Source of the DNA: Collinsella sp. An268
GTDB taxonomy: Bacteria > Actinomycetota > Coriobacteriia > Coriobacteriales > Coriobacteriaceae
Reading direction: 5' to 3'
Assembly: GCF_002159765.1 (NCBI RefSeq)
Contig: NZ_NFJH01000001.1
Span: 1 to 64,000, forward strand
DNA length: 64,000 nt
Shown one piece after another: positions 1 to 64,000 of the stretch. Numbering within the stretch: the first letter of the stretch is position 1; the number at the start of each line of letters is the position of its first letter. A program made the translations under genes and the position numbers. The notes beneath the pieces were generated by a model, which worked only from the letters and a program-made list of their open reading frames with translations, ran no database searches and had not been told where the DNA came from.

Positions 1-7
1 TGACGCG

Positions 8-33
8 GAAACGGCCCCTCCCGGGGCCGTTTC
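8..33. terminator. Perfect stem-loop at the window edge
   Basis: An 11-bp perfect stem (8-18 pairs with 23-33) with a 4-base loop. It probably ends transcription of a gene lying left of the window. There is only a weak T-run after it, so its efficiency is uncertain. Confidence 0.6.
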
Positions 34-64
34 AGTTCCAGATCGTTGTTTTCGCCCGCTGAGC

Positions 65-1567
65 TGGGCCTATGCCGGAATCTCTCCCACAGAAACCACC
101 GAAGAGCCATACTTCTTTCTCTCACGTCCGCGGCGCTTTGGTAAGACGCTGCTCATCTCTACCATGCAGGATTTCTTTGAGGGCAAGCGGGAGCTGTTCG
201 ATGGGCTTGCGGCTGGCGAGCTCGAGACGGAATGGGCTTCGAGCCCGGTTATCCGGCTGGATATGAGTATGGTGAAACCCGTCACGGTTGCAGGGTTGCG
301 TGAGCGCCTCGGTGATATCTTGAGCGCTCTCGAGGAGCGCTTCGCCGTTGGGGAACGTCGTGCGACCACGCTCGGCGGGCGGCTTTCGGCTCTTATCGAA
401 TGCGCGGCGGCGGGGTGCGAGGGGAGTGTGGTGGTCCTCGTGGACGAGTACGACGCCCCTCTGCTGAACGTCATCGACGATCCAGAAACGTTGGATGCCT
501 TTGGGGACGTTATGCCCGAGTTCTACGTTCCCCTCAAGGCGTGCGACGAGCGGCTGCGGTTCGTTTTTCTCACTGGCATCACCAAGTTCTCCCAGCTCTC
601 GATTTTCTCTGAGCTCAACAATCTGGTTAACATCTCGATGAATCCCGCGTACGCCGGCATATGCGGCATCACCGAAGATGAGCTCAACAACCAGCTTGCC
701 GATGATGTTGCGGGACTCGCTGCCACCCTAGGGGTGACTGCGAGCGATGCCTACGCCCTTCTCAAGGAGCATTACGACGGGTATCACTTCTGTGCTCAAT
801 CCCCCGACATCTACAACCCCTTCAGCTTGCTGAGCGCCTTCTTCAACGGGTCGGTCGGCTCCTTTTGGTTCGAGACGGGGACGCCGTCGTCCCTCATCAG
901 GCTTCTCGCTGCTAAAGGCTGGCAGATTGTCGACCTTGAGGAGCGCGAGGCGCTTGATACGGGCTTCGACGTTCCCACGGAGTCGATGGACACCCCTTTG
1001 TCCATGCTCTATCAGGCTGGTTATCTCACCATCAAATCGTACGACCCCGAAAGTACCGTCTATACGCTGGGGATTCCCAATCGCGAGGTGAGCCGCGGCC
1101 TCTCTGAGGGGCTGGTTCGGCTGGGCGGGCAGGGTGCGCTCGATGAGCACAGCACGTTTTTGATCGGGCTGGCTCGGAGTCTCCGTTCCGGGGACCTCGA
1201 CGGGGCGCTCGCGCGGCTTCGCGCATATCTGGCGGGCATCCCGTACCACCTTGGCAGCCGCGACGAGCGCGGGTTCCAGACCAAGTTCTACCTGATCCTC
1301 GATCTTCTGGGTATCCAGATCGAGACGGAGTTCAAGACGGCGACCGGCCGCGTGGACGCCGTGGTTCGCGCGCGGGGCAACGTGTATGTGTTCGAATTCA
1401 AGTACGTTAGGCCCGCTACCGAGGCGCTCGCCCAGATAGATCGAAAAGGGTACATGGTTCCCTTCTCTGCCGAGGAGGGGCGTCTTCTCAAAATCGGCGT
1501 GCGCTTCGATCCCGAGACCCAGACCGTGGGCGATTGGGTTATCCGCGAGGGTAGGACCGGTAACTAG
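65..1567 (+). pseudogene. 5'-truncated AAA-ATPase-like / PD-(D/E)XK nuclease-like protein
   Basis: Belongs to the family with an N-terminal AAA-ATPase-like domain (PF09820 type) and a C-terminal PDDEXK_9 nuclease-like domain, abundant in gut anaerobes and of unclear function. The first ATG in frame is at 164, but the frame is open upstream and there encodes the family hallmark SRPRRFGKT, the Walker A-like motif, at 122-148. That motif lies before any ATG, GTG or TTG in frame. The usual 30-50 residues preceding it are absent and a terminator sits at 8-33, so the 5' end looks deleted. A VLVDEYDAP Walker B-like motif is near 436-465. The C-terminus keeps the nuclease-like pattern (IETEF, RVDAVV, VFEFKYV). 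Translation from 164 would give 467 residues lacking the P-loop. A start upstream of an assembly or deletion error is the alternative. Confidence 0.7.
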
Positions 1568-1606
1568 CCCACTTGAGACTCATTGTGTTTAAGTGGTGCC
1601 ACGTTT

Positions 1607-1645
1607 GGCCCGCCCGGGCAGCGCTTGCTGTCCGGGCGGGCCCGT
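1607..1645 (+). terminator. Rho-independent-type terminator
   Basis: An 11-bp GC stem (1607-1617 with 1632-1642) with a 14-base loop, about 40 bases after the stop codon of the truncated ATPase gene. It is followed by only a short T-containing tail. Confidence 0.7.
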
Positions 1646-1816
1646 TATGTACCACTGCGGCATGTCTTCTGCGAAATCACTATGCGCGCGCCGTAATGCT
1701 ATACGCGCGATTTTATGTTCGAGCCGGCTAAGAAGCGTTACTGCATTCTTCAGTGACAATTCTCATAACATCACTTCCAATTATCACTAACGGTTCTGTG
1801 TGGATGTGAGTGATGT

Positions 1817-3282
1817 ATGAAAGACAAGTCTATCGGCGAGATCATGGACATGCTTCGCGCCCAAAGACGAGATTACGCTCAATGCGAGGTAAAGACTTGT
1901 GCTGGAGATCTTTCGAAGGATGTCTGGAAGACGGCAAGCGCCTTTGCCAACACCGACGGTGGCACACTGGTTTTTAGGTGTGAGTGAGAAAGACAGCTTT
2001 GCACTCGTGGCGGATTTTCAGATCGACAGGGTCTGCGACCGGCTTGTGCCCGGCATGGGCGATTGCGGTTCTCCCAGCGTTCTGACAAATCCTCCCGAGT
2101 GTCGTATCGATCGCGTGGCGTACGAGGGGGCACGGTGCTCGTTGTTCGCATTGAGGAGCTGCCGGCCGCACAGAAGCCCTGCTATATAACGGCTCGAGGG
2201 GCCCACGGGGCAGTTATCGGCGCATCGACGATAAAGATGTGAGGTTGTCGCCCAATGAGCTCTACGCAATCCAGTCCGCGATGCTTGTCGACCGTTCCGA
2301 TCGGGAGTCTGTTGAGGATGCGGAAGTTTCCGATCTTGACGGGGCGGTGTGCGAGGCGGCGTTTTCCCGCGCACTGCTTGTCGCGCCGCGTTCCCTGCGG
2401 GGCGCCGACGACGCTTCGGAGCGGTTGAGACGTCTGAACTTCACTGACTCACAAGGTCGAGTCATACGTGTGGGGCTGCTGGTGGCGGGAGTGTGTCCAC
2501 AGCAGTTCTTCCCCAAGCTCCACGTTGATGTCGCGGTGCATCCGGGGACCGTCAAGGGGTCGGCGGGCGCGCTGCGGTTCCGCGACCGGACCGTCTGCGA
2601 GGGGACGCTCGGCGAGATGATCGAGGACGCGGTGACGGCGATTGCAAAGAACCTACGGCGCCGGTCGGTGGTGCGAGGCATCGGCAGGATCGATGAGCTG
2701 GAGATCCCCGAGGTCGTCCTACGCGAGATTGTGACCAACGCCCTGCTCCACCGCAGCTACAACGATCGCTTCGATCGGGAGGCGGTGACTGTCGACATCT
2801 TTGACGACCGTATTGAGGTCATCAATCCCGGCGGACTCTGGGGGAAATCGCGTGCCGACCTCGCTGACGGCAGGTCGTGTTGCCGCAACGCTACCATCAT
2901 GAGGCTGATGTCTCTCGTTCCGTTGCCGAGCGCCGTGGGGTCGCCAGCCGAGGGCAATGGCACCGGCATTCCGCTCATGATAGCGGAGATGGCTGAGGGC
3001 GACCTCGAGCCGCCGGAGTTCTATCCCGCCATGGATCACTTCAAGGTAATCCTAAGGCGCCCTCAAGAAGATGGGGACGGAGGCGCGGTTGCGTCCAAGG
3101 GCGAGGCCCTCGTCGAGGCTGCGCTTCGGGAGGTTGGTCAGATGTCTGTCCGCGAGCTATCTGAGAGGTGCGGCATGTCCGTCAGCCAGACGCGCCGCCG
3201 CGTGAACAGCCTTATCGCCTGCAGGGTTGTCGAGGCCACCGCGCCCGCGACGAGCGGGAACCGTGCGTACCGACTGGTGTGA
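1817..3282 (+). pseudogene. AlbA_2 / RecG-like ATP-binding transcriptional regulator, frameshifted
   Basis: The intact family has an N-terminal AlbA_2 (Schlafen-like) DNA-binding domain, a GHKL-like HATPase_c_4 region and a C-terminal winged helix. Reading starts at ATG 1817 (MKDKSIGEIM), runs through EVKTCAGDL and FANTDGGTL, and stops at about 1985. The homologous reading GVSEKDSFALV continues in another frame (from about 1976), then VLVVRIEELP in a third (from about 2130), then GSYRRIDDKDVRLSPNELY in a fourth segment (from about 2209) to the stop at 3282. The three shifts fall in a T run (1972-1976) and two G runs (2126-2130, 2207-2210). The rest is well preserved: EVVLREIVTNALLHRSY, an NPGGLWG loop and a terminal HTH near 3130-3240. 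It is a recent pseudogene, unless the assembly has homopolymer errors. A product from the GTG at 2239 (347 aa) would lack AlbA_2. Confidence 0.75.
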
Positions 3283-3503
3283 CGAACGGCTCGGCAATGC
3301 CGTTTCTAGCATGGCGGTATCTTTCCAATCCCGGGAAGACTATCGATTGCCCGTCGCCCCGAACAGTGTCTATGCATCATGGATGCGCTAATCCCGTCAA
3401 TGACTCCTTTTTGCATGTTGGGGTGCCGGGGCACACATCTTGCACATCCATATGCTTTCTGCCACAACCAACAATTTGCTACGAATATGTGCTCGATGTT
3501 TAT

Positions 3504-3509
3504 TATAAT
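3504..3509 (+). promoter_or_regulatory. Probable -10 box for the TcmP cassette
   Basis: A perfect TATAAT in an AT-rich island (about 3470-3530), 34 bases before the start codon at 3543. No good -35 hexamer is seen at 16-18 bp; TTGCTA at 3476 is 22 bp away. Confidence 0.55.
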
Positions 3510-3542
3510 AGAACAAAAGTTCGTACATGAGGGAGGTTTACG

Positions 3543-4475
3543 ATGTGTGCGAGGCGAATGGCAAAAGAGTCGAATACATTCGGTGGTGAGTGGAGCATCA
3601 AAAAGCTGGATTGCGTAGAGAGCTATCTCCGCTCGTATCTCAAGGTGATGATGAAGAAGAATTGGGCGGAGCTGTACTACATTGATGCATTTTCGGGCAA
3701 CGGAATCCAGCGATTCGAAGGGACGTACGGCGAGGATCAATTTTCAATTGCATTTGAAGATGAGCTGATAGGGAAGTTCGTCGAGGGTTCATCGATGCGC
3801 GCGTTGAAGGTTTCGGACGAGAGTGAACGTTCTGGAGAGCGAGGGTTCAAACATTTCTGCTTTCTTGAGTTAAGCGGTGATAAGTTGAGCGAGCTTAGAA
3901 GTCGTATAGAGGACTCGTATCCTCATATGTTGGCTAGATGCAAGTTTATACAGGGCGACGTTAACGATACGCTGCCAGAGCTCGTCAGATCTATTCCCTG
4001 GAAAGAGCAACGAGGGGTTATGTTTATAGACCCATGGGCAACGCAGCTGAGCTGGAGTAGCGTTGAGTCGCTCAGGGGCGCTCGTTGCGACATCTGGATG
4101 CTCTTCCCCTTAGGGGCAATTATCCGAATGCTTCCTGGAGATCATCTACCTCCTCGCGAATTTGAGGGTGCCTTGACGCGCATTTTCGGTGACGACGGCT
4201 GGAAGGATTTATACCGTCACGAGAGGGGAGTTCAGCTGTCGCTTTTTGACGAAGAGGGTCAGCAAGTTTCCCGTCAGAGAGGGACCAAAGAGTTGATTGA
4301 TTACACTACAGACCGTTTGCGAACAGTGTCCCAATGCGTTTGCGGCCCCGCTGAACTTAGGACGTCGACAAACGCCCCGCTGTTCGCGTTATACTCGATG
4401 TTGCCAGCAGGCTCTCAAGAGGCAATTCGGCCTTTTAAAGCTATTTCAAATCACCTGCTTAAGTCAATTGCTTGA
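3543..4475 (+). CDS. tcmP: Three-Cys-motif partner protein, TcmP type
   Basis: 310 residues resembling the TcmP family (TIGR04474 type, as I recall it), which is typically encoded beside a protein with a three-cysteine motif. What is visible looks like a class I methyltransferase-type Rossmann fold: YIDAFSGNG at about 47-54 (motif I-like), FLEL at 107-110, a GDVND acidic turn at about 138-142, and FIDPWA at 161-166 (motif IV-like DP-aromatic). No target-recognition domain is evident. The start at 3543 has GGGAGG at 3531-3536, 6 bases upstream; ATG 3558 (MAKESN) is an alternative that matches the usual family N-terminus. Base composition is clearly more AT-rich than the neighbours, suggesting transfer. 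The next gene's ribosome site overlaps this stop codon, so the two are probably co-translated. The biochemical function is unknown. Confidence 0.8.
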   Translation: MCARRMAKESNTFGGEWSIKKLDCVESYLRSYLKVMMKKNWAELYYIDAFSGNGIQRFEGTYGEDQFSIAFEDELIGKFVEGSSMRALKVSDESERSGERGFKHFCFLELSGDKLSELRSRIEDSYPHMLARCKFIQGDVNDTLPELVRSIPWKEQRGVMFIDPWATQLSWSSVESLRGARCDIWMLFPLGAIIRMLPGDHLPPREFEGALTRIFGDDGWKDLYRHERGVQLSLFDEEGQQVSRQRGTKELIDYTTDRLRTVSQCVCGPAELRTSTNAPLFALYSMLPAGSQEAIRPFKAISNHLLKSIA

Positions 4476-4485
4476 GGTGGTCAAG

Positions 4486-5289
4486 ATGAAGACGATCGTG
4501 CGGAAATCCATGCTGTATAAGACGGGGGTCGAGTATGGTGACTACACGATGAACCACGTGCAGGGATGTTCGCACGGCTGCACCTACCCCTGCTACGCTA
4601 TGCTCATGGCAAAAAGGTTCGGACGCGCTTCTTCCTATGAGGACTGGTGCGAACCGCGTCTCGTCTCAAACACCTTGGAGCTGTTGGACCGCGAGATCCC
4701 CCGTCTGAAACCTAAGATTCGCACCGTGCACCTGTGCTTTACAACGGACCCGTTTATGTACGGCTATGATGAGGTGTCCGCGATGAGTGTCGAGGCAATG
4801 CGGAAGCTTAATGCGGCTCACATCCCCGTGACTGCGCTGAGCAAAGGCCTACTTCCTTTGGAACTTGCAGAGCTATCTCATGACAACTCGTACGGAATCA
4901 CCTTGATTTCGCTGGACGAGTCGTATCGTGAGAAGGCGGAGCCCGGCGCCGCGCCTTATCGGGAGCGCATCGCTGCGCTGAAGGAGCTTCATGACAAGGG
5001 GTGCAATACCTGGGTGAGTATCGAGCCGTATCCGTCTCCCAATCTTATCGAGCAAGACCTTCATGAAATCTTGGAGGAGGTCTCTTTCGCGAATCGCATC
5101 ATATTCGGCCGCACCAATTACAACAGGGTGGTTTCCTCTTACCCCAACGTTAAGGTGTGGTACGACCGGTTGGCGCATGAGGTGATTTCATTTTGCGACG
5201 CGAACGGTATTGCCTGTCACATAAAGAAGGGGACCCTGCAGCTGGTGGATGATGCTCCAAGCGCGCCAATCGCGCCGTCTGGCGAATAA
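4486..5289 (+). CDS. Radical-SAM-like three-cysteine-motif protein (TcmP partner)
   Basis: 267 residues starting at ATG 4486, preceded by GAGGTGG (4474-4480) that overlaps the tcmP stop. The N-terminal motif is C28-SHG-C32-TYP-C36-YA. It resembles the 4Fe-4S site of radical SAM enzymes of the spore photoproduct lyase-like type (CX3CX2C), but with one extra residue between the second and third cysteines (CX3CX3C). The following segments fit a TIM barrel: IRTVHLCFTTDPFMYG, ALSKG, ITLISLDE, WVSIEPYPSPNL and FGRTNYN. This matches the idea of Gp37/Gp68-like three-Cys proteins that occur with TcmP. Substrate and reaction are unknown; a nucleic acid role is only a guess. Family-level confidence is good, function low. 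Confidence 0.75.
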   Translation: MKTIVRKSMLYKTGVEYGDYTMNHVQGCSHGCTYPCYAMLMAKRFGRASSYEDWCEPRLVSNTLELLDREIPRLKPKIRTVHLCFTTDPFMYGYDEVSAMSVEAMRKLNAAHIPVTALSKGLLPLELAELSHDNSYGITLISLDESYREKAEPGAAPYRERIAALKELHDKGCNTWVSIEPYPSPNLIEQDLHEILEEVSFANRIIFGRTNYNRVVSSYPNVKVWYDRLAHEVISFCDANGIACHIKKGTLQLVDDAPSAPIAPSGE

Positions 5290-5293
5290 CCCC

Positions 5294-5323
5294 TTGACAG
5301 GGCGCGGAAGACCCTCGTACACT
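5294..5323 (+). promoter_or_regulatory. Promoter of the antiterminator-PTS operon
   Basis: A consensus -35 TTGACA (5294-5299) and -10 TACACT (5318-5323) separated by 18 bp. It is followed at 5331-5344 by a perfect 14-bp palindrome (TATTCAATTGAATA) that would lie at or just after +1 and could be an operator. Confidence 0.75.
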
Positions 5324-5349
5324 CACGGTGTATTCAATTGAATAGCAAC

Positions 5350-5380
5350 GGGATTTGTTACGGAATCGCCGGCATGACCC
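5350..5380 (+). promoter_or_regulatory. Ribonucleic antiterminator (RAT) site
   Basis: The leader contains GGGATTTGTTACGG followed by a partly complementary 3' half ending in GGCATGACCC. This closely resembles the LicT/BglG RAT hairpin, and its 3' end overlaps the 5' arm of the terminator at 5377. The two structures are mutually exclusive, as expected for antitermination by the protein encoded next. Confidence 0.75.
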
Positions 5381-5410
5381 AGGTACCACGCGAGTGGGCC
5401 TGGGTTTTTT
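5377..5410 (+). terminator. Conditional leader terminator
   Basis: The stem ACCCAGG/CCTGGGT, with an inner CCAC/GTGG pairing, is followed by six T residues (5405-5410). It lies between the promoter and the antiterminator gene and overlaps the RAT site, so it is likely the regulated attenuator of this PTS operon. Confidence 0.8.
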
Positions 5411-5453
5411 CGTAACGGTCCGCAGGAGAGGACAGATTGAAAGGAGGTGCGAC

Positions 5454-8906
<3,453 letters not shown>

Positions 8907-8961
8907 CGCTTACGGGCCCCGTTGGGTACCCCGTCCGCTAATATAGCCAGAAAAAGAGAAT

Positions 8962-8995
8962 GGGGGCGATGCCGCGTCGACGTGGCATCGCCCCC
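8962..8995. terminator. Bidirectional terminator between convergent units
   Basis: A perfect 12-bp stem (8962-8973 with 8984-8995) lies between the PTS operon and the convergent AraC gene. Read on the minus strand it is followed by CATTCTCTTTTT, so it serves that direction best. Confidence 0.8.
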
Positions 8996-9065
8996 AAGTC
9001 GTACAGGAAGTGCTTCTCGGACCGTCAAGCAACCAGTTTTGCCATGAGGCCGCGGTGGGTTTTCA

Positions 9066-10097
9066 TCAAACCGCGTTCGCCCGCGCATGTCTGCTCGCTT
9101 GTGAACCTGCGAGCGCTTTGCGGTAGGCACGCGGGGTCATCTGGTAGAACAGTTCGAATTTCCGGTAGAAGAAGCTCATGTTGGTGATGCCTACCTTGTG
9201 TGCAATCGCCTCGATGGAGCGCTCGGTGTTGAGCAGAAGCCAGGCGGCCTCGGACATCTGCTGGCCCAGCCTGATTTGCGAGAACGTTTCGCCCGTCTTG
9301 GCTTTGAGCAGATTGCCGAGGTAGTTGGTGCTGTAGCCAAACTCGCGTGCCACCGATCCCAGCGTACATGTTTTGTAGTTGTGCTCGATGTGGTCGAGGA
9401 TGCGCGCTGTCTTGTCGTCGATGTTGGAGACCGGGTCCTGCAGCTGCGCTTGGTAGTAGAGCGCGCGGATGAGCTCCATGAACACGAGCGTGGCATAGCT
9501 GCGCAACATGTCCTCGGTGTACACGTCGGGGAAGAGGTACTCATGGGCGAGAAGCCGGATGAGGTCGGGTAGGTTGCCGGTGTGCTCGTGGGTAACGATG
9601 ATGGCGTGGTCGCGCTGGCGCCGATGGCTGATGCTCTCGAAGAGAAACGTGGTGAGGATGCCGCCGCCGGGAAGGCTCGCGAGAAATACGGAGTCGAAGA
9701 ACTCCTGTAGAAACGTGATGGCGATGACGATGTCGCCCTCGCCCTTCTTCGAAGGGACGCTCCGCACCGCCTCGGTATCGAAGAGGACGGCATCGCCCTG
9801 GGTGAGCTCGAACTGCCTGCCGTCGACTACGTAGCGACATGAGCCGCTGTAGAGGTAGTTCAGCTCCATCGCCGTGTTGACATGGGGCGGGATGGTGGTA
9901 AAGCGCGTTTCCTTGATGAGGCCGATGGCGCTGCGCCGTACGGTGTTGCGCCAGTCGAAGACAAGGACGTCCTCGCCGTCGATGGTGACGCGCGGAGTGC
10001 GGTCGTACACGGGGCTCGGCTCGCCGGGATGCGCGAGGTGCCAAGCCTCACTGGCGGTATGGGCGCGGAGCCTGCGATCGAGTACGTCGTCTAGCAT
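9066..10097 (-). CDS. AraC/XylS-family transcriptional regulator
   Basis: 343 residues. The N-terminal part (about 20-180) is a cupin-like sensing domain (VLVFDWRNT, YLYSGSCRYVVDGRQFELTQGD). The C-terminal 235-335 is the double HTH of AraC proteins (SVAREFGYSTNYLGNLLKAKTG; IEAIAHKVGITNMSFFYRKF, then FYQMTPRAYR). It is divergent from the 6-phospho-beta-glycosidase/EIIBC unit starting at 10281, with 183 bp between them that is AT-rich and contains imperfect inverted repeats. It therefore likely controls that unit in response to its sugar. No signal peptide or membrane segment is seen; it acts in the cytosol. Confidence 0.92.
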   Translation of the reverse strand: MLDDVLDRRLRAHTASEAWHLAHPGEPSPVYDRTPRVTIDGEDVLVFDWRNTVRRSAIGLIKETRFTTIPPHVNTAMELNYLYSGSCRYVVDGRQFELTQGDAVLFDTEAVRSVPSKKGEGDIVIAITFLQEFFDSVFLASLPGGGILTTFLFESISHRRQRDHAIIVTHEHTGNLPDLIRLLAHEYLFPDVYTEDMLRSYATLVFMELIRALYYQAQLQDPVSNIDDKTARILDHIEHNYKTCTLGSVAREFGYSTNYLGNLLKAKTGETFSQIRLGQQMSEAAWLLLNTERSIEAIAHKVGITNMSFFYRKFELFYQMTPRAYRKALAGSQASRHARANAV

Positions 10098-10154
10098 GGC
10101 CGCTGCCCCCCTCGCCCTCCGTCATTGTGCATGGAACCTGTAAATATGTCATAG

Positions 10155-11747
<1,593 letters not shown>

Positions 11748-11797
11748 CCGCTCTCGTGCGACTGATGACGCAAGCTCTCTCATGAAAGGGGCAAGAC

Positions 11798-13141
11798 ATG
11801 AAAACCAACAAGCAGCTCGCCCAGGACATCTTGAAGGAGTTGGGTGGGGCGGAAAATGTCTCCCACGCGACGCATTGCATAACGCGCCTGCGCGTGAACC
11901 TCGTCGATGACAGCAAGGCGGATCTCGACGCGCTCAAAGTCATGGACGGCGCTATGGGCGCGCAGGTCAAAGACGGTCAGTGGCAGATCATTATCGGACC
12001 CAAGGTGAGCGACGTCTTTATGGAGTTCGAGCCGCTTCTGGGCGGCGGTAAGACGGGCGATGGCGGCGCTGGCACCAAGTTCAACTTCATGGACACCATC
12101 ACCGGCATCTTCTCGCCCATTATTCCCGCGCTGGTGGCAGGTGGTATCGTCAAGGGCGTACTTGCCATCGTGGCCGGTTTTGGCGTTGACACGAGCGCTG
12201 GCGATTGGGCGCTCTTCAACATGATCTCCGATATCCCGTTCTACTTCCTGCCGTTCCTGCTTGCGGTCTCCTCGGCGCGCAAGTTCCGCGTAAACGAGTT
12301 TCTGGCGGTATGCGTCGCCGGCTCACTGCTCTATCCGACGTTTACCGCCGCCGTCGAGTCGGGCGAGATCGCTTTTACACTCTTCGGTATCGCTGTTCCG
12401 CAGTTCAGTTACTCCAGTTCGGTCTTTCCGGTCATCTTTGGAGTGGCGGGCCTCTCGCTTGTGTACCATGCCATCGATCGCTTCGTGCCCGACCTCTTCA
12501 AGCTCGTGGTCGTGCCCGCGCTTTCGCTCATGATCGTCATCCCGCTCAACCTCATGCTGCTGGCACCCATCGGGGCCTGGTGCGGCATCGGCCTTGCGAA
12601 CGGCATCGTGTGGCTCTTCTCCACGCTCGGCCCCGTCGCCGGCTTCCTGCTTGGGTTCTTCATGCCGTTGATCGTGCTCTTCGGCATGCACCAGTCCACT
12701 TCGCCCATCCAAATCGCCAACATCGCCCAGATGGGCTACGACTATCTGCTGCCCGTCTCGTTCTGCCATAACCTGGCCGAGAGCGGCGCGTCCTTTGGGG
12801 CATCGCTGCGCATGAAGGATCCGGCTATGCGTTCTGCGGGCATCACCTGCGCGTTTTCCGCGTTCATGGGTATCTCCGAGCCGGCGCTCTTCACCGTTCA
12901 GGTACCCAACAAGACGCCGCTTATCGGCGCGATGGTGGGCTGCGGCGTCGGCGGTGCGCTCGCGCAGATTCTGGGCGTCAAGTGCTTTGGCTTCGTCATG
13001 CCCGGTATCACTTCGCTGCCCGTGTACATGGATCCCTCGGGTGCTATGTGGAACATCATCGCCATCCTCATCTGCCTGGTGGCATCGTTTGCCATCTCCG
13101 CGGGCGTGGCGTTTGCGTTCACTAAGCCCATAGAGCCGTAA
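11798..13141 (+). CDS. PTS beta-glucoside-type transporter EIIBC
   Basis: 447 residues: IIB (1-90) with the phosphocysteine C27 in HATHCITRLRV, then a IIC membrane domain (about 100-445) with roughly ten hydrophobic segments and motifs such as FGMHQS, MGISEPALF and GFVMPGI. No IIA domain is attached, so phosphate must come from a IIA encoded elsewhere. The start has AAAGGGGC at about 11784. It follows the phospho-beta-glycosidase gene in the same direction, so import/phosphorylation and hydrolysis are probably coupled. An N-terminal relationship with the EIIBC at 6307 is plain, but the two are clearly diverged, not a recent duplication. Confidence 0.92.
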   Translation: MKTNKQLAQDILKELGGAENVSHATHCITRLRVNLVDDSKADLDALKVMDGAMGAQVKDGQWQIIIGPKVSDVFMEFEPLLGGGKTGDGGAGTKFNFMDTITGIFSPIIPALVAGGIVKGVLAIVAGFGVDTSAGDWALFNMISDIPFYFLPFLLAVSSARKFRVNEFLAVCVAGSLLYPTFTAAVESGEIAFTLFGIAVPQFSYSSSVFPVIFGVAGLSLVYHAIDRFVPDLFKLVVVPALSLMIVIPLNLMLLAPIGAWCGIGLANGIVWLFSTLGPVAGFLLGFFMPLIVLFGMHQSTSPIQIANIAQMGYDYLLPVSFCHNLAESGASFGASLRMKDPAMRSAGITCAFSAFMGISEPALFTVQVPNKTPLIGAMVGCGVGGALAQILGVKCFGFVMPGITSLPVYMDPSGAMWNIIAILICLVASFAISAGVAFAFTKPIEP

Positions 13142-13205
13142 GGGGGTCGCGGTAGGGACGGCTTCGTCCATAGTGCGCAGTCTCCGGTACACAGAAAGCG
13201 CGTAT

Positions 13206-13240
13206 GGCCGCATCGGTGTAATGCCGGTGCGGCCTGTTGT
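13206..13240 (+). terminator. Terminator after the EIIBC gene
   Basis: An 11-bp stem with one G-T wobble (13206-13216 with 13224-13234), a 7-base loop and a short TGTTGT tail. Confidence 0.65.
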
Positions 13241-13335
13241 GCATCGCCTCGAGCAGGAAGCCCCTCGGCCGGGGAGGGGGTTAAACGAGCATGTGAACGC
13301 TTGTATTCACTTGTGTCAGGATTGTTTTGGCAATA

Positions 13336-13365
13336 TTGACAGGGGGTAGCCAAAAGCTCTACAGT
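13336..13365 (+). promoter_or_regulatory. Promoter of the surface-protein gene
   Basis: Perfect -35 TTGACA (13336-13341) and -10 TACAGT (13360-13365) with an 18-bp spacer, 66 bases before the start codon at 13432. A small inverted repeat GTGAA...TTCAC lies upstream near 13293-13310. Confidence 0.75.
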
Positions 13366-13431
13366 TACGAGAAGTTGGGTGGGGGCACCTGTAACTATTC
13401 TGGCTCCCGACCATAGAGAAGGGATGCTCTC

Positions 13432-14031
13432 ATGAAGAAGCTCGTTACTGCTATTGCAGCGGCTGCCATGATGTTCGCCCTGCCGGGTGTCGCCATGGCC
13501 GCTGAGTCCTCTCAGTTTAACAGCCCGGCCGGCACCACGGTGACCGACACCACCTCTGGTGTTGCGCTCGCCGTCTCCGGCGACATCATCGGCGACGGTT
13601 TTATACATGTTGAGGTTACCGACAAGGTCGCCTCGAACGTTCCCGAGGGTGTTACCCCCATCGCCTCCTTTGAGGTCACCAAGGATGACGGTGTGGAAAT
13701 CAATGGTCAGCTGAGCTTCGTGTTCTCCGTCGGCACCCAGTACGCTGGTGCCACCGCTACCATCTACATCCAGCATGATGGCGGCGCTACCGAGACCCAG
13801 ACCGCCACGGTCGCTGCCGACGGCACCATCACCATCGCTGTTGACAAGCTCTCCGTCTTCTCCGTCGTGATCGACGAGTCCACCATCCCGGCTGGCGGTG
13901 CCACCACCGACACCTCCGCCACCTCTCCGCAGACCAACGCCACGGTCGCTCCGGTTGCCATGGTGACCACCGTCGCCGTCCTCGGTGCTGGTGCCGCCGC
14001 GGTCGCCCTGCGCAAGAAGGTCAACGAGTAA
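13432..14031 (+). CDS. Secreted cell-wall-anchored surface protein with SPQTN sorting signal
   Basis: 199 residues. A classic signal peptide (MKKLVTAIAAAAMM, cleavage likely after AMA at about 23) precedes a soluble domain of about 130 residues rich in T, V and G, likely beta-sandwich. The C-terminus has the sorting-signal layout: SPQTN (165-169), a hydrophobic segment (about 172-192) and a basic tail RKKVNE. SPQTN resembles the NPQTN-type signal cleaved by class B sortases rather than LPXTG, and a class B sortase is encoded next. Codon use is strongly biased (GCT, ACC, GGT), as in highly expressed genes, and the promoter is strong, so it may be an abundant surface protein. The ligand or function is not recognisable. 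Confidence 0.8.
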   Translation: MKKLVTAIAAAAMMFALPGVAMAAESSQFNSPAGTTVTDTTSGVALAVSGDIIGDGFIHVEVTDKVASNVPEGVTPIASFEVTKDDGVEINGQLSFVFSVGTQYAGATATIYIQHDGGATETQTATVAADGTITIAVDKLSVFSVVIDESTIPAGGATTDTSATSPQTNATVAPVAMVTTVAVLGAGAAAVALRKKVNE

Positions 14032-14067
14032 GAGGCCTTTCGCGCGGTTGCGCGGCTTCTGAGCTGC

Positions 14068-14099
14068 AAAAGGGGGCCCGGTTTCGGGTCCCCTTTTTT
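14068..14099 (+). terminator. Strong rho-independent terminator
   Basis: An AAAAGGGG...CCCCTTTTTT hairpin with inner CCCG/CGGG pairing and six T residues, directly after the surface-protein gene. It separates that gene from the sortase gene, so the sortase may be expressed by read-through or from its own promoter. Confidence 0.9.
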
Positions 14100-14203
14100 G
14101 GTACGTAGGGGAGTGCGGCGCCGGTACGGACCGGACGCCGCATCGCGACTCGGCGCCTCGTGCGGATGTTGGGGCCGCACGGGTGTGCCAGCAAAGGACG
14201 GTT

Positions 14204-15004
14204 ATGGCTGCTACGGATACTCCCGAGCAGGAGAGGAAACCTAAGAAGCGCGGGGTCGCCCCGCTCGTCGTCATTCTGGTGGTGTGCCTTCTGGTCGCCG
14301 TCGGCGGCGGCGGGTACATGCTCACGCAGTACCTCAGGGCGCAGGAGGAGCTCGCGCGTCAAGAGGAGACGCCCACCCCGGAGGAGGTCGAGCCGGAGGA
14401 GGAGCTCCCCGCGAACCCCATCGACTTCGGTTCGGTAAAGGTCGACACGCCCGAGGCGTATGCCTGGATCTACATCCCCGATACGGGCGTGAACTACCCC
14501 ATCATGCGGAGCGCGACGGACGACAACTTCTACCTGCGCCGCAACGAGCACGGCGAGGATTCCGTCTTTGGCTCCATCTTTACCCAGAGCATGAACGCGC
14601 TCGACTTCTCCGATCCCGTCACGCTTATCTACGGGCACAACACGGCCAACCACACCATGTTCGGCGATGTGCGCCAGATGGAGAACCCGGACTACTTCGC
14701 CTCCCACGAGACGATGTACATCTACACGCCGGGGCACATCCTCACCTACCGCATCATCGCCGCCTATATGTACGACGACCGCCACATCATGAACAGCTTC
14801 GATTTTACGGACGTCGAGACGCGTCTGGCGTACTTCGATTCCGTCCTGCATCCCACGTCGATGTCGGTCAACGTGCGGGAGGGGTCGACGCTCGACGAGA
14901 ACAGCAAGATCGTCCAGCTGAGCACCTGTCCGGACGTCAACACCACAAGCAACAGCCGCTTTATTGTGACGGGAGTACTGATCGATGACCAACCGACCCA
15001 GTGA
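14204..15004 (+). CDS. srtB: Class B sortase
   Basis: 266 residues with one N-terminal membrane segment (about 18-40, after a KPKKR stretch), an acidic linker and a sortase domain (about 75-260). Catalytic residues are H145 (IYGHN), C242 (LSTC) and R252 (SRFIV). The long region between His and Cys and the FGSIF/MFGDV segments are typical of class B. It would cleave a sorting signal and attach the substrate to cell-wall peptide. The SPQTN protein encoded just upstream is the obvious substrate. The start at ATG 14204 is preceded by AAGGA at 14194-14198; GTG 14183 in frame is less likely. It overlaps the following LCP gene by 20 bases, indicating co-transcription with a cell-wall polymer ligase. 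Confidence 0.9.
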   Translation: MAATDTPEQERKPKKRGVAPLVVILVVCLLVAVGGGGYMLTQYLRAQEELARQEETPTPEEVEPEEELPANPIDFGSVKVDTPEAYAWIYIPDTGVNYPIMRSATDDNFYLRRNEHGEDSVFGSIFTQSMNALDFSDPVTLIYGHNTANHTMFGDVRQMENPDYFASHETMYIYTPGHILTYRIIAAYMYDDRHIMNSFDFTDVETRLAYFDSVLHPTSMSVNVREGSTLDENSKIVQLSTCPDVNTTSNSRFIVTGVLIDDQPTQ

Positions 15005-16460
15005 TGAGGAGCGTCCGGAATCGGTCGACCTAGAGGAGGAAGGAGCGCGTGCTGAGGATGCACCCGGAGCTGGGAAGCCGGCCGAGGAGGCTCCCGTTAG
15101 CGAGGCCTCTTCTGCAGAGGTCCCCGTCGTCCGTCCGCAAGGGCGTCATTTCCGCGAGCCTGTCGCTGCGCCTGTGACGGAAGGGGCAACGGTGCCGTCC
15201 TGCTCTTCGGTAGAGGGTAAAGCTGCACGCACGGACGATGCGCCCGCATCATCAGAGGACGTGCGCACGGCCGACGACGAAGTTTCTGCGTCCTCGGCTG
15301 CCGGCGAGGACCCCGACCCTGCGTCTGCAGCAGCAGATGAGGTGCCTGAGCCCAGCGTGACCGGCAACCTTCCGCCTTTGCCCAAGCTCGAGGAGGACCC
15401 GCACGCGGGCCTCACCAAGGTGCGCAAGAAGACACATAACCGCCTGAAGCGCCGCTTCAAGATCGCCGCCATCGTGGTCGCCGTCATCGCGGTGCTTGCG
15501 GGCGGAGCGGTCGGCATCGTCTGGGCCCTGATGGGCCAGGGTGGCATCGCCATGAGGGAAGCCGCGCAGGCGGAGGACCTTGCGGTGGCCGAGGACGCCT
15601 CTACCGAGGACGAGGGCCAGACCGTCACCTACAACGGCCGGACCTATCGCTACAACGAGAACATCGTCTCCATCGTGGTCATCGGCACCGACCTGGGCTG
15701 GTCCACCACCGCCGAGGGCAACGCCGGGCAGGCGGACGCCATCATGGTGGTCGCGCTCGACACCGAGACGGGCTCCATGCGCGCCATCGGCATCCCGCGC
15801 GAGACGATGGTCGATGTGGACGAGCACGTGGGCTCGGCGTTTATCGGACAGGACAAGATGCAGCTCTCGCTCGCGTACAACTTCGGCGACGGCTACGCCA
15901 CGAGCAGCGAGAACGTGGTGCGCGCCGTATCGCGCATCCTGTACAACATGCCCATGACCTACTACTTCACCATCCAGATGGACGGCGTCGCCGTGCTGAA
16001 CGACGCGGTGGGCGGCGTGACCGTGACCCCGCTCGCGAGCATACCCGGCACGCGCATCCAAGAGGGCGTGCCCATCACGCTTTTGGGCAGCAACGCGCAG
16101 CGCTACGTGCAGTACCGCGACACGTCATACCTCGAGAGCTCGAGCGACCGCCAGGCGCGTCAGACGCAGTACCTGCAGGCGTTTTTCTCGCAGGCGCTCG
16201 CCACCGCGCAGGGCAACCCCCTGAGCCTGGTTGAGCTCTATCGCGCCGTGCAGCAGTACTCGACCACCAACCTCGGCATCGGCGAGTTCACGTTCTTGGC
16301 GTCTGAGGTGGTGCACAGCGGCCTCTCCAACCTGACGGTGACCACGCTCCAGGGCACGCAGCAGAAGGGCCCGCAATTTGTGGAGTTCTATCCGGACGAG
16401 GCCAACGTCTACCAGACGGTGCTCGACACGTTCTACACGCCGGTAGACGACGTGGAGTAG
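14985..16460 (+). CDS. LytR-CpsA-Psr (LCP) family cell-wall glycopolymer transferase
   Basis: 491 residues: a long cytoplasmic, low-complexity E/A/S/P-rich region (1-135), a basic stretch (KVRKKTHNRLKRRFK), one membrane segment (about 162-185), then an extracytoplasmic LCP domain (about 220-480). Typical LCP segments are DAIMVVALDTETG, AIGIPRETMVDV and MTYYFTIQMDGVAVLNDAVGGV. LCP proteins attach undecaprenyl-linked glycopolymers to peptidoglycan. The start overlaps the sortase 3' end, so both belong to one unit acting at the cell surface. The disordered N-terminus is unusually long for the family. Confidence 0.88.
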   Translation: MTNRPSDEERPESVDLEEEGARAEDAPGAGKPAEEAPVSEASSAEVPVVRPQGRHFREPVAAPVTEGATVPSCSSVEGKAARTDDAPASSEDVRTADDEVSASSAAGEDPDPASAAADEVPEPSVTGNLPPLPKLEEDPHAGLTKVRKKTHNRLKRRFKIAAIVVAVIAVLAGGAVGIVWALMGQGGIAMREAAQAEDLAVAEDASTEDEGQTVTYNGRTYRYNENIVSIVVIGTDLGWSTTAEGNAGQADAIMVVALDTETGSMRAIGIPRETMVDVDEHVGSAFIGQDKMQLSLAYNFGDGYATSSENVVRAVSRILYNMPMTYYFTIQMDGVAVLNDAVGGVTVTPLASIPGTRIQEGVPITLLGSNAQRYVQYRDTSYLESSSDRQARQTQYLQAFFSQALATAQGNPLSLVELYRAVQQYSTTNLGIGEFTFLASEVVHSGLSNLTVTTLQGTQQKGPQFVEFYPDEANVYQTVLDTFYTPVDDVE

Positions 16461-16487
16461 GCGGCGGCGATACCGCGCCGCCTCTTG
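16460..16487 (+). terminator. Putative terminator after the LCP gene
   Basis: A 7-bp GC stem (16463-16469 with 16476-16482) immediately after the stop codon, followed by TCTTGG. It is short, so only moderately convincing. Confidence 0.5.
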
Positions 16488-16563
16488 GCCCGTGCGGGCG
16501 GACGGGGGTTGGGCCGCCGCATCGCCGCCATCGCGCAAAATGAGCCCATGGTATTCGTGAAAT

Positions 16564-16718
16564 CAGGGGGTTATTCATTCTAGTGCCTATTTCAGGCGGG
16601 GTGCAGAAAGTAGCCTTGGAATTGAGCAAGCCTGTGACCTGCGCATCTTTTGAAGCGCAGCACGCGGTCTACTCTGAGAGGGCCCCTTAAACCAGGCACT
16701 AGAATGAATAACCCCCTG
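16564..16718. repeat. 155-bp element with perfect 25-bp terminal inverted repeats (MITE-like)
   Basis: Positions 16564-16588 (starting CAGGGGGTTATTC) and 16694-16718 (ending AATAACCCCCTG) are exact reverse complements over 25 bases. Inside are nested complementary segments: CAGAAAGTAG near 16604 with CTACTCTG near 16670, and CTGCGC (16639-16644) with GCGCAG (16655-16660). The single strand could therefore fold into a nearly continuous long hairpin. No coding frame of note is inside and no clear target-site duplication flanks it. It looks like a non-autonomous mobile element or a structured RNA/attenuator between the convergent LCP and pta genes. I cannot say which without copies elsewhere in the genome. 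Confidence 0.7.
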
Positions 16719-16751
16719 TTTGATGCGTGAAAAGTGGAAGATCGTGCTATG

Positions 16752-16831
16752 AAAAAGCCCCGGAGGGCTCCTTGCATGCGCCCCAGCCGCGTAGCTGCTG
16801 GGGCGTGTCAGCGAGGAGACCCTCCGGGGCT
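16752..16831 (-). terminator. Long terminator hairpin of pta
   Basis: A 12-bp outer stem (16756-16767 with 16820-16831) encloses a second stem (CGCCCCAGC/GCTGCTGGGGCG). On the minus strand it ends in a run of five T (16752-16756), 30 bases beyond the pta stop. Confidence 0.8.
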
Positions 16832-16860
16832 CGTTTCTCGGCTATCCGGAGATAGGGAGC

Positions 16861-17844
16861 CTAGGCCATCTGCGCCTGTACGGAGGTGATGGCCACAACA
16901 CCCACGATATCGTCGGCAGAGCAGCCGCGCGAAAGGTCGTTCACCGGTTTGGCGATGCCCTGGAGGATGGGGCCGTACGCCTCGGCGCGGCCGAAGCGCT
17001 GCACCAGCTTGTAGCCGATGTTGCCCGTCTCGAGGTTGGGGAATACGAGCACGTTGGCGTGGCCGGCGACCGTGGACTCGGGGGCCTTGAGCTCGGCGAC
17101 CGCGGGCACGATGGCCGCATCGAGCTGCAGGTCGCCGTCGATGGCGAGCTCGGGCGCCTTCTCCTTGGCGAAGGCCGTGGCCTCCTGGACCTTCTTGGCG
17201 GTGTCGCCGCCGGCGGACCCCATCGTGGAGTAGGAGAGCATGGCGACCTTGGGCTCCACATCGCCCATGAAGGCCTTGAAGGAGTTGGCGGAGGCGATGG
17301 CGATCTCGGAGAGCTCGTCGGAGGTCGGGTCGATGTTCAGGCCGCAGTCGGCGAAGACGAGGGTGCCGTCGGCGCCGAACTCGGGCGTCTTGGTGCACAT
17401 GACCATGAAGGCGGAGACGAGCTTGGTGCCGGGCGCGGTCTTCAGGATCTGAAGCGCGGGGCGCAGGGTGTTGGCCGTGGAATGGCAGGCACCGGAGACG
17501 AGGCCGTCGGCGTCGCCCATCTTGACCATCATGGTGCCGTAATAGGTGGCGTCCATCATCTGGGCGCGGGCCTGCTCGATGGTGACGCCCTTCTTAGCGC
17601 GGAGCTCGGCGAACTTCTGCGCGTACGCCTCGTGCTTGGGGGCGGTGGGGGAGGTGGGGTCGATGACCACCACGCCCTCGACGTCGATCTTGGCCGGGTC
17701 ACCCAGAATGACGAGGTTCGCGAGGTCCTCGGCCACGATCTTGCGGGCGGCCTCGAGGGTGCGCGGGTCCTCGCCCTCGGGCAGGACGATGGTCTTCTTG
17801 TCCGCGCGGGCGGCCTCTTTCATACGGGTTAGGAAGTCTGCCAT
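16861..17844 (-). CDS. pta: Phosphate acetyltransferase
   Basis: 327 residues of the short-form Pta family: KTIVLPEGEDPRTLEAA at the N-terminus, DGLVSGACHSTANTLRPALQ (about 140-160), FADCGLNIDPT, AMLSYSTMGSAGGD and LVFPNLETGNIGYKLVQRF near the C-terminus. It interconverts acetyl-CoA and acetyl phosphate in the cytosol, the first step of acetate and ATP formation in fermenters. The start was placed at 17844 (MADFLTRMKE) because GGAGGAG lies just upstream; a longer frame to 17955 has no site. No ackA is next to it in this window. Divergent from glf. Confidence 0.95.
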   Translation of the reverse strand: MADFLTRMKEAARADKKTIVLPEGEDPRTLEAARKIVAEDLANLVILGDPAKIDVEGVVVIDPTSPTAPKHEAYAQKFAELRAKKGVTIEQARAQMMDATYYGTMMVKMGDADGLVSGACHSTANTLRPALQILKTAPGTKLVSAFMVMCTKTPEFGADGTLVFADCGLNIDPTSDELSEIAIASANSFKAFMGDVEPKVAMLSYSTMGSAGGDTAKKVQEATAFAKEKAPELAIDGDLQLDAAIVPAVAELKAPESTVAGHANVLVFPNLETGNIGYKLVQRFGRAEAYGPILQGIAKPVNDLSRGCSADDIVGVVAITSVQAQMA

Positions 17845-17957
17845 TTCAGCTCCTCCAAAAACGTGCCCAACACGCGACGTGCGCGCGGTACCTGTCCCGA
17901 TGCGCCCGGTCCGCCGCTGCGCCCACCATGTTGAGCATTCCTTGTGAGACATCACCT

Positions 17958-17982
17958 ATTATAGGCGCCTGCGCGCTATAAT
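17958..17982. promoter_or_regulatory. Divergent pta/glf -10 boxes
   Basis: Two TATAAT hexamers lie back to back: on the minus strand at 17958-17963 (for pta) and on the plus strand at 17977-17982 (for glf). The first sits inside a palindrome, CCTATTATAGG (about 17955-17965). The -35 boxes are poor in both directions. Confidence 0.5.
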
Positions 17983-18059
17983 CTCTACGATTATTCGGCC
18001 CCCTGCGGGCTGGAACGGCGAATGAGGTGCCGCCCGGCGGCGCCTTGTGAGGAGCATCG

Positions 18060-19262
18060 ATGGACATCACATCTGGTCTGCCCGATTCGTTCAATCCCGG
18101 CGCGTACGACATGATCGTCGTCGGCGCGGGCTATGCCGGCTCGGTCTGCGCGCGCCGCCTGGCCGAGAGCGCGGGGTTCCGCGTGGCGGTGCTCGAGCGC
18201 CGCGGGCACATCGCCGGCAACGCCTACGATTGCACCGACGAGGCGGGTATCCTCGTCCATAGCTACGGCCCGCACATCTACCACACCTTCGATGAGCGCG
18301 TGCACAACTTCCTCTCGCGTTTCACCAAGTGGACCGACTACCAGCACAAGGTGCTCGCCAACATCCACGGCACGCTCATGCCGGTGCCCTTCAACCACGC
18401 CTCGCTCAAGCTCGCGTTTGGCGAGGAGCGCGGCGAGGAGCTCTACCGCAAGCTGGTGGAGACCTTCGGAGAGAACAAGAAGGTCCCCATCATGGACCTT
18501 CGCAAGAAGAACGATCCCGACCTGCAGGAGGTCGCGGACTACGTCTACGAGAACGTCTTTCTCTACTACACCATGAAGCAGTGGGGCCAGACGCCCGATG
18601 AGATCGACCCGTCCGTCACCGGGCGCGTGCCCGTCTTCATCGGTGACGACGACCGCTACTTCCCGCAGGCGCCCTTCCAGGGCATGCCTGCCGAGGGCTA
18701 TACCAAGATGTTCGAGCACATGCTCGACCACGACCTCATCGACGTCTTCGTGAACGTCGACGCCCGCGACATCCTCGAGATCACCGACACCAACGTGCAC
18801 GTGTGCGGGCAGTGCTACGGCGGCGAGATCATCTACACGGGTCCCCTCGACGAGCTCTTCAACCTTGACTTGGGCGCGCTTCCGTACCGCACGCTCGACA
18901 TGAAGTTCGAGACACTCGATGTCGACCAGTTCCAGCCGGTCGGCACCGTCAACTACACCACGAGCGAGGACTTCACGCGCATCACCGAGTTCAAGAACAT
19001 GACGGGTCAGGTGGTGCCGGGCAAGACCACCATCATGAAGGAGTACAGCCACGCCTTCGAGCCGGGCAGCGACCAGACCCCGTATTACGCCATCATCGCG
19101 CCCGAGAACCAGGAGCTCTACGAGCGCTATCTGGAGCGCGTGCAGAACCTCACGAACTTCCACCCGGTGGGACGCCTCGCGGAGTACCGCTACTACGATA
19201 TGGACGCGGTGACCGCCTCCGCCCTCGACCTATCCGACGAGATTATTGCGACCCATGCCTAA
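18060..19262 (+). CDS. glf: UDP-galactopyranose mutase
   Basis: 400 residues. The N-terminal FAD-binding Rossmann motif is IVVGAGYAGSVCARRLAE (about 19-36), followed by the mutase signatures HIAGNAYD, HSYGPHIYHT, FNHASLKLAFG, KQWGQTPDEI and a C-terminal GRLAEYRYYDMDA. It converts UDP-galactopyranose to UDP-galactofuranose, the donor for galactofuranose-containing glycans. The gene overlaps the following GT2 glycosyltransferase, which probably uses such or a related donor. The length matches bacterial Glf. The LCP ligase gene 2 kb upstream is in the same functional area (surface glycans) but separated by pta. Confidence 0.95.
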   Translation: MDITSGLPDSFNPGAYDMIVVGAGYAGSVCARRLAESAGFRVAVLERRGHIAGNAYDCTDEAGILVHSYGPHIYHTFDERVHNFLSRFTKWTDYQHKVLANIHGTLMPVPFNHASLKLAFGEERGEELYRKLVETFGENKKVPIMDLRKKNDPDLQEVADYVYENVFLYYTMKQWGQTPDEIDPSVTGRVPVFIGDDDRYFPQAPFQGMPAEGYTKMFEHMLDHDLIDVFVNVDARDILEITDTNVHVCGQCYGGEIIYTGPLDELFNLDLGALPYRTLDMKFETLDVDQFQPVGTVNYTTSEDFTRITEFKNMTGQVVPGKTTIMKEYSHAFEPGSDQTPYYAIIAPENQELYERYLERVQNLTNFHPVGRLAEYRYYDMDAVTASALDLSDEIIATHA

Positions 19263-20316
19263 TATGACGCCTGAAATCAACCATATGTTCAAGATCTGCT
19301 CGTTCGGCATACCGTGCTACAACTCGGCGGCCGATATGGACCGGTGCATCACCTCGATTCTCGAGGGCAGCGGATACGCGCCGGACGTTGAGATCATCAT
19401 CGTCGACGATGGCAGCGTGGACGAGACGCCGGCGAAGGCCGACGAGTGGGTGAGCCGCTACCCGGGCATCATCCGCGCCGTGCATCAGGAGAACGGCGGC
19501 CACGGGACCGCCGTTCTGACCGGCCTTAAGAACGCCACCGGTGTGTATTACAAGGTCGTCGATTCCGACGACTGGCTCGACGGCGCGGCGCTCGCCACCA
19601 TGCTGTCGTGCCTGCGCGGCTTTGTCGAGCGCGACACGCGCGTGGACCTCTTCATCTCTAACTACGTGTACGAGAAGGTCCACGAGGGCACGCACACCAC
19701 CATCGACTACCGGTTCGCCATCCCGCGCAAGAAGATCATCGGCTGGAACGACGTGGGCTACTTCCGCCCCGACCAGCACCTGCTTATGCATAGCCTCTGC
19801 TACCGCACCGACGTGCTCCGTGCGGGCGATCTGCCGCTTCCGCCGCACACGTTCTACGTGGACAACATCTACGCGTACGTGCCGCTTCCGCGCTGCAAGA
19901 CGCTCTACTATGCCGATATCGACCTCTACCGCTACTTCATCGGCCGCGAGGGCCAGAGCGTGAACGAGGAGACGATGATCAAGCGGATCGATCAGCAGTT
20001 CCGCATCACGCGCATCATGATGAAGGCCTACCATCTCTACGACGACATTGAGGAGAAGCCGCTCGCGTCGTGCATGATGGGCTACTTCACCATGATGATG
20101 GTCGTGTGCTCCATTTTCTCCAAGCTTGCGCACGATAAGAGCAAGGTGGACGAGGTCATCAAGATCTGGGCCGAGCTCAAGGTGTTCGACAAGAAGATGT
20201 ACAACCACGCCCGGTGGGGGCTTCTCGGTTTCTGGACCAACCTGCCCACCCCTGTGGGCGAGAAGGTGTCCGTGGGGCTTTACCGCGCGGCGCAGAAGAT
20301 TTTCAAGTTCAATTAG
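19255..20316 (+). CDS. Family 2 glycosyltransferase
   Basis: 353 residues with a GT-A fold at the N-terminus: KICSFGIPCYNSAADMDRCI, IIIVDDGSVDETP (nucleotide-binding DDGS), ENGGHGTAVLTGL and VVDSDDWLDG (DxD-type motif at about 101-105). The C-terminal half contains NVGYFRPDQH-like and YIDLYRYFIGREGQS-like segments typical of Coriobacteria and Firmicutes GT2 proteins. There is no transmembrane anchor apart from a weak hydrophobic patch near 265-285. It probably adds a sugar to a surface glycan together with Glf. The start is ATG 19255, overlapping glf by 8 bases; ATG 19264 is possible. The ribosome site is weak, consistent with translational coupling. Confidence 0.88.
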   Translation: MPNMTPEINHMFKICSFGIPCYNSAADMDRCITSILEGSGYAPDVEIIIVDDGSVDETPAKADEWVSRYPGIIRAVHQENGGHGTAVLTGLKNATGVYYKVVDSDDWLDGAALATMLSCLRGFVERDTRVDLFISNYVYEKVHEGTHTTIDYRFAIPRKKIIGWNDVGYFRPDQHLLMHSLCYRTDVLRAGDLPLPPHTFYVDNIYAYVPLPRCKTLYYADIDLYRYFIGREGQSVNEETMIKRIDQQFRITRIMMKAYHLYDDIEEKPLASCMMGYFTMMMVVCSIFSKLAHDKSKVDEVIKIWAELKVFDKKMYNHARWGLLGFWTNLPTPVGEKVSVGLYRAAQKIFKFN

Positions 20317-20370
20317 GCGCTGATGGTGCCGCGCGGGGATGTGCCCGCGCCCCATATAGACTTGCATACG

Positions 20371-20393
20371 AAGGCCCTCCGGGGCCTTCTTTG
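20371..20393 (+). terminator. Terminator after the GT2 gene
   Basis: GAAGGCCC/GGGCCTTC stem with a short loop and a TTT tail. Confidence 0.75.
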
Positions 20394-20547
20394 CTATCCG
20401 GGTGAAACGCAAGCGATTCGTTAGATTCCACCGCGAGTGTGCGGGGTATTGATTCGTAAACTTCCTTTCACGTAAACCGTGCATCTATTGCATATGGAAA
20501 CACTGTGGAGCGCGCCGTACAGTTGTAGTCAGAAGGAGGTGCATCCC

Positions 20548-21789
20548 GTGGCGTCCAAGAACTACGAGCTCGTCAGCTTCATACGCGAGAGCGGCACGGC
20601 TTCCCCGGCAGAGATTGCCGAGCGTTTCTCCGTGGGTACGCGCACGGTGTACAACAGCGTTATCTTGGGCGACGGAGGTATCCTGAACGCCCTCTTTGGC
20701 ACGCCGTTCACCGAGGCGCAGCAGCTCGGTGCCGCCATCAGCTCCGCATCGATGTCGGTGCTTGCGCTTCTGCTCTCCTTCACCGTGGCACGCGTGCTTG
20801 CCGAGAACTACGGCCTCGACACCTCCATCGCCGACACCTGCTCGGTTGTGTGCTTCCTGTGCCTCACGCCGTTTGTGACGAGCGATGATTGGGGCGAGGT
20901 CGTGGCCACGAGCTACCTCGGCTCGACGGGCATGTTCACCGCCATCATCACCTCGCTTCTCGCCGTCGAGGTCTACCGGTTCTTCATGAGCTTCAAGGCG
21001 CTTGTCATCAAGATGCCCGACGAGGTGCCGCCGGCGATCGCCCGCTCGATCAACGCCATCATCCCCGTCACGCTCACCGTCATCGTCTTTGGCCTCGTGC
21101 GCGTTGCCACCAACCTCGCCGGCACCCCGGTGAACGATCTCATCACCACCTTCGTGCAGGCGCCGGTGCTCTCGCTCGTGTCCTCGCCCGTGGGCGTTGC
21201 GGTCATCTACTTCCTCTACATGCTGCTCTGGGGCTTTGGCATCCACTCTGCCGGCATCATGAACGGTGTCCTCGAGCCGCTTTATCTGATCTCCCTTAAC
21301 GCGAACGCCGAGGCCATCGCCGCCGGCGAGGCCGCGACGAACGTCCTCACCAAGCCGTTCCTCGACTCCGTGGCCTTCATGGGAGGCGCGGGCAACATGC
21401 TTGCCCTCGTTGTTGCCATCCTCATCATCTCCCGCCGTCAGGATTACCGCACCATCGCCAAGATCGGCTTTGTGCCCGGTCTCTTCAACATCTCCGAGCC
21501 CATCATGTTCGGTCTGCCGGTCGTCATGAACCCGATTCTTATCGTCCCTATGATTCTGGTCACGCTCGCCGGCCTCGGCATCGGTGCGCTCGCCACCGTC
21601 ACCGGCTTCATGGGCTACACTTACGTCCTCACCCCGTGGATCACCCCACCGTTACTGGGTGGCCTGCTTTCGACCGGTCTCAACATCGGCGCCGTCATCA
21701 CCTGCGCCGTGATCTTTGTAGTGTCCGTTCTCATCTACATGCCCTTCGTTAAGGCCATGGACGCCGCCGTCACCACCGAGGAAAAGTAG
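20548..21789 (+). CDS. HTH fragment fused to a truncated PTS EIIC (lactose/cellobiose type)
   Basis: 413 residues starting at GTG 20548, with AGAAGGAGGT at 20531-20540. Residues 1-40 (SKNYELVSFIRESGT, SPAEIAERFSVGTRTVY) are the N-terminal HTH of a BglG/DeoR-like regulator. From about residue 43 (GDGGILNALFGTPF) the sequence is a PTS EIIC: membrane helices, VIKMPDEVPPAIARSINAIIPV, WGFGIHSAGIMNG, GGAGNMLAL, NISEPIMFGLPVVMNP and TPWITPPLLGG. The usual first transmembrane helix of EIIC is missing. The fusion probably arose by an in-frame deletion joining a regulator's start to an EIIC gene, so transport may be impaired. No IIA or IIB is nearby. It leads an operon with a HAD phosphatase, DUF4127 and SGNH genes. 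Confidence 0.8.
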   Translation: MASKNYELVSFIRESGTASPAEIAERFSVGTRTVYNSVILGDGGILNALFGTPFTEAQQLGAAISSASMSVLALLLSFTVARVLAENYGLDTSIADTCSVVCFLCLTPFVTSDDWGEVVATSYLGSTGMFTAIITSLLAVEVYRFFMSFKALVIKMPDEVPPAIARSINAIIPVTLTVIVFGLVRVATNLAGTPVNDLITTFVQAPVLSLVSSPVGVAVIYFLYMLLWGFGIHSAGIMNGVLEPLYLISLNANAEAIAAGEAATNVLTKPFLDSVAFMGGAGNMLALVVAILIISRRQDYRTIAKIGFVPGLFNISEPIMFGLPVVMNPILIVPMILVTLAGLGIGALATVTGFMGYTYVLTPWITPPLLGGLLSTGLNIGAVITCAVIFVVSVLIYMPFVKAMDAAVTTEEK

Positions 21790-21851
21790 GAACGCATCCT
21801 AAACCTTACGGTTTCATCCCTTACGTCTGACAGAAAGGTAGGTCGAAGAGC

Positions 21852-22619
21852 GTGAACAGGTCCGTTGTCGTCTTTGATATGGATGGCACGCTGCTCGATG
21901 CCAACAGCAACGTGATTGGGGGAGAGCGCACGGTCGAGCTTCTGGGGCGCCTTCAGGACGCAGGCTGCACGATGGCGATCTGCACGGGGCGACTCGATCA
22001 CGATATCGTCCGCGCGGGGGCTCGCTTTGGGCTCGATTTCAAGAATCGCATCTCGCAGCACGGTGCCGTCATGATCAGCGGATCCACGCTCCGCGCGGAG
22101 CTGATGGACAAGGACGAGGCTCGCGAGATCCTCACCTACATCGAGGACTCGGGCGCCCCCATCCGCGTGGAGATGAACACGGTTGCCAACCGCTACTGGC
22201 ACTCCGACCGCGACCCGGATTTCCCCAAGGAGCTCTACGACTCGCATGTCATCAAGAGCGACTTCTTCGAGTTGATCGAGTGCCAGCCGGTGGTGCTGTT
22301 TTTGCTCATCGGCGAGGAGCGCGACCTCGCGCCCATAGCCGAGCACGTACGCGCCACTTGCACGCGCACGCAGGCGGTCATGAGCTCTACGACCTCGCTC
22401 GAGCTCATGTCGGTCGACGTCTCCAAGGGCCAGGCCATCGAGAGCCTCTACCCGGGCTGCGATGTGTACGCCATCGGTGACGCGCCAAACGACTACGGCA
22501 TGTTTGACGTCGCCCGTGTGGGCTACCTCGTCTCCGATGCCGAATGCCCCTACGACGTCGTGCGCTGCCCGAGCATCGCCGAGGCGCTTGAGGATATTGC
22601 CTCCCGCGTGCTGGGGTAA
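21852..22619 (+). CDS. HAD-superfamily Cof-type sugar phosphatase
   Basis: 255 residues with motif I VVVFDMDGTLLD (about 5-16), motif II ICTGR (about 47-51), a lysine in VSKGQAIESL (about 195) and motif IV AIGDAPNDYGMF (about 210). The cap between motifs II and III matches the Cof/IIB type that acts on sugar phosphates. The reaction would be hydrolysis of a phosphorylated sugar or intermediate in the cytosol. The start is GTG with AGAAAGGTAGG 9 bases upstream. It sits between the EIIC fusion and a DUF4127 gene in one operon, so the substrate is probably derived from the sugar taken up by that PTS. Confidence 0.88.
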   Translation: MNRSVVVFDMDGTLLDANSNVIGGERTVELLGRLQDAGCTMAICTGRLDHDIVRAGARFGLDFKNRISQHGAVMISGSTLRAELMDKDEAREILTYIEDSGAPIRVEMNTVANRYWHSDRDPDFPKELYDSHVIKSDFFELIECQPVVLFLLIGEERDLAPIAEHVRATCTRTQAVMSSTTSLELMSVDVSKGQAIESLYPGCDVYAIGDAPNDYGMFDVARVGYLVSDAECPYDVVRCPSIAEALEDIASRVLG

Positions 22620-22637
22620 GCTGGATGTAGTGGAACC

Positions 22638-22676
22638 GGTGCGGCCGCCCGCCCGTCCGGGCGTGGCGGTCGCACC
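22638..22676 (+). other. Intercistronic stem-loop
   Basis: A 12-bp stem with one mismatch (22638-22649 with 22665-22676) and an inner CGCCCG/CGGGCG pairing between the HAD and DUF4127 genes. There is no T tail, so it is more likely an RNA-stability or translational element than a terminator. Confidence 0.5.
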
Positions 22677-22697
22677 CTATCGATAGGAAGTGTGACC

Positions 22698-24203
22698 ATG
22701 AAGGTCCTGCTACTGCCGCTCGACGAGCGACCCTGCAACCGCGTGTTCCCGCAGATGATCGCCGAGTCGAACGACGAGATCGAGCTCGTTGTCCCGCCGC
22801 TAGAGCTGTTAGGCGACAAGAAAAAGCCTGCCGACGTTGCGGGCATCTCCGCATTTCTTGAGGAGCAGGCCGCCGGCTGCGACGCCGCGGTGCTCTCGCT
22901 CGACATGCTGCTCTATGGCGGCCTCATCCCCTCGCGCCTGCACCACCTGGAGCGCTCGGAGCTCGATGAGCGCTTGGACGCGGTGCACGCCCTCAAGCGG
23001 GCGAACCCGGCGATGCGCGTGTACGCCTTCCAGTGCATCATGCGCTGCCCCTCGTACGACTCCGCCGAGGAGGAGCCCGGCTACTACGAGGACTACGGTT
23101 ATGCGCTTTTCCGTAGGAAGTACCTCCTCGATGTGCGCGAGCGCACCGGCGAGCTCTCCGCCGGCGAGGAACGCGAGCTTGCCGCCATCGAGGTTCCTGA
23201 GGAGGTCCTTGCCGATTACGAGCACCGTCGCGACCTCAACTGCGACATGAACATCGCCGTCCTCGACCTCATCGGCGAGGGCGCTATCGATTTCCTTGTA
23301 ATCCCGCAGGACGATTCGGCTCCCTTTGGCTACACCGCGATTGCGCAGAAGCGCGTCATCGCCGCGCTGAAGGAGCGTCGCCTCGACGACCGGGTGATGA
23401 TCTACCCCGGCGCCGACGAAGTGGCCATGTCGCTTCTCACGCGCGCCTGGGTGGAGCATGAGGGCCTGCACCCGAGCATCTGGCCCTTCTATGCCTCGGT
23501 TCTCGGCCCCACGATCGTGCCCAACTACGAGGACCGGCCTATGTTTGAGAGCCTGAAGTCCCATGTGCGCGTGGTGGGTGCGCGCTTTGCAGACGTTCCC
23601 TCCGAGGCTGATGTGATACTTGCTATCAACGCTCCGGGCAAGGCCATGCAGGAGTCGTTCGTAAAGCCCGAGGAGGTTGACCTCACCTACACGAGCTATC
23701 GCAACCTCGCCGACTTTACGCAGCGCATCGCCGAGCACCTGGCGCGCGGACGCCGCGTGGCCCTTTGCGACAGCGCCTTTAGCAACGGCGGCGAGCGCGC
23801 CTGCATCGAGCAGCTTGATCGTCTGGGCGTGCTCGGCTCTCTTGCGAGCTACGCCGGTTGGAACACCAACTGCAACACCCTCGGCACCACGCTCGCCCAG
23901 GCCATCGTCGGGCGGCCCGGGCAGGCGGCTACCCGCAACCTCTGCTACCGCATCATCGAGGATGTCTTCTACCAGGCTGAGGTGCGCCCTGCGGTGGTCG
24001 ATCGCGACCTGCCTGCGATGGGGCTTTCGTATTACGATTTTGGCGACCGTCAGGCGGATGTGGAGGAGCTCATTCGCGGCGAGCTCCAGCAGCGTTTTGA
24101 CGCGCTCGACCTGGCGCGAGAGCACCCGGTGCGCATCGAGAGCGTGTACATGCCCTGGCGCCGCATGTTCGAGATCGGTATGGAGATAGAGCTGGAGGCG
24201 TGA
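22698..24203 (+). CDS. DUF4127 family protein
   Basis: 501 residues of a conserved family without an established biochemical role (PF13552 type). Characteristic segments are LLLPLDERPCNRVFPQ at the N-terminus, DAAVLSLDMLLYGGLIPSR (about 70-88), PQDDSAPFGYTAIAQ (about 205-219), YPGADEVA and DSAFSNGGE/GWNTNCNTLGTTLA (about 355-400). No signal peptide or membrane segment is seen. The many conserved Asp, Asn and Glu residues suggest an enzyme, but no known catalytic pattern is recognised. The start is at 22698 with ATAGGAAG 7 bases upstream. The 1-base gap to the SGNH gene and the PTS context suggest a role in using a specific sugar or glycan derivative. Confidence 0.82.
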   Translation: MKVLLLPLDERPCNRVFPQMIAESNDEIELVVPPLELLGDKKKPADVAGISAFLEEQAAGCDAAVLSLDMLLYGGLIPSRLHHLERSELDERLDAVHALKRANPAMRVYAFQCIMRCPSYDSAEEEPGYYEDYGYALFRRKYLLDVRERTGELSAGEERELAAIEVPEEVLADYEHRRDLNCDMNIAVLDLIGEGAIDFLVIPQDDSAPFGYTAIAQKRVIAALKERRLDDRVMIYPGADEVAMSLLTRAWVEHEGLHPSIWPFYASVLGPTIVPNYEDRPMFESLKSHVRVVGARFADVPSEADVILAINAPGKAMQESFVKPEEVDLTYTSYRNLADFTQRIAEHLARGRRVALCDSAFSNGGERACIEQLDRLGVLGSLASYAGWNTNCNTLGTTLAQAIVGRPGQAATRNLCYRIIEDVFYQAEVRPAVVDRDLPAMGLSYYDFGDRQADVEELIRGELQQRFDALDLAREHPVRIESVYMPWRRMFEIGMEIELEA

Positions 24204-24204
24204 T

Positions 24205-24870
24205 ATGCGCGAGGAAATGATCTACAACCCGCACTACTATCAGCTGCGTGAGGGCCAGCTCGAGCGCATGCTCGCCATCGTGCGCGGCAACCGCGGCGCC
24301 GGGCCCGGCGGGGTGGTATTCTTTGGCGATTCGCTCACCGAGACCTATCCCATAGAGCGGTGCTTCCCCGAGCTGCCCGTGAAGTACAACTGCGGTCTTG
24401 GCGGCGCCACCGCGGAGGAGCTGCTCTGGATCGTGGACGAGGGCGTGATCAAGTACCGCCCCTCGCTTGTGGTCCTTATGGTGGGGATCAACGACCTCGG
24501 CAACACAGCGATGGCGAGCCCCAAGGAGATCGCCTGCCACGTGAAGGAGCTCATCGACGTCATCTGCGGCAACCTGCCCGATGTGCGCGTGCTCCTCTGG
24601 TCGACGCTGCCCTGCGTGGAGGCGCTGCGCAGCTACCACCAAGTGCCGGGTATCCGGAACAACGATTTGGTGCGGATGATCTTTGAGCAGGAGCGTGAGC
24701 TCGTGCGCGACCGCAACGTTACGTTTGTGGACGTGTTCCCGGAGTTTGTGGACGAGCAGAACGAAGCGCGCACCGAGTATTACCGCGACGGCCTGCACCT
24801 GAACGATGCGGGGTTTGACCGTCTGACGGAGCTTCTGGCGCCCGAGATCCATAAGCTGCTCGAGGCGTAG
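24205..24870 (+). CDS. SGNH/GDSL-family hydrolase
   Basis: 221 residues with the four SGNH blocks: block I FFGDSLTE (nucleophile S at about 36), block II glycine in LGGATAEE, block III VGINDLG (Asn at about 94) and block V DGLHLND (Asp/His at about 195-198). Such enzymes remove acyl or acetyl groups from sugars or lipids. There is no signal peptide, so it acts inside the cell, plausibly on an imported acylated sugar. It starts one base after the DUF4127 stop with GGAGG at 24194-24198, so it is tightly coupled to it. Last gene of the operon. Confidence 0.88.
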   Translation: MREEMIYNPHYYQLREGQLERMLAIVRGNRGAGPGGVVFFGDSLTETYPIERCFPELPVKYNCGLGGATAEELLWIVDEGVIKYRPSLVVLMVGINDLGNTAMASPKEIACHVKELIDVICGNLPDVRVLLWSTLPCVEALRSYHQVPGIRNNDLVRMIFEQERELVRDRNVTFVDVFPEFVDEQNEARTEYYRDGLHLNDAGFDRLTELLAPEIHKLLEA

Positions 24871-24905
24871 CGTAGGCGTCGAGCTGGCTTGCAAGTCAAA
24901 AGCGT

Positions 24906-24935
24906 AAGGAGGGTCCTGCGGGACCCTCCTTCTTG
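24906..24935 (+). terminator. Terminator of the EIIC-HAD-DUF4127-SGNH operon
   Basis: A perfect 11-bp stem (24906-24916 with 24921-24931), 4-base loop and T-containing tail, between two convergent genes. It probably works in both directions. Confidence 0.85.
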
Positions 24936-24969
24936 TGTGAAAAGTCTCTTGTATGGAAGTGCGGAGTGC

Positions 24970-25974
24970 CTACGCGAGATCGCACGCCGCGGGGATGCCG
25001 TGGGAGCCGGTCGCCTCGGTGACGCCCGCCACGAGCGCGGCCTCGAGGGCGCGTGTGGCGGCGAGGCCGATGACGTCGAGCGGGGGCTGGTCGCCCTCGA
25101 GCTCACCGGTTGCCATCACGTAGACGGTATCGCCGTCGTTGGTGGTATGCGTGGGGCGGATGACATGCGCGTACGCGTCTGTTGCCATCTGGGCGACCTT
25201 GGCGGTCTCAGCCTTGGTGAGGCGGGCGTTGGTGACGATACAGCTGATGGTGGTATTCGTGCGGTCGAGCGGCATCTGGGCGTTGGCGCCGGCAGCGAGC
25301 ATAGCGTCCTCCATGTCGGCGCTCTCGCGCGCGTCGGGTGTGGAGCGCATGCCGGCGATCGCGGCGCCCGTTGTCGGGTCGCAGACGTTGCCGCAGGCGT
25401 TGACCACGGCTATGGCGCCTACGTGGAGGTTACCGAGGGAGAAGGCGCGGGCACCCAGGCCGCCCTTCATGGCGCAGGCGGGCCCATTGAGCTTGCCCAC
25501 GGTCGCACCCGCGCCAGCGCCGACGGACCCTTCTGCGAGCGGGACGGTCGGGTCGTCGTCGAGCGCCGCGGCGGTTGCCGCGCGGCCCGCTGCAACGTCG
25601 GGACGGACGGTGGCATCGCCAAAGGCGAGGTCAAAGATGCAGCTTGAGCAGACGATGGGGACGAGCGCCGCGCCCGTATCGAGCCCGATGCCGCGCGACT
25701 CGAGCTCGCGTGCCACGCCGGAGGCGGCCTCGAGCCCAAAGGCGGAGCCGCCGGAGAGGCAGACGGCGTGGATCTGCTGGACGGTGTTCTCGGGGCGCAG
25801 GAGGTCGGTCTCGCGCGAGGCGGGGGCGCCGCCGCGCACATCGACGCCAGCGGTCGCGCCGTTTGGGGCGACGATTACCGTGCAGCCCGTGCCGGCTGCG
25901 GCGTCGGTCCAATGGCCAAAGCGAACTGAAGCGACCTCGGAAAGTGGGATAGGGGAGAGCGCGCTTGCGGTCAT
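24970..25974 (-). CDS. P1 family peptidase (DmpA/S58-like)
   Basis: 334 residues of the Ntn-type self-processing aminopeptidase family. Visible hallmarks are VRFGHWTDAAAGTGCTVIV, GGAPASRETDLL, AVCLSGGSAFGLEAASGV and a central GNLHVGAIAVVNACGNV. The candidate autoprocessing/nucleophile region is RTNTTISCIVTNARL (about 240-254), followed by YAHVIRPTHTTNDGDTVYVMATGE. Relatives are D-aminopeptidases or beta-aminopeptidases that cleave themselves before the nucleophile. No signal peptide is seen. It is the last gene read leftward from the maf/DJ-1 group and faces the terminator at 24906. Confidence 0.88.
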   Translation of the reverse strand: MTASALSPIPLSEVASVRFGHWTDAAAGTGCTVIVAPNGATAGVDVRGGAPASRETDLLRPENTVQQIHAVCLSGGSAFGLEAASGVARELESRGIGLDTGAALVPIVCSSCIFDLAFGDATVRPDVAAGRAATAAALDDDPTVPLAEGSVGAGAGATVGKLNGPACAMKGGLGARAFSLGNLHVGAIAVVNACGNVCDPTTGAAIAGMRSTPDARESADMEDAMLAAGANAQMPLDRTNTTISCIVTNARLTKAETAKVAQMATDAYAHVIRPTHTTNDGDTVYVMATGELEGDQPPLDVIGLAATRALEAALVAGVTEATGSHGIPAACDLA

Positions 25975-26027
25975 GAGAACTCCAATCTGCGAGGGAGGGG
26001 CGGCGTCACGTTACGCGCGGCGTTTGC

Positions 26028-26654
26028 TTACGCGGTGAGGGCGCGGATGTGCCGTACGACCTCAGCGATGGGAAGGCCCACGACGTTGTAGAAGTCGCCA
26101 TCGATGCCGCGCACGAGCATGCGACCGCCCGCGCCCTGGATGCCGTAGGCGCCAGCCTTGTCCGCCGGTTCCCCTGAGGCGACGTACGCTTCGATCTCTT
26201 CATCGGTAAGGTCATAGAACGTGACATCGGTTACCACCGAGAACACGTCCTGCGCTGCGGGTGCGTCATCGCCTGCGGCACGCAGGAGACACACACCGGT
26301 CGCAACCTGATGGGTCCTGCCCGAGAGGCGGCGGAGCATGGCGCGGGCATCGGCATCGTCGGCGGGCTTGCCGAGCGCCTCACCGTCCACGGTCACGATG
26401 GTGTCCGCCGCGAGCACGATCTCGCCCGTCTGCGCATGCGCCGCTGCCACAGCTTGCGCCTTGGATGCGGCGAGGCGTTCCACGAGCGCGAAGGGCGATT
26501 CGTCGGGTATTGGGGTCTCGTCGATATCGGCGGGGATGACGTTCACATCAAAGCCCGCCTCGCGCATGAGCTCGATGCGGCGCGGCGACTGCGAGGCAAG
26601 AATGAGGTGCGCGCGGGGCGAGGGCGCGCTGGTAGAGGTTTCGCTCACGGGCAC
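26028..26654 (-). CDS. maf: Maf-like nucleoside triphosphate pyrophosphatase
   Basis: About 206-208 residues with the Maf signatures LILASQSPRRIELMREAGF (S-x-R-R motif), ADTIVTVDGEALGKP (catalytic Asp), SGRTHQVATGV and DKAGAYGIQGAGG. Maf proteins hydrolyse non-canonical or modified nucleotides and were first linked to septum inhibition. Two GTG starts are possible: 26654 and 26648. The second has AGGCGG about 5 bases upstream and is slightly favoured, whereas I report the longer frame. It begins 3 bases after the DJ-1/PfpI stop, so the two are co-transcribed. The N-terminal S/T-rich extension of about 15 residues is not part of the fold. Confidence 0.92.
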   Translation of the reverse strand: MPVSETSTSAPSPRAHLILASQSPRRIELMREAGFDVNVIPADIDETPIPDESPFALVERLAASKAQAVAAAHAQTGEIVLAADTIVTVDGEALGKPADDADARAMLRRLSGRTHQVATGVCLLRAAGDDAPAAQDVFSVVTDVTFYDLTDEEIEAYVASGEPADKAGAYGIQGAGGRMLVRGIDGDFYNVVGLPIAEVVRHIRALTA

Positions 26655-26657
26655 CGC

Positions 26658-27203
26658 CTAGAGCTGGATGCTCTCGCGCACCTTGGCGACGGCCTGCTCG
26701 CCCGCGATGTCGCCCAAAACGGCGAGGGCGAACGGCAGCGCCTGCCCCATGCCCGAGGCGGTGATGATGTTGCCGTTGGTGATGACGGTCTTCTTGCCGG
26801 CGAACGTGCCTGCGGGCAGGTGGTCCTCAAAGTCGGGGAAGCACGTGGCGCGGCGCCCGACGAGGAGGCCGAGGTCGCCCAAGATGGACGGCGCGGCGCA
26901 GATGGCGGCGACATGCTTGGTGGTGGCGAACTCCTCCACCACGTCGCAGACGCGCGGGTCCTGGCGCAGGTGCAGCGTGCCGGGCATGCCGCCGGGCAGC
27001 ACCACGTAGTCGTAGTCGGCAAAGTCGACCTCGGTCATGGTGTAGTCGCAGGTGATATCGATCTGCTGCGAGCTCACGGCATCGCGCGTGGTCATGATGG
27101 AGACGAGGTCGACGCGCACGCCGCCCCTCCTCAGGACATCGACGACGGTCAGGCACTCGATGGTCTCGAATCCATCGGCAACGAGCACGGCGACAGCAGA
27201 CAT
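26658..27203 (-). CDS. DJ-1/PfpI family protein (ThiJ-like)
   Basis: 181 residues. The family elbow is HVAAICAAPSILGDLGLL with nucleophile Cys at about 105, and the conserved glutamate is in ADGFETIE (about 14-17). PGGMPG and GKKTVITNGNIITASGMGQALPFAL complete the pattern of YajL/DJ-1-like proteins, which are deglycase, chaperone or redox-responsive enzymes. The start was set at 27203 because GAAAGGAA lies just upstream; a longer frame to 27314 lacks one. It lies directly upstream of maf and downstream of the RNA methyltransferase on the same strand, so it may belong to a stress or housekeeping unit. Confidence 0.88.
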   Translation of the reverse strand: MSAVAVLVADGFETIECLTVVDVLRRGGVRVDLVSIMTTRDAVSSQQIDITCDYTMTEVDFADYDYVVLPGGMPGTLHLRQDPRVCDVVEEFATTKHVAAICAAPSILGDLGLLVGRRATCFPDFEDHLPAGTFAGKKTVITNGNIITASGMGQALPFALAVLGDIAGEQAVAKVRESIQL

Positions 27204-27317
27204 GGGCGTTCCTTTCAGCACGGGGCGGGATTTGGTGCAATCGCTCCTGTTGTACCCCGTTTTGCCCGCTTGGGGCACGGCGGTCGCCTTCGAGCCGTGC
27301 GATTTTCGCGCCATGCG

Positions 27318-28640
27318 CTATGCGCGGCGCGTAAGGTGCACGACGGTCTCGCAGTGGAACGTCTGGGGGAAGAGGTCGACCGGGGTGATGCGCACCGGTT
27401 CGAAGACGTTCTGCTCGCGGAAGCGCTTGAGGTCGCGCGCGAGCGTGGCGGGGTCGCACGAGACGTAGGCGACGTCGCGGGCCGAGGTCTCGGCGATCAG
27501 GTCGACGGCCTCGGGGGCAAGGCCGGCGCGCGGCGGGTCGACGACGAGGACGTCGGCATCGGCATCGGGGAACTCGCGCACCGCGTCGCCGCCGATGACG
27601 TCCACGTTGTCGAGCTGCGCCCGCTCGAGGTTGCGGCGGAGGTCGCGTACCGCCGGGCCGTACGACTCGACGGCCGAGACGTAGTCGCAGCGGCGGGCGA
27701 GCGGTAGGGTGAACGTGCCGGCGCCGCAGTAGAGGTCCATCGCCATCTCGTGGGGCTTGGGGTCGAGCGCCTCCATCACGATATCGATCAGAATCTCGGC
27801 CGCCTGCGTGTTGACCTGGAAGAACGACGGGGCAGAGATGAGCATCTCCTCGAATCCGATTCGCTCGTTCCAGCAGCTCCTGCCCGCCAGCACCTCGGTG
27901 GCGCTCACGCGGCGCGCCTTCTTTTCGCCCTTGCTCATGACGCGCACCACGCCCGCCTGGCTGGATACGGCGTCGCCGAGCACGCGGGCGACCTGCGCGC
28001 GCGGAAAACCCCCGGTGGGGGTCCAGAGGGCGATCTCGACGGCGCCGGTGCGGCGGCTCGCGCGGATGCCGACGCGCTCGAGCGCGAGGTCGCGCGAGTT
28101 GGAGAGGTAGGAGAGGGCGCCCGCCACCGCCTTCACGAGCTTGGGGAACTTCTTCTCAAAGAGGGGGCACGCATCGACGCGGACCATCTGGCCGGCTTGG
28201 CGCCCGTGCATGCCGAGCTGCAGCTTTCCGTTTGCGCCCACAAACGGCGCGAGTTCGATCTTGTTGCGGTAGCCCCAGACGTCCTTGCTGGAGCGCAGGG
28301 GTGCGACGAGCGCGTCGACCTCTTCGCGGGCAAAGCCGCCGATGCGCTCGAGGGCGCTTTTGAGGTTCTCCTCCTTGGCGGCGCGCTGCACCGTGCGCGA
28401 GAGCCCGCCCCACGGGCACCCGCCGCAGACCCCGATAAACGGGCAGGGGACCTCCACGCGGTCGGGGGAGGGGGAGACGATGCGCTCGGCGACGGCGCGG
28501 ACGAGGGACTTCTCCTCCGCGACGACGCGCGCCTCCACGGTGTCGCCCGCCACCGCTCCCGCCACGAAGACCGTCTTGCCCTCGGGGGTGTGGGCGAGGG
28601 CGTCGGGGCCGTATACCATGCGTTCACAGGTGAGCTGCAT
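27318..28640 (-). CDS. TrmA/RlmD-family RNA (uracil-5-)-methyltransferase
   Basis: 440 residues: an N-terminal TRAM-like domain (about 1-60), an Fe-S cysteine set (CPFIGVCGGCPWG at about 74-86 plus a later DACPLF), and a C-terminal SAM-dependent methyltransferase domain. Key motifs are DLYCGAGTFTLPLA (SAM site), VVDPPRAGL and VSCDPATLARDL with the catalytic Cys. It transfers a methyl group to C5 of a uridine in rRNA or tRNA, and the exact site is not decided by sequence. The start is ATG 28640; an upstream ATG at 28658 overlaps its ribosome site AAAGG. Transcription probably starts downstream of the Ppk terminator at 28742-28775. Confidence 0.9.
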   Translation of the reverse strand: MQLTCERMVYGPDALAHTPEGKTVFVAGAVAGDTVEARVVAEEKSLVRAVAERIVSPSPDRVEVPCPFIGVCGGCPWGGLSRTVQRAAKEENLKSALERIGGFAREEVDALVAPLRSSKDVWGYRNKIELAPFVGANGKLQLGMHGRQAGQMVRVDACPLFEKKFPKLVKAVAGALSYLSNSRDLALERVGIRASRRTGAVEIALWTPTGGFPRAQVARVLGDAVSSQAGVVRVMSKGEKKARRVSATEVLAGRSCWNERIGFEEMLISAPSFFQVNTQAAEILIDIVMEALDPKPHEMAMDLYCGAGTFTLPLARRCDYVSAVESYGPAVRDLRRNLERAQLDNVDVIGGDAVREFPDADADVLVVDPPRAGLAPEAVDLIAETSARDVAYVSCDPATLARDLKRFREQNVFEPVRITPVDLFPQTFHCETVVHLTRRA

Positions 28641-28741
28641 CGTGCGATTGCCTTTCATGCGGGCGCCGGGGCGCGGGTAACGTGTCCCTCAGTGTAGGCG
28701 ATGGCGCGGACGTGCGGTGCGGCGCGAGCGGCGCGCGCATC

Positions 28742-28775
28742 AAAAAAGCGCCGGAGACCAGAGGGTCTCCGGCGC
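28742..28775 (-). terminator. Terminator of ppk
   Basis: A perfect 12-bp stem (28748-28759 with 28764-28775). Read on the minus strand it is followed by six T residues (28742-28747). Confidence 0.9.
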
Positions 28776-28865
28776 CGGTTGCATGGTCTGCCGCGTGCCC
28801 TCGCGCGTGCAAGGCGTCAGGGGTCTGGCAGCGCGTGGGATGTAGCTGTTCGCTAGGCGCGCCCC

Positions 28866-31547
28866 TTATGCCTGCGGCCTGTTGCCGCGCACGAGGGTCT
28901 TGATGCCGAGGCCAATGAGGGCGAGGCCCGTGCGCAGACGCCCGGCGGGGCGCTTGGCGAGGGTCGTGCGGGGCGCTGCCTGCGCGGCGCGGGCGGTCGC
29001 GCGCGAATCGGTGGCGGCGGCGCGGGCGCCGGTCTCCGGGTCGATGAGCTCGGCCGCCACCGCGGTCTCTGCGGGCGCGGGCTGGGCAGTCGCTGCGGGT
29101 TCGGGCGCAGGCTGTGCGGCAGCTGCGGGCGCGGGCTGCGCCGCGGGACGGGCTGTCGCGGCAGGTGCGGGCTGCGGCGCCCCCGTCGCCTGCGCGATGC
29201 GGCGCTGCGCGGCCTCTGCCGCCTGGGCGCGCGCCTCGGTCTCGGCGAGGGCGGTCTCAAACGCGGCGCGGGCGTTCTCGTCCGCCTGCTCCTCGGTCTG
29301 CTCCTCCGGCTTTGGCGCGGGCGCGGCGGCAGGCTCCGGCGCGGGAACGCCCGCCTCGGCGCGCGCGCTCGCCATGGCGCGCTTGGGATGGCGCGCGTGC
29401 TCGTAGGCCTGCGCGAGTAGGAACTCCTGCGCGTTGAAGTCCTCGGCGCCGGGCGCGCGCCCGACCCGCTCCCATGTGCCCGCGGACGAGAGCGCGCGTG
29501 CCTTCACGTTGTCGCGGAGCTGCGCCTGCATGTACTCTTCCACCAGCGCGCGGCACATGGGGTCGAGCACGGGGTAGGCGATCTCCACGCGGTGCTCGGT
29601 GTTGCGGGTCATCATGTCGGCGGAGGACAGGTACACGATGTCGTTCTCCACGCCAAACGCGTAGACGCGGGCGTGCTCCAAAAAGCGCCCGACGATCGAG
29701 CGGATGTGCACGTTCTCCGTCTTGCCGGCGATGCCGGGCACAAGGCAGCTGATGCCGCGGATGATCATGTCCACCGTGACGCCCGCCTGCGAGGCCTCGG
29801 CGATCTTGTCGATGATCTCTCGGTCGGTGAGCGAGTTCATCTTAAAGAACACGCGCGCCGGCTCGCCGGCGATGGCGCGTTCAATCTCGCGGTTGAGGCC
29901 GTTCATGATGAGGGGCTTGAGGCCGGCAGGCGCCACGCCCAGATAGCGGTAGTCGCCGCGGAGGTTGCCGAGGGCGAGGTTGCGGAAGAACGCGTTGGCG
30001 TCCTCGCCGATGCCGGGGTGCGCCGTCATCAGCATGAAGTCGGAGTAGAGCCTGGCCGTCTTCTCGTTGAAGTTGCCCGTGCCGAGCAGCGTGATGCGCG
30101 TGAGCGCCATGCCTTCGCGGTAGGTGATCTGGCAGATCTTGGAGTGCACCTTAAAGCCCTCGGCGCCGTAGATGACGGTGCAGCCGGCCTCCTCCAGGCG
30201 CTCTGCCCACTCGATGTTGTTCTGCTCGTCGAAGCGCGCGCGGAGCTCCATCAAGACGGTGACCTCTTTGCCGTTCTCGGCGGCATCGATGAGCGCCTCG
30301 CACAGGCGGCTCTGCTTGGCCACGCGGTAGAGCGTGATCTTCATCGAGATGCAGTCGTCGTCAAACGCGGCCTCGTGCATGAGGTCGAGGAGCGGGTTCA
30401 TGGACTCATAGGGGTAGAACAGGAGCTTGTCGCCCTCGATGACCTGCTCGCGGAGGCTCCGGCCGGCCGTGAACATGGGGCTCGCCTGCGGGCGGAACGA
30501 CGCGAAGGTGAGCTGGCGCTTGACGCCCTCGGGCAGGTGCCCCTCGATGCCGTAGACGTAGTCGAGGTCGAGCGGCGTGGTGTAGGAAAGCACGGCGCGG
30601 GAGGCGAGGCCGAGCGACTTGCGGATGCTCTTGAGCGTCGCGGGCTCGAGCCTGCCCTCAACCTGCAGCGCCACCGGCTGCAGGCGCAGGCGCTTCTTGA
30701 GGATCTTCTTCATGTGCTGCCGGTAGTCCTCGTCCTCCTCGACGCCCTCGCCGTCCGGGTCGATGTCGGCGTTGCGCGTCACGCGCACGACGGCGCGGTC
30801 GAGCGGCTCGTAGGAGCCGAAGCAGCTGCCGAGGCAGGTAAGGATGACGTCCTCGAGGAGCATGTAGCGGTAGGAGTCGTCGCTCGAGGGGAGCGCCACC
30901 ACGCGGCTCATCGACGCGGGCACCTCGATGAGGCCGATGAGGTTCTCCTCGTCTGCGCTCGCGAGCGCGCAGACGAGGTAGAGCGCGCCGTTGCGCAGGT
31001 TGGGGAAGGGGTGGCGCGGGTCGATGACGAGCGGCGATATGACGGGCGACACGTAGCTCTGGAAGTAGCGCTCCACAAACGTGCGGTCCGCGCCGGCGAG
31101 GTTCTCGGCGCCAAGGCGCTTCACGCCCGCCCGCTCGAGCTCCGCCTCGATGGCCTCGACGATGGCGTTCTGGCGCTTGATGAGCGGTGGCAGGGCCTGG
31201 AACACGAGGTCGATCTGCTCGCTCGGGGTGAGGTTGCTCTTGTTGTCGACCGGCTGGTGCTTGAGCGTGGCCAAATCGGAGAGGCCGCCGATGCGGATCA
31301 TGAAGAACTCGTCGAGGTTCGACTGGAAGATGGCGGCGAACTTCAGGCGCTCGAAGAGGGGCACCGTCTCGTCGTACGCCTCGGAGAGCACGCGGTCATC
31401 GAAGCGCAGCCAGCTGATCTCGCGGTTCTGCGTGTAGCTGAAATCGTAGCGCTCGGAGCGCGCGAGCTCGCCGAGCGGGGTCTTGCCCGCCTTTTTGAGC
31501 TTGGCCGATTTCTTGCCCTTCAGGTCTTTTTCCAGCTTGGACGCCAT
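28866..31547 (-). CDS. ppk: Polyphosphate kinase 1 with a long Ala/Pro-rich C-terminal extension
   Basis: 893 residues, against about 690-720 for typical Ppk1. The four Ppk1 domains are intact: the N-terminal NREISWLRFDDRVLSEA and FQSNLDEFFMIRIG, then the catalytic core with phospho-histidine H468 (EGFKVHSKIC) and the second catalytic region with H614 (NVHIRSIVGRFLEH). It polymerises phosphate from ATP. The extension (about 725-893) is an E/A/P-rich, probably disordered linker ending in a short helix-like segment (RTGLALIGLGIKTLVRG) that could be amphipathic or membrane-contacting. The start has AAAGGGATGG just upstream. It is divergent from arcA. Confidence 0.94.
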   Translation of the reverse strand: MASKLEKDLKGKKSAKLKKAGKTPLGELARSERYDFSYTQNREISWLRFDDRVLSEAYDETVPLFERLKFAAIFQSNLDEFFMIRIGGLSDLATLKHQPVDNKSNLTPSEQIDLVFQALPPLIKRQNAIVEAIEAELERAGVKRLGAENLAGADRTFVERYFQSYVSPVISPLVIDPRHPFPNLRNGALYLVCALASADEENLIGLIEVPASMSRVVALPSSDDSYRYMLLEDVILTCLGSCFGSYEPLDRAVVRVTRNADIDPDGEGVEEDEDYRQHMKKILKKRLRLQPVALQVEGRLEPATLKSIRKSLGLASRAVLSYTTPLDLDYVYGIEGHLPEGVKRQLTFASFRPQASPMFTAGRSLREQVIEGDKLLFYPYESMNPLLDLMHEAAFDDDCISMKITLYRVAKQSRLCEALIDAAENGKEVTVLMELRARFDEQNNIEWAERLEEAGCTVIYGAEGFKVHSKICQITYREGMALTRITLLGTGNFNEKTARLYSDFMLMTAHPGIGEDANAFFRNLALGNLRGDYRYLGVAPAGLKPLIMNGLNREIERAIAGEPARVFFKMNSLTDREIIDKIAEASQAGVTVDMIIRGISCLVPGIAGKTENVHIRSIVGRFLEHARVYAFGVENDIVYLSSADMMTRNTEHRVEIAYPVLDPMCRALVEEYMQAQLRDNVKARALSSAGTWERVGRAPGAEDFNAQEFLLAQAYEHARHPKRAMASARAEAGVPAPEPAAAPAPKPEEQTEEQADENARAAFETALAETEARAQAAEAAQRRIAQATGAPQPAPAATARPAAQPAPAAAAQPAPEPAATAQPAPAETAVAAELIDPETGARAAATDSRATARAAQAAPRTTLAKRPAGRLRTGLALIGLGIKTLVRGNRPQA

Positions 31548-31716
31548 GGTTCCATCCCTTTTATTCGCACGCCCGCAGGCGTTTCAGACATTCCCTTTCA
31601 TTTTAGACGTCGAAGCGAGCGCCGTGCCGGCGCATACGGTTGCTTTATCAAGTCCTTACGTGAGGGCCGGCACCGCGAGAGATGCCTCGCAGCACGCTTT
31701 CGCCACGGCGGGGGTC

Positions 31717-31722
31717 TATACT
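31717..31722 (+). promoter_or_regulatory. Possible -10 box for arcA
   Basis: TATACT in the 299-bp ppk/arcA intergenic region, 125 bases before the arcA start. No convincing -35 is visible. The rest of this gap is GC-rich without a recognised gene. Confidence 0.3.
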
Positions 31723-31846
31723 TATCCCCGTTGTGCGCCGCGCCCGCGCAAGCGAGCGCGCGCCGCACGCCATAGTGAACATGCGCGCCGCCTTCGCTCG
31801 CCGCACCGCCGCGCGGGCCCCCGGGGCGCCGTCAGAGGAGGGGCTT

Positions 31847-33097
31847 GTGGCAAGCGGGCTCAACGTGACGAGCGAGATAGGACCGCTCAAAAAGGTGATG
31901 CTCCACCGACCGGGGGAGGAGCTTCTCAACCTGCCCCCGCGCGATCTGGCGCGCCTGCTCTTTGACGACGTGCCCTTTCTGCCGGAGGCGCAGCGCGAGC
32001 ACGACGCCTTCGCCGATGCGCTCCGCGCCGAGGGCGTGGAGGTCGTCTATCTGGAGGACCTCGTCGCCGAGGCGCTCGACGCCGTACCCGGAGCGCGCGA
32101 GGAGTTCGTCTCGCAGTGGATCTGCGAGGCGGGCATCAAGGGTGACATCGCCACCCGTGCCGTCCGCGAGTTCTTGGACGGTATCGCCGATACCCGCGCC
32201 TTGGTCAAGCAGACGATGGCGGGTATCGCGCGCAGCGCCGTCGAGCTGCCCCTCGGCAGCACGGCGACGCTGAACGCTCTGGTGGAGGCGGAGTCGCAGT
32301 CGCATCTGCTGGCGGACCCCATGCCCAACCTCTACTTCTGCCGGGACCCGTTTGCCGTGGTGGGCGACGGGGTGCTCCTCAACCGCATGTACGCGCCCGT
32401 GCGCAACCGCGAGACCATCTACGGGAAGTACCTCTTCAAATACCATCCCACGTACCGCACGGCGGCGCTCTACTACCGGCGCGCGGCCTCGTTTCATATC
32501 GAGGGCGGCGACGTGCTCGTCCTCTCGCGCGACACCATCGCCGTCGGTATCTCTGAGCGGACCGAGGCCGCCGCTATCGATGTCCTCGCCCAGAGCGTCT
32601 TCTGGGACACCGATTGCCCCGTCGAGCGGATCTTGGCGTTCAACATCCCCGTCTCGCGCGCGTTCATGCATCTCGACACGGTCTTTACGCAGGTGGACGT
32701 CGACGCGTTCACCATCCATCCGGCCATCGTGGGGGCGCTCGAGGTCTTTGAGCTCACGCCCGGCACGGCGCCCGGCGAGGTGCGCATCCGCGAGGAGGTC
32801 GACACGCTCGAGCACCTGCTGGCGCGCGCCCTCGGCCTCGACGCCGTCCGTCTCATCCCCTGCGGCGGGGGAGACGCCATCGCCGCCGACCGCGAGCAGT
32901 GGAGCGACGGCTCCAACACGCTCGCCGTGGCTCCGGGGCGCATCGTCGTCTACGACCGCAACGTGGCCACCAACGACGCCCTCGCGCGCGCCGGGATGGA
33001 GCTTCTGGTGGTGCCCTCCGCCGAGCTCTCGCGCGGGCGGGGCGGCCCGCGCTGCATGAGCATGCCGTTTGCGCGCGGCCCCGTGGCGGGCGCGTAG
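31847..33097 (+). CDS. arcA: Arginine deiminase
   Basis: 416 residues from GTG 31847, preceded by GAGGAGGGG. N-terminus SEIGPLKKVMLHRPGEELLNL, then MPNLYFCRDPFAVVGDGV, FHIEGGDVLVLSRD, FMHLDTVFTQVD and a terminal GPRCMSMPF with the catalytic cysteine at about C403. The usual FTRDP is FCRDP here. It hydrolyses arginine to citrulline and ammonia in the cytosol. The frame extends 55 codons upstream (to 31682) but that region is not conserved and lacks a ribosome site. argF follows 198 bases downstream, giving the first two steps of the arginine deiminase pathway; carbamate kinase and an arginine/ornithine antiporter are not in the window. Confidence 0.95.
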   Translation: MASGLNVTSEIGPLKKVMLHRPGEELLNLPPRDLARLLFDDVPFLPEAQREHDAFADALRAEGVEVVYLEDLVAEALDAVPGAREEFVSQWICEAGIKGDIATRAVREFLDGIADTRALVKQTMAGIARSAVELPLGSTATLNALVEAESQSHLLADPMPNLYFCRDPFAVVGDGVLLNRMYAPVRNRETIYGKYLFKYHPTYRTAALYYRRAASFHIEGGDVLVLSRDTIAVGISERTEAAAIDVLAQSVFWDTDCPVERILAFNIPVSRAFMHLDTVFTQVDVDAFTIHPAIVGALEVFELTPGTAPGEVRIREEVDTLEHLLARALGLDAVRLIPCGGGDAIAADREQWSDGSNTLAVAPGRIVVYDRNVATNDALARAGMELLVVPSAELSRGRGGPRCMSMPFARGPVAGA

Positions 33098-33295
33098 CGG
33101 GGCGCGATGCGGCGCGTCGCCGGGCACGGCGCGGTCCCGTGCGGGGCGGCGCCATGTAAACACTTGTCGTCACGCCGCCCCTGCCGCCGACCGTTCCGTA
33201 CCATAGCCTTTACTACGGCGCGGCGGATGGCCCCGCGCCCGAGCTGATCGCACGCGCGGCCCGCGGTGCCGCGATGACCGAGAAAGGAACCTGCC

Positions 33296-34291
33296 ATGGG
33301 CGTCAACATCTCCGGCCGGAGCTTCCTCAAGCTGCTCGATTTCTCGACCACCGAGATCGAGTACCTGCTCGCTCTCTCCAAAAACTTCAAGGACCTGAAG
33401 CGTGCGGGGGTGCCCCACCGGTATCTCGAGGGCAAGAACGTGGCGCTGCTGTTCCAGAAGACGTCGACCCGTACGCGCTGCGCCTTCGAGGTGGGCGCCC
33501 ACGACCTCGGCATGGGGACGACCTACCTCGATCCGTCCGGCTCGCAGATGGGCCACAAGGAGTCCATCGCCGACACGGCGCGCGTTCTCGGGCGCATGTT
33601 CGACGGCATCGAGTTCCGCGGGTTCGCCCAGGCGGACGTGGAGGAGCTCGCGGCGTTTGCGGGCGTGCCCGTGTGGAACGGCCTCACCGACCTGTGGCAC
33701 CCCACGCAGATGCTCGCCGACGTGCTCACCATCCAGGAGAACTTCAACTACGACATCAAGGGCAAGACCGTCGTGTTTCTGGGCGATGCCAAGAACAACG
33801 TCGCGCGCTCGCTCATGGTGGTGTGCGCCAAGCTCGGCATGAACTTCGTGGCGTGCGGCCCCGAGTCGTGCCTGCCCGCCCGCGACGTGGTGGAGGCGTG
33901 CGAGCCCATCGCCGCGGCCAACGGCTGCACCATCACGCTCACGACCGACCCGGTGGCCGCCGTCACCGGCGCCCATGTGGTCTATACCGACGTGTGGGTC
34001 TCGCTGGGCGAGCCGGCCGAGATCTGGGCCGAGCGCATCCGCCTGCTCGAGCCGTACCGGGTGAGCGAGGACCTCGTGGCGCGCATGGACCCCGCGGGTA
34101 TCTTCCTGCACTGCCTACCGGCGTTCCACGACACCAAGACCACGACGGGCGCCAAGATCGCCGAGCAGTTCGGTCTGACCGAGATGGAGGTCGCCGACAG
34201 CGTGTTCGAGGGGCCGCGCTCGCGCGTCTTCGATGAGGCGGAGAACCGCATGCACACGATCAAGGCCGTGATGTACGCCACGCTCAAATAG
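33296..34291 (+). CDS. argF: Ornithine carbamoyltransferase (catabolic type)
   Basis: 331 residues with the carbamoyl phosphate motif STRTR (57-61), FRGFAQADVEELAAFAGVPVWNGLTDLWHPTQMLAD (the HPTQ motif), FLGDAKNNVARS and the ornithine-loop HCLPAFHD. It interconverts citrulline plus phosphate with ornithine plus carbamoyl phosphate. Placed next to arcA it most probably acts in arginine breakdown (arcB role), although sequence alone does not separate anabolic from catabolic enzymes. The start has AGAAAGGA at 33281-33288. It ends at a hairpin shared with the convergent ABC operon. Confidence 0.95.
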   Translation: MGVNISGRSFLKLLDFSTTEIEYLLALSKNFKDLKRAGVPHRYLEGKNVALLFQKTSTRTRCAFEVGAHDLGMGTTYLDPSGSQMGHKESIADTARVLGRMFDGIEFRGFAQADVEELAAFAGVPVWNGLTDLWHPTQMLADVLTIQENFNYDIKGKTVVFLGDAKNNVARSLMVVCAKLGMNFVACGPESCLPARDVVEACEPIAAANGCTITLTTDPVAAVTGAHVVYTDVWVSLGEPAEIWAERIRLLEPYRVSEDLVARMDPAGIFLHCLPAFHDTKTTTGAKIAEQFGLTEMEVADSVFEGPRSRVFDEAENRMHTIKAVMYATLK

Positions 34292-34354
34292 CCGCAGAAG
34301 CGGGATCTTGGAGGTCTCAAGAGGGCGTAAAACCACGCGCGGATGAGCGGGGGC

Positions 34355-34387
34355 GGGCAGGCGTGCCGGCGGCACTCCGGCCTGCCC
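34355..34387. terminator. Bidirectional terminator hairpin
   Basis: An 8-bp stem GGGCAGGC/GCCTGCCC with inner GTGCC/GGCAC pairing, between argF and the convergent ABC permease gene. It lacks a T-run. Confidence 0.5.
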
Positions 34388-34397
34388 CGGGCCCTCC

Positions 34398-35171
34398 CTA
34401 GTTGTCGCGGATGAGCCGGCGGAAGAGCGCCGCGAAGACCGCCCCGCCCGCGACCGTCCAGGCGAGCGTCACGCCGAGCGGCAGGAGCGCGTCGACCGAC
34501 ATCAGCCGTCCCTCTACGAGAAGTCCCATCAGCTCGTTCATCCCGCCGGTAGGGAGCCACCGCACCACGGAGCTCGCGCCCTCGTTGTACATCCCGAAGA
34601 TCGGGGCGAGCGAGATGAGCACCACCGGCACCGAGTAGAACCCGGCAGTCATCTGGTCGCGCGAGGCGAGGCCGAAGACGAGCGAGATGAGGATGATCGG
34701 CAAGGCGCCGAGCGCGCCGACCGCGAGGTACGCCGGCAGCAGCTCGATCCCGGCGGTCCCCACCACGAAGAAGCTCGCCGTCGCCACCGCGAGCGTCGCG
34801 CCGAGCGCCACGAGGGCCCGCGAGGCCACGATCTCGCCGGCGCTCACGTTGGCGAGCATGAGGGTGCGCAGCGTGTGCTTCTCCTTCTCCTCGGCGATCC
34901 CGTACACCACCGTCATACCCACGACCATGCCGATGGCCATGGCGAGTGCGCTCGTGAGCGTGAAGGTGCGCAGCACCTGATCGGCCCGGCTCAGGGCGGC
35001 GGCGCTTGTGGCGGCCGCGGCAACCTGGTCCGATGCGTTGGCAAGCGCGAAGCGCGTGACGAGGGAGAACCCGACGGGGAGCGCGAGGCTGATGAGCATG
35101 CTCGGGTTCTTGACGAGGTCGGCGAGGTCCTTGCCCATGAGGACCCTCACCTTGCGCAGCGTTGCTTCCAT
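34398..35171 (-). CDS. ABC-2 type transporter permease
   Basis: 257 residues with about six hydrophobic segments. Motifs of ABC-2 permeases are visible: an N-terminal amphipathic region (LRKVRVLMGKDLADLVKNPSMLISL), GIAEEKEKHTLRTLMLANVSAGEIVASRAL (the conserved EKE-x-x-T segment between helices 2 and 3) and WLPTGGMNELM. It starts one base after the ATPase gene's stop, so the two form one exporter. Substrate unknown; candidates are a peptide, lipid or antibiotic. The small membrane proteins upstream may be accessory subunits. Confidence 0.88.
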   Translation of the reverse strand: MEATLRKVRVLMGKDLADLVKNPSMLISLALPVGFSLVTRFALANASDQVAAAATSAAALSRADQVLRTFTLTSALAMAIGMVVGMTVVYGIAEEKEKHTLRTLMLANVSAGEIVASRALVALGATLAVATASFFVVGTAGIELLPAYLAVGALGALPIILISLVFGLASRDQMTAGFYSVPVVLISLAPIFGMYNEGASSVVRWLPTGGMNELMGLLVEGRLMSVDALLPLGVTLAWTVAGGAVFAALFRRLIRDN

Positions 35172-35172
35172 G

Positions 35173-36033
35173 CTAGAACGTCCTTCCGGTCAGATCGAGG
35201 AAGACCTCCTCGAGGTTGGGTTCGTCGGTGTGGATCGAGAGCGCCTCTCCCTGCGCCATGAGCTCGGCCACGACGTCGGCGCCCGCGGCGTCCTTGGAGG
35301 TGACTATGGTACCGCGGCTTCTGGTGCGCACGGTCACTCGGTTGCGCGCATGGGCGAGCTTGAGCGCGTCGGGCGTGTCGCAGGCGGCGATGCGCCCCTC
35401 GTTGAGGATGGCCACCCTCCCGCAGACCTTCTCGGCCTCCGCCATGTCGTGGGTGGTGAGAAAGATCGTGGTGCCGCCGGCGATCAGCTCGCCGAGCATG
35501 CGGTGCACCTCGGTTCGCGCGGCAGGGTCGAGTCCGCTCGTGGGCTCGTCGAGAAAGAGGAGCTCGGGCGAGTGGATGAGGGCGGCGATGAGGGCGGCGC
35601 GCTGGCGCATGCCCTTGGAGCAATTCTTGAGGGGCGTCCTGCGCGCGTTGGCGAGGCCCATGCGCTCGAGGAGCCCGGGGATGCCCTGCGGGCTCACGCC
35701 GCGGATGCGCGCATAAAGGCGTAGGTTCTCCTCGATGGTCATGCGTTCGTAGAGGGCGCTCGTGTCGGAGAGAATGCCGATGCGCTCGTAGTCGGCATCG
35801 CTCGCGTTCTCGATGGGGCGCCCGAAGAGCCTGATGCGCCCGGCATCCTTCTTGAGCTGGCGGGTGAGGAGCTTGATGGTGGTCGTCTTGCCCGCTCCGG
35901 ACGGGCCGAGAAAGCCCAGGCACTCGCCGCGTGCGAGTGAGAAGGTGAGGTTGTGGAGCACCTGCCTCGGCGGCGTCGAGCCGCCCGCGGGAAAGGAGAG
36001 GCTCACGCCCTCCATAGAGAGGATGGCGCTCAT
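35173..36033 (-). CDS. ABC transporter ATP-binding protein
   Basis: 286 residues with Walker A GPSGAGKTT (43-51), a Q/D-loop region (ILSDTSALYERMT), signature CSKGMRQR (about 140, a variant of LSGGQ), Walker B LLFLDEPTSGLDP and H-loop TTHD. It has the extra C-terminal domain common in exporters. The start is ATG 36033, preceded by GGGAGGTG. Its ATG overlaps the TGA of a 48-residue membrane protein gene (ATGA), indicating coupled translation. It energises the permease encoded immediately downstream. Confidence 0.9.
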   Translation of the reverse strand: MSAILSMEGVSLSFPAGGSTPPRQVLHNLTFSLARGECLGFLGPSGAGKTTTIKLLTRQLKKDAGRIRLFGRPIENASDADYERIGILSDTSALYERMTIEENLRLYARIRGVSPQGIPGLLERMGLANARRTPLKNCSKGMRQRAALIAALIHSPELLFLDEPTSGLDPAARTEVHRMLGELIAGGTTIFLTTHDMAEAEKVCGRVAILNEGRIAACDTPDALKLAHARNRVTVRTRSRGTIVTSKDAAGADVVAELMAQGEALSIHTDEPNLEEVFLDLTGRTF

Positions 36034-36176
36034 TTCGCACCTCCCGTGCGGTCGCGACGGTCTGAGGCGGACGGCTTGCTCTCGGTGTCGCGGCGCTTGC
36101 GCGACGCGCCGCCGCCAAACGTGCCGGCGGCGAAGCAGCAGGCGATGATGAGGGCTCCCATAAGGGCGGGTTCCAT
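36030..36176 (-). CDS. 48-residue small membrane protein
   Basis: A short frame with AGAAAGGAAC 4 bases upstream of its ATG at 36176, ending in TGA that overlaps the ABC ATPase start. It encodes one hydrophobic segment (residues about 4-20, LMGALIIACCFAAGTF) and then a strongly charged tail rich in R, K, D and E. The good ribosome site, coupling and membrane profile make it a credible gene although no homologue is recognised. It may be an accessory peptide of the exporter, or the exported or sensed peptide itself. Confidence 0.65.
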   Translation of the reverse strand: MEPALMGALIIACCFAAGTFGGGASRKRRDTESKPSASDRRDRTGGAK

Positions 36177-36239
36177 AGCGGTTCCTTTCTCGTGCGGGCT
36201 TACTGATGTCTGCGGGTCGGCTGATGGGGGCGGGCGGGG

Positions 36240-36449
36240 CTACTCGCCGGCGGCTGCCGGTGCGGCGGGCGCCGCCTCGAGCTGCTTCACGCGGCGCTCG
36301 AGACGGGCGATCTGGTAGCCCATGCCCATCACGAGGAGCACGACCGAGATGGCGAGAAGGCAGACGAGCGCGGAGAGCTGGTCGAGATTGAGGCTGGTGT
36401 TGGGGGCGAGGGCCTCGGTGGCGATGCGGGCGATCTCTTCGGGGGTCAT
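36240..36449 (-). CDS. 69-residue small membrane protein
   Basis: Starts at ATG 36449 with AGAAAGGAA 5 bases upstream, the same ribosome site style as the next small gene. Residues 1-22 are polar (MTPEEIARIATEALAPNTS), about 25-46 a hydrophobic helix (LSALVCLLAISVVLLVMGMG), then a coiled-coil-prone charged part (RLERRVKQLEAAP). A single-span topology with a short cytoplasmic coil is likely. It is the first gene of the 36449-34398 operon (two small proteins, ATPase, permease). A longer frame to 36584 lacks support. Function unknown; regulator or accessory subunit of the exporter is plausible. Confidence 0.72.
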   Translation of the reverse strand: MTPEEIARIATEALAPNTSLNLDQLSALVCLLAISVVLLVMGMGYQIARLERRVKQLEAAPAAPAAAGE

Positions 36450-36792
36450 GGCGGTTTCCTTTCTGGTTGACGTTTGTGCCGGGCGGACGTGCGGGGGGGG
36501 GCTGCTGCCGTCCCGGGGCGCCCTCAGCGGGGCGCAACCGCATCGTGCGCCACGGGAGCGCCCGATACCAGCGTTTTTGCGCAACGGGAGCGGTGTTGGC
36601 TACGAAAGGAGCACTGGAGGGCACGAGTGGAGCCGCGCCGCGCGCCTACCGCCGGGGACGGGCCTGCTACCATGGTGGAGGCATATCAGAAAGCCATCGC
36701 GTGGCAGGCTGCCGCGGGCGGAGGCGAGGGGCCGGAGGAGCCCCTGTCCGTCGGTGCGGGGCTAGGGCGCGCGGGCGGGGAGGGGAGGCGTC
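36450..36792. other. 343-bp divergent intergenic region
   Basis: Separates the small-protein/ABC operon (minus) from the LytTR gene (plus). It holds a run of nine G at 36493-36501 and is otherwise GC-rich. I see no conserved gene and no clear promoter hexamers, though promoters for both directions should lie here. Confidence 0.6.
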
Positions 36793-37725
36793 ATGTCGAC
36801 CGCGGGAGACTACGCAACCGTCGGCGAGCTCATCGCCGGCGAGACCGGTCGGAGCCTGCATATAGAGTGCGGGCGCGAGGCGAGCCGCCGCGCCCTCGAG
36901 GCCGTCGAGCAGGTTTACGGCCGGCGCCGTCGCGCATGCTATCTCGAGTCGGACCGCGGGTTCGACCGTGATACCGTCCGCTCCTACCTCACGCTCTTCT
37001 CCCGTCTGGCGGGAGGTGCGGTCTCGCCGGCATCCGCTGCGGCGCACTTCGGCCTCAAGGACCGGATGCGGACCAAGCTCTCCCACCTCACCGCCGAGGA
37101 GCGCGCGCTCGCCAACTTCGCCCGCCTCACGCTCGGCGAGCCCGAGGTGGTGTTCTGCGAGCGCCCGCTCATCGACCTCGGGCCCGAGGCGCGCTCGCTC
37201 GTGCTCGGGTGGATCGCGGGGGAGGTGGAGCGCGGAACGGTCTTCATCACCGTGGGCGAGCCGTTGCGCGAGGCGCTCCTCATGCCGGGCGACGCCTGGT
37301 GGGAGGAGGACGGTCGCTTCTTCCCGGCGCAGACGGCCGATGAGGCCGAGGGGGACGACGGGCCCGCGTTCGCCGGGGACGAGGTCCGCGTCTGCAAGGT
37401 GCAGGCCCGCTCGGGCTCCTCGACGCTCCTGTTCGACCCGCGCGAGGTCGACTTCGTGGAGAGCGTCAACCGTCAGAACTACGTCTCGGTGCGCGGCGAG
37501 CTCTATCCCACGCCCTCGACCCTCGATGAGCTCGAGCGGGAGCTCGTGCGCTACGGGTTCTTCCGCTGCCACCGCTCCTACATCGTGAACGTGCAGCGCG
37601 TGGCAAAAGTCGAGCGCTTCACCCGCAACTCCTTCAACCTGACGCTGTCGGACGCCGCGCACAGCTCCATCCCGCTCGCCAAGGGGCGCGCGGAGGAGAT
37701 GCGCGCTACGCTGGGGATGCGCTAG
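36793..37725 (+). CDS. LytTR regulator with an N-terminal relic ABC-ATPase domain
   Basis: 310 residues. The C-terminal domain (about 200-305) is a LytTR DNA-binding domain: VDFVESVNRQNYVSVRG, LVRYGFFRCHRSYIVNVQRVAKVERF, ending IPLAKGRAEEM. The N-terminal part (about 15-180) aligns with an ABC ATPase but is degenerate: KLSHLTAEERALANFARLTLGEPEVVFCERPLIDLGPEAR resembles the signature-to-Walker-B stretch, with Cys in place of the Walker B Asp, and no Walker A is present. Regulators of this fused type accompany ABC exporters in Firmicutes. It probably senses exporter state or a peptide and controls the divergent operon. The start has a purine-rich GGGGAGGGGAGG. The next gene begins one base after its stop. 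Confidence 0.85.
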   Translation: MSTAGDYATVGELIAGETGRSLHIECGREASRRALEAVEQVYGRRRRACYLESDRGFDRDTVRSYLTLFSRLAGGAVSPASAAAHFGLKDRMRTKLSHLTAEERALANFARLTLGEPEVVFCERPLIDLGPEARSLVLGWIAGEVERGTVFITVGEPLREALLMPGDAWWEEDGRFFPAQTADEAEGDDGPAFAGDEVRVCKVQARSGSSTLLFDPREVDFVESVNRQNYVSVRGELYPTPSTLDELERELVRYGFFRCHRSYIVNVQRVAKVERFTRNSFNLTLSDAAHSSIPLAKGRAEEMRATLGMR

Positions 37726-37726
37726 C

Positions 37727-38422
37727 ATGGCCGCGCCTATGCGTCTGCGCCCGCGCATCGTGCGCGCGATCTTCCTGCACGAGGTCCGCGCGCTTCTGGT
37801 CAACCCGTCCGTCACGGCAACGGCCGCCATGGTGCTCGGCTTCGCGCTCGTGTTCACCAGGGTGCTCGGGTTCTACCCGTCGTACGCCGGCCCGTTTCTG
37901 GGGCAGGCGGCCGTCACCACCGTCACCGCCATCGGCACGGTCGGCATGCTCGTGGAGCTCCGCGAGCGCGGGGGAACGGCGACCCTTGCCCGCTCGGGCG
38001 CGACGCCCGGAGAGCTCGCGGCGGGGTGCGCGCTCGCCGGCATCGCGGTCTCCGAGCTCTCGGCGTTTCTCTGCGCGCTCGTGGTGGAGGGTGACGTCCC
38101 GCGCGCGCTCGTCTCCGCGGCGCTCCTCCTGGCGACGGCGGCGCCCGGCGCGTGCGCCATGACCGCCCTCGGCATGGCCGGCGTCGACCAGCAGCATGTC
38201 TCGCCGTGGGGCTCGGCGCTGGTGATCTGGGGCATGCTCGTGGGCGCCGCGCCCACGGTGCTGGGCTCGCCCTGGCTGCTGCCGTGCGGCGCCGCCTCCG
38301 AGCTCATGAGCACGGTGCTCTACGGCAGCGCGCCGGCGGTGCCCGTCGCCTGCACCGTCGCGGCGGCCCTGGGCTACCTCGCCCTCTCGGCGGCGGCGCT
38401 CCGCCGGGCGCTGCGGGCCTGA
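37727..38422 (+). CDS. ABC-2-like integral membrane protein
   Basis: 231 residues with about six hydrophobic segments and an N-terminal amphipathic start (RLRPRIVRAIFLHEVRALLVNPSVTAT) typical of ABC-2 permeases. VGMLVELRERGGTATLARSGATPGELAAG corresponds to the E-x-x-x-G-T loop between helices 2 and 3. It has no own ATPase and starts one base after the LytTR gene, so it may be a second permease for the ATPase at 35173 or a membrane sensor paired with LytTR. Function unproven. Confidence 0.75.
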   Translation: MAAPMRLRPRIVRAIFLHEVRALLVNPSVTATAAMVLGFALVFTRVLGFYPSYAGPFLGQAAVTTVTAIGTVGMLVELRERGGTATLARSGATPGELAAGCALAGIAVSELSAFLCALVVEGDVPRALVSAALLLATAAPGACAMTALGMAGVDQQHVSPWGSALVIWGMLVGAAPTVLGSPWLLPCGAASELMSTVLYGSAPAVPVACTVAAALGYLALSAAALRRALRA

Positions 38423-38468
38423 AGGGGCTCCGCCTTCGGGAGGTTTCGTTGACGCCCCTCGGCTCCGC

Positions 38469-38474
38469 TATACT
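38469..38474 (+). promoter_or_regulatory. Possible -10 box for the DUF1846 gene
   Basis: TATACT, 42 bases before the start at 38516. The nearest -35-like TTGACG (38449-38454) is only 14 bp away, a suboptimal spacing. Confidence 0.35.
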
Positions 38475-38515
38475 GGTTGGGTTTACTGAAGGGCCGTGCC
38501 GAGAGGAGCGCACGC

Positions 38516-39997
38516 ATGCGTGAGGGTTTCAGCAACGACAGGTACATCGAGCTGCAGGCAGCGCGGATCAAGGAGCGCATCGAGCAGTTCGGCGGCAAGC
38601 TCTACCTCGAGTTCGGCGGCAAGCTCTTCGACGACTTCCATGCGAGCCGCGTGCTTCCCGGCTTCGCGCCCGACTCCAAGTTCCGCATGCTCCAGAGCCT
38701 CTCGGACGATGTCGAGGTCATCATCGCCATCAACGCCGGCGACATCGAGAAGAACAAGGCCCGCGGCGACCTCGGCATCACGTACGACGAGGACGTGCTG
38801 CGTCTCGCCGACATCTTCCGCTCCAACGGGCTCGCCGTGGCTGCCGTGGTGCTCACCCAATACGCCGGTCAGCCCGCCGCCGACGCGTTCCGCCGCCGCC
38901 TCGCCATGCTCGGCATCACCTGCAAGCTGCACTATCCCATCGAGGGCTACCCGCACGACATCGACCTCATCGTGTCGGAGGAGGGCTACGGCAGAAACGA
39001 GTTCGTCGAGACCACGCGCCCGCTCGTCGTGGTGACGGCCCCCGGCCCCGGCTCGGGCAAGCTCGCCACGTGCCTCTCCCAGATCTACCACGAGCACAAG
39101 CGCGGCATCGAGGCGGGTTACGCCAAGTTCGAGACGTTCCCCGTGTGGAACCTCTCGCTCAACCATCCCGTCAACATCGCCTACGAGGCGGCGACCGTCG
39201 ACCTCGACGACTCGAACATCATCGACTCGTTCCATCTGGAGGCCTACGGCAAGACGACCGTCAACTACAACCGCGACGTCGAGGCGTTCCCCGTGGTCAA
39301 GGCGCTCATGGAGAAGATCATGGGCGAGAGCCCCTATCAGAGCCCCACGGATATGGGCGTCAACATGGTGGGCTTCGCCATCACGGACGACGAGGCCTGC
39401 CGCGAGGCGGCCCAGATGGAGATCGTGCGCCGCTACTTCACCGCGGCGGTGAACGTCAAGCGCACGGGCACGGGTCAGGAGTTCGTCGACAAGCTGAAGC
39501 TCATCATGAAGAAGGCCGGGGTGGGGAAGGACTTCTCGCCCGCGCGCTCGGCGGCGCTGCTCAAGGAGGAGACGACGGGGGCGCCCGTGGGGGCCATGGT
39601 GCTGCCCGACGGCTCGGTGGTGACCGGTAAGACCTCCGAGCGGCTCGGCGCGGCGAGCTCGCTCATGATGAACGCGCTCAAGAGCGTGACGGGCGTGGAC
39701 ATGGAGCTCGAGGTCATCAGCAACGAGGCAATCGAGCCCATCAGCCGCCTCAAGACCCAGCAGCTCGGCAGCAAGAACCCGCGCCTGCATCCGGACGAGA
39801 CGCTCATCGCGCTCTCCATCACCTCGGCGACGAGCGAGGTGGCGGAGCGCGTGCTGGCGGGGCTTCCGCTGCTGCGCGGCTGCGACGCCTTCTTCTCGGT
39901 CATCATCTCGGCGACCGACGAGGCGCTCCTGAAGCGCTTGGGCATCAACGTGTGCTGTGAGCCCAAGTTCGAGCGGAGCGGTTACTACCACAAGTAG
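38516..39997 (+). CDS. DUF1846 domain-containing protein
   Basis: 493 residues, full length for this family of cytosolic proteins found in Firmicutes and Actinobacteria. Landmarks are AARIKERIEQFGGKLYLEFGGKLFDDFHASRVLPGF at the N-terminus, a central P-loop-like VVTAPGPGSGKLATCLSQIYHE (about 170-190), FETFPVWNLSLNHPVNIAYEAATVDLDD and a C-terminal NPRLHPDETLIALSIT. Structures exist for members but the physiological role is not settled; a nucleotide-binding enzyme is likely from the P-loop. The start at 38516 has a GAGAGGAG site; the longer TTG start at 38477 is unlikely. Monocistronic by appearance. Confidence 0.88.
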   Translation: MREGFSNDRYIELQAARIKERIEQFGGKLYLEFGGKLFDDFHASRVLPGFAPDSKFRMLQSLSDDVEVIIAINAGDIEKNKARGDLGITYDEDVLRLADIFRSNGLAVAAVVLTQYAGQPAADAFRRRLAMLGITCKLHYPIEGYPHDIDLIVSEEGYGRNEFVETTRPLVVVTAPGPGSGKLATCLSQIYHEHKRGIEAGYAKFETFPVWNLSLNHPVNIAYEAATVDLDDSNIIDSFHLEAYGKTTVNYNRDVEAFPVVKALMEKIMGESPYQSPTDMGVNMVGFAITDDEACREAAQMEIVRRYFTAAVNVKRTGTGQEFVDKLKLIMKKAGVGKDFSPARSAALLKEETTGAPVGAMVLPDGSVVTGKTSERLGAASSLMMNALKSVTGVDMELEVISNEAIEPISRLKTQQLGSKNPRLHPDETLIALSITSATSEVAERVLAGLPLLRGCDAFFSVIISATDEALLKRLGINVCCEPKFERSGYYHK

Positions 39998-40026
39998 CGC
40001 CCCCCGATTCGACGGCGACGGCCTGT

Positions 40027-40048
40027 GGCGCGGGCGCCTGCCCGCGCC
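40027..40048 (+). terminator. GC-rich hairpin after the DUF1846 gene
   Basis: A perfect 9-bp stem (40027-40035 with 40040-40048) with a 4-base loop, 30 bases after the stop. No T-run, so termination is uncertain. Confidence 0.4.
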
Positions 40049-40237
40049 TGCCCGGTCGATCCGAACTACCGCCTGCTGCCAACCGGGTGTTGCGCGCGCC
40101 TATCGGCGGCGCACCGCTCGAAACGTCCGCGCGCAAACCTTACCAGCGCTTTACGCAAATCGCGCGCTTCACGACGTACCCTCAAGAAGAAGGGGCTGCG
40201 GGGCTGGGCCCCGGGGCGATCCGATTGAAGGGGTGCG

Positions 40238-43316
<3,079 letters not shown>

Positions 43317-43317
43317 C

Positions 43318-44304
43318 GTGGGGGCGCACCCCGCCGCCGCGCGGTCGCGCCTCGCCGCGCCCGCATCCGAGCCGTCTTCCGACGCCGCGGTCCCGGCGCC
43401 GTTCGCGCGGGCGCTCCGGGCGTATCTCGACCATCTGGCGGTCGAGCGCAACCTGTCGGACAACACCGTCGCCGCCTACCGCCGCGACCTCACCGCCTAC
43501 GGCGCGTTTCTGGCCGAGCGGGGCATCTTCGACCCCGAAGCGGTCGACCGGCACGCGGTGGAGGATTTCGTGGCGGAGCGCCGTGCCGGCGGGTATGCCG
43601 ACGCGTCGGTCGAGCGGTCGCTCTCTGCCGTGAAGGGCCTCCACGCGTTTCTGGCGCGCGAGGGCATGGCGTCGTCGCAGCCCGCGGCGGCGGTGCGGTT
43701 CCCCAAGAAGGCGGAGCGCCTGCCCGACGTCATCTCTGTCGCCGACGCCGCGCGCCTCGTCGAGCAGCCGTTCCCGCCCACGGCCGCCGGCGCGCGCGAT
43801 CGGGCGGTGCTCGAGGTGCTCTACGGCTGCGGCCTGCGCGTGAGCGAGCTGGTGGGGCTCGACCGCCGCGACCTCAACCTCGACGATGAGTTTCTGCGCG
43901 CGGTGGGCAAGGGGCGCAAGGAGCGGATCGTGCCCATCTTGGGCTCGGCGCGCGCGGCGCTCCTCTCTTATCTGGACGGGCCGCGCTCCGAGCTCGCGGC
44001 GCACGCCCGCCGGGGAGGCCCCACCGACGCGGTCTTTCTCAACAAGAACGGCGGTCGCCTCTCGCGCCAGGCCGTGCACGAGCTCGTCGAGCGCTACGGT
44101 CGCGCGGTGGGCATCGAGGGCCTGCACCCGCACACGCTCCGGCACTCGTTTGCCACGCACATGCTCGCGGGCGGCGCCGACCTGCGCGTGCTGCAGGAGA
44201 TCTTGGGGCACGCGAACATCGCGACGACGCAGATCTACACCCATGTCGACCGCACGCAGCTGCGTGAGGTCTATCTGGCCTCCCATCCCCGCGCCCGCGC
44301 ATAG
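43318..44304 (+). CDS. xerD: XerC/XerD-type tyrosine recombinase
   Basis: 328 residues. A core-binding SAM-like domain (about 28-115, FARALRAYLDHLAVERNLSDNTVAAYRRDL) and a catalytic domain with the full tyrosine recombinase set: R in GCGLRVSELVGL, K in VGKGRKERIVP, H-x-x-R in HPHTLRHSFATHML, H in GHANIATTQIYTHV, and the terminal Tyr in that same segment (IYTHV). It would resolve chromosome dimers at dif. The GTG start at 43318 gives about 25 non-conserved N-terminal residues; a later start near VAVPAPF is possible. xerD in front of the dcw cluster links chromosome segregation to division. Confidence 0.93.
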   Translation: MGAHPAAARSRLAAPASEPSSDAAVPAPFARALRAYLDHLAVERNLSDNTVAAYRRDLTAYGAFLAERGIFDPEAVDRHAVEDFVAERRAGGYADASVERSLSAVKGLHAFLAREGMASSQPAAAVRFPKKAERLPDVISVADAARLVEQPFPPTAAGARDRAVLEVLYGCGLRVSELVGLDRRDLNLDDEFLRAVGKGRKERIVPILGSARAALLSYLDGPRSELAAHARRGGPTDAVFLNKNGGRLSRQAVHELVERYGRAVGIEGLHPHTLRHSFATHMLAGGADLRVLQEILGHANIATTQIYTHVDRTQLREVYLASHPRARA

Positions 44305-44413
44305 CGCCTGAGCCCGGCCTGCGGCTTCTCTAATTCGTCACAAATCCGCAGCTACGAACATCAATTCGATTCAAGTTTTCCTTGAAGGTTAGGCTTTCCG
44401 TCCGCCTTCGACC

Positions 44414-44445
44414 TATGGGGGTTCGCCTTCGGGCGGACCCCCATA
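44414..44445 (+). terminator. Terminator-like hairpin after xerD
   Basis: A long stem TATGGGGG...CCCCCATA with inner CGCC/GGCG pairing (44414-44427 with 44431-44445) and a TTC loop. The tail is TCTTG, so termination strength is moderate. Confidence 0.6.
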
Positions 44446-44469
44446 TCTTGTGGTCAGCGAGGTGCGGTG

Positions 44470-44544
44470 TGGGGCGGTGGGGGACCGCTCAGGGCGAAGT
44501 GGGGGACGCTGGGGGAGAAAATGGGAAAAAGTGGGGCCATGGGG
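44470..44544 (+). promoter_or_regulatory. MraZ box array
   Basis: Seven TGGG-type motifs on the plus strand at 44470, 44478, 44500, 44510, 44522, 44532 and 44540, mostly 8-12 bp apart. MraZ is known to bind TGGGN direct repeats at about one helical turn upstream of its own operon. The array directly precedes the mraZ -10 box, so autoregulation is very likely. Confidence 0.75.
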
Positions 44545-44555
44545 AGGCGATTGCC

Positions 44556-44563
44556 TATAGAAT
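44556..44563 (+). promoter_or_regulatory. -10 region of the dcw operon
   Basis: TATAGAAT, about 64 bases before the mraZ start and immediately after the TGGG repeats, which occupy the place of the -35 box. Confidence 0.5.
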
Positions 44564-44626
44564 GGATGGCGTCGACAGCGGGGTGGCTCCCGCACCTGCC
44601 CACGAGAAGCCTAAGGGGGTTGAGCG

Positions 44627-45064
44627 GTGTACCTGACCGGTTCCTACGATCGAAATCTCGATGCCAAGGGCCGTCTGTCGCTCCCGCCCGCCTTCCGCAA
44701 GGATCTCACCGAGCAGGTAAGGGTCATCTACGCTCCTGAAAAGGAGGTCGACGCCGTGTACGTGTTCACCGAGGACACGTTCCGGGCTTGGCTCGACGCG
44801 GTGTTTGAAGCGAAGGGCGGGTTCGACCCGACCAACGAACAGCACCGTCAAGTCAAGGAATGGTTGAACGGTGAGGCAACCACACTCGAAATAGACTCCG
44901 CCTCCCGCATCAGCCTTCCTGAGGAGTGCCGGGCGGACGCGCACCTCGACCGCGAGGTGACGGTGGTCGGTAACGGCGACCGTCTCGTGGTCTGGGACCG
45001 TGCGACCCACCAGGCGCGCAAGGCGAGCGTCCGCCAGGCCGTCGCGAACTTCTTCGACAACTAG
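44627..45064 (+). CDS. mraZ: Transcriptional regulator MraZ
   Basis: 145 residues with the two SpoVT-AbrB-like repeats: GSYDRNLDAKGRLSLPPAFRKDL (about 5-27) and ASRISLPEECRADAHLDREVTVVGNGDRLVVWD (about 92-124). MraZ forms a ring that binds TGGGN repeats and represses the division/cell-wall operon. The GTG start at 44627 has AAGGGGGTTG upstream. It leads the operon mraZ-rsmH-ftsL-ftsI-murF-mraY-murD-ftsW-murG-murC-murB-ftsQ. Confidence 0.96.
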   Translation: MYLTGSYDRNLDAKGRLSLPPAFRKDLTEQVRVIYAPEKEVDAVYVFTEDTFRAWLDAVFEAKGGFDPTNEQHRQVKEWLNGEATTLEIDSASRISLPEECRADAHLDREVTVVGNGDRLVVWDRATHQARKASVRQAVANFFDN

Positions 45065-45091
45065 TCGGGGATTCTCGAGAAGGAGACGTAC

Positions 45092-46057
45092 ATGGGTGAG
45101 GGAACGTTGACACCTGAATATCGGCATGAACCCGTGATGCTCCAGGAAGTGCTGGAGACGCTCGCGATCGCACCCGGCGCCACGGTGTGCGACTGCACCC
45201 TCGGCGGCGCGGGCCATTCCTCCCGGATGGCCCAGGCGGTGGGGGAGGAGGGGCTCCTCATCGGCATCGATCAGGACGACATGGCGCTCGAGGCGGCTGG
45301 AAAGCGGCTCGACGCCGAGGCTCCCGGGGTCCCGCACAAGCTCCTCAAGGGGAACTTCGGCGACCTCGACCGCCTGCTCGTGTCTGCGGAGGTGCCCGGT
45401 GTGGACGGATTCCTCTTCGATTTGGGCGTGTCCAGCCCCCAGCTCGATATCCCGGAACGGGGCTTCTCGTACAACGAGGACGCCCCCCTCGACATGCGGA
45501 TGGACCCGAGTAACAACACTCTAACCGCTGCTGATGTCATCAATACCTTTGACGGACCAGACATCGCTCGGGCCCTGCGCACGCTAGGCGACGAGAAGTA
45601 CGCGCGAGAAATCGCCCGCGAGATCTGTCGGCGCCGGGAGGTGAAGCCCATCGAGACCACCGGCGAGCTCGTCGACGCGATCAAGGCGGCCATCCCCGCC
45701 GCGGCGCGCCGGCACGGCCACCACCCGGCGCGGAAGACCTTCCAGGCCATCCGCATCGTGGTGAACCGCGAGCTCGATGTGCTGGAGGAGGGGCTCGAGG
45801 CGGCGATCCGGTGGCTGAACCCGGGAGGGCGCATCTGCGTCATCTCGTACCACTCGCTTGAGGACCGCATCGTGAAGCACACCTTCCAGGAGATGAGCCG
45901 GGGCTGCACCTGCCCGCCGGATCTGCCGGTTTGCACGTGCGGCAACGTGCCGACACTCAGAGTCATAACCCGAAAACCGCTGGTTGCAAGTACCGAGGAG
46001 GTGCAGCGCAACCCGCGGGCGAGATCGGCGAAGATACGCGTCGCCGAGCGCCTGTAG
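45092..46057 (+). CDS. rsmH: 16S rRNA (cytosine-1402-N4)-methyltransferase
   Basis: 321 residues. N-terminal HEPVMLQEVLETLAI, then DCTLGGAGHS (SAM motif), GIDQDDMAL, DGFLFDLGVSSPQLDIPERGFSY and MRMDPSNN; the C-terminal half has ARKTFQAIRIVVNRELDVLEEGL and ISYHSLEDRIVKHTF. It methylates C1402 of 16S rRNA in the decoding centre. It is in its canonical place between mraZ and ftsL. The start at 45092 has GAGAAGGAG just upstream. Confidence 0.96.
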   Translation: MGEGTLTPEYRHEPVMLQEVLETLAIAPGATVCDCTLGGAGHSSRMAQAVGEEGLLIGIDQDDMALEAAGKRLDAEAPGVPHKLLKGNFGDLDRLLVSAEVPGVDGFLFDLGVSSPQLDIPERGFSYNEDAPLDMRMDPSNNTLTAADVINTFDGPDIARALRTLGDEKYAREIAREICRRREVKPIETTGELVDAIKAAIPAAARRHGHHPARKTFQAIRIVVNRELDVLEEGLEAAIRWLNPGGRICVISYHSLEDRIVKHTFQEMSRGCTCPPDLPVCTCGNVPTLRVITRKPLVASTEEVQRNPRARSAKIRVAERL

Positions 46058-46150
46058 GCGCTCGAGAGGCATACCGGCGTCCGTCCCGCACCACCAGAAA
46101 CGAAGCTTACACGTACTACCAACACACCAGGGACGGAAGGCCGGCATATC

Positions 46151-46624
46151 ATGGCTTACTACACTTCAAACACAGCACTCGCCTATGATATGCAGGCCGC
46201 GCCCGCCTATGCGCCCGAGGCCCCGCGCCGCGCGCCCGAGGTGCGCGAGCGCCCGCGCTTCGACGTGTACACGGGTGCGGGCCGCGAGGCCAACCAGCTC
46301 GTGAGCCCGGTCTTCACGCACGTGCTCAAGGTGTTCTGCGTGCTCGCCGCGCTCGTGTTTGTCATCGGCGTGGCGCGCGTGGGCATCGCGACCCTGACGG
46401 CGGCGGAGCTCAACGGCAACGCGACCGTCTCCAACGAGTTGACCCAGGCACGCGACCAGTCGGGCGACCTCGAGGTCATGCGTTCGGTCTACGGTGCCGA
46501 CGCGCGCATTCGCGACCTTGCCGAGGACACGCTCGGCATGGTGGAGCCGACCGACCGCATCACGCTCGACCTCGCCTCGGGCGTCGGTGCGGCGGGTGCG
46601 GACGCGGCGGCACCGACGGCATAA
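46151..46624 (+). CDS. ftsL: FtsL-like cell division protein
   Basis: 157 residues with a cytoplasmic N-terminus (1-55, P/A/E/R-rich), one membrane helix (about 58-80, VLKVFCVLAALVFVIGVARVGI) and an extracytoplasmic part with a heptad-like segment (VSNELTQARDQSGDLEVMRSVYG). Sequence identity to known FtsL is low; the call rests on size, topology and position between rsmH and ftsI. It would bridge FtsQ, FtsI and FtsW in the septal complex. It ends in an A/G/D-rich low-complexity tail. Confidence 0.75.
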   Translation: MAYYTSNTALAYDMQAAPAYAPEAPRRAPEVRERPRFDVYTGAGREANQLVSPVFTHVLKVFCVLAALVFVIGVARVGIATLTAAELNGNATVSNELTQARDQSGDLEVMRSVYGADARIRDLAEDTLGMVEPTDRITLDLASGVGAAGADAAAPTA

Positions 46625-46638
46625 GAAGGGGAGCTCAG

Positions 46639-48579
46639 GTGAGCCGAGATAGCTATTCCGGGCGCGGCGGGGGCAACCGCCGCGGCCCGTATAACGATGG
46701 ATTCGACGGCGGTCGTCCCTCCCGCGGGGGCGACCGCTCGCGCTCAGGGGCGCGCGCGGGCGACCGCGGCGCGTACCGCGAGGGCGGGCGCGGCGCGTAT
46801 CGGGGCGGCGTGCGCGACGGGTACGCCCCCCGGGGCGGCGGCTTCGGCGGCGGCCGGGGCACGGGCGGCCGCGGTGGCAGGCGCGACCGCGTCGAGACGG
46901 ACTTCCTCCACAGCGACCTCGTGCACGAGCCCGTCTCGCGCCGCAACGTCGTGATGGGGCTCTTTGGCGCCGCCCTCGTCGCCGCGGTGGGCCAGCTCGT
47001 CGACTATCAGGTCGTCAACGCCCAGACCTACCGCGACCGCGCCGACCAGCGCCGCCTCTACAGCCAGACGCTCTTCGCCAAACGCGGCGCCATCTACGAC
47101 CGCAACGGCAACGTCATCGTGCAGAGCGTGGAATGCGAGAACGTCTACGCCAACCCCAAGCTCGTGACCGACGTGGACGCCGGCGTAAAGGCGCTCGTCG
47201 AGGTGCTCGGCCTCGACGAGGACGAGTGCCGCGACAAGCTCACGCAGGACACGACCTTCGTCTACCTCAAGCGCCAGGTGGACCAGGACCTCGCCGACGA
47301 GCTCGCGGACTATAAGGTGGCCGGTATCGAGTTCGAGCCCGCCGTCATGCGCGTCTACCCCTACGGCAGCCTCGCCTCGCAGGTGGTGGGCGTCGTCGAC
47401 ATCGACAACAAGGGCCTCACGGGGCTGGAGGCGCAGTACGACGAGGTGCTCACCGGCACCAACGGCTGGATCGCGCGCGAGCGCGCCCGCGACGGCTCCT
47501 ACATCGCCGGCGGCGCGTACGAGAAGGTGGAGGCGGAGGACGGGTCCGACCTCGTGCTCACGCTCGACATGGATATCCAGCAGGCGGCCGAGGAGGCGCT
47601 CGCCCAGGCGGTGGAGGATGCGCACGCGCAGTCGGGCTCGGCTCTCGTCATGGACCCGCGTTCGGGCGATATTCTCGCGTGCTGTTCGTGCCCCACCTAC
47701 AGCCAGACCGATCTTGCCAGCGCGGCCACGGCGGATATGAACCTCCGCATGGTGACCGACTCCTACGAGCCGGGCTCCGTCTTCAAGACGCTCGTCTCCG
47801 CCATGGGCATCGAGCTCGGCCTCGTGACGCCCGATACCGAGTTCGCGGTGCCCGCGCAGGTCAAGGTGGGCGACGACATGGTCTCGGACGCCGACAAGCG
47901 CGATTACGGCCTCACCATGACGCTGCGCGAGATCATGCGCCGCTCGTCCAACACCGGCATGGTGCTCGTGGGCGAGAAGATCGGCGCCGATGACTTCTCC
48001 TCCTATCTCGACACCTTCGGCATCACCGAGGACTCGGGCATCGATTTTCCGGGCGAGAACCCCGGCACCATCCGCGCGCGCGAGGACTACGACGGCTCCA
48101 CGCTCGGCTCCATGTCGTTCGGCCAGGGCATCGCGGTCGCCCCCATCCGCGTGGCGCGCGCCGTGGGAAGCATCGCCAACGGCGGCGTGCTGACGACCCC
48201 GCACTTCGTCTCCGCCCAGGGCGACGAGCGCGTCGACTGGACCGAGCACCACGACCGCGTCATGAGCGCCGAGACGGCGAGCCAGGTGACCTCCATGATG
48301 GTGACCGTCGTGGACGAGGGCACGGGCATGGACGCCCGCATCGACGGTTACGACGTGGCGGGCAAGACCGGCACGGCCGAGCGCGCCTCCGAGGAGGGCG
48401 GCTACTCCGACTACATCTACATGTCCTCCTTCTTGGGCTTCGCCCCGGCGAGCGACCCAGAGCTCCTCGCCTACATCACGCTCGACGGCACGCCGCAGGG
48501 CTCCAACGCCGCGTGCGAGCCGTTTGTGCCCATCATGCAGAAGGCGCTGTCGGTCATGGGCGTCGCGCGCACGCGGTAG
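46639..48579 (+). CDS. ftsI: Septal peptidoglycan transpeptidase FtsI (PBP2b/PBP3 type)
   Basis: 646 residues from GTG 46639. Residues 1-80 are an R/G-rich, basic, disordered cytoplasmic tail with repeated RGG/GRG tripeptides. A membrane helix follows (about 103-125), then the PBP dimerisation domain (about 140-290) and the transpeptidase domain with SxxK S380-VF-K383 (EPGSVFKT), SxN in RRSSNTG and KTG in AGKTGTAE. It crosslinks septal peptidoglycan with FtsW. The RGG tail is far longer than in most FtsI proteins. No PASTA domain. Between ftsL and murF. Confidence 0.95.
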   Translation: MSRDSYSGRGGGNRRGPYNDGFDGGRPSRGGDRSRSGARAGDRGAYREGGRGAYRGGVRDGYAPRGGGFGGGRGTGGRGGRRDRVETDFLHSDLVHEPVSRRNVVMGLFGAALVAAVGQLVDYQVVNAQTYRDRADQRRLYSQTLFAKRGAIYDRNGNVIVQSVECENVYANPKLVTDVDAGVKALVEVLGLDEDECRDKLTQDTTFVYLKRQVDQDLADELADYKVAGIEFEPAVMRVYPYGSLASQVVGVVDIDNKGLTGLEAQYDEVLTGTNGWIARERARDGSYIAGGAYEKVEAEDGSDLVLTLDMDIQQAAEEALAQAVEDAHAQSGSALVMDPRSGDILACCSCPTYSQTDLASAATADMNLRMVTDSYEPGSVFKTLVSAMGIELGLVTPDTEFAVPAQVKVGDDMVSDADKRDYGLTMTLREIMRRSSNTGMVLVGEKIGADDFSSYLDTFGITEDSGIDFPGENPGTIRAREDYDGSTLGSMSFGQGIAVAPIRVARAVGSIANGGVLTTPHFVSAQGDERVDWTEHHDRVMSAETASQVTSMMVTVVDEGTGMDARIDGYDVAGKTGTAERASEEGGYSDYIYMSSFLGFAPASDPELLAYITLDGTPQGSNAACEPFVPIMQKALSVMGVARTR

Positions 48580-48706
48580 GGTCGCGCGTCCAGGGCCCTC
48601 TCGTCCGTCCTGCGGTCTTGTGGGTTCCACACCCCCTGCACCACCGGTGCGCGCCAGTCGGGTAGAATGAGCGGTTGCAAGTAAGAGCTTGAGTCAAGGA
48701 GAGCTC

Positions 48707-50155
48707 ATGGTAGAGATCGCCGTGAAATATATCGAGAGCGTCACGGGCGCACGCGGCGTGGCGGGCGACGGCGAGCGCCTGTGCCGCGGCTGCGTGATCG
48801 ATTCGCGCCTGGTTGAGCCTGACAACATCTTCGTCGCGTTTGCCGGCGAGCGCGTGGACGGCAACGACTACGCCGAGCGCGCGCTCGAGGCGGGCGCCGC
48901 GGCCGTCGTGCTTACGCGCGACCCCACTGAGGACGAGCGCGCCGTCGCGCGCCGCATGGGCGCGGCCATCTTTGTGACGGATGACCCGGAGGAGTTCCTG
49001 CTCCGCCTCGCCCAGGGCTACCGCGCCCGCCTGCGCGCCACGGTCATCGCCGTGACGGGGTCCATCGGCAAGACGACCACGAAGGACATCCTCGCCGCGA
49101 CCCTTTCGAAGCGCTACCGCGTGCATGCGACCGCGGGCAACTACAACAACCTCATCGGCATGCCGCTCACCATCCTCGCGGCGCCCCGGGACACGCAGGT
49201 CCTCGTGCTCGAGATGGGCATGGACGGCCCGGGGCAGATCGAGCGCATGAGCCGCTGCGCCCAGCCGGCCTATGCCGTCATCACCAAGATCGGCACGAGC
49301 CACGTGGGGCTCCTCGGCAGCCGCGAGAACATCGCCCGCGCCAAGGCCGAGGTGCTCGCCGGCATGCCCGCCTCGTCCGTCAACTTCGAGGGGTCGCACA
49401 CGCTGCTCGTCCTCGCGGGGGAGGACGACTTCACCCCGTTTATCATCGACGAATTCGCGCGGCCGGCCGGCGTGGACGTCGTGCTCTGCGGTATGAGCTC
49501 GGACGACGACGTGTCTGCCCGCTCCATCGAGCTCGACGAGAGCGGCTGCGCGACCTTCGACATCATGCTCGAGAACGGCTCGCAGTACCGCACGGGCCTT
49601 TCCGTCCCCGGCCTGCCCGCCGTGCAGAACGCGCTGTTCGCCGCTGCCATCGCCCAGCGCATGGGCATCCCGCAGTTCGAGATAGACGAGGCGTTCCACG
49701 AGCTCTCCATCACCGGGCACCGCCAGGAGGTGCGCGACGCCGCGTCGGGCGCCCGCATCATCGACGACTGCTACAACGCGAGCCCCGAGTCCATGGCGGC
49801 CGGCCTCGATCTGGTCGCGCGCCTGGATGCGGCGGGTTCGCGCGTGGCCGTGCTCGGCGAGATGGGCGAGCTCGGCGAGGAGTCGGCCCGGCTGCACGGC
49901 CTCGTGGGCTCCTACGCCGCCGCCAAGAAGCTCGACCTCCTCATCTGCGTGGGCGGCGCTGCTGCTCGTGAGCTCGCCGCCGCGGCGAAGCTCATGGGGA
50001 TGCCCGCTGACAGCATCTTCTGCGTGCCGACGCCCGAGGCGGCGCTCGCGCGCTGGGGGAACGTGTTCGGTCCCGGTGACCTCGTGCTCGTGAAGGGCTC
50101 GCATGCCGTCGGCCTCGAGCGCTTCGTAGAGGGGGTGATGGGCGATGCTCGGTAA
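48707..50155 (+). CDS. murF: UDP-MurNAc-tripeptide D-alanyl-D-alanine ligase
   Basis: 482 residues with the Mur ligase domains: N-terminal CRGCVIDSRLVEPDNIFVAFAG, ATP loop TGSIGKTTTKD (about 112-122), LVLEMGMDGPGQIE, NALFAAAIA, and C-terminal DDCYNASPESM and LGEMGELGEES. It adds D-Ala-D-Ala to the UDP-MurNAc peptide. The start at 48707 has AAGGAGAG about 5 bases upstream; TTG 48689 is in frame but not favoured. The stop overlaps mraY by 11 bases. No murE is next to it in this window, unlike E. coli. Confidence 0.96.
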   Translation: MVEIAVKYIESVTGARGVAGDGERLCRGCVIDSRLVEPDNIFVAFAGERVDGNDYAERALEAGAAAVVLTRDPTEDERAVARRMGAAIFVTDDPEEFLLRLAQGYRARLRATVIAVTGSIGKTTTKDILAATLSKRYRVHATAGNYNNLIGMPLTILAAPRDTQVLVLEMGMDGPGQIERMSRCAQPAYAVITKIGTSHVGLLGSRENIARAKAEVLAGMPASSVNFEGSHTLLVLAGEDDFTPFIIDEFARPAGVDVVLCGMSSDDDVSARSIELDESGCATFDIMLENGSQYRTGLSVPGLPAVQNALFAAAIAQRMGIPQFEIDEAFHELSITGHRQEVRDAASGARIIDDCYNASPESMAAGLDLVARLDAAGSRVAVLGEMGELGEESARLHGLVGSYAAAKKLDLLICVGGAAARELAAAAKLMGMPADSIFCVPTPEAALARWGNVFGPGDLVLVKGSHAVGLERFVEGVMGDAR

Positions 50156-51176
50156 TCCCGCGTACCCCACGTACCAGTCGTTCATCGCCTTCGGTATCGC
50201 CGCACTCGTGGCGCTCGTGCTCATGCCGTTGTGGATCCGCGTGCTCAAGTACGAGCACATCGGCCAGCAGGTGCGCGCCGACGGCCCGCAGCGCCATCTC
50301 ATCAAGCAGGGCACGCCCACCATGGGCGGGGTGGTGATCCTCACCGCCATCGTGGTGTCGAGCCTCATCATGGGCAGGCTCACCTGGGAGCTCATCCTCG
50401 TGCTCGCTGCGACGCTCGCCACGGGCGCCCTCGGCCTCATCGACGACGTCACGAGCGTGACGCACGGCCGCTCGCTCGGCCTCACGCCCCACGCCAAGAT
50501 GATCGGCCTCACGCTCATCTGCGTCGCGTTCTGCTTGGCGGCCGTCAACCTCTGCGGGGTGGCGCCCGAGGTGCGCTTCCCGGGCGGCTTCGTCATCGAC
50601 CTCGGCGTCCTTACCACCACACTCACGATCGGCGGCGCCGCGGTCCGGATCCCGTGGCTCTACGTCGCGTTCACCTGGCTTCTCATCGCAGGCCTCTCCA
50701 ACGCCGTCAACCTGACGGACGGCCTCGACGGCCTCGCGGGCGGCACCTCCATGATCGCGATGCTTATCATGGCCGCCATCTCGTTTCTGCACGGCGACGT
50801 CAACCTCGCCATCTTCAGCGCGTCCTGCGCGGGCGCGTGCCTCGGATTCCTCTGGTTCAACTGCTATCCGGCGAGCATCTTCATGGGCGACACGGGCTCG
50901 CTCGCGCTCGGTTCCGCGTTCGCCTGCGTGGCCATCATGACCAACACCGAGATCGCCTCCCTCGTCATCGGGGGGCTCTTCATCGCCGAGGCGCTCTCCG
51001 TCATGATCCAGGTCGTGAGCTTCAAGGCCACCGGCAAGCGCGTGTTCCTCATGGCTCCCATCCACCATCATTTCGAGAAGCTCGGCTGGGCCGAGACCAA
51101 GGTCGTCATACGCTTCTGGATCGTGGCGGCCGCCTTTGGCGCGCTCGGTCTCGCGCTGTTCTTCCAACTCGGGTAA
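50145..51176 (+). CDS. mraY: Phospho-MurNAc-pentapeptide transferase
   Basis: 343 residues with about ten membrane helices. Signature loops are KQGTPTMGGVVIL, GALGLIDDVTSV (catalytic DD), SNAVNLTDGLDGLAGGTSM (NxxNxxDG-like) and FLWFNCYPASIFMGDTGSLALG, ending APIHHHFEKLGWAETKVVIRFW with the H-rich loop. It makes lipid I from UDP-MurNAc-pentapeptide and undecaprenyl phosphate. It overlaps murF, and murD begins 16 bases after its stop. Confidence 0.97.
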   Translation: MLGNPAYPTYQSFIAFGIAALVALVLMPLWIRVLKYEHIGQQVRADGPQRHLIKQGTPTMGGVVILTAIVVSSLIMGRLTWELILVLAATLATGALGLIDDVTSVTHGRSLGLTPHAKMIGLTLICVAFCLAAVNLCGVAPEVRFPGGFVIDLGVLTTTLTIGGAAVRIPWLYVAFTWLLIAGLSNAVNLTDGLDGLAGGTSMIAMLIMAAISFLHGDVNLAIFSASCAGACLGFLWFNCYPASIFMGDTGSLALGSAFACVAIMTNTEIASLVIGGLFIAEALSVMIQVVSFKATGKRVFLMAPIHHHFEKLGWAETKVVIRFWIVAAAFGALGLALFFQLG

Positions 51177-51192
51177 ACGAAGGGTCGCTATC

Positions 51193-52596
51193 ATGCCGCT
51201 TCCTCAAACCATGAGCCTGCTCGTGCTCGGCCAGGGCACGTCGGGTACCGATGTCGTCCGCTGGGCGCTCGCGCACCCCGAGCGCGTGTCCCATATCACG
51301 CTCTACGGCGGTGCCAAGAGCGCGCCCACGCCCGACACGCTCGAGCTCGAGCGCGCCGGGGTCGCATGCGTGTACGGCACCGAGGACGTGGCGGGCACCT
51401 ACGACGTCTGCGTCGCGAGCCCCGGCATCTCCGAGTTCTCCCCGTTTTTCGCGAGCGCCCGCGCGCACGCGACCGAGGTCATGGGCGAGCCCGAGTTCGC
51501 CTACCGGCTCTCGCCCGAGCGCTGGATCGGAATCACGGGCACCAACGGCAAGACCACCACGACGGCGCTCACCGCCCACCTGCTCGAGGCGGCCGGTTGG
51601 GACGCCGACGCCGTGGGCAACATCGGCGACACGCCCACGAGCCGCGTCGACCACCGCGCGCCGGGTTCCTGGTTTGTGGCCGAGCTCTCGAGCTACCAGC
51701 TCGCCACCTCGAGCGAGCTGCACCCCCGCGTGGGCGTGCTTTTGAACATCACCCCCGACCACCTCTCCTGGCATCGCAGCCACGAGGCCTACGCCCGCGC
51801 CAAGTGCCGGCTGTTCCGTAACATGGGGGAGGGCGACCTCATCATCATCGATGCGGAGGACGAGGGCACGGCCGCCGTGCGCGCCCACATCGACGGCCCC
51901 GGCCGCCGCGTGCTCGAGCTCGGGCTCGCGGACACGGGCGCTGCCGACGCCGCCTTCGTGCGCGACGGGGTGCTCACGGTCCGCCTCGCCGGTGCGGAGA
52001 CCGCGCTCGTGCGGGTTGACGAGCTCGGCATCGCCGGCGCCCACAACGTGCTGAACGCGCTCGCCGCCTCCGCGGCCGCGCTCTTTTTGGGGGCGGACGC
52101 CGCCCAGGTCGCCGCGGGCCTCATGACCTTCGCGGCGCTGCCGCACCGCATCGAGCCCGTGGGCACGGTCGACGGCGTGCGCTTCTACAACGATTCCAAG
52201 GCGACGAACACCGACGCCGTCGAGAAGGCGCTCACGGCTTTCCCCTCCGAGCGCGTGGTGCTGCTCCTCGGCGGGCGCGACAAGGGCACGCCCCTCGAGG
52301 AGTTCGCGCGCACGGTCCTCTCCTCCACGGTGGGTGCGATCGTCTGCTTCGGCGAGGCGCGCTCCCGCTTCCTCGAGGTGCTGCGCGCCACCGACGGCGC
52401 GTCCGAGATCGATCTGGCGGAGGCCGATGGCCTGCGCGATGCCGTCGACGTGGCCCGCACGCTCGCCAACCCTGGCGACGTCATCCTGCTGTCGCCCGCC
52501 TGCGCATCGTTTGACGAGTTCTCTGGCTTCGAGGAGCGCGGAGACGCGTTCCGCTCCTACGTCGCCCAGCTCGGCGGCGCTGCGGACGCGCGCTAG
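51193..52596 (+). CDS. murD: UDP-MurNAc-L-alanine D-glutamate ligase
   Basis: 467 residues: N-terminal Rossmann-like domain (LLVLGQGTSGTDVVRWAL; VASPGISEF), ATP-binding loop GITGTNGKTTTTALTAHLLEAAG (about 113-135), ELSSYQL, LNITPDHLSWH, HNVLNALAA, PHRIEPVGTVDGVRFYNDSKATN and LLLGGRDKG. It adds D-Glu to UDP-MurNAc-L-Ala. The frame is open 19 codons upstream, inside mraY, but ATG 51193 fits the family N-terminus. Stop is 8 bases before ftsW. Confidence 0.96.
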   Translation: MPLPQTMSLLVLGQGTSGTDVVRWALAHPERVSHITLYGGAKSAPTPDTLELERAGVACVYGTEDVAGTYDVCVASPGISEFSPFFASARAHATEVMGEPEFAYRLSPERWIGITGTNGKTTTTALTAHLLEAAGWDADAVGNIGDTPTSRVDHRAPGSWFVAELSSYQLATSSELHPRVGVLLNITPDHLSWHRSHEAYARAKCRLFRNMGEGDLIIIDAEDEGTAAVRAHIDGPGRRVLELGLADTGAADAAFVRDGVLTVRLAGAETALVRVDELGIAGAHNVLNALAASAAALFLGADAAQVAAGLMTFAALPHRIEPVGTVDGVRFYNDSKATNTDAVEKALTAFPSERVVLLLGGRDKGTPLEEFARTVLSSTVGAIVCFGEARSRFLEVLRATDGASEIDLAEADGLRDAVDVARTLANPGDVILLSPACASFDEFSGFEERGDAFRSYVAQLGGAADAR

Positions 52597-52604
52597 GGGT
52601 CCTC

Positions 52605-54233
52605 ATGCCGATCTCCCGTCGCACAGAGGGCCGTCCGTCGGGCGCGCCCGATAGCGCGGCCGCCCCCGAGCGCGGCCGCCCGCGTCGCGTCCCGCACGAC
52701 GCCTCGGAGCACTCCGCCCTCGGCGAGCGCCTCATCGCCGGTGTGCCCGCGCGCATCATGCGCCCCCGCCTCGCCTTCCTCGCGAGCCTCCTCGCCATCC
52801 TCGCCTTCGGCCTGCTCATGGTCTACTCGGCGTCCTCGGTCGAGGCGCTGTCCGAGTACGGGAGCTCGACGTACTTTCTCGTGCGCCAGGGCATCTTCAT
52901 CGCCGTCGGCCTGGCGGGCATGCTGCTCATCGCGACCATCGTGCCGCTCGACTTCATGCGCTCGGGCGCCATGTGGGGCGTCTGGCTCGCATTCCTGTTC
53001 CTGCTCGTGGCGGTGCTCATCGCCGGCGAGGAGCGCGGCGGCGCCACGCGCTGGATCGTGATCGCCGGCCAGCAGTTCCAGCCCTCGGAGTTCGTCAAGC
53101 CGGTCGTCATCGTCACGGCGGCCAAGATCTTCTACGAGTACTACGAGGAGCGCTCGCTCGACACGGCCCGCTTCATCGCCATGCTCGGCGTCTGCGTGGC
53201 GCTGCCGCTCATGCTGATCATCGCCGAGCCCGACCTCGGCAGCTGCCTCATCATCGCCGGTACCGTCTTCGCCATGTGCTACTTCGCCGGGTTCAGCTAC
53301 AAGGTCATCCTATCGGTGCTGGTGGCGGGCGTCATCGTGACGATCGCCTTCATCGTCTCGGCCGATTACCGCATGGCCCGCGTCAACTCCGACCCCTGGT
53401 CGGACCCGTACGACTCGGGCTACCAGGCGGTGCTCGCCATCATGGCGTTCGCCTCGGGCGGCCTGTTCGGCCGCGGCATCGGCAACTCCACCATGAAGTA
53501 CCACTACCTGCCCGAGGCGCACAACGACTACATCCTCGCCATCATCGGCGAGGAGCTCGGCTTTTTTGGGATGCTCATCTTCTTTGCGGTCTACGCCCTC
53601 ATGGTCTTCTCCATCTTCAAGATCGCCGAGCAGTCGCCGACGATTCAGGGTAAGCTCATCGCCTACGGCTCGGGCGTGCTCATCATGCTGCAGTTCCTCA
53701 TCAACGCCCTGGGTATCCTGGGCGTCACGCCCATGACGGGCAAGACCATGCCCTTCATCTCCTACGGCGGCTCCTCCATGATCACCATGCTCGCCATCGC
53801 GGGCCTCGTGCTGCGCGTGTCGCTCGAGAGCAACCCGCGCACCGTGCACGATGTGTTCCGCGCGCGCATGGCCGTGGTGGGCGAGGGCGGACCGGACGGC
53901 CCGGACGGGGGAGGCCCGTATGGCGGCGAGGCCCCCGTCATCGAGGGGAGCACGGCCGGTCCGGCGCGGCGCCGCTCGGAGCGCTCGAGCGCCTTCTCCG
54001 TCGTGGACGGTGCGGGCGGCGCACCGTCGCGCCCGCGTCCGCCGCGCGGCGGTGCGCAGGCGCGGGGCGCGGCCGGCGACCCGGCGTCTCGCTACCGGTC
54101 GCGTGCCGACGCGCCCGCGGGCGGCTACGAGCGGATAAACTTAGACTACGACCCGGTGGCGCGGCTGCGCTCGCGCGACGGGTATGCCCCGCGCTCGGGC
54201 GGGCGCGCTGGAAGGAGTCGACGTGACAGATAG
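52605..54233 (+). CDS. ftsW: Lipid II polymerase FtsW (SEDS family)
   Basis: 542 residues; the SEDS core (about 50-415) has ten helices with FGLLMVYSASSVEA, QFQPSEFVKPVVIVTAAKIFYEYY, IAEPDLGSCLIIAG, LPEAHNDYILAIIGEELGFFG (the catalytic D/E loop) and TGKTMPFISYGGSSMI. It polymerises lipid II into septal glycan with FtsI. Both ends have disordered, basic extensions: 1-48 (R/P/E-rich) and a C-terminal 115 residues rich in R, G, P and S. The stop overlaps murG. Confidence 0.96.
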   Translation: MPISRRTEGRPSGAPDSAAAPERGRPRRVPHDASEHSALGERLIAGVPARIMRPRLAFLASLLAILAFGLLMVYSASSVEALSEYGSSTYFLVRQGIFIAVGLAGMLLIATIVPLDFMRSGAMWGVWLAFLFLLVAVLIAGEERGGATRWIVIAGQQFQPSEFVKPVVIVTAAKIFYEYYEERSLDTARFIAMLGVCVALPLMLIIAEPDLGSCLIIAGTVFAMCYFAGFSYKVILSVLVAGVIVTIAFIVSADYRMARVNSDPWSDPYDSGYQAVLAIMAFASGGLFGRGIGNSTMKYHYLPEAHNDYILAIIGEELGFFGMLIFFAVYALMVFSIFKIAEQSPTIQGKLIAYGSGVLIMLQFLINALGILGVTPMTGKTMPFISYGGSSMITMLAIAGLVLRVSLESNPRTVHDVFRARMAVVGEGGPDGPDGGGPYGGEAPVIEGSTAGPARRRSERSSAFSVVDGAGGAPSRPRPPRGGAQARGAAGDPASRYRSRADAPAGGYERINLDYDPVARLRSRDGYAPRSGGRAGRSRRDR

Positions 54234-55350
54234 GCTGCGCATAGCGATTGCGGCGGGCGGTACGGCCGGCCATGTGAATCCCGCTCTGGCACTGGCGGAG
54301 TGCCTGCGCGACCGCGGGCATGCGGTCCGGTTCTTCGGTGAGGAGCGCCGGCTCGAGGGGCGCCTCGTGCCCGAGGCCGGCTTCGACTTCTTCCCCGTGC
54401 ACGTGACGGGTTTCGACCGCCAGCGCCCCTGGACGCTCGCCACAGCGCTCGCACACCTCGCGCACGAGGAGCGCCGTCTCGCCAAGGCGTTTCGCGATGA
54501 CGCGGACCTCGCGCCCGACGTCGCCATCGGATTCGGCGCCTACGTCGAGCTGCCGCTCATGCGCGCCGCCAAGCGCCTCCACATCCCCATCGCCCTGCAC
54601 GAGCAGAACTCCGTGCCGGGCCTCGCCAACAAACAGACGGCGCGCGATGCGGCCCTCATCGCTATCGCCCAGCCCTCGGTGAAAGACGTGTTTCTGCGCG
54701 CCGGCGCCAAGGAGGGCGCCATCCGCTTCACCGGCAACCCCGTTCGCCGGCAGGTGCTCGCGGGCGACCGCGCCCGCGGACGCACCGCCGAGGGCGTGCC
54801 CGAAGACGGCATCCTGCTCGTCGTCTTCGGCGGGTCCCTCGGCGCCCATCACCTGAACGCCCGCATGGCCCAGCTCAAAGACGAGATCCTCGCCGACCCG
54901 CGCGTGCACGTGCTCCACTCCACCGGCGCCGAGGACTTCGAGGCGACGCGCGACGCCCTCGCCCTCACGCCCGACGAGGAGCGCCGCTACCACGTGCAGA
55001 GCTACATCGACGATATGGGCGACGTGCTCGCGGCGGCCGACCTCGTGCTCTCGCGCGCGGGCGCCTCGTCCATCGCCGAGATCGCCGCCCTCGCCGTGCC
55101 GGCCGTGCTCGTGCCGTACCCCTTTGCGACGGCGGACCATCAGACCACCAACGCGCACCTGCTCACCGATGCCGGCGCCGCGGTGATGTTCGCGGACGCT
55201 GATATCGACGGCAGGCCCTTCGCAGACGAGCTCTTGGGCCTTCTCGCCAGCGCCGACAGGCGCGCCGAGATGCGCGCGGCCGCGCGGGGGCTCAATCAGG
55301 CCGAGGCGGCGGAGCAGCTCGCCGACGCCTTGGAGGAAATCGCGCGCTGA
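54223..55350 (+). CDS. murG: UDP-GlcNAc:undecaprenyl-PP-MurNAc-pentapeptide GlcNAc transferase
   Basis: 375 residues with the GT-B features of MurG: N-terminal IAIAAGGTAGHVNPALALAE (G-loop 1, about 7-26), GFGAYVELPLM, HEQNSVPGLANK (lipid site), VVFGGSLGAHHLN (G-loop 2/3) and the UDP-binding LSRAGASSIAEIAALAVPAVLVPYPFATADHQTTNA. It makes lipid II. GTG 54223 is the start, with GAAGGAG 5 bases before it; it overlaps ftsW by 11 bases. Confidence 0.96.
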   Translation: MTDRLRIAIAAGGTAGHVNPALALAECLRDRGHAVRFFGEERRLEGRLVPEAGFDFFPVHVTGFDRQRPWTLATALAHLAHEERRLAKAFRDDADLAPDVAIGFGAYVELPLMRAAKRLHIPIALHEQNSVPGLANKQTARDAALIAIAQPSVKDVFLRAGAKEGAIRFTGNPVRRQVLAGDRARGRTAEGVPEDGILLVVFGGSLGAHHLNARMAQLKDEILADPRVHVLHSTGAEDFEATRDALALTPDEERRYHVQSYIDDMGDVLAAADLVLSRAGASSIAEIAALAVPAVLVPYPFATADHQTTNAHLLTDAGAAVMFADADIDGRPFADELLGLLASADRRAEMRAAARGLNQAEAAEQLADALEEIAR

Positions 55351-55498
55351 CGGCCGGTGCGGCCCCCGCGGGACGTGGCCGGCGGCGCAGCGAGAGCACC
55401 GCGCCGTCCAGCGACCCGCCGCCCTCCTCGCCAAGCCCCTCCATTTGCGCTAAAGTAGCATGCTGAACACATCCGGCCTCTTTGAGGGAGCATTCGCC

Positions 55499-56917
55499 AT
55501 GGTAGACACCTCGACCCCATCCGCTACGCCCGCTTTCAAGCGCGCCCACTTCATCGGTATCGGCGGAGCGGGCATGAGCGGCATCGCGCTCGTCCTGCAT
55601 GAGCGCGGCTACGCCGTATCGGGGTCGGACCTCAAGACCTCGCGCTACATCCGCCAGCTCACGCGCGCCGGCGTCGATATCCACATCGGCCACGCCGCCG
55701 AGACCATCGATGCGGTCAACCCGGACGTCGTCGTCGTCTCCACGGCCATCCCCGAGACGAACCCCGAGCTCGTCCGCGCCCGTGAGCTCGGCATCCCCGT
55801 GTGGCCGCGCGCCAAGATGCTCTCCGCGCTCGGCGAGGGCTACACGACGGTGGCCGTGGCGGGCACGCACGGCAAGACCACCACGTCCTCCATGGTCGCC
55901 ACCATGCTCGACCGCATGGGGGAGGACCCGAGCTTCCTCATCGGCGGCATCGTCGAGGGGTACGACACCAACGGCAAGAACGGCTCGGGCCCCTTCTTCG
56001 TGGCCGAGGCCGACGAGTCGGACAGCTCGTTTCTCTATCTCAACCCGAGCGTGGTCATCGTCACCAACGTCGAGGCGGACCATCTGGACCATTACGGTTC
56101 GTTCGACGAGATCAAGCGCACCTTCGCAGAGTTCATGGGCCTCGTGGGGGAGGACGGCACCGTCATCGTGTGCGGCGACGACCCGGCGCTCGCCGAGCTC
56201 GCCCGCAGCACGGGCCGCCGCGTGGTGACGTACGGCTTCGAGGACGGAAACGACGTGGTCTGCGCCCCGCACGCGCATGCTGCGAGCATCGCCAACGCCG
56301 CGGCGGTCACGCTGGCGGACGGCCGCGCGCTCGACATCGAGGTTCGCAACAACCCCGGTCGCCACAACCTGCTCAACGCGACGGCCGCCCTCATCGTGGC
56401 GGACGTGCTCGGACTCGATGTCGAGGCGGCCGCGCGGGCCCTCTCGAGCTTCGAGGGCGTGCGCCGGCGCTTCACGCACGTGGGCGACGTGTCGGGCATC
56501 ACCGTGGTGGACGATTACGGCCATCATCCCACCGAGATCCGCGCGACGCTCGCCGCCGCCAAGACGCTCGGCTACCGCCATGTGGACGTCGTCTTCCAGC
56601 CGCACCGCTACTCCCGCCTCGAGGCCTTCGCCGACGCCTTCGCCGACGCCTTCGCCGATGCCGACCGCCTCATCCTGATCGACGTCTTCTCGGCAGGGGA
56701 GATGCCCATCCCGGGCGTGACGAGCAAGATGCTCGCCGACCTCGTTGCCGCCCGTCACCCCGGCAAGGAGGTCCACTACGTGGCTGACCGCCTCGCCGTG
56801 AGCGAGGTGCTCGAGCGCGTGGTGGACGAGGGCGACCTTCTCATCACCATGGGCGCAGGCGACGTCACCACGGTCGGCCCGGAGTTCATCTCCCACCTCA
56901 CGCGCCGGAAAGCCTAA
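55499..56917 (+). CDS. murC: UDP-MurNAc:L-alanine ligase
   Basis: 472 residues: N-terminal HFIGIGGAGMSGIALVLHERGY, ATP loop VAGTHGKTTTSSMVATML (about 119-136), VAEADESDSSFL, TNVEADHLDHYGSFDEIKRTF, PGRHNLLNATAALIVA, GVRRRFTHVGDVSGITVVDDYGHHPTEI and FQPHRYSRL. It starts the stem peptide. A three-copy 12-bp tandem repeat at about 56632-56670 produces AFADAFADAFAD after HRYSRLE, probably a replication-slippage expansion in a surface helix. The start at 55499 has GAGGGAG about 8 bases upstream; a frame to 55460 is not favoured. Confidence 0.96.
   Translation: MVDTSTPSATPAFKRAHFIGIGGAGMSGIALVLHERGYAVSGSDLKTSRYIRQLTRAGVDIHIGHAAETIDAVNPDVVVVSTAIPETNPELVRARELGIPVWPRAKMLSALGEGYTTVAVAGTHGKTTTSSMVATMLDRMGEDPSFLIGGIVEGYDTNGKNGSGPFFVAEADESDSSFLYLNPSVVIVTNVEADHLDHYGSFDEIKRTFAEFMGLVGEDGTVIVCGDDPALAELARSTGRRVVTYGFEDGNDVVCAPHAHAASIANAAAVTLADGRALDIEVRNNPGRHNLLNATAALIVADVLGLDVEAAARALSSFEGVRRRFTHVGDVSGITVVDDYGHHPTEIRATLAAAKTLGYRHVDVVFQPHRYSRLEAFADAFADAFADADRLILIDVFSAGEMPIPGVTSKMLADLVAARHPGKEVHYVADRLAVSEVLERVVDEGDLLITMGAGDVTTVGPEFISHLTRRKA
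56632..56670 (+). repeat. 12-bp x 3 tandem repeat inside murC
   Basis: Three consecutive near-identical 12-base units (CTTCGCCGACGC twice, then a C-to-T variant) encode AFAD repeats. They look like a slippage-prone microsatellite in coding sequence. Confidence 0.8.
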
Positions 56918-56922
56918 GCGCG

Positions 56923-57834
56923 ATGGGGCTCTTCAACGCGGTCATGGCGCTCTCGGGCGCCGCGGACACCGATCTCATCGAGCAGGAGCGCCTGGCGCGC
57001 CACACGAGCTACCGCATCGGCGGGAAGGCCGACCTCTTCCTCGTGTGCCATAGCTACCACGCCCTCCGCCGTGCCATCGACGTGCTCGGCGAGGAGGGGG
57101 TGCCCTGGGTCATCATCGGCAAGGGCTCGAACCTCCTCGTCTCAGACGAGGGTTACCGCGGCGCGGTCGTAACGCTCGGGCGCGAGTTCTCGCGCATGGT
57201 CGTGGCCGAGGACGGCGTCACCCTCACCGTCGGCGCGGGCGTGATTCTGGCGCGCCTCGTCAACGAGGCGCTCACGCGCGGGCTCACGGGGCTCGAGTTC
57301 GCCGTCGGCATCCCCGGCACCGTGGGCGGCGCCGTGTCCATGGACGCGGGCACGCGCACCGAGTGGATGGGCGCGGTGGTCGAGGACGTCCTCACCCTCA
57401 AGCCGGGCGCCGGACTCAGGCACTACGCGCACGACGACATCGTGTGGGGCTACCGCACCTCGACCCTTCCGCGCGACGAGATCGTGCTCGAGGTGACGGT
57501 CAAGCTCGCCCCGGGCGACAAGGCCAAGATCCGCTCCCGGATGGAGCGCGCCCTCGATAGGCGGCGGAAGACGCAGCCTCTGGGCAGCGCCTGCTGCGGC
57601 TCGGTCTTCAAGAACCCGCCCGACATGAGTGTGGGCAAGATGGTCGAGGACTGTGGATTGAAGGGTTTTTCCGTGGGCGGCGCCGCAGTCTCGCCCATTC
57701 ACGGTAACTTTATCGTCAATACGGGGACCGCGCGCGCCGCCGACGTCGCGGCGGTCATTCAGAAGGTGCATGAGGAGGTACGAAGGGCGTATGGCGTCGA
57801 GCTCCAACCGGAAGTCAAATTCCTCGGTTTCTAA
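56923..57834 (+). CDS. murB: UDP-N-acetylenolpyruvoylglucosamine reductase
   Basis: 303 residues: HTSYRIGGKADLFL, IIGKGSNLLVSDEGYRG (FAD-binding), GLTGLEFAVGIPGTVGGAVSMDAGT, DIVWGYRTSTLP, SACCGSVFKNP (catalytic Ser environment GSVFKNP) and a C-terminal HGNFIVNTG and catalytic Glu region ELQPEVKFLG. It reduces enolpyruvyl-UDP-GlcNAc to UDP-MurNAc. It overlaps ftsQ by 44 bases, the largest overlap in the cluster. Confidence 0.96.
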   Translation: MGLFNAVMALSGAADTDLIEQERLARHTSYRIGGKADLFLVCHSYHALRRAIDVLGEEGVPWVIIGKGSNLLVSDEGYRGAVVTLGREFSRMVVAEDGVTLTVGAGVILARLVNEALTRGLTGLEFAVGIPGTVGGAVSMDAGTRTEWMGAVVEDVLTLKPGAGLRHYAHDDIVWGYRTSTLPRDEIVLEVTVKLAPGDKAKIRSRMERALDRRRKTQPLGSACCGSVFKNPPDMSVGKMVEDCGLKGFSVGGAAVSPIHGNFIVNTGTARAADVAAVIQKVHEEVRRAYGVELQPEVKFLGF

Positions 57835-59152
57835 GGCCTCGAAGCCCACCTTCCGTCGTGCCGGCTCCAAGCCGGCTGCCGCCCGTCCCGCACCCGCGGT
57901 GAGCGCCGCCCCTCGGTCGGCGCAGAAGCCCATCTCCTCCTATACGGCGCGCACCCGCGTGGCGAAGCCCTCCGCCAAGCCGCGGAAGGCGCTCTCGGTT
58001 GCCCCGGCGCGCAAGCCCGCGCAGAAACCCGCCCCCCGCGCTGCCGTCAAGCCGCAGGCGCGGACCCGCAAGGCACCGCTCAAGGGGCCCGCGGCGACCC
58101 CGCGCGTGCAGAACGTGTCCGCCGCGCCCTCGCCGCAGCAGAAGCCCGCGCGCGGCGCCGCTCTCAAGAAGGCGGCGCGCCGCACGGCCCCGGGTACCGT
58201 GAGCACCGTTCCCGCCAAGGCCCGTCCCGCCCGCAAGGCGGCGGCCGGTCCCGCGGGCGCCCTCATCGGCTTTGTGGGGGGAGTGCTCGGCGGCGCCGTG
58301 CGCGTGGTCGGTAAGCTCCTCTCGGGCAAGGTCGTCGCGCTCGTCATCGCGGTCGCGCTCCTTCTCGGCATCGGCGGCATCGTCGTCGTCAACTCGCCGA
58401 TCTTCGCCGCGACCGACATCCAGATCGAGGGGAGCGAGCACGTGAGCGCCGAGGCGGCGCGCCAGCTCATCCAGGTGCCGGAGGGCACGACGCTCTTGAA
58501 CGTCGATACGGCCGCGCTCACCGCCGAGCTCTCCGAGAACCCGTGGGTGAGCGGGGTCACGGTGGAGCGTGAGTTCCCCCACACGCTGCGCATCACGCCC
58601 ACGGAGCGCGCGGTCGCCGCCATCGTCTACATACCCTCCGACGACATCGCCTGGGCGATCGGAGATGATGCGTGCTGGATCGCGCCCGTGTCGCTCTCGG
58701 TCACGGTGGACGCCGAGGGCAACGTGGTGGATGCCGTGCCGGGCGACGGCGACACGGCGACCGACGCCGCGGCGACCCAGCAGCTCACCGGCGTCGACGC
58801 CGCCCGCGCACTCGCCCGCGCCGACGGTGCGGTCCTCTTCACGGATGTTCCGGCCGATGTGGAGCCCTCCACGGGGCGCGAGGTCACCTCCGACGTGGTG
58901 CTCGCCGGGCTCGCGTACGCCAACGGGTTCTCGGACGGCTTCATCGCCCAGATCCAGAGCCTGTCGCTGCCCTCCGTCGACGCCATAACCGCCTATCTCG
59001 ACTCCGGGGTCGAGGTCTCGCTCGGCTCACCCGAGGATATCGCCACCAAGGAGCGGGTCGTCACGCGCCTGCTGGAGCAGCAGCAAGGGGTCACCTACGT
59101 CAACGTGCGCGTCCCCGACAACTACACGTTTAGGAGCGCCCCCGCCGTTTAA
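57791..59152 (+). CDS. ftsQ: Cell division protein FtsQ/DivIB with POTRA domain
   Basis: 453 residues. Residues 1-165 are a K/R/P/A-rich, strongly basic, low-complexity cytoplasmic region; one helix at about 187-207 (VVALVIAVALLLGIGGIVVV); then a POTRA domain (about 212-285, FAATDIQIEGSEHVSAEAARQLIQVPEGTTLLNVD; WVSGVTVEREFPHTLRI) and a FtsQ/DivIB-like beta domain. It scaffolds FtsL and FtsI in the divisome. The start at 57791 is favoured; ATG 57770 in frame overlaps the AGGAGG site. The tail is about four times longer than usual. Confidence 0.92.
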   Translation: MASSSNRKSNSSVSKASKPTFRRAGSKPAAARPAPAVSAAPRSAQKPISSYTARTRVAKPSAKPRKALSVAPARKPAQKPAPRAAVKPQARTRKAPLKGPAATPRVQNVSAAPSPQQKPARGAALKKAARRTAPGTVSTVPAKARPARKAAAGPAGALIGFVGGVLGGAVRVVGKLLSGKVVALVIAVALLLGIGGIVVVNSPIFAATDIQIEGSEHVSAEAARQLIQVPEGTTLLNVDTAALTAELSENPWVSGVTVEREFPHTLRITPTERAVAAIVYIPSDDIAWAIGDDACWIAPVSLSVTVDAEGNVVDAVPGDGDTATDAAATQQLTGVDAARALARADGAVLFTDVPADVEPSTGREVTSDVVLAGLAYANGFSDGFIAQIQSLSLPSVDAITAYLDSGVEVSLGSPEDIATKERVVTRLLEQQQGVTYVNVRVPDNYTFRSAPAV

Positions 59153-59172
59153 GGTTTCACGAATCGGTGAAC

Positions 59173-59188
59173 GGTAGCGGGTGCTACC
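59173..59188 (+). other. Hairpin between ftsQ and ftsZ
   Basis: A 6-bp stem GGTAGC/GCTACC with a 4-base loop, 20 bases after ftsQ. It may attenuate read-through into ftsZ; it is too short to call a terminator. Confidence 0.4.
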
Positions 59189-59234
59189 TGCGCTTCTGGT
59201 GAGGTGTTCACAAAAAGTGCCCGAGCATTTGACG

Positions 59235-59261
59235 TTGACCTGCACTTTGTGCAAATATAAG
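59235..59261 (+). promoter_or_regulatory. Possible ftsZ promoter region
   Basis: TTGACC (59235-59240) and TATAAG (59256-59261) with a 15-bp spacer, containing an inverted repeat TGCAC-TTT-GTGCA (59241-59253). A second GCACTTT follows near 59274. The spacing is short, so this is tentative. Confidence 0.35.
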
Positions 59262-59351
59262 CGGGTTTACCTCGCACTTTAATGTAAACTTGAAGGTTAA
59301 GGTTACTACGTCAGCCAGAACATGGCTCAGGCCGGCACATCGGAGGACCGC

Positions 59352-60488
59352 ATGCACGAGAACGAGATCAACAACTATCTTGCCGTCATCAAGGTGGTCG
59401 GCGTCGGCGGCGGCGGAACCAACGCGGTCAACCGCATGATCGAGGAGGGCATCCGCGGCGTCGAGTTCGTCGCCATCAACACCGATGCCCAGGCGCTCGC
59501 CATCTCCGACGCCGACATCAAGGTCCACATCGGCACCGACATCACCCGCGGCCTCGGCGCGGGCGCCAACCCCGAGATCGGCCGCAAGTCCGCCGACGAG
59601 AGCCGCGACGACATCAAGGAGGCGCTCGCCGGCGCCGACATGGTGTTCATCACCGCGGGCGAGGGCGGCGGCACCGGTACCGGTGCGGCGCCCATCGTGG
59701 CCGACATCGCCATGAACGACATCGGCGCGCTCACGGTCGCCGTCGTGACGAAGCCCTTCACCTTCGAGGGCCGCAAACGCAAGAAGTCCGCTGAGGAGGG
59801 CATCAACACCCTCTCGCAGAGCGTCGACACCATGATCGTCATCCCCAACGACAAGCTGCTCGACATCGCCGAGAAGAAGACGACCATGCTCGAGGCCTTC
59901 TCGATGGCGGACGCCGTCCTCTCCCAGGGCACCCAGGGCATCACCGACCTCATCACCGTCCCGGGCGTCATCAACCTCGACTTCGCCGACGTCAAGACCA
60001 TCATGAAGCAGGCCGGCACCGCCATGATGGGCATCGGCACGGCCTCCGGCGACACGCGCGCCGTGGACGCCGCCCAGCAGGCCATCTCGAGCCCGCTGCT
60101 CGAGAGCTCCATCGACGGCGCCACCCGCGTGCTCCTCTCCATCGCCGGCTCCAAGGACCTCGGCATCCAGGAGATCAACGACGCCGCCGACCTCGTGGCG
60201 AACGCCGTCGACCCCGAGGCCAACATCATCTTTGGTACCGTGGTGGACGAGTCCCTCGGCGACCAGGTGCGCATCACCGTCATCGCCACCGGCTTCTCCG
60301 ATGCCAACGTGAGCCGTCAGGACGAGCTCTTCTCTGCCTCCAAGGCGAGCGAGAGCGCCCCGTCGCGCGCTGCGTCCTCCGCCCCTGCGGCGGCGCCCGC
60401 GAGCCGTACCATCGGTGGCGAGCAGGTCCACAACTTCGGCAACGATCAGTTCGAGCTGCCCGACTTCCTGAAGCGCGGCAACTTCTAA
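59352..60488 (+). CDS. ftsZ: Cell division GTPase FtsZ
   Basis: 378 residues: N-terminal [19 protein letters not shown], the tubulin signature [12 protein letters not shown] (about 99-110), [39 protein letters not shown] and T7-loop residues. A short A/S-rich linker leads to the conserved C-terminal peptide [14 protein letters not shown] that binds SepF. It forms the Z ring. The start is ATG 59352 with GGAGG 5 bases upstream; ATG 59322 is in frame but lacks a site. The flanking promoter-like region suggests separate transcription from the mra operon. Confidence 0.98.
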
Positions 60489-60509
60489 GATTTCGATTGC
60501 GCAAGCGCA

Positions 60510-60545
60510 GGGGGCGCCTCGGGTCATACGATCCGGGGCGCCCTG
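60510..60545 (+). terminator. Putative terminator after ftsZ
   Basis: A GGGCGCC/GGCGCCC stem with inner pairing, 22 bases beyond the ftsZ stop. No T-run follows. Confidence 0.45.
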
Positions 60546-60604
60546 CGCTATCGCGGGCGCGTGCGGACGCTGCCCCGGGGCGTTCTGGTGAGAGGAGAGG
60601 GTGC

Positions 60605-61411
60605 ATGATGGCGGACTTCGGTCTTACGCGAACCGATCATAAGGGCGTGGTGCTCAACGAGGCGCGAGTCGGCGCGGTGAGCCTCGCGTTCACCGAGCGC
60701 ACGGGCGGCGTCTCGGAACCGCCTTTCCGCTCGCTCAACCTCGGTGCGCATGTGGGCGACGACCCCGCGGCGGTCGCCGAGAACCGTCGCCGCGCCCTCG
60801 CGGCGCTGGGCTGCGCCGACCTGGCCGATCGCCTGCTCGTGCCCAACCAGGTGCACGGCGACGCGGTCGCCCGGGTCCGCGCGGGAGACGCCGCCGAGCT
60901 CGCCCGCGTGCGCAAGGAGATAGCCGCAGGCGCCGACGCCATCGTCTGCACGGCCCCCCGCGTCCCCGTCCTCCTCAACTTCGCCGACTGCGTCCCCGTG
61001 ATCCTCGCGTGCGATACGGGCTTTGCGGTCGTCCACTCCGGCTGGAAGGGGACGATCGCCGCCATCGCGGGCAAGGCGGCGCGCGTGCTCGCCGAGACCG
61101 CGGGCGTGAGCACGGGCGACCTCGTCGCCTTCGTGGGCCCCCATATCACCGCCGATGCCTATGAGGTCTCCGATGAGCTCATAGGCCGGTTCCACGCGCG
61201 TTTTGGGGCGGTGGTCCCGCCGGAGGGAGCCACGCGCCTGCTCGATTTGGGCGGCTGCATCCGCGCTGCGCTCGAGGAGGCGGGCGTCTCTGCGGCGCGC
61301 ATCGTCGACCCCGACCTCTCCACGGTCCGCGAGAACGACCGCTTCTTCTCCTATCGCGCCGAGCACGGCCGCTGCGGCAGGCACGGCGCGCTCGCGGTCC
61401 TCAGCGCCTAA
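60605..61411 (+). CDS. pgeF: Peptidoglycan editing factor / YfiH-like (laccase-domain, purine nucleoside phosphorylase-like)
   Basis: About 268 residues of the YfiH/LACC1 family. The metal site pattern is visible: NQVHGDAV (His), LNFADCVPV (Cys) and VVHSGWKGTIAAIA (His), with FTERTGGVS and the C-terminal DDRFFSYRAEHGRCGRHGA-like end. Family members edit peptidoglycan precursors in E. coli and act as adenosine/inosine phosphorylases or deaminases in others. It is downstream of ftsZ as in Actinobacteria. Two adjacent ATG codons (60605, 60608) follow GAGAGGAGAGGG; I chose the first. Confidence 0.9.
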   Translation: MMADFGLTRTDHKGVVLNEARVGAVSLAFTERTGGVSEPPFRSLNLGAHVGDDPAAVAENRRRALAALGCADLADRLLVPNQVHGDAVARVRAGDAAELARVRKEIAAGADAIVCTAPRVPVLLNFADCVPVILACDTGFAVVHSGWKGTIAAIAGKAARVLAETAGVSTGDLVAFVGPHITADAYEVSDELIGRFHARFGAVVPPEGATRLLDLGGCIRAALEEAGVSAARIVDPDLSTVRENDRFFSYRAEHGRCGRHGALAVLSA

Positions 61412-61448
61412 GCGGCGGGTCGGGGTGTTACTTCCCGTAACGGTGCCC

Positions 61449-61476
61449 TTACAAAACTCTGACACCCGATTACTAG
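61449..61476 (+). promoter_or_regulatory. Possible promoter of the PhoU-like gene
   Basis: TTACAA (61449-61454) and TACTAG (61471-61476) with a 16-bp spacer. A GTTAC/GTAAC inverted repeat lies just upstream near 61427-61440. Confidence 0.35.
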
Positions 61477-61543
61477 ACTTGAAGGCGTATGCGAAGGGTA
61501 ACGACACGGGCGCAGAGCCCGGCATCCGATTGGAGTCTAGAAC

Positions 61544-62413
61544 ATGCGCAAACTCTTCTCCCGCCAGCTCATCGAGGCGCGTCACGAGATGCTCTCCATC
61601 TACGAGGCCATCGATGTCACGCTCCACGACGCGGTCAAGTCGTTCGTCACGGATGACAAGAAACTTGCGAGCAAGACCAAGAAGCAGGCGCTGCGCATCG
61701 ATGCCCGCTGCGCGAACCTCGAGGCCGTGTGCTACAACCTCATCGCCACGCAGGGCCCTGTCGCGTCCGACTTCCGCCTGCTTCAGACCATCATCTACAC
61801 CAACTTCTGCCTGCAGCGCATGTGCGACAAGGTCCGTCGCATCGCCCGCGCCGCCCAGCACAAGGTGACCTCCGACATCGAGCTGCCCGCCGAGCTCATC
61901 GACCTCGTCGAGCAGGAGGCCGCGAGCGTCTACAAGGTGCTCGGCACCGCGGCCTCCGTCCTCGTGACGAACGACCTCGGGCTCCTGCGCACCCTGAACG
62001 CACAGGAGGAGGACACGCACGGTATCTACGAGGAGTTCTTCCGTGCCTACAACCGCATGGCCGCCATGCAGCTCTCCGATGACCGCTCCTACGACGACCT
62101 CCGCCGCGTCATCATGGCCTCGCGCTACCTCGACCGCTGCGCGCAGTATGCCATCGACGCCGCCGGCCGCATCACGTTTTTGCTCACCGGCCAGCGCTGG
62201 AGCGCGGCGGACATTGCCGGCATCGACGAGGAGGAGCTCGAGGGCATGCGCGTCCCGTCCGGCGAGGGCATCATCCTGCGTCCGGCCGCAGACGCCTCCT
62301 ACATCGCCGCCATCCCCGCCGACGAGCTCACCCCCGAGGTCGTGGCCCTCGTGGGCCAGCCCGACGAGGACGATGACGAGGACGACGAGGACGACGAGGA
62401 CGACCTCGCGTAG
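61544..62413 (+). CDS. PhoU-domain protein with a poly-acidic tail
   Basis: 289 residues, nearly all alpha-helical by composition. The N-terminal 215 residues resemble a PhoU-type helical bundle (FSRQLIEARHEMLSIYEAID, LRIDARCANLEAVCYNLIATQGPVASDFRLLQTIIY, YNRMAAMQLS, ASRYLDRCAQYAIDAAGRITFLLTG), which in relatives regulates phosphate uptake. The last 18 residues are almost only Asp and Glu (62366-62409). It has no pst genes beside it and sits between pgeF and the yggS-like gene, inside a division cluster, which is unusual. GGAG near 61531 may be its ribosome site. The role is inferred. Confidence 0.8.
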   Translation: MRKLFSRQLIEARHEMLSIYEAIDVTLHDAVKSFVTDDKKLASKTKKQALRIDARCANLEAVCYNLIATQGPVASDFRLLQTIIYTNFCLQRMCDKVRRIARAAQHKVTSDIELPAELIDLVEQEAASVYKVLGTAASVLVTNDLGLLRTLNAQEEDTHGIYEEFFRAYNRMAAMQLSDDRSYDDLRRVIMASRYLDRCAQYAIDAAGRITFLLTGQRWSAADIAGIDEEELEGMRVPSGEGIILRPAADASYIAAIPADELTPEVVALVGQPDEDDDEDDEDDEDDLA

Positions 62414-62568
62414 GTGACGACGCGCCTTTCCGTCCGGCAGGCCCCGGGCGGCGCGTATGTGCCGTCTTCGTAAACCTTTGCGCGCCGAGGGCGCGGTGTC
62501 CGCTGGGGCGCCGCGCCCTTTGCTAGTATGGGGCGGGGCGAAAGGCGCCCGGAGGCTAAGAGGTGGTT

Positions 62569-63324
62569 ATGGATATTCCCGAGGGATACGAGGCATATTT
62601 CGGGGGCGTTGCGAGGCGCCGTGCGGAGATTTCCGCGCGCGTCGAGGCAGCGCTCGACCGGGCGGGGCGCGCGCACGACGCGGCGCGGCTCGTCGCCGTT
62701 TCCAAGACGGTCGGGGTGCCTGAGGTGCTGTGCGCCATCGCTGCCGGCTACCGGCATTTCGGCGAGAACCGGCCTCAGGAGCTCGCGCGCAAGCTCGAGG
62801 GGCTCGAGGCGGTCCCCGGCCTGCCCGCCCTGCGCTTCGACATGATCGGGAACCTCCAGAAGAACAAGATCAACGCCGTGCTGGGGCGCGCAGCCCTCAT
62901 CCACTCGGTGAGCTCGCTCCATCTCGCGCGCGCCATCGCCGAGCGCGCGGCGCGGCGCATCGACGAGGGCGCCTCGGTGTCGCCGCAGGACGTCCTTCTG
63001 GAAGTCAACATCTCCGGGGAGGCCTCCAAATCGGGCTTCGCGCCCGACGAGCTCCGCTCCGCGATGGACGAGTTGCAGGGACTTCGTGGAATTCGCCTGC
63101 GCGGTCTTATGACCATGGCGCCGCGCGGGGATAAGGATAGGGCCCGGCGTACGTTCTCGGGCCTGCGGGCGCTCCGGGACGAGCTTGAGGGCGCCTATCC
63201 GTCCCTCGACCTCTCCGAGCTCTCTTGCGGGATGAGCGAGGACTTCGAGGCGGCGCTCGAGGAGGGCTCGACGCTCATACGGCTGGGCAGGGTGGTTTTT
63301 GACCCCGCCTTTGAGCTAGAATAG
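62569..63324 (+). CDS. YggS/PROSC family PLP-binding protein
   Basis: 251 residues with the PLP lysine in LVAVSKTVGVPEV (about 45), GENRPQELARKLEGL, FDMIGNLQKNKINAV, VNISGEASKSGF, GLMTMAPRG and the phosphate-binding ELSCGMSEDFEAALEEGSTLIRLGRVVF. It homeostatically buffers pyridoxal phosphate and amino/keto acids. It is next to sepF as in many Gram-positives. The start at 62569 has GAGGTGG upstream; GTG 62563 with GGAGG 7 bases upstream is equally possible. Confidence 0.92.
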   Translation: MDIPEGYEAYFGGVARRRAEISARVEAALDRAGRAHDAARLVAVSKTVGVPEVLCAIAAGYRHFGENRPQELARKLEGLEAVPGLPALRFDMIGNLQKNKINAVLGRAALIHSVSSLHLARAIAERAARRIDEGASVSPQDVLLEVNISGEASKSGFAPDELRSAMDELQGLRGIRLRGLMTMAPRGDKDRARRTFSGLRALRDELEGAYPSLDLSELSCGMSEDFEAALEEGSTLIRLGRVVFDPAFELE

Positions 63325-63398
63325 CAGGTACGCGGTTTTGTCCGGCGCGCGCCGGCACCGCAACGAGATTCGCACTCCATGTGGGGGAGTTGAGACAC

Positions 63399-64000
63399 GT
63401 GGGATTGTTTGACGAGATCAAGAGCCGCCTTCCCTTCGGGCAGCAGGCCGACTACGGCCAGGATGCCTACGCCGGCGACGGGTACGACGACGGCTATGAT
63501 GACGGCTACGGCTACGACGACGGCTACGATGCGCAGGACGGCGCCTACGGGCAGGCCCAGGGCTACACGCCGCAGCATCAGAGCGAGCCCGAGAGCAACG
63601 GCGTGCTCGGCCAGACGCGCCGCGGCGAGGCGGAGTCCGTCGCCGTCTACACGCGCTCCGGCAAGCTCGTCGGCGACGCCGACCGTCACGCCACCACGTA
63701 CAACCCGCCGGCGCGCTCGCACGACGAGTACCGCCCCGGCGCCTATGACACCCCGTCGAGCTATGCGGCGCAGTCGCGCACCCGTGCCGCCGCGGTGCCT
63801 GCCCCCACTGCCACCGAGAGCCATGCGGCAGCGATTCTGAACGCCACTCCGCAGCTCCCCATCTTCGAGCTCCGACCCGAGAGCTACGATGATGTGGAGA
63901 CGGTGGTGCGCCGCGTGCGCACCAAGCAGCCCGTCGCCCTCATCTTCGTGGGCGTGCGCACCGAGGTCGCAAAGCGCGTGCTCGACTTCAGCTATGGCTT
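63399..64000 (+). CDS. sepF: Cell division protein SepF (3' end outside the window)
   Basis: GTG start at 63399 with GGGGGAG about 9 bases before it. N-terminal membrane-binding helix (GLFDEIKSRLPFG), then a D/G/Y-rich acidic linker with repeated YDDGY units (about residues 25-50), a disordered middle, and a SepF core (FELRPESYDDVETVVRRVRTKQPVALIFVGVRTEVAKRVLDFSYG) that continues past the window. SepF tethers FtsZ to the membrane through the FtsZ C-terminal peptide. The acidic repeat linker is unusually long. It follows the yggS-like gene. Confidence 0.93.
   Translation, partial: MGLFDEIKSRLPFGQQADYGQDAYAGDGYDDGYDDGYGYDDGYDAQDGAYGQAQGYTPQHQSEPESNGVLGQTRRGEAESVAVYTRSGKLVGDADRHATTYNPPARSHDEYRPGAYDTPSSYAAQSRTRAAAVPAPTATESHAAAILNATPQLPIFELRPESYDDVETVVRRVRTKQPVALIFVGVRTEVAKRVLDFSYG

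Follow-up and report, generated by a model that had tools for sequence, protein, structure and literature searches.

The gene pair at positions 3543-5289 of the window (the whole 64-kb stretch of DNA analysed here) encodes TcmP, a methyltransferase-fold protein related to RlmJ, and a three-Cys partner (rSAM) that is homologous to the radical SAM proteins. The reading that we favour, and which we hold to be about evenly balanced between right and wrong, is that the locus is a two-enzyme nucleic-acid modification module, carried in a defence setting by an accessory cassette that moves horizontally. The anti-phage idea is already catalogued: PADLOC-DB v2 has TcmP as component A of PDC-M41 and PDC-M30. 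The present analysis adds a distinct CX3CX3C partner class, the relationship to RlmJ and the association with type III restriction operons.

Organization of the locus

The pair and the features on its 5' side are the following.

164..1567, + strand: flank outside the pair, 5'-truncated AAA-ATPase-like/PD-(D/E)XK gene (PF09820 and PF08011 matches)
2239..3282, + strand: flank outside the pair, gene for a 5'-truncated HATPase_c_4 and winged-HTH protein (Pfam and phrog_12156 matches)
3504..3509, + strand: TATAAT hexamer 5' of the pair (sequence; no -35 match)
3543..4475, + strand: tcmP, RlmJ-like class I methyltransferase-fold protein, 310 aa (TIGR04474, PDC-M41A, AlphaFold, RlmJ fold and profile matches)
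4486..5289, + strand: three-Cys partner, radical-SAM-fold protein of the CX3CX3C class, 267 aa (Pfam Radical_SAM, AlphaFold, fold match)

TcmP and its partner form a tight, low-GC two-gene unit, and its composition differs from that of the surroundings as originally claimed: the GC content of 3501-4500 is 0.494, the lowest 1-kb value of the 64 kb, against 0.57-0.67 in the nearby flanks. The mechanical start of the partner ORF is TTG 4297 and the conserved start is ATG 4486. The tcmP stop codon TGA (4473-4475) overlaps the Shine-Dalgarno sequence GAGGTGG of the partner, and thus the translation signals abut. To that extent the original prediction of overlapping signals stands, but the coding regions themselves do not overlap, being 10 nt apart. 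That prediction also gave the pair its own TATAAT. The hexamer is present; however, the promoter scan reported no site there and a -35 match is absent, so that from its letters we take it to be a hexamer match only. Both the promoter and the terminator scans gave results at chance level, and an Rfam search of window positions 1-12000 found no RNA.

The two upstream genes had been described as decayed, which is likely because both look 5'-truncated: the alignment of the first, which lies at the contig start, begins at position 52 of the PF09820 profile, and that of the second at position 157 of 485 in phrog_12156. The 3' side of the pair is occupied by a separate operon, whose first genes resemble in sequence a BglG-type antiterminator and a PTS transporter. 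The leader of this antiterminator gene (5294-5410) contains a promoter-like TTGACA-18-TACACT and a GC-rich hairpin with a T run. Among the ORFs of window positions 1-12000, no restriction-modification genes, including type III mod and res, were recognised.

TcmP is a distant relative of RlmJ

TcmP scores 142.5 bits (E 2e-41) against NCBIfam TIGR04474, above the curated cut-off of 53 bits, and is assigned as component A by the PADLOC model PDC-M41A (E 1e-60 over residues 9-307). Structures were predicted as single chains, with a pLDDT of 86.8 for TcmP. In fold comparisons, which included Foldseek, the best match of this model is RlmJ, with a Z score of 15.5. RlmJ is likewise the top family when the TcmP profile is searched against the PDB, at a sub-significant E of 0.14, and a profile-profile comparison with eight RlmJ sequences gives a probability of 95% and an E of 4e-8 over motifs I to IV. 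TcmP is thus a distant relative of RlmJ, the 23S rRNA m6A methyltransferase, and the methyltransferase-like motifs DAFSGNG and FIDPWA of the original prediction are present within a supported methyltransferase fold. The aligned elements are located as follows.

3684..3704, + strand: motif I DAFSGNG, TcmP residues 48-54, aligned with RlmJ D40-G46
3786..3791, + strand: TcmP G82-S83, aligned with RlmJ G99-S100
4026..4040, + strand: motif IV I-D-P-W-A, TcmP residues 162-166, with D163 aligned to the catalytic D164 of RlmJ

The residues D48, G54 and D163 are invariant in 89/89 TcmP sequences, and S/T83 and E/D109 are kept in all of them. These five positions align with RlmJ D40, G46, D164, S100 and E118, respectively; S100, E118 and D164 contact SAM in RlmJ, and D164 is catalytic (PMC3814359). 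Lys21 of TcmP is also invariant and lies in the first helix like RlmJ K18, in a low-confidence alignment that is one residue off; it may be the counterpart of the catalytic Lys18 (motif X helix). Motif IV differs from the DPP(Y/F) of RlmJ: nearly all 89 sequences have Y, F or W immediately after DP, and the second Pro of DPPY is missing. Moreover, neither the N-terminal substrate-binding tail of RlmJ nor its W195 is recognisable in TcmP. Because of these three differences, TcmP may be inactive or may act on something else.

The partner is a radical SAM homologue with a CX3CX3C motif

With 46.7 bits (E 5e-12) against Pfam Radical_SAM, for a gathering score of 29.5, the three-Cys partner is a genuine radical-SAM homologue, and the spacing C28-x3-C32-x3-C36 given in the original prediction is correct.

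4567..4593, + strand: C28-SHG-C32-TYP-C36, predicted [4Fe-4S] ligands, invariant in 51/51

The canonical motif is CX3CX2C, whereas the partner has CX3CX3C in all 51 sequences; radical SAM chemistry is also supported by other three-Cys motifs (PMC3742179). The AlphaFold model of the partner has a pLDDT of 91.3, and its best fold match is spore photoproduct lyase (SPL; Z 18.9, the next family reaching 15.6). Weaker matches include viperin (Z 15.0), RlmN, SuiB and SkfB. In sequence comparisons, the SPL-family profile is matched with a probability of 60% and an E of 9e-5, the matches to the PA0069 and Rv2578c families are below cut-off, and PDB sequence searches with the partner and with its profile turned up no convincing relative. 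In the alignment with SPL, Tyr34 and Tyr37 fall at Tyr97 and Tyr99. The H-donor Cys141 of SPL aligns (TTD to TSD) with the invariant Phe85 of the partner, next to the near-invariant Cys84, which is why we would not class the partner as a spore photoproduct lyase.

TcmP is paired with three classes of radical SAM-like proteins

A scan based on the rSAM gave 80 genome loci, with 63-77% identity to the window among the matches listed. Adding the window and two same-family loci makes 83 loci, of which 79 have a gene of 100 aa or more upstream; one TcmP similarity cluster takes in 76 of these 79 genes. The gaps between TcmP and rSAM genes are typically -16 to +20 nt. In 16 genome or viral loci, a single rSAM follows two TcmPs in tandem, a long one (∼375-410 aa) and a short one (∼290-310 aa). 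A few loci have an rSAM but lack an intact TcmP. In L042 (6018-6992) and L014 (4435-5669), TcmP is split into two ORFs with an intact rSAM on its 3' side, through decay or sequencing error, and in L069 (3547-9547) an orphan CX3CX3C rSAM stands without TcmP amid phage-like genes.

An independent sample of 57 loci was found through TcmP only, and 47 of them contain a recognisable three-Cys partner; the conserved pairing put forward in the original prediction therefore holds. In this sample TcmP pairs with three radical-SAM-like classes, namely CX6CX2C (DUF5131-like), which is the commonest (33 loci), CX3CX3C (13 loci, one of which duplicates another) and the rare CX3CX2C (1 locus). The partner of the window thus belongs to a distinct minority class. 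The ten loci in which the partner is unrecognised are mostly fragments or contig edges. Canonical CX3CX2C partners adjoin TcmP on a Nostoc plasmid (L103:7823-9885) and on a Haladaptatus plasmid (L107:8905-11244). Phages themselves may use the pair: Synechococcus phage Ssp-JY39 carries a TcmP with a convergent CX6CX2C partner (L105:2680-4298), both annotated as hypothetical.

The two proteins differ in conservation. Mean column identity in the rSAM-found loci is 70% for the rSAM and 25% for TcmP, and median pairwise identity over 89 loci is 68.5% and 19.2%, all four values being biased by the selection of these loci through the rSAM. The difference persists, though smaller, in loci found through TcmP, where the medians for 11 sequences including the window are 56% and 20%. 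Part of it stems from exchanges between long and short TcmPs next to similar rSAMs. We infer that the asymmetry reflects a common radical chemistry combined with a variable choice of target.

Defence genes surround the relatives of the pair

The original prediction called for a survey of the neighbours of homologues, and these are strongly enriched in restriction and defence genes. Counting PADLOC models at E≤1e-10, 110 neighbours of rSAM-found loci (de-duplicated proteins) matched 283 families, foremost among them those of type I, IIG and III restriction-modification, and 113 neighbours of TcmP-found loci matched 286, including type I HsdR, HsdM and HsdS, against 2 families for 73 control proteins from random loci of 40 genomes carrying the rSAM cassette; the fold difference is not to be taken literally because many models match one protein. 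A same-strand type III mod gene begins 1-82 nt 3' of the rSAM in 16 of the 80 genome loci; in three further loci the called mod ORF, the start codon of which is uncertain, overlaps the rSAM by 41-47 nt. The res gene follows mod in most of the type III-linked cassettes. In L026 (4947-12828), a long TcmP, a short TcmP, the rSAM, mod and res form a single run with gaps of ∼5-30 nt, and similar five-gene runs are found at L028, L033, L041, L046 and L051.

Other neighbours vary. The Nostoc plasmid pair adjoins the BREX genes pglZ and brxL and a BrxA-family gene, the pair of the archaeon Haladaptatus adjoins DUF499 and DUF1156 genes, and a Leisingera pair is adjoined by Abi-family genes. In S. meliloti, according to the context given in the paper alone, a TcmP gene and hna are placed together in a putative transcription unit (PMC12445080). 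Phage resistance was restored there by hna alone, hence TcmP is not required (PMC12445080).

PDCs are phage defence candidates from 'guilt by embedding' (PMC10855318, PMC12988326). In one survey of 100 P. aeruginosa strains, 32 had PDC-M30, and 68.8% of these 32 were phage-resistant, a correlation only (PMC10855318). The partner matches the B models weakly, over its first 50-80 residues (PDC-M41B, E 1e-5, 23 bits over 77 residues; PDC-M30B, E 2e-4). Both B models seem to stand for the DUF5131 CX6CX2C class, and the CX3CX3C variant may therefore be missed by detection. Moreover, the libraries searched contain no dedicated model of the CX3CX3C class, so surveys may be missing the partner. In the open-access literature searched, we found no paper naming PDC-M41, only passing mentions and no biochemistry of TcmP, and a single phage paper on DUF5131/Gp37Gp68.

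The cassette is accessory and patchily present

Among 67 same-family genomes, 3 have a TcmP above the family cut-off; the figures are 38 of 396 genomes for the phylum of the window and 23 of 299 for the phylum of G123. Genes for TcmP, counted as defence candidates, thus occur in ∼8-10% of the sampled genomes of the two phyla. Two close relatives agree with the proposal that the pair occupies a variable slot. In G054, of the same genus (G054:C13, L004/L192), the rSAM is 78% identical and TcmP has no match. In the sister species G050 (G050:C90, L183), the adjoining region is 97% identical and only the last ∼70 nt of the rSAM are left.

5217..5289, + strand: 3' end of the rSAM kept as a scar in sister genome G050; homology begins at 5217

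Judged from their sequences, the genes beyond the G050 junction would be of polysaccharide type. Read most simply, the ancestor of the two species already had the cassette at this site, and one of them has since lost it or had it replaced. The cassette is accessory, patchily present and mobile-looking.

A proposed nucleic-acid modification module and its alternatives

The idea of nucleic-acid modification, raised in the original prediction, is upheld as the best reading, and it gains support from the modelled fold matches to RlmJ and SPL. Also in favour of the module as a whole are the conserved SAM-site and catalytic-type positions of TcmP, the defence genes around relatives, their operon-like linkage to type III restriction genes, the stronger conservation of the rSAM and the patchy presence. 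TcmP would be a diverged RlmJ-like, AdoMet-dependent methyltransferase recognising a nucleic-acid target, probably at adenine, and the partner an SPL-like radical SAM enzyme with a predicted CX3CX3C [4Fe-4S] site, probably acting on the target of TcmP or on its product. The rSAM would provide the common chemistry, and the varied TcmPs, sometimes two in tandem, the choice of target, a division that would account for the much stronger conservation of the rSAM. We infer that the pair is catalytic and that its substrate is a nucleic acid, and an anti-phage effect is plausible. Several observations speak against this reading: the substrate of RlmJ itself is rRNA, positions 1-12000 of the window are without restriction-modification genes, G054 and a few other loci keep an rSAM without an intact TcmP, and hna works without its TcmP neighbour (PMC12445080).

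If the substrate of RlmJ, the closest characterised homologue of TcmP, is taken as a guide, the pair would modify tRNA, rRNA or mRNA and alter translation during infection or stress. RlmN, among the fold matches of the rSAM, adds to RlmJ a further RNA-modifying precedent, but the operon-like linkage to DNA restriction genes and a patchy presence unlike that of a housekeeping modification make an RNA-directed system rather unlikely. The degenerate motif IV and the fast divergence of TcmP beside a conserved rSAM would also suit a catalytically dead recognition or sensor subunit, with the rSAM as an effector that produces a small antiviral compound or damages nucleic acid, like viperin or an abortive-infection effector. 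We consider this unlikely: the invariance of key SAM-site positions in 89 TcmPs argues for retained cofactor binding, and viperin, although among the fold matches, is clearly surpassed by SPL (Z 15.0 against 18.9).

The SPL match and the alignment of Tyr34/Tyr37 with Tyr97/Tyr99 could instead indicate DNA repair, the rSAM being a direct-reversal lyase for which TcmP helps to find lesions. The H-donor Cys141 is, however, replaced in the alignment by the invariant Phe85, though with Cys84 adjacent, and repair leaves the defence neighbourhood unexplained; we regard it as highly improbable. RiPP clusters contain pairs of radical SAM enzymes and methyltransferases, and SuiB and SkfB are among the fold matches of the rSAM, which together would favour a peptide maturation pair. 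With only 267 aa, the rSAM has no room for a SPASM-type extension, and since the two genes usually abut or overlap slightly, the gap between them, which was the region inspected, could not hold a precursor; this role seems barely credible.

Returning to the modification module, a specific form of it, which we consider very unlikely, is a two-step base hypermodification. TcmP would methylate adenine at chosen sites and the radical enzyme would elaborate the mark. The outcome would be an immune modification of combinatorial type: a single radical chemistry would be shared by several methyltransferases that can replace one another, and would act together with a type III restriction enzyme. The RlmJ and SPL relationships point to concrete residues, D163 in TcmP and C28/C32/C36 in the rSAM, and the type III operons are natural test constructs because they couple the TcmP-rSAM module to an enzyme of known activity.

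Comparison with known systems

TcmP resembles RlmJ (23S rRNA A2030 N6-methyltransferase, PF04378) in its fold, in motifs I to IV, in the GS of the SAM site and in a catalytic-type Asp. It differs by DP[Y/F/W] instead of DPPY, by another N-terminus and by having a radical SAM partner, and no ribosomal role is implied. The likeness of the partner to spore photoproduct lyase and COG1533 radical SAM proteins consists of the best fold match and the match to the SPL-family profile; the partner is shorter, has CX3CX3C rather than CX3CX2C and has no Cys at the H-donor position. Type III restriction-modification genes (mod/res) abut the cassette in relatives, with gaps of 1-82 nt, and none lies beside the pair of the window. 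Among the phage defence candidates, the window TcmP is strongly PDC-M41A, and the longer TcmPs of relatives match PDC-M30A.
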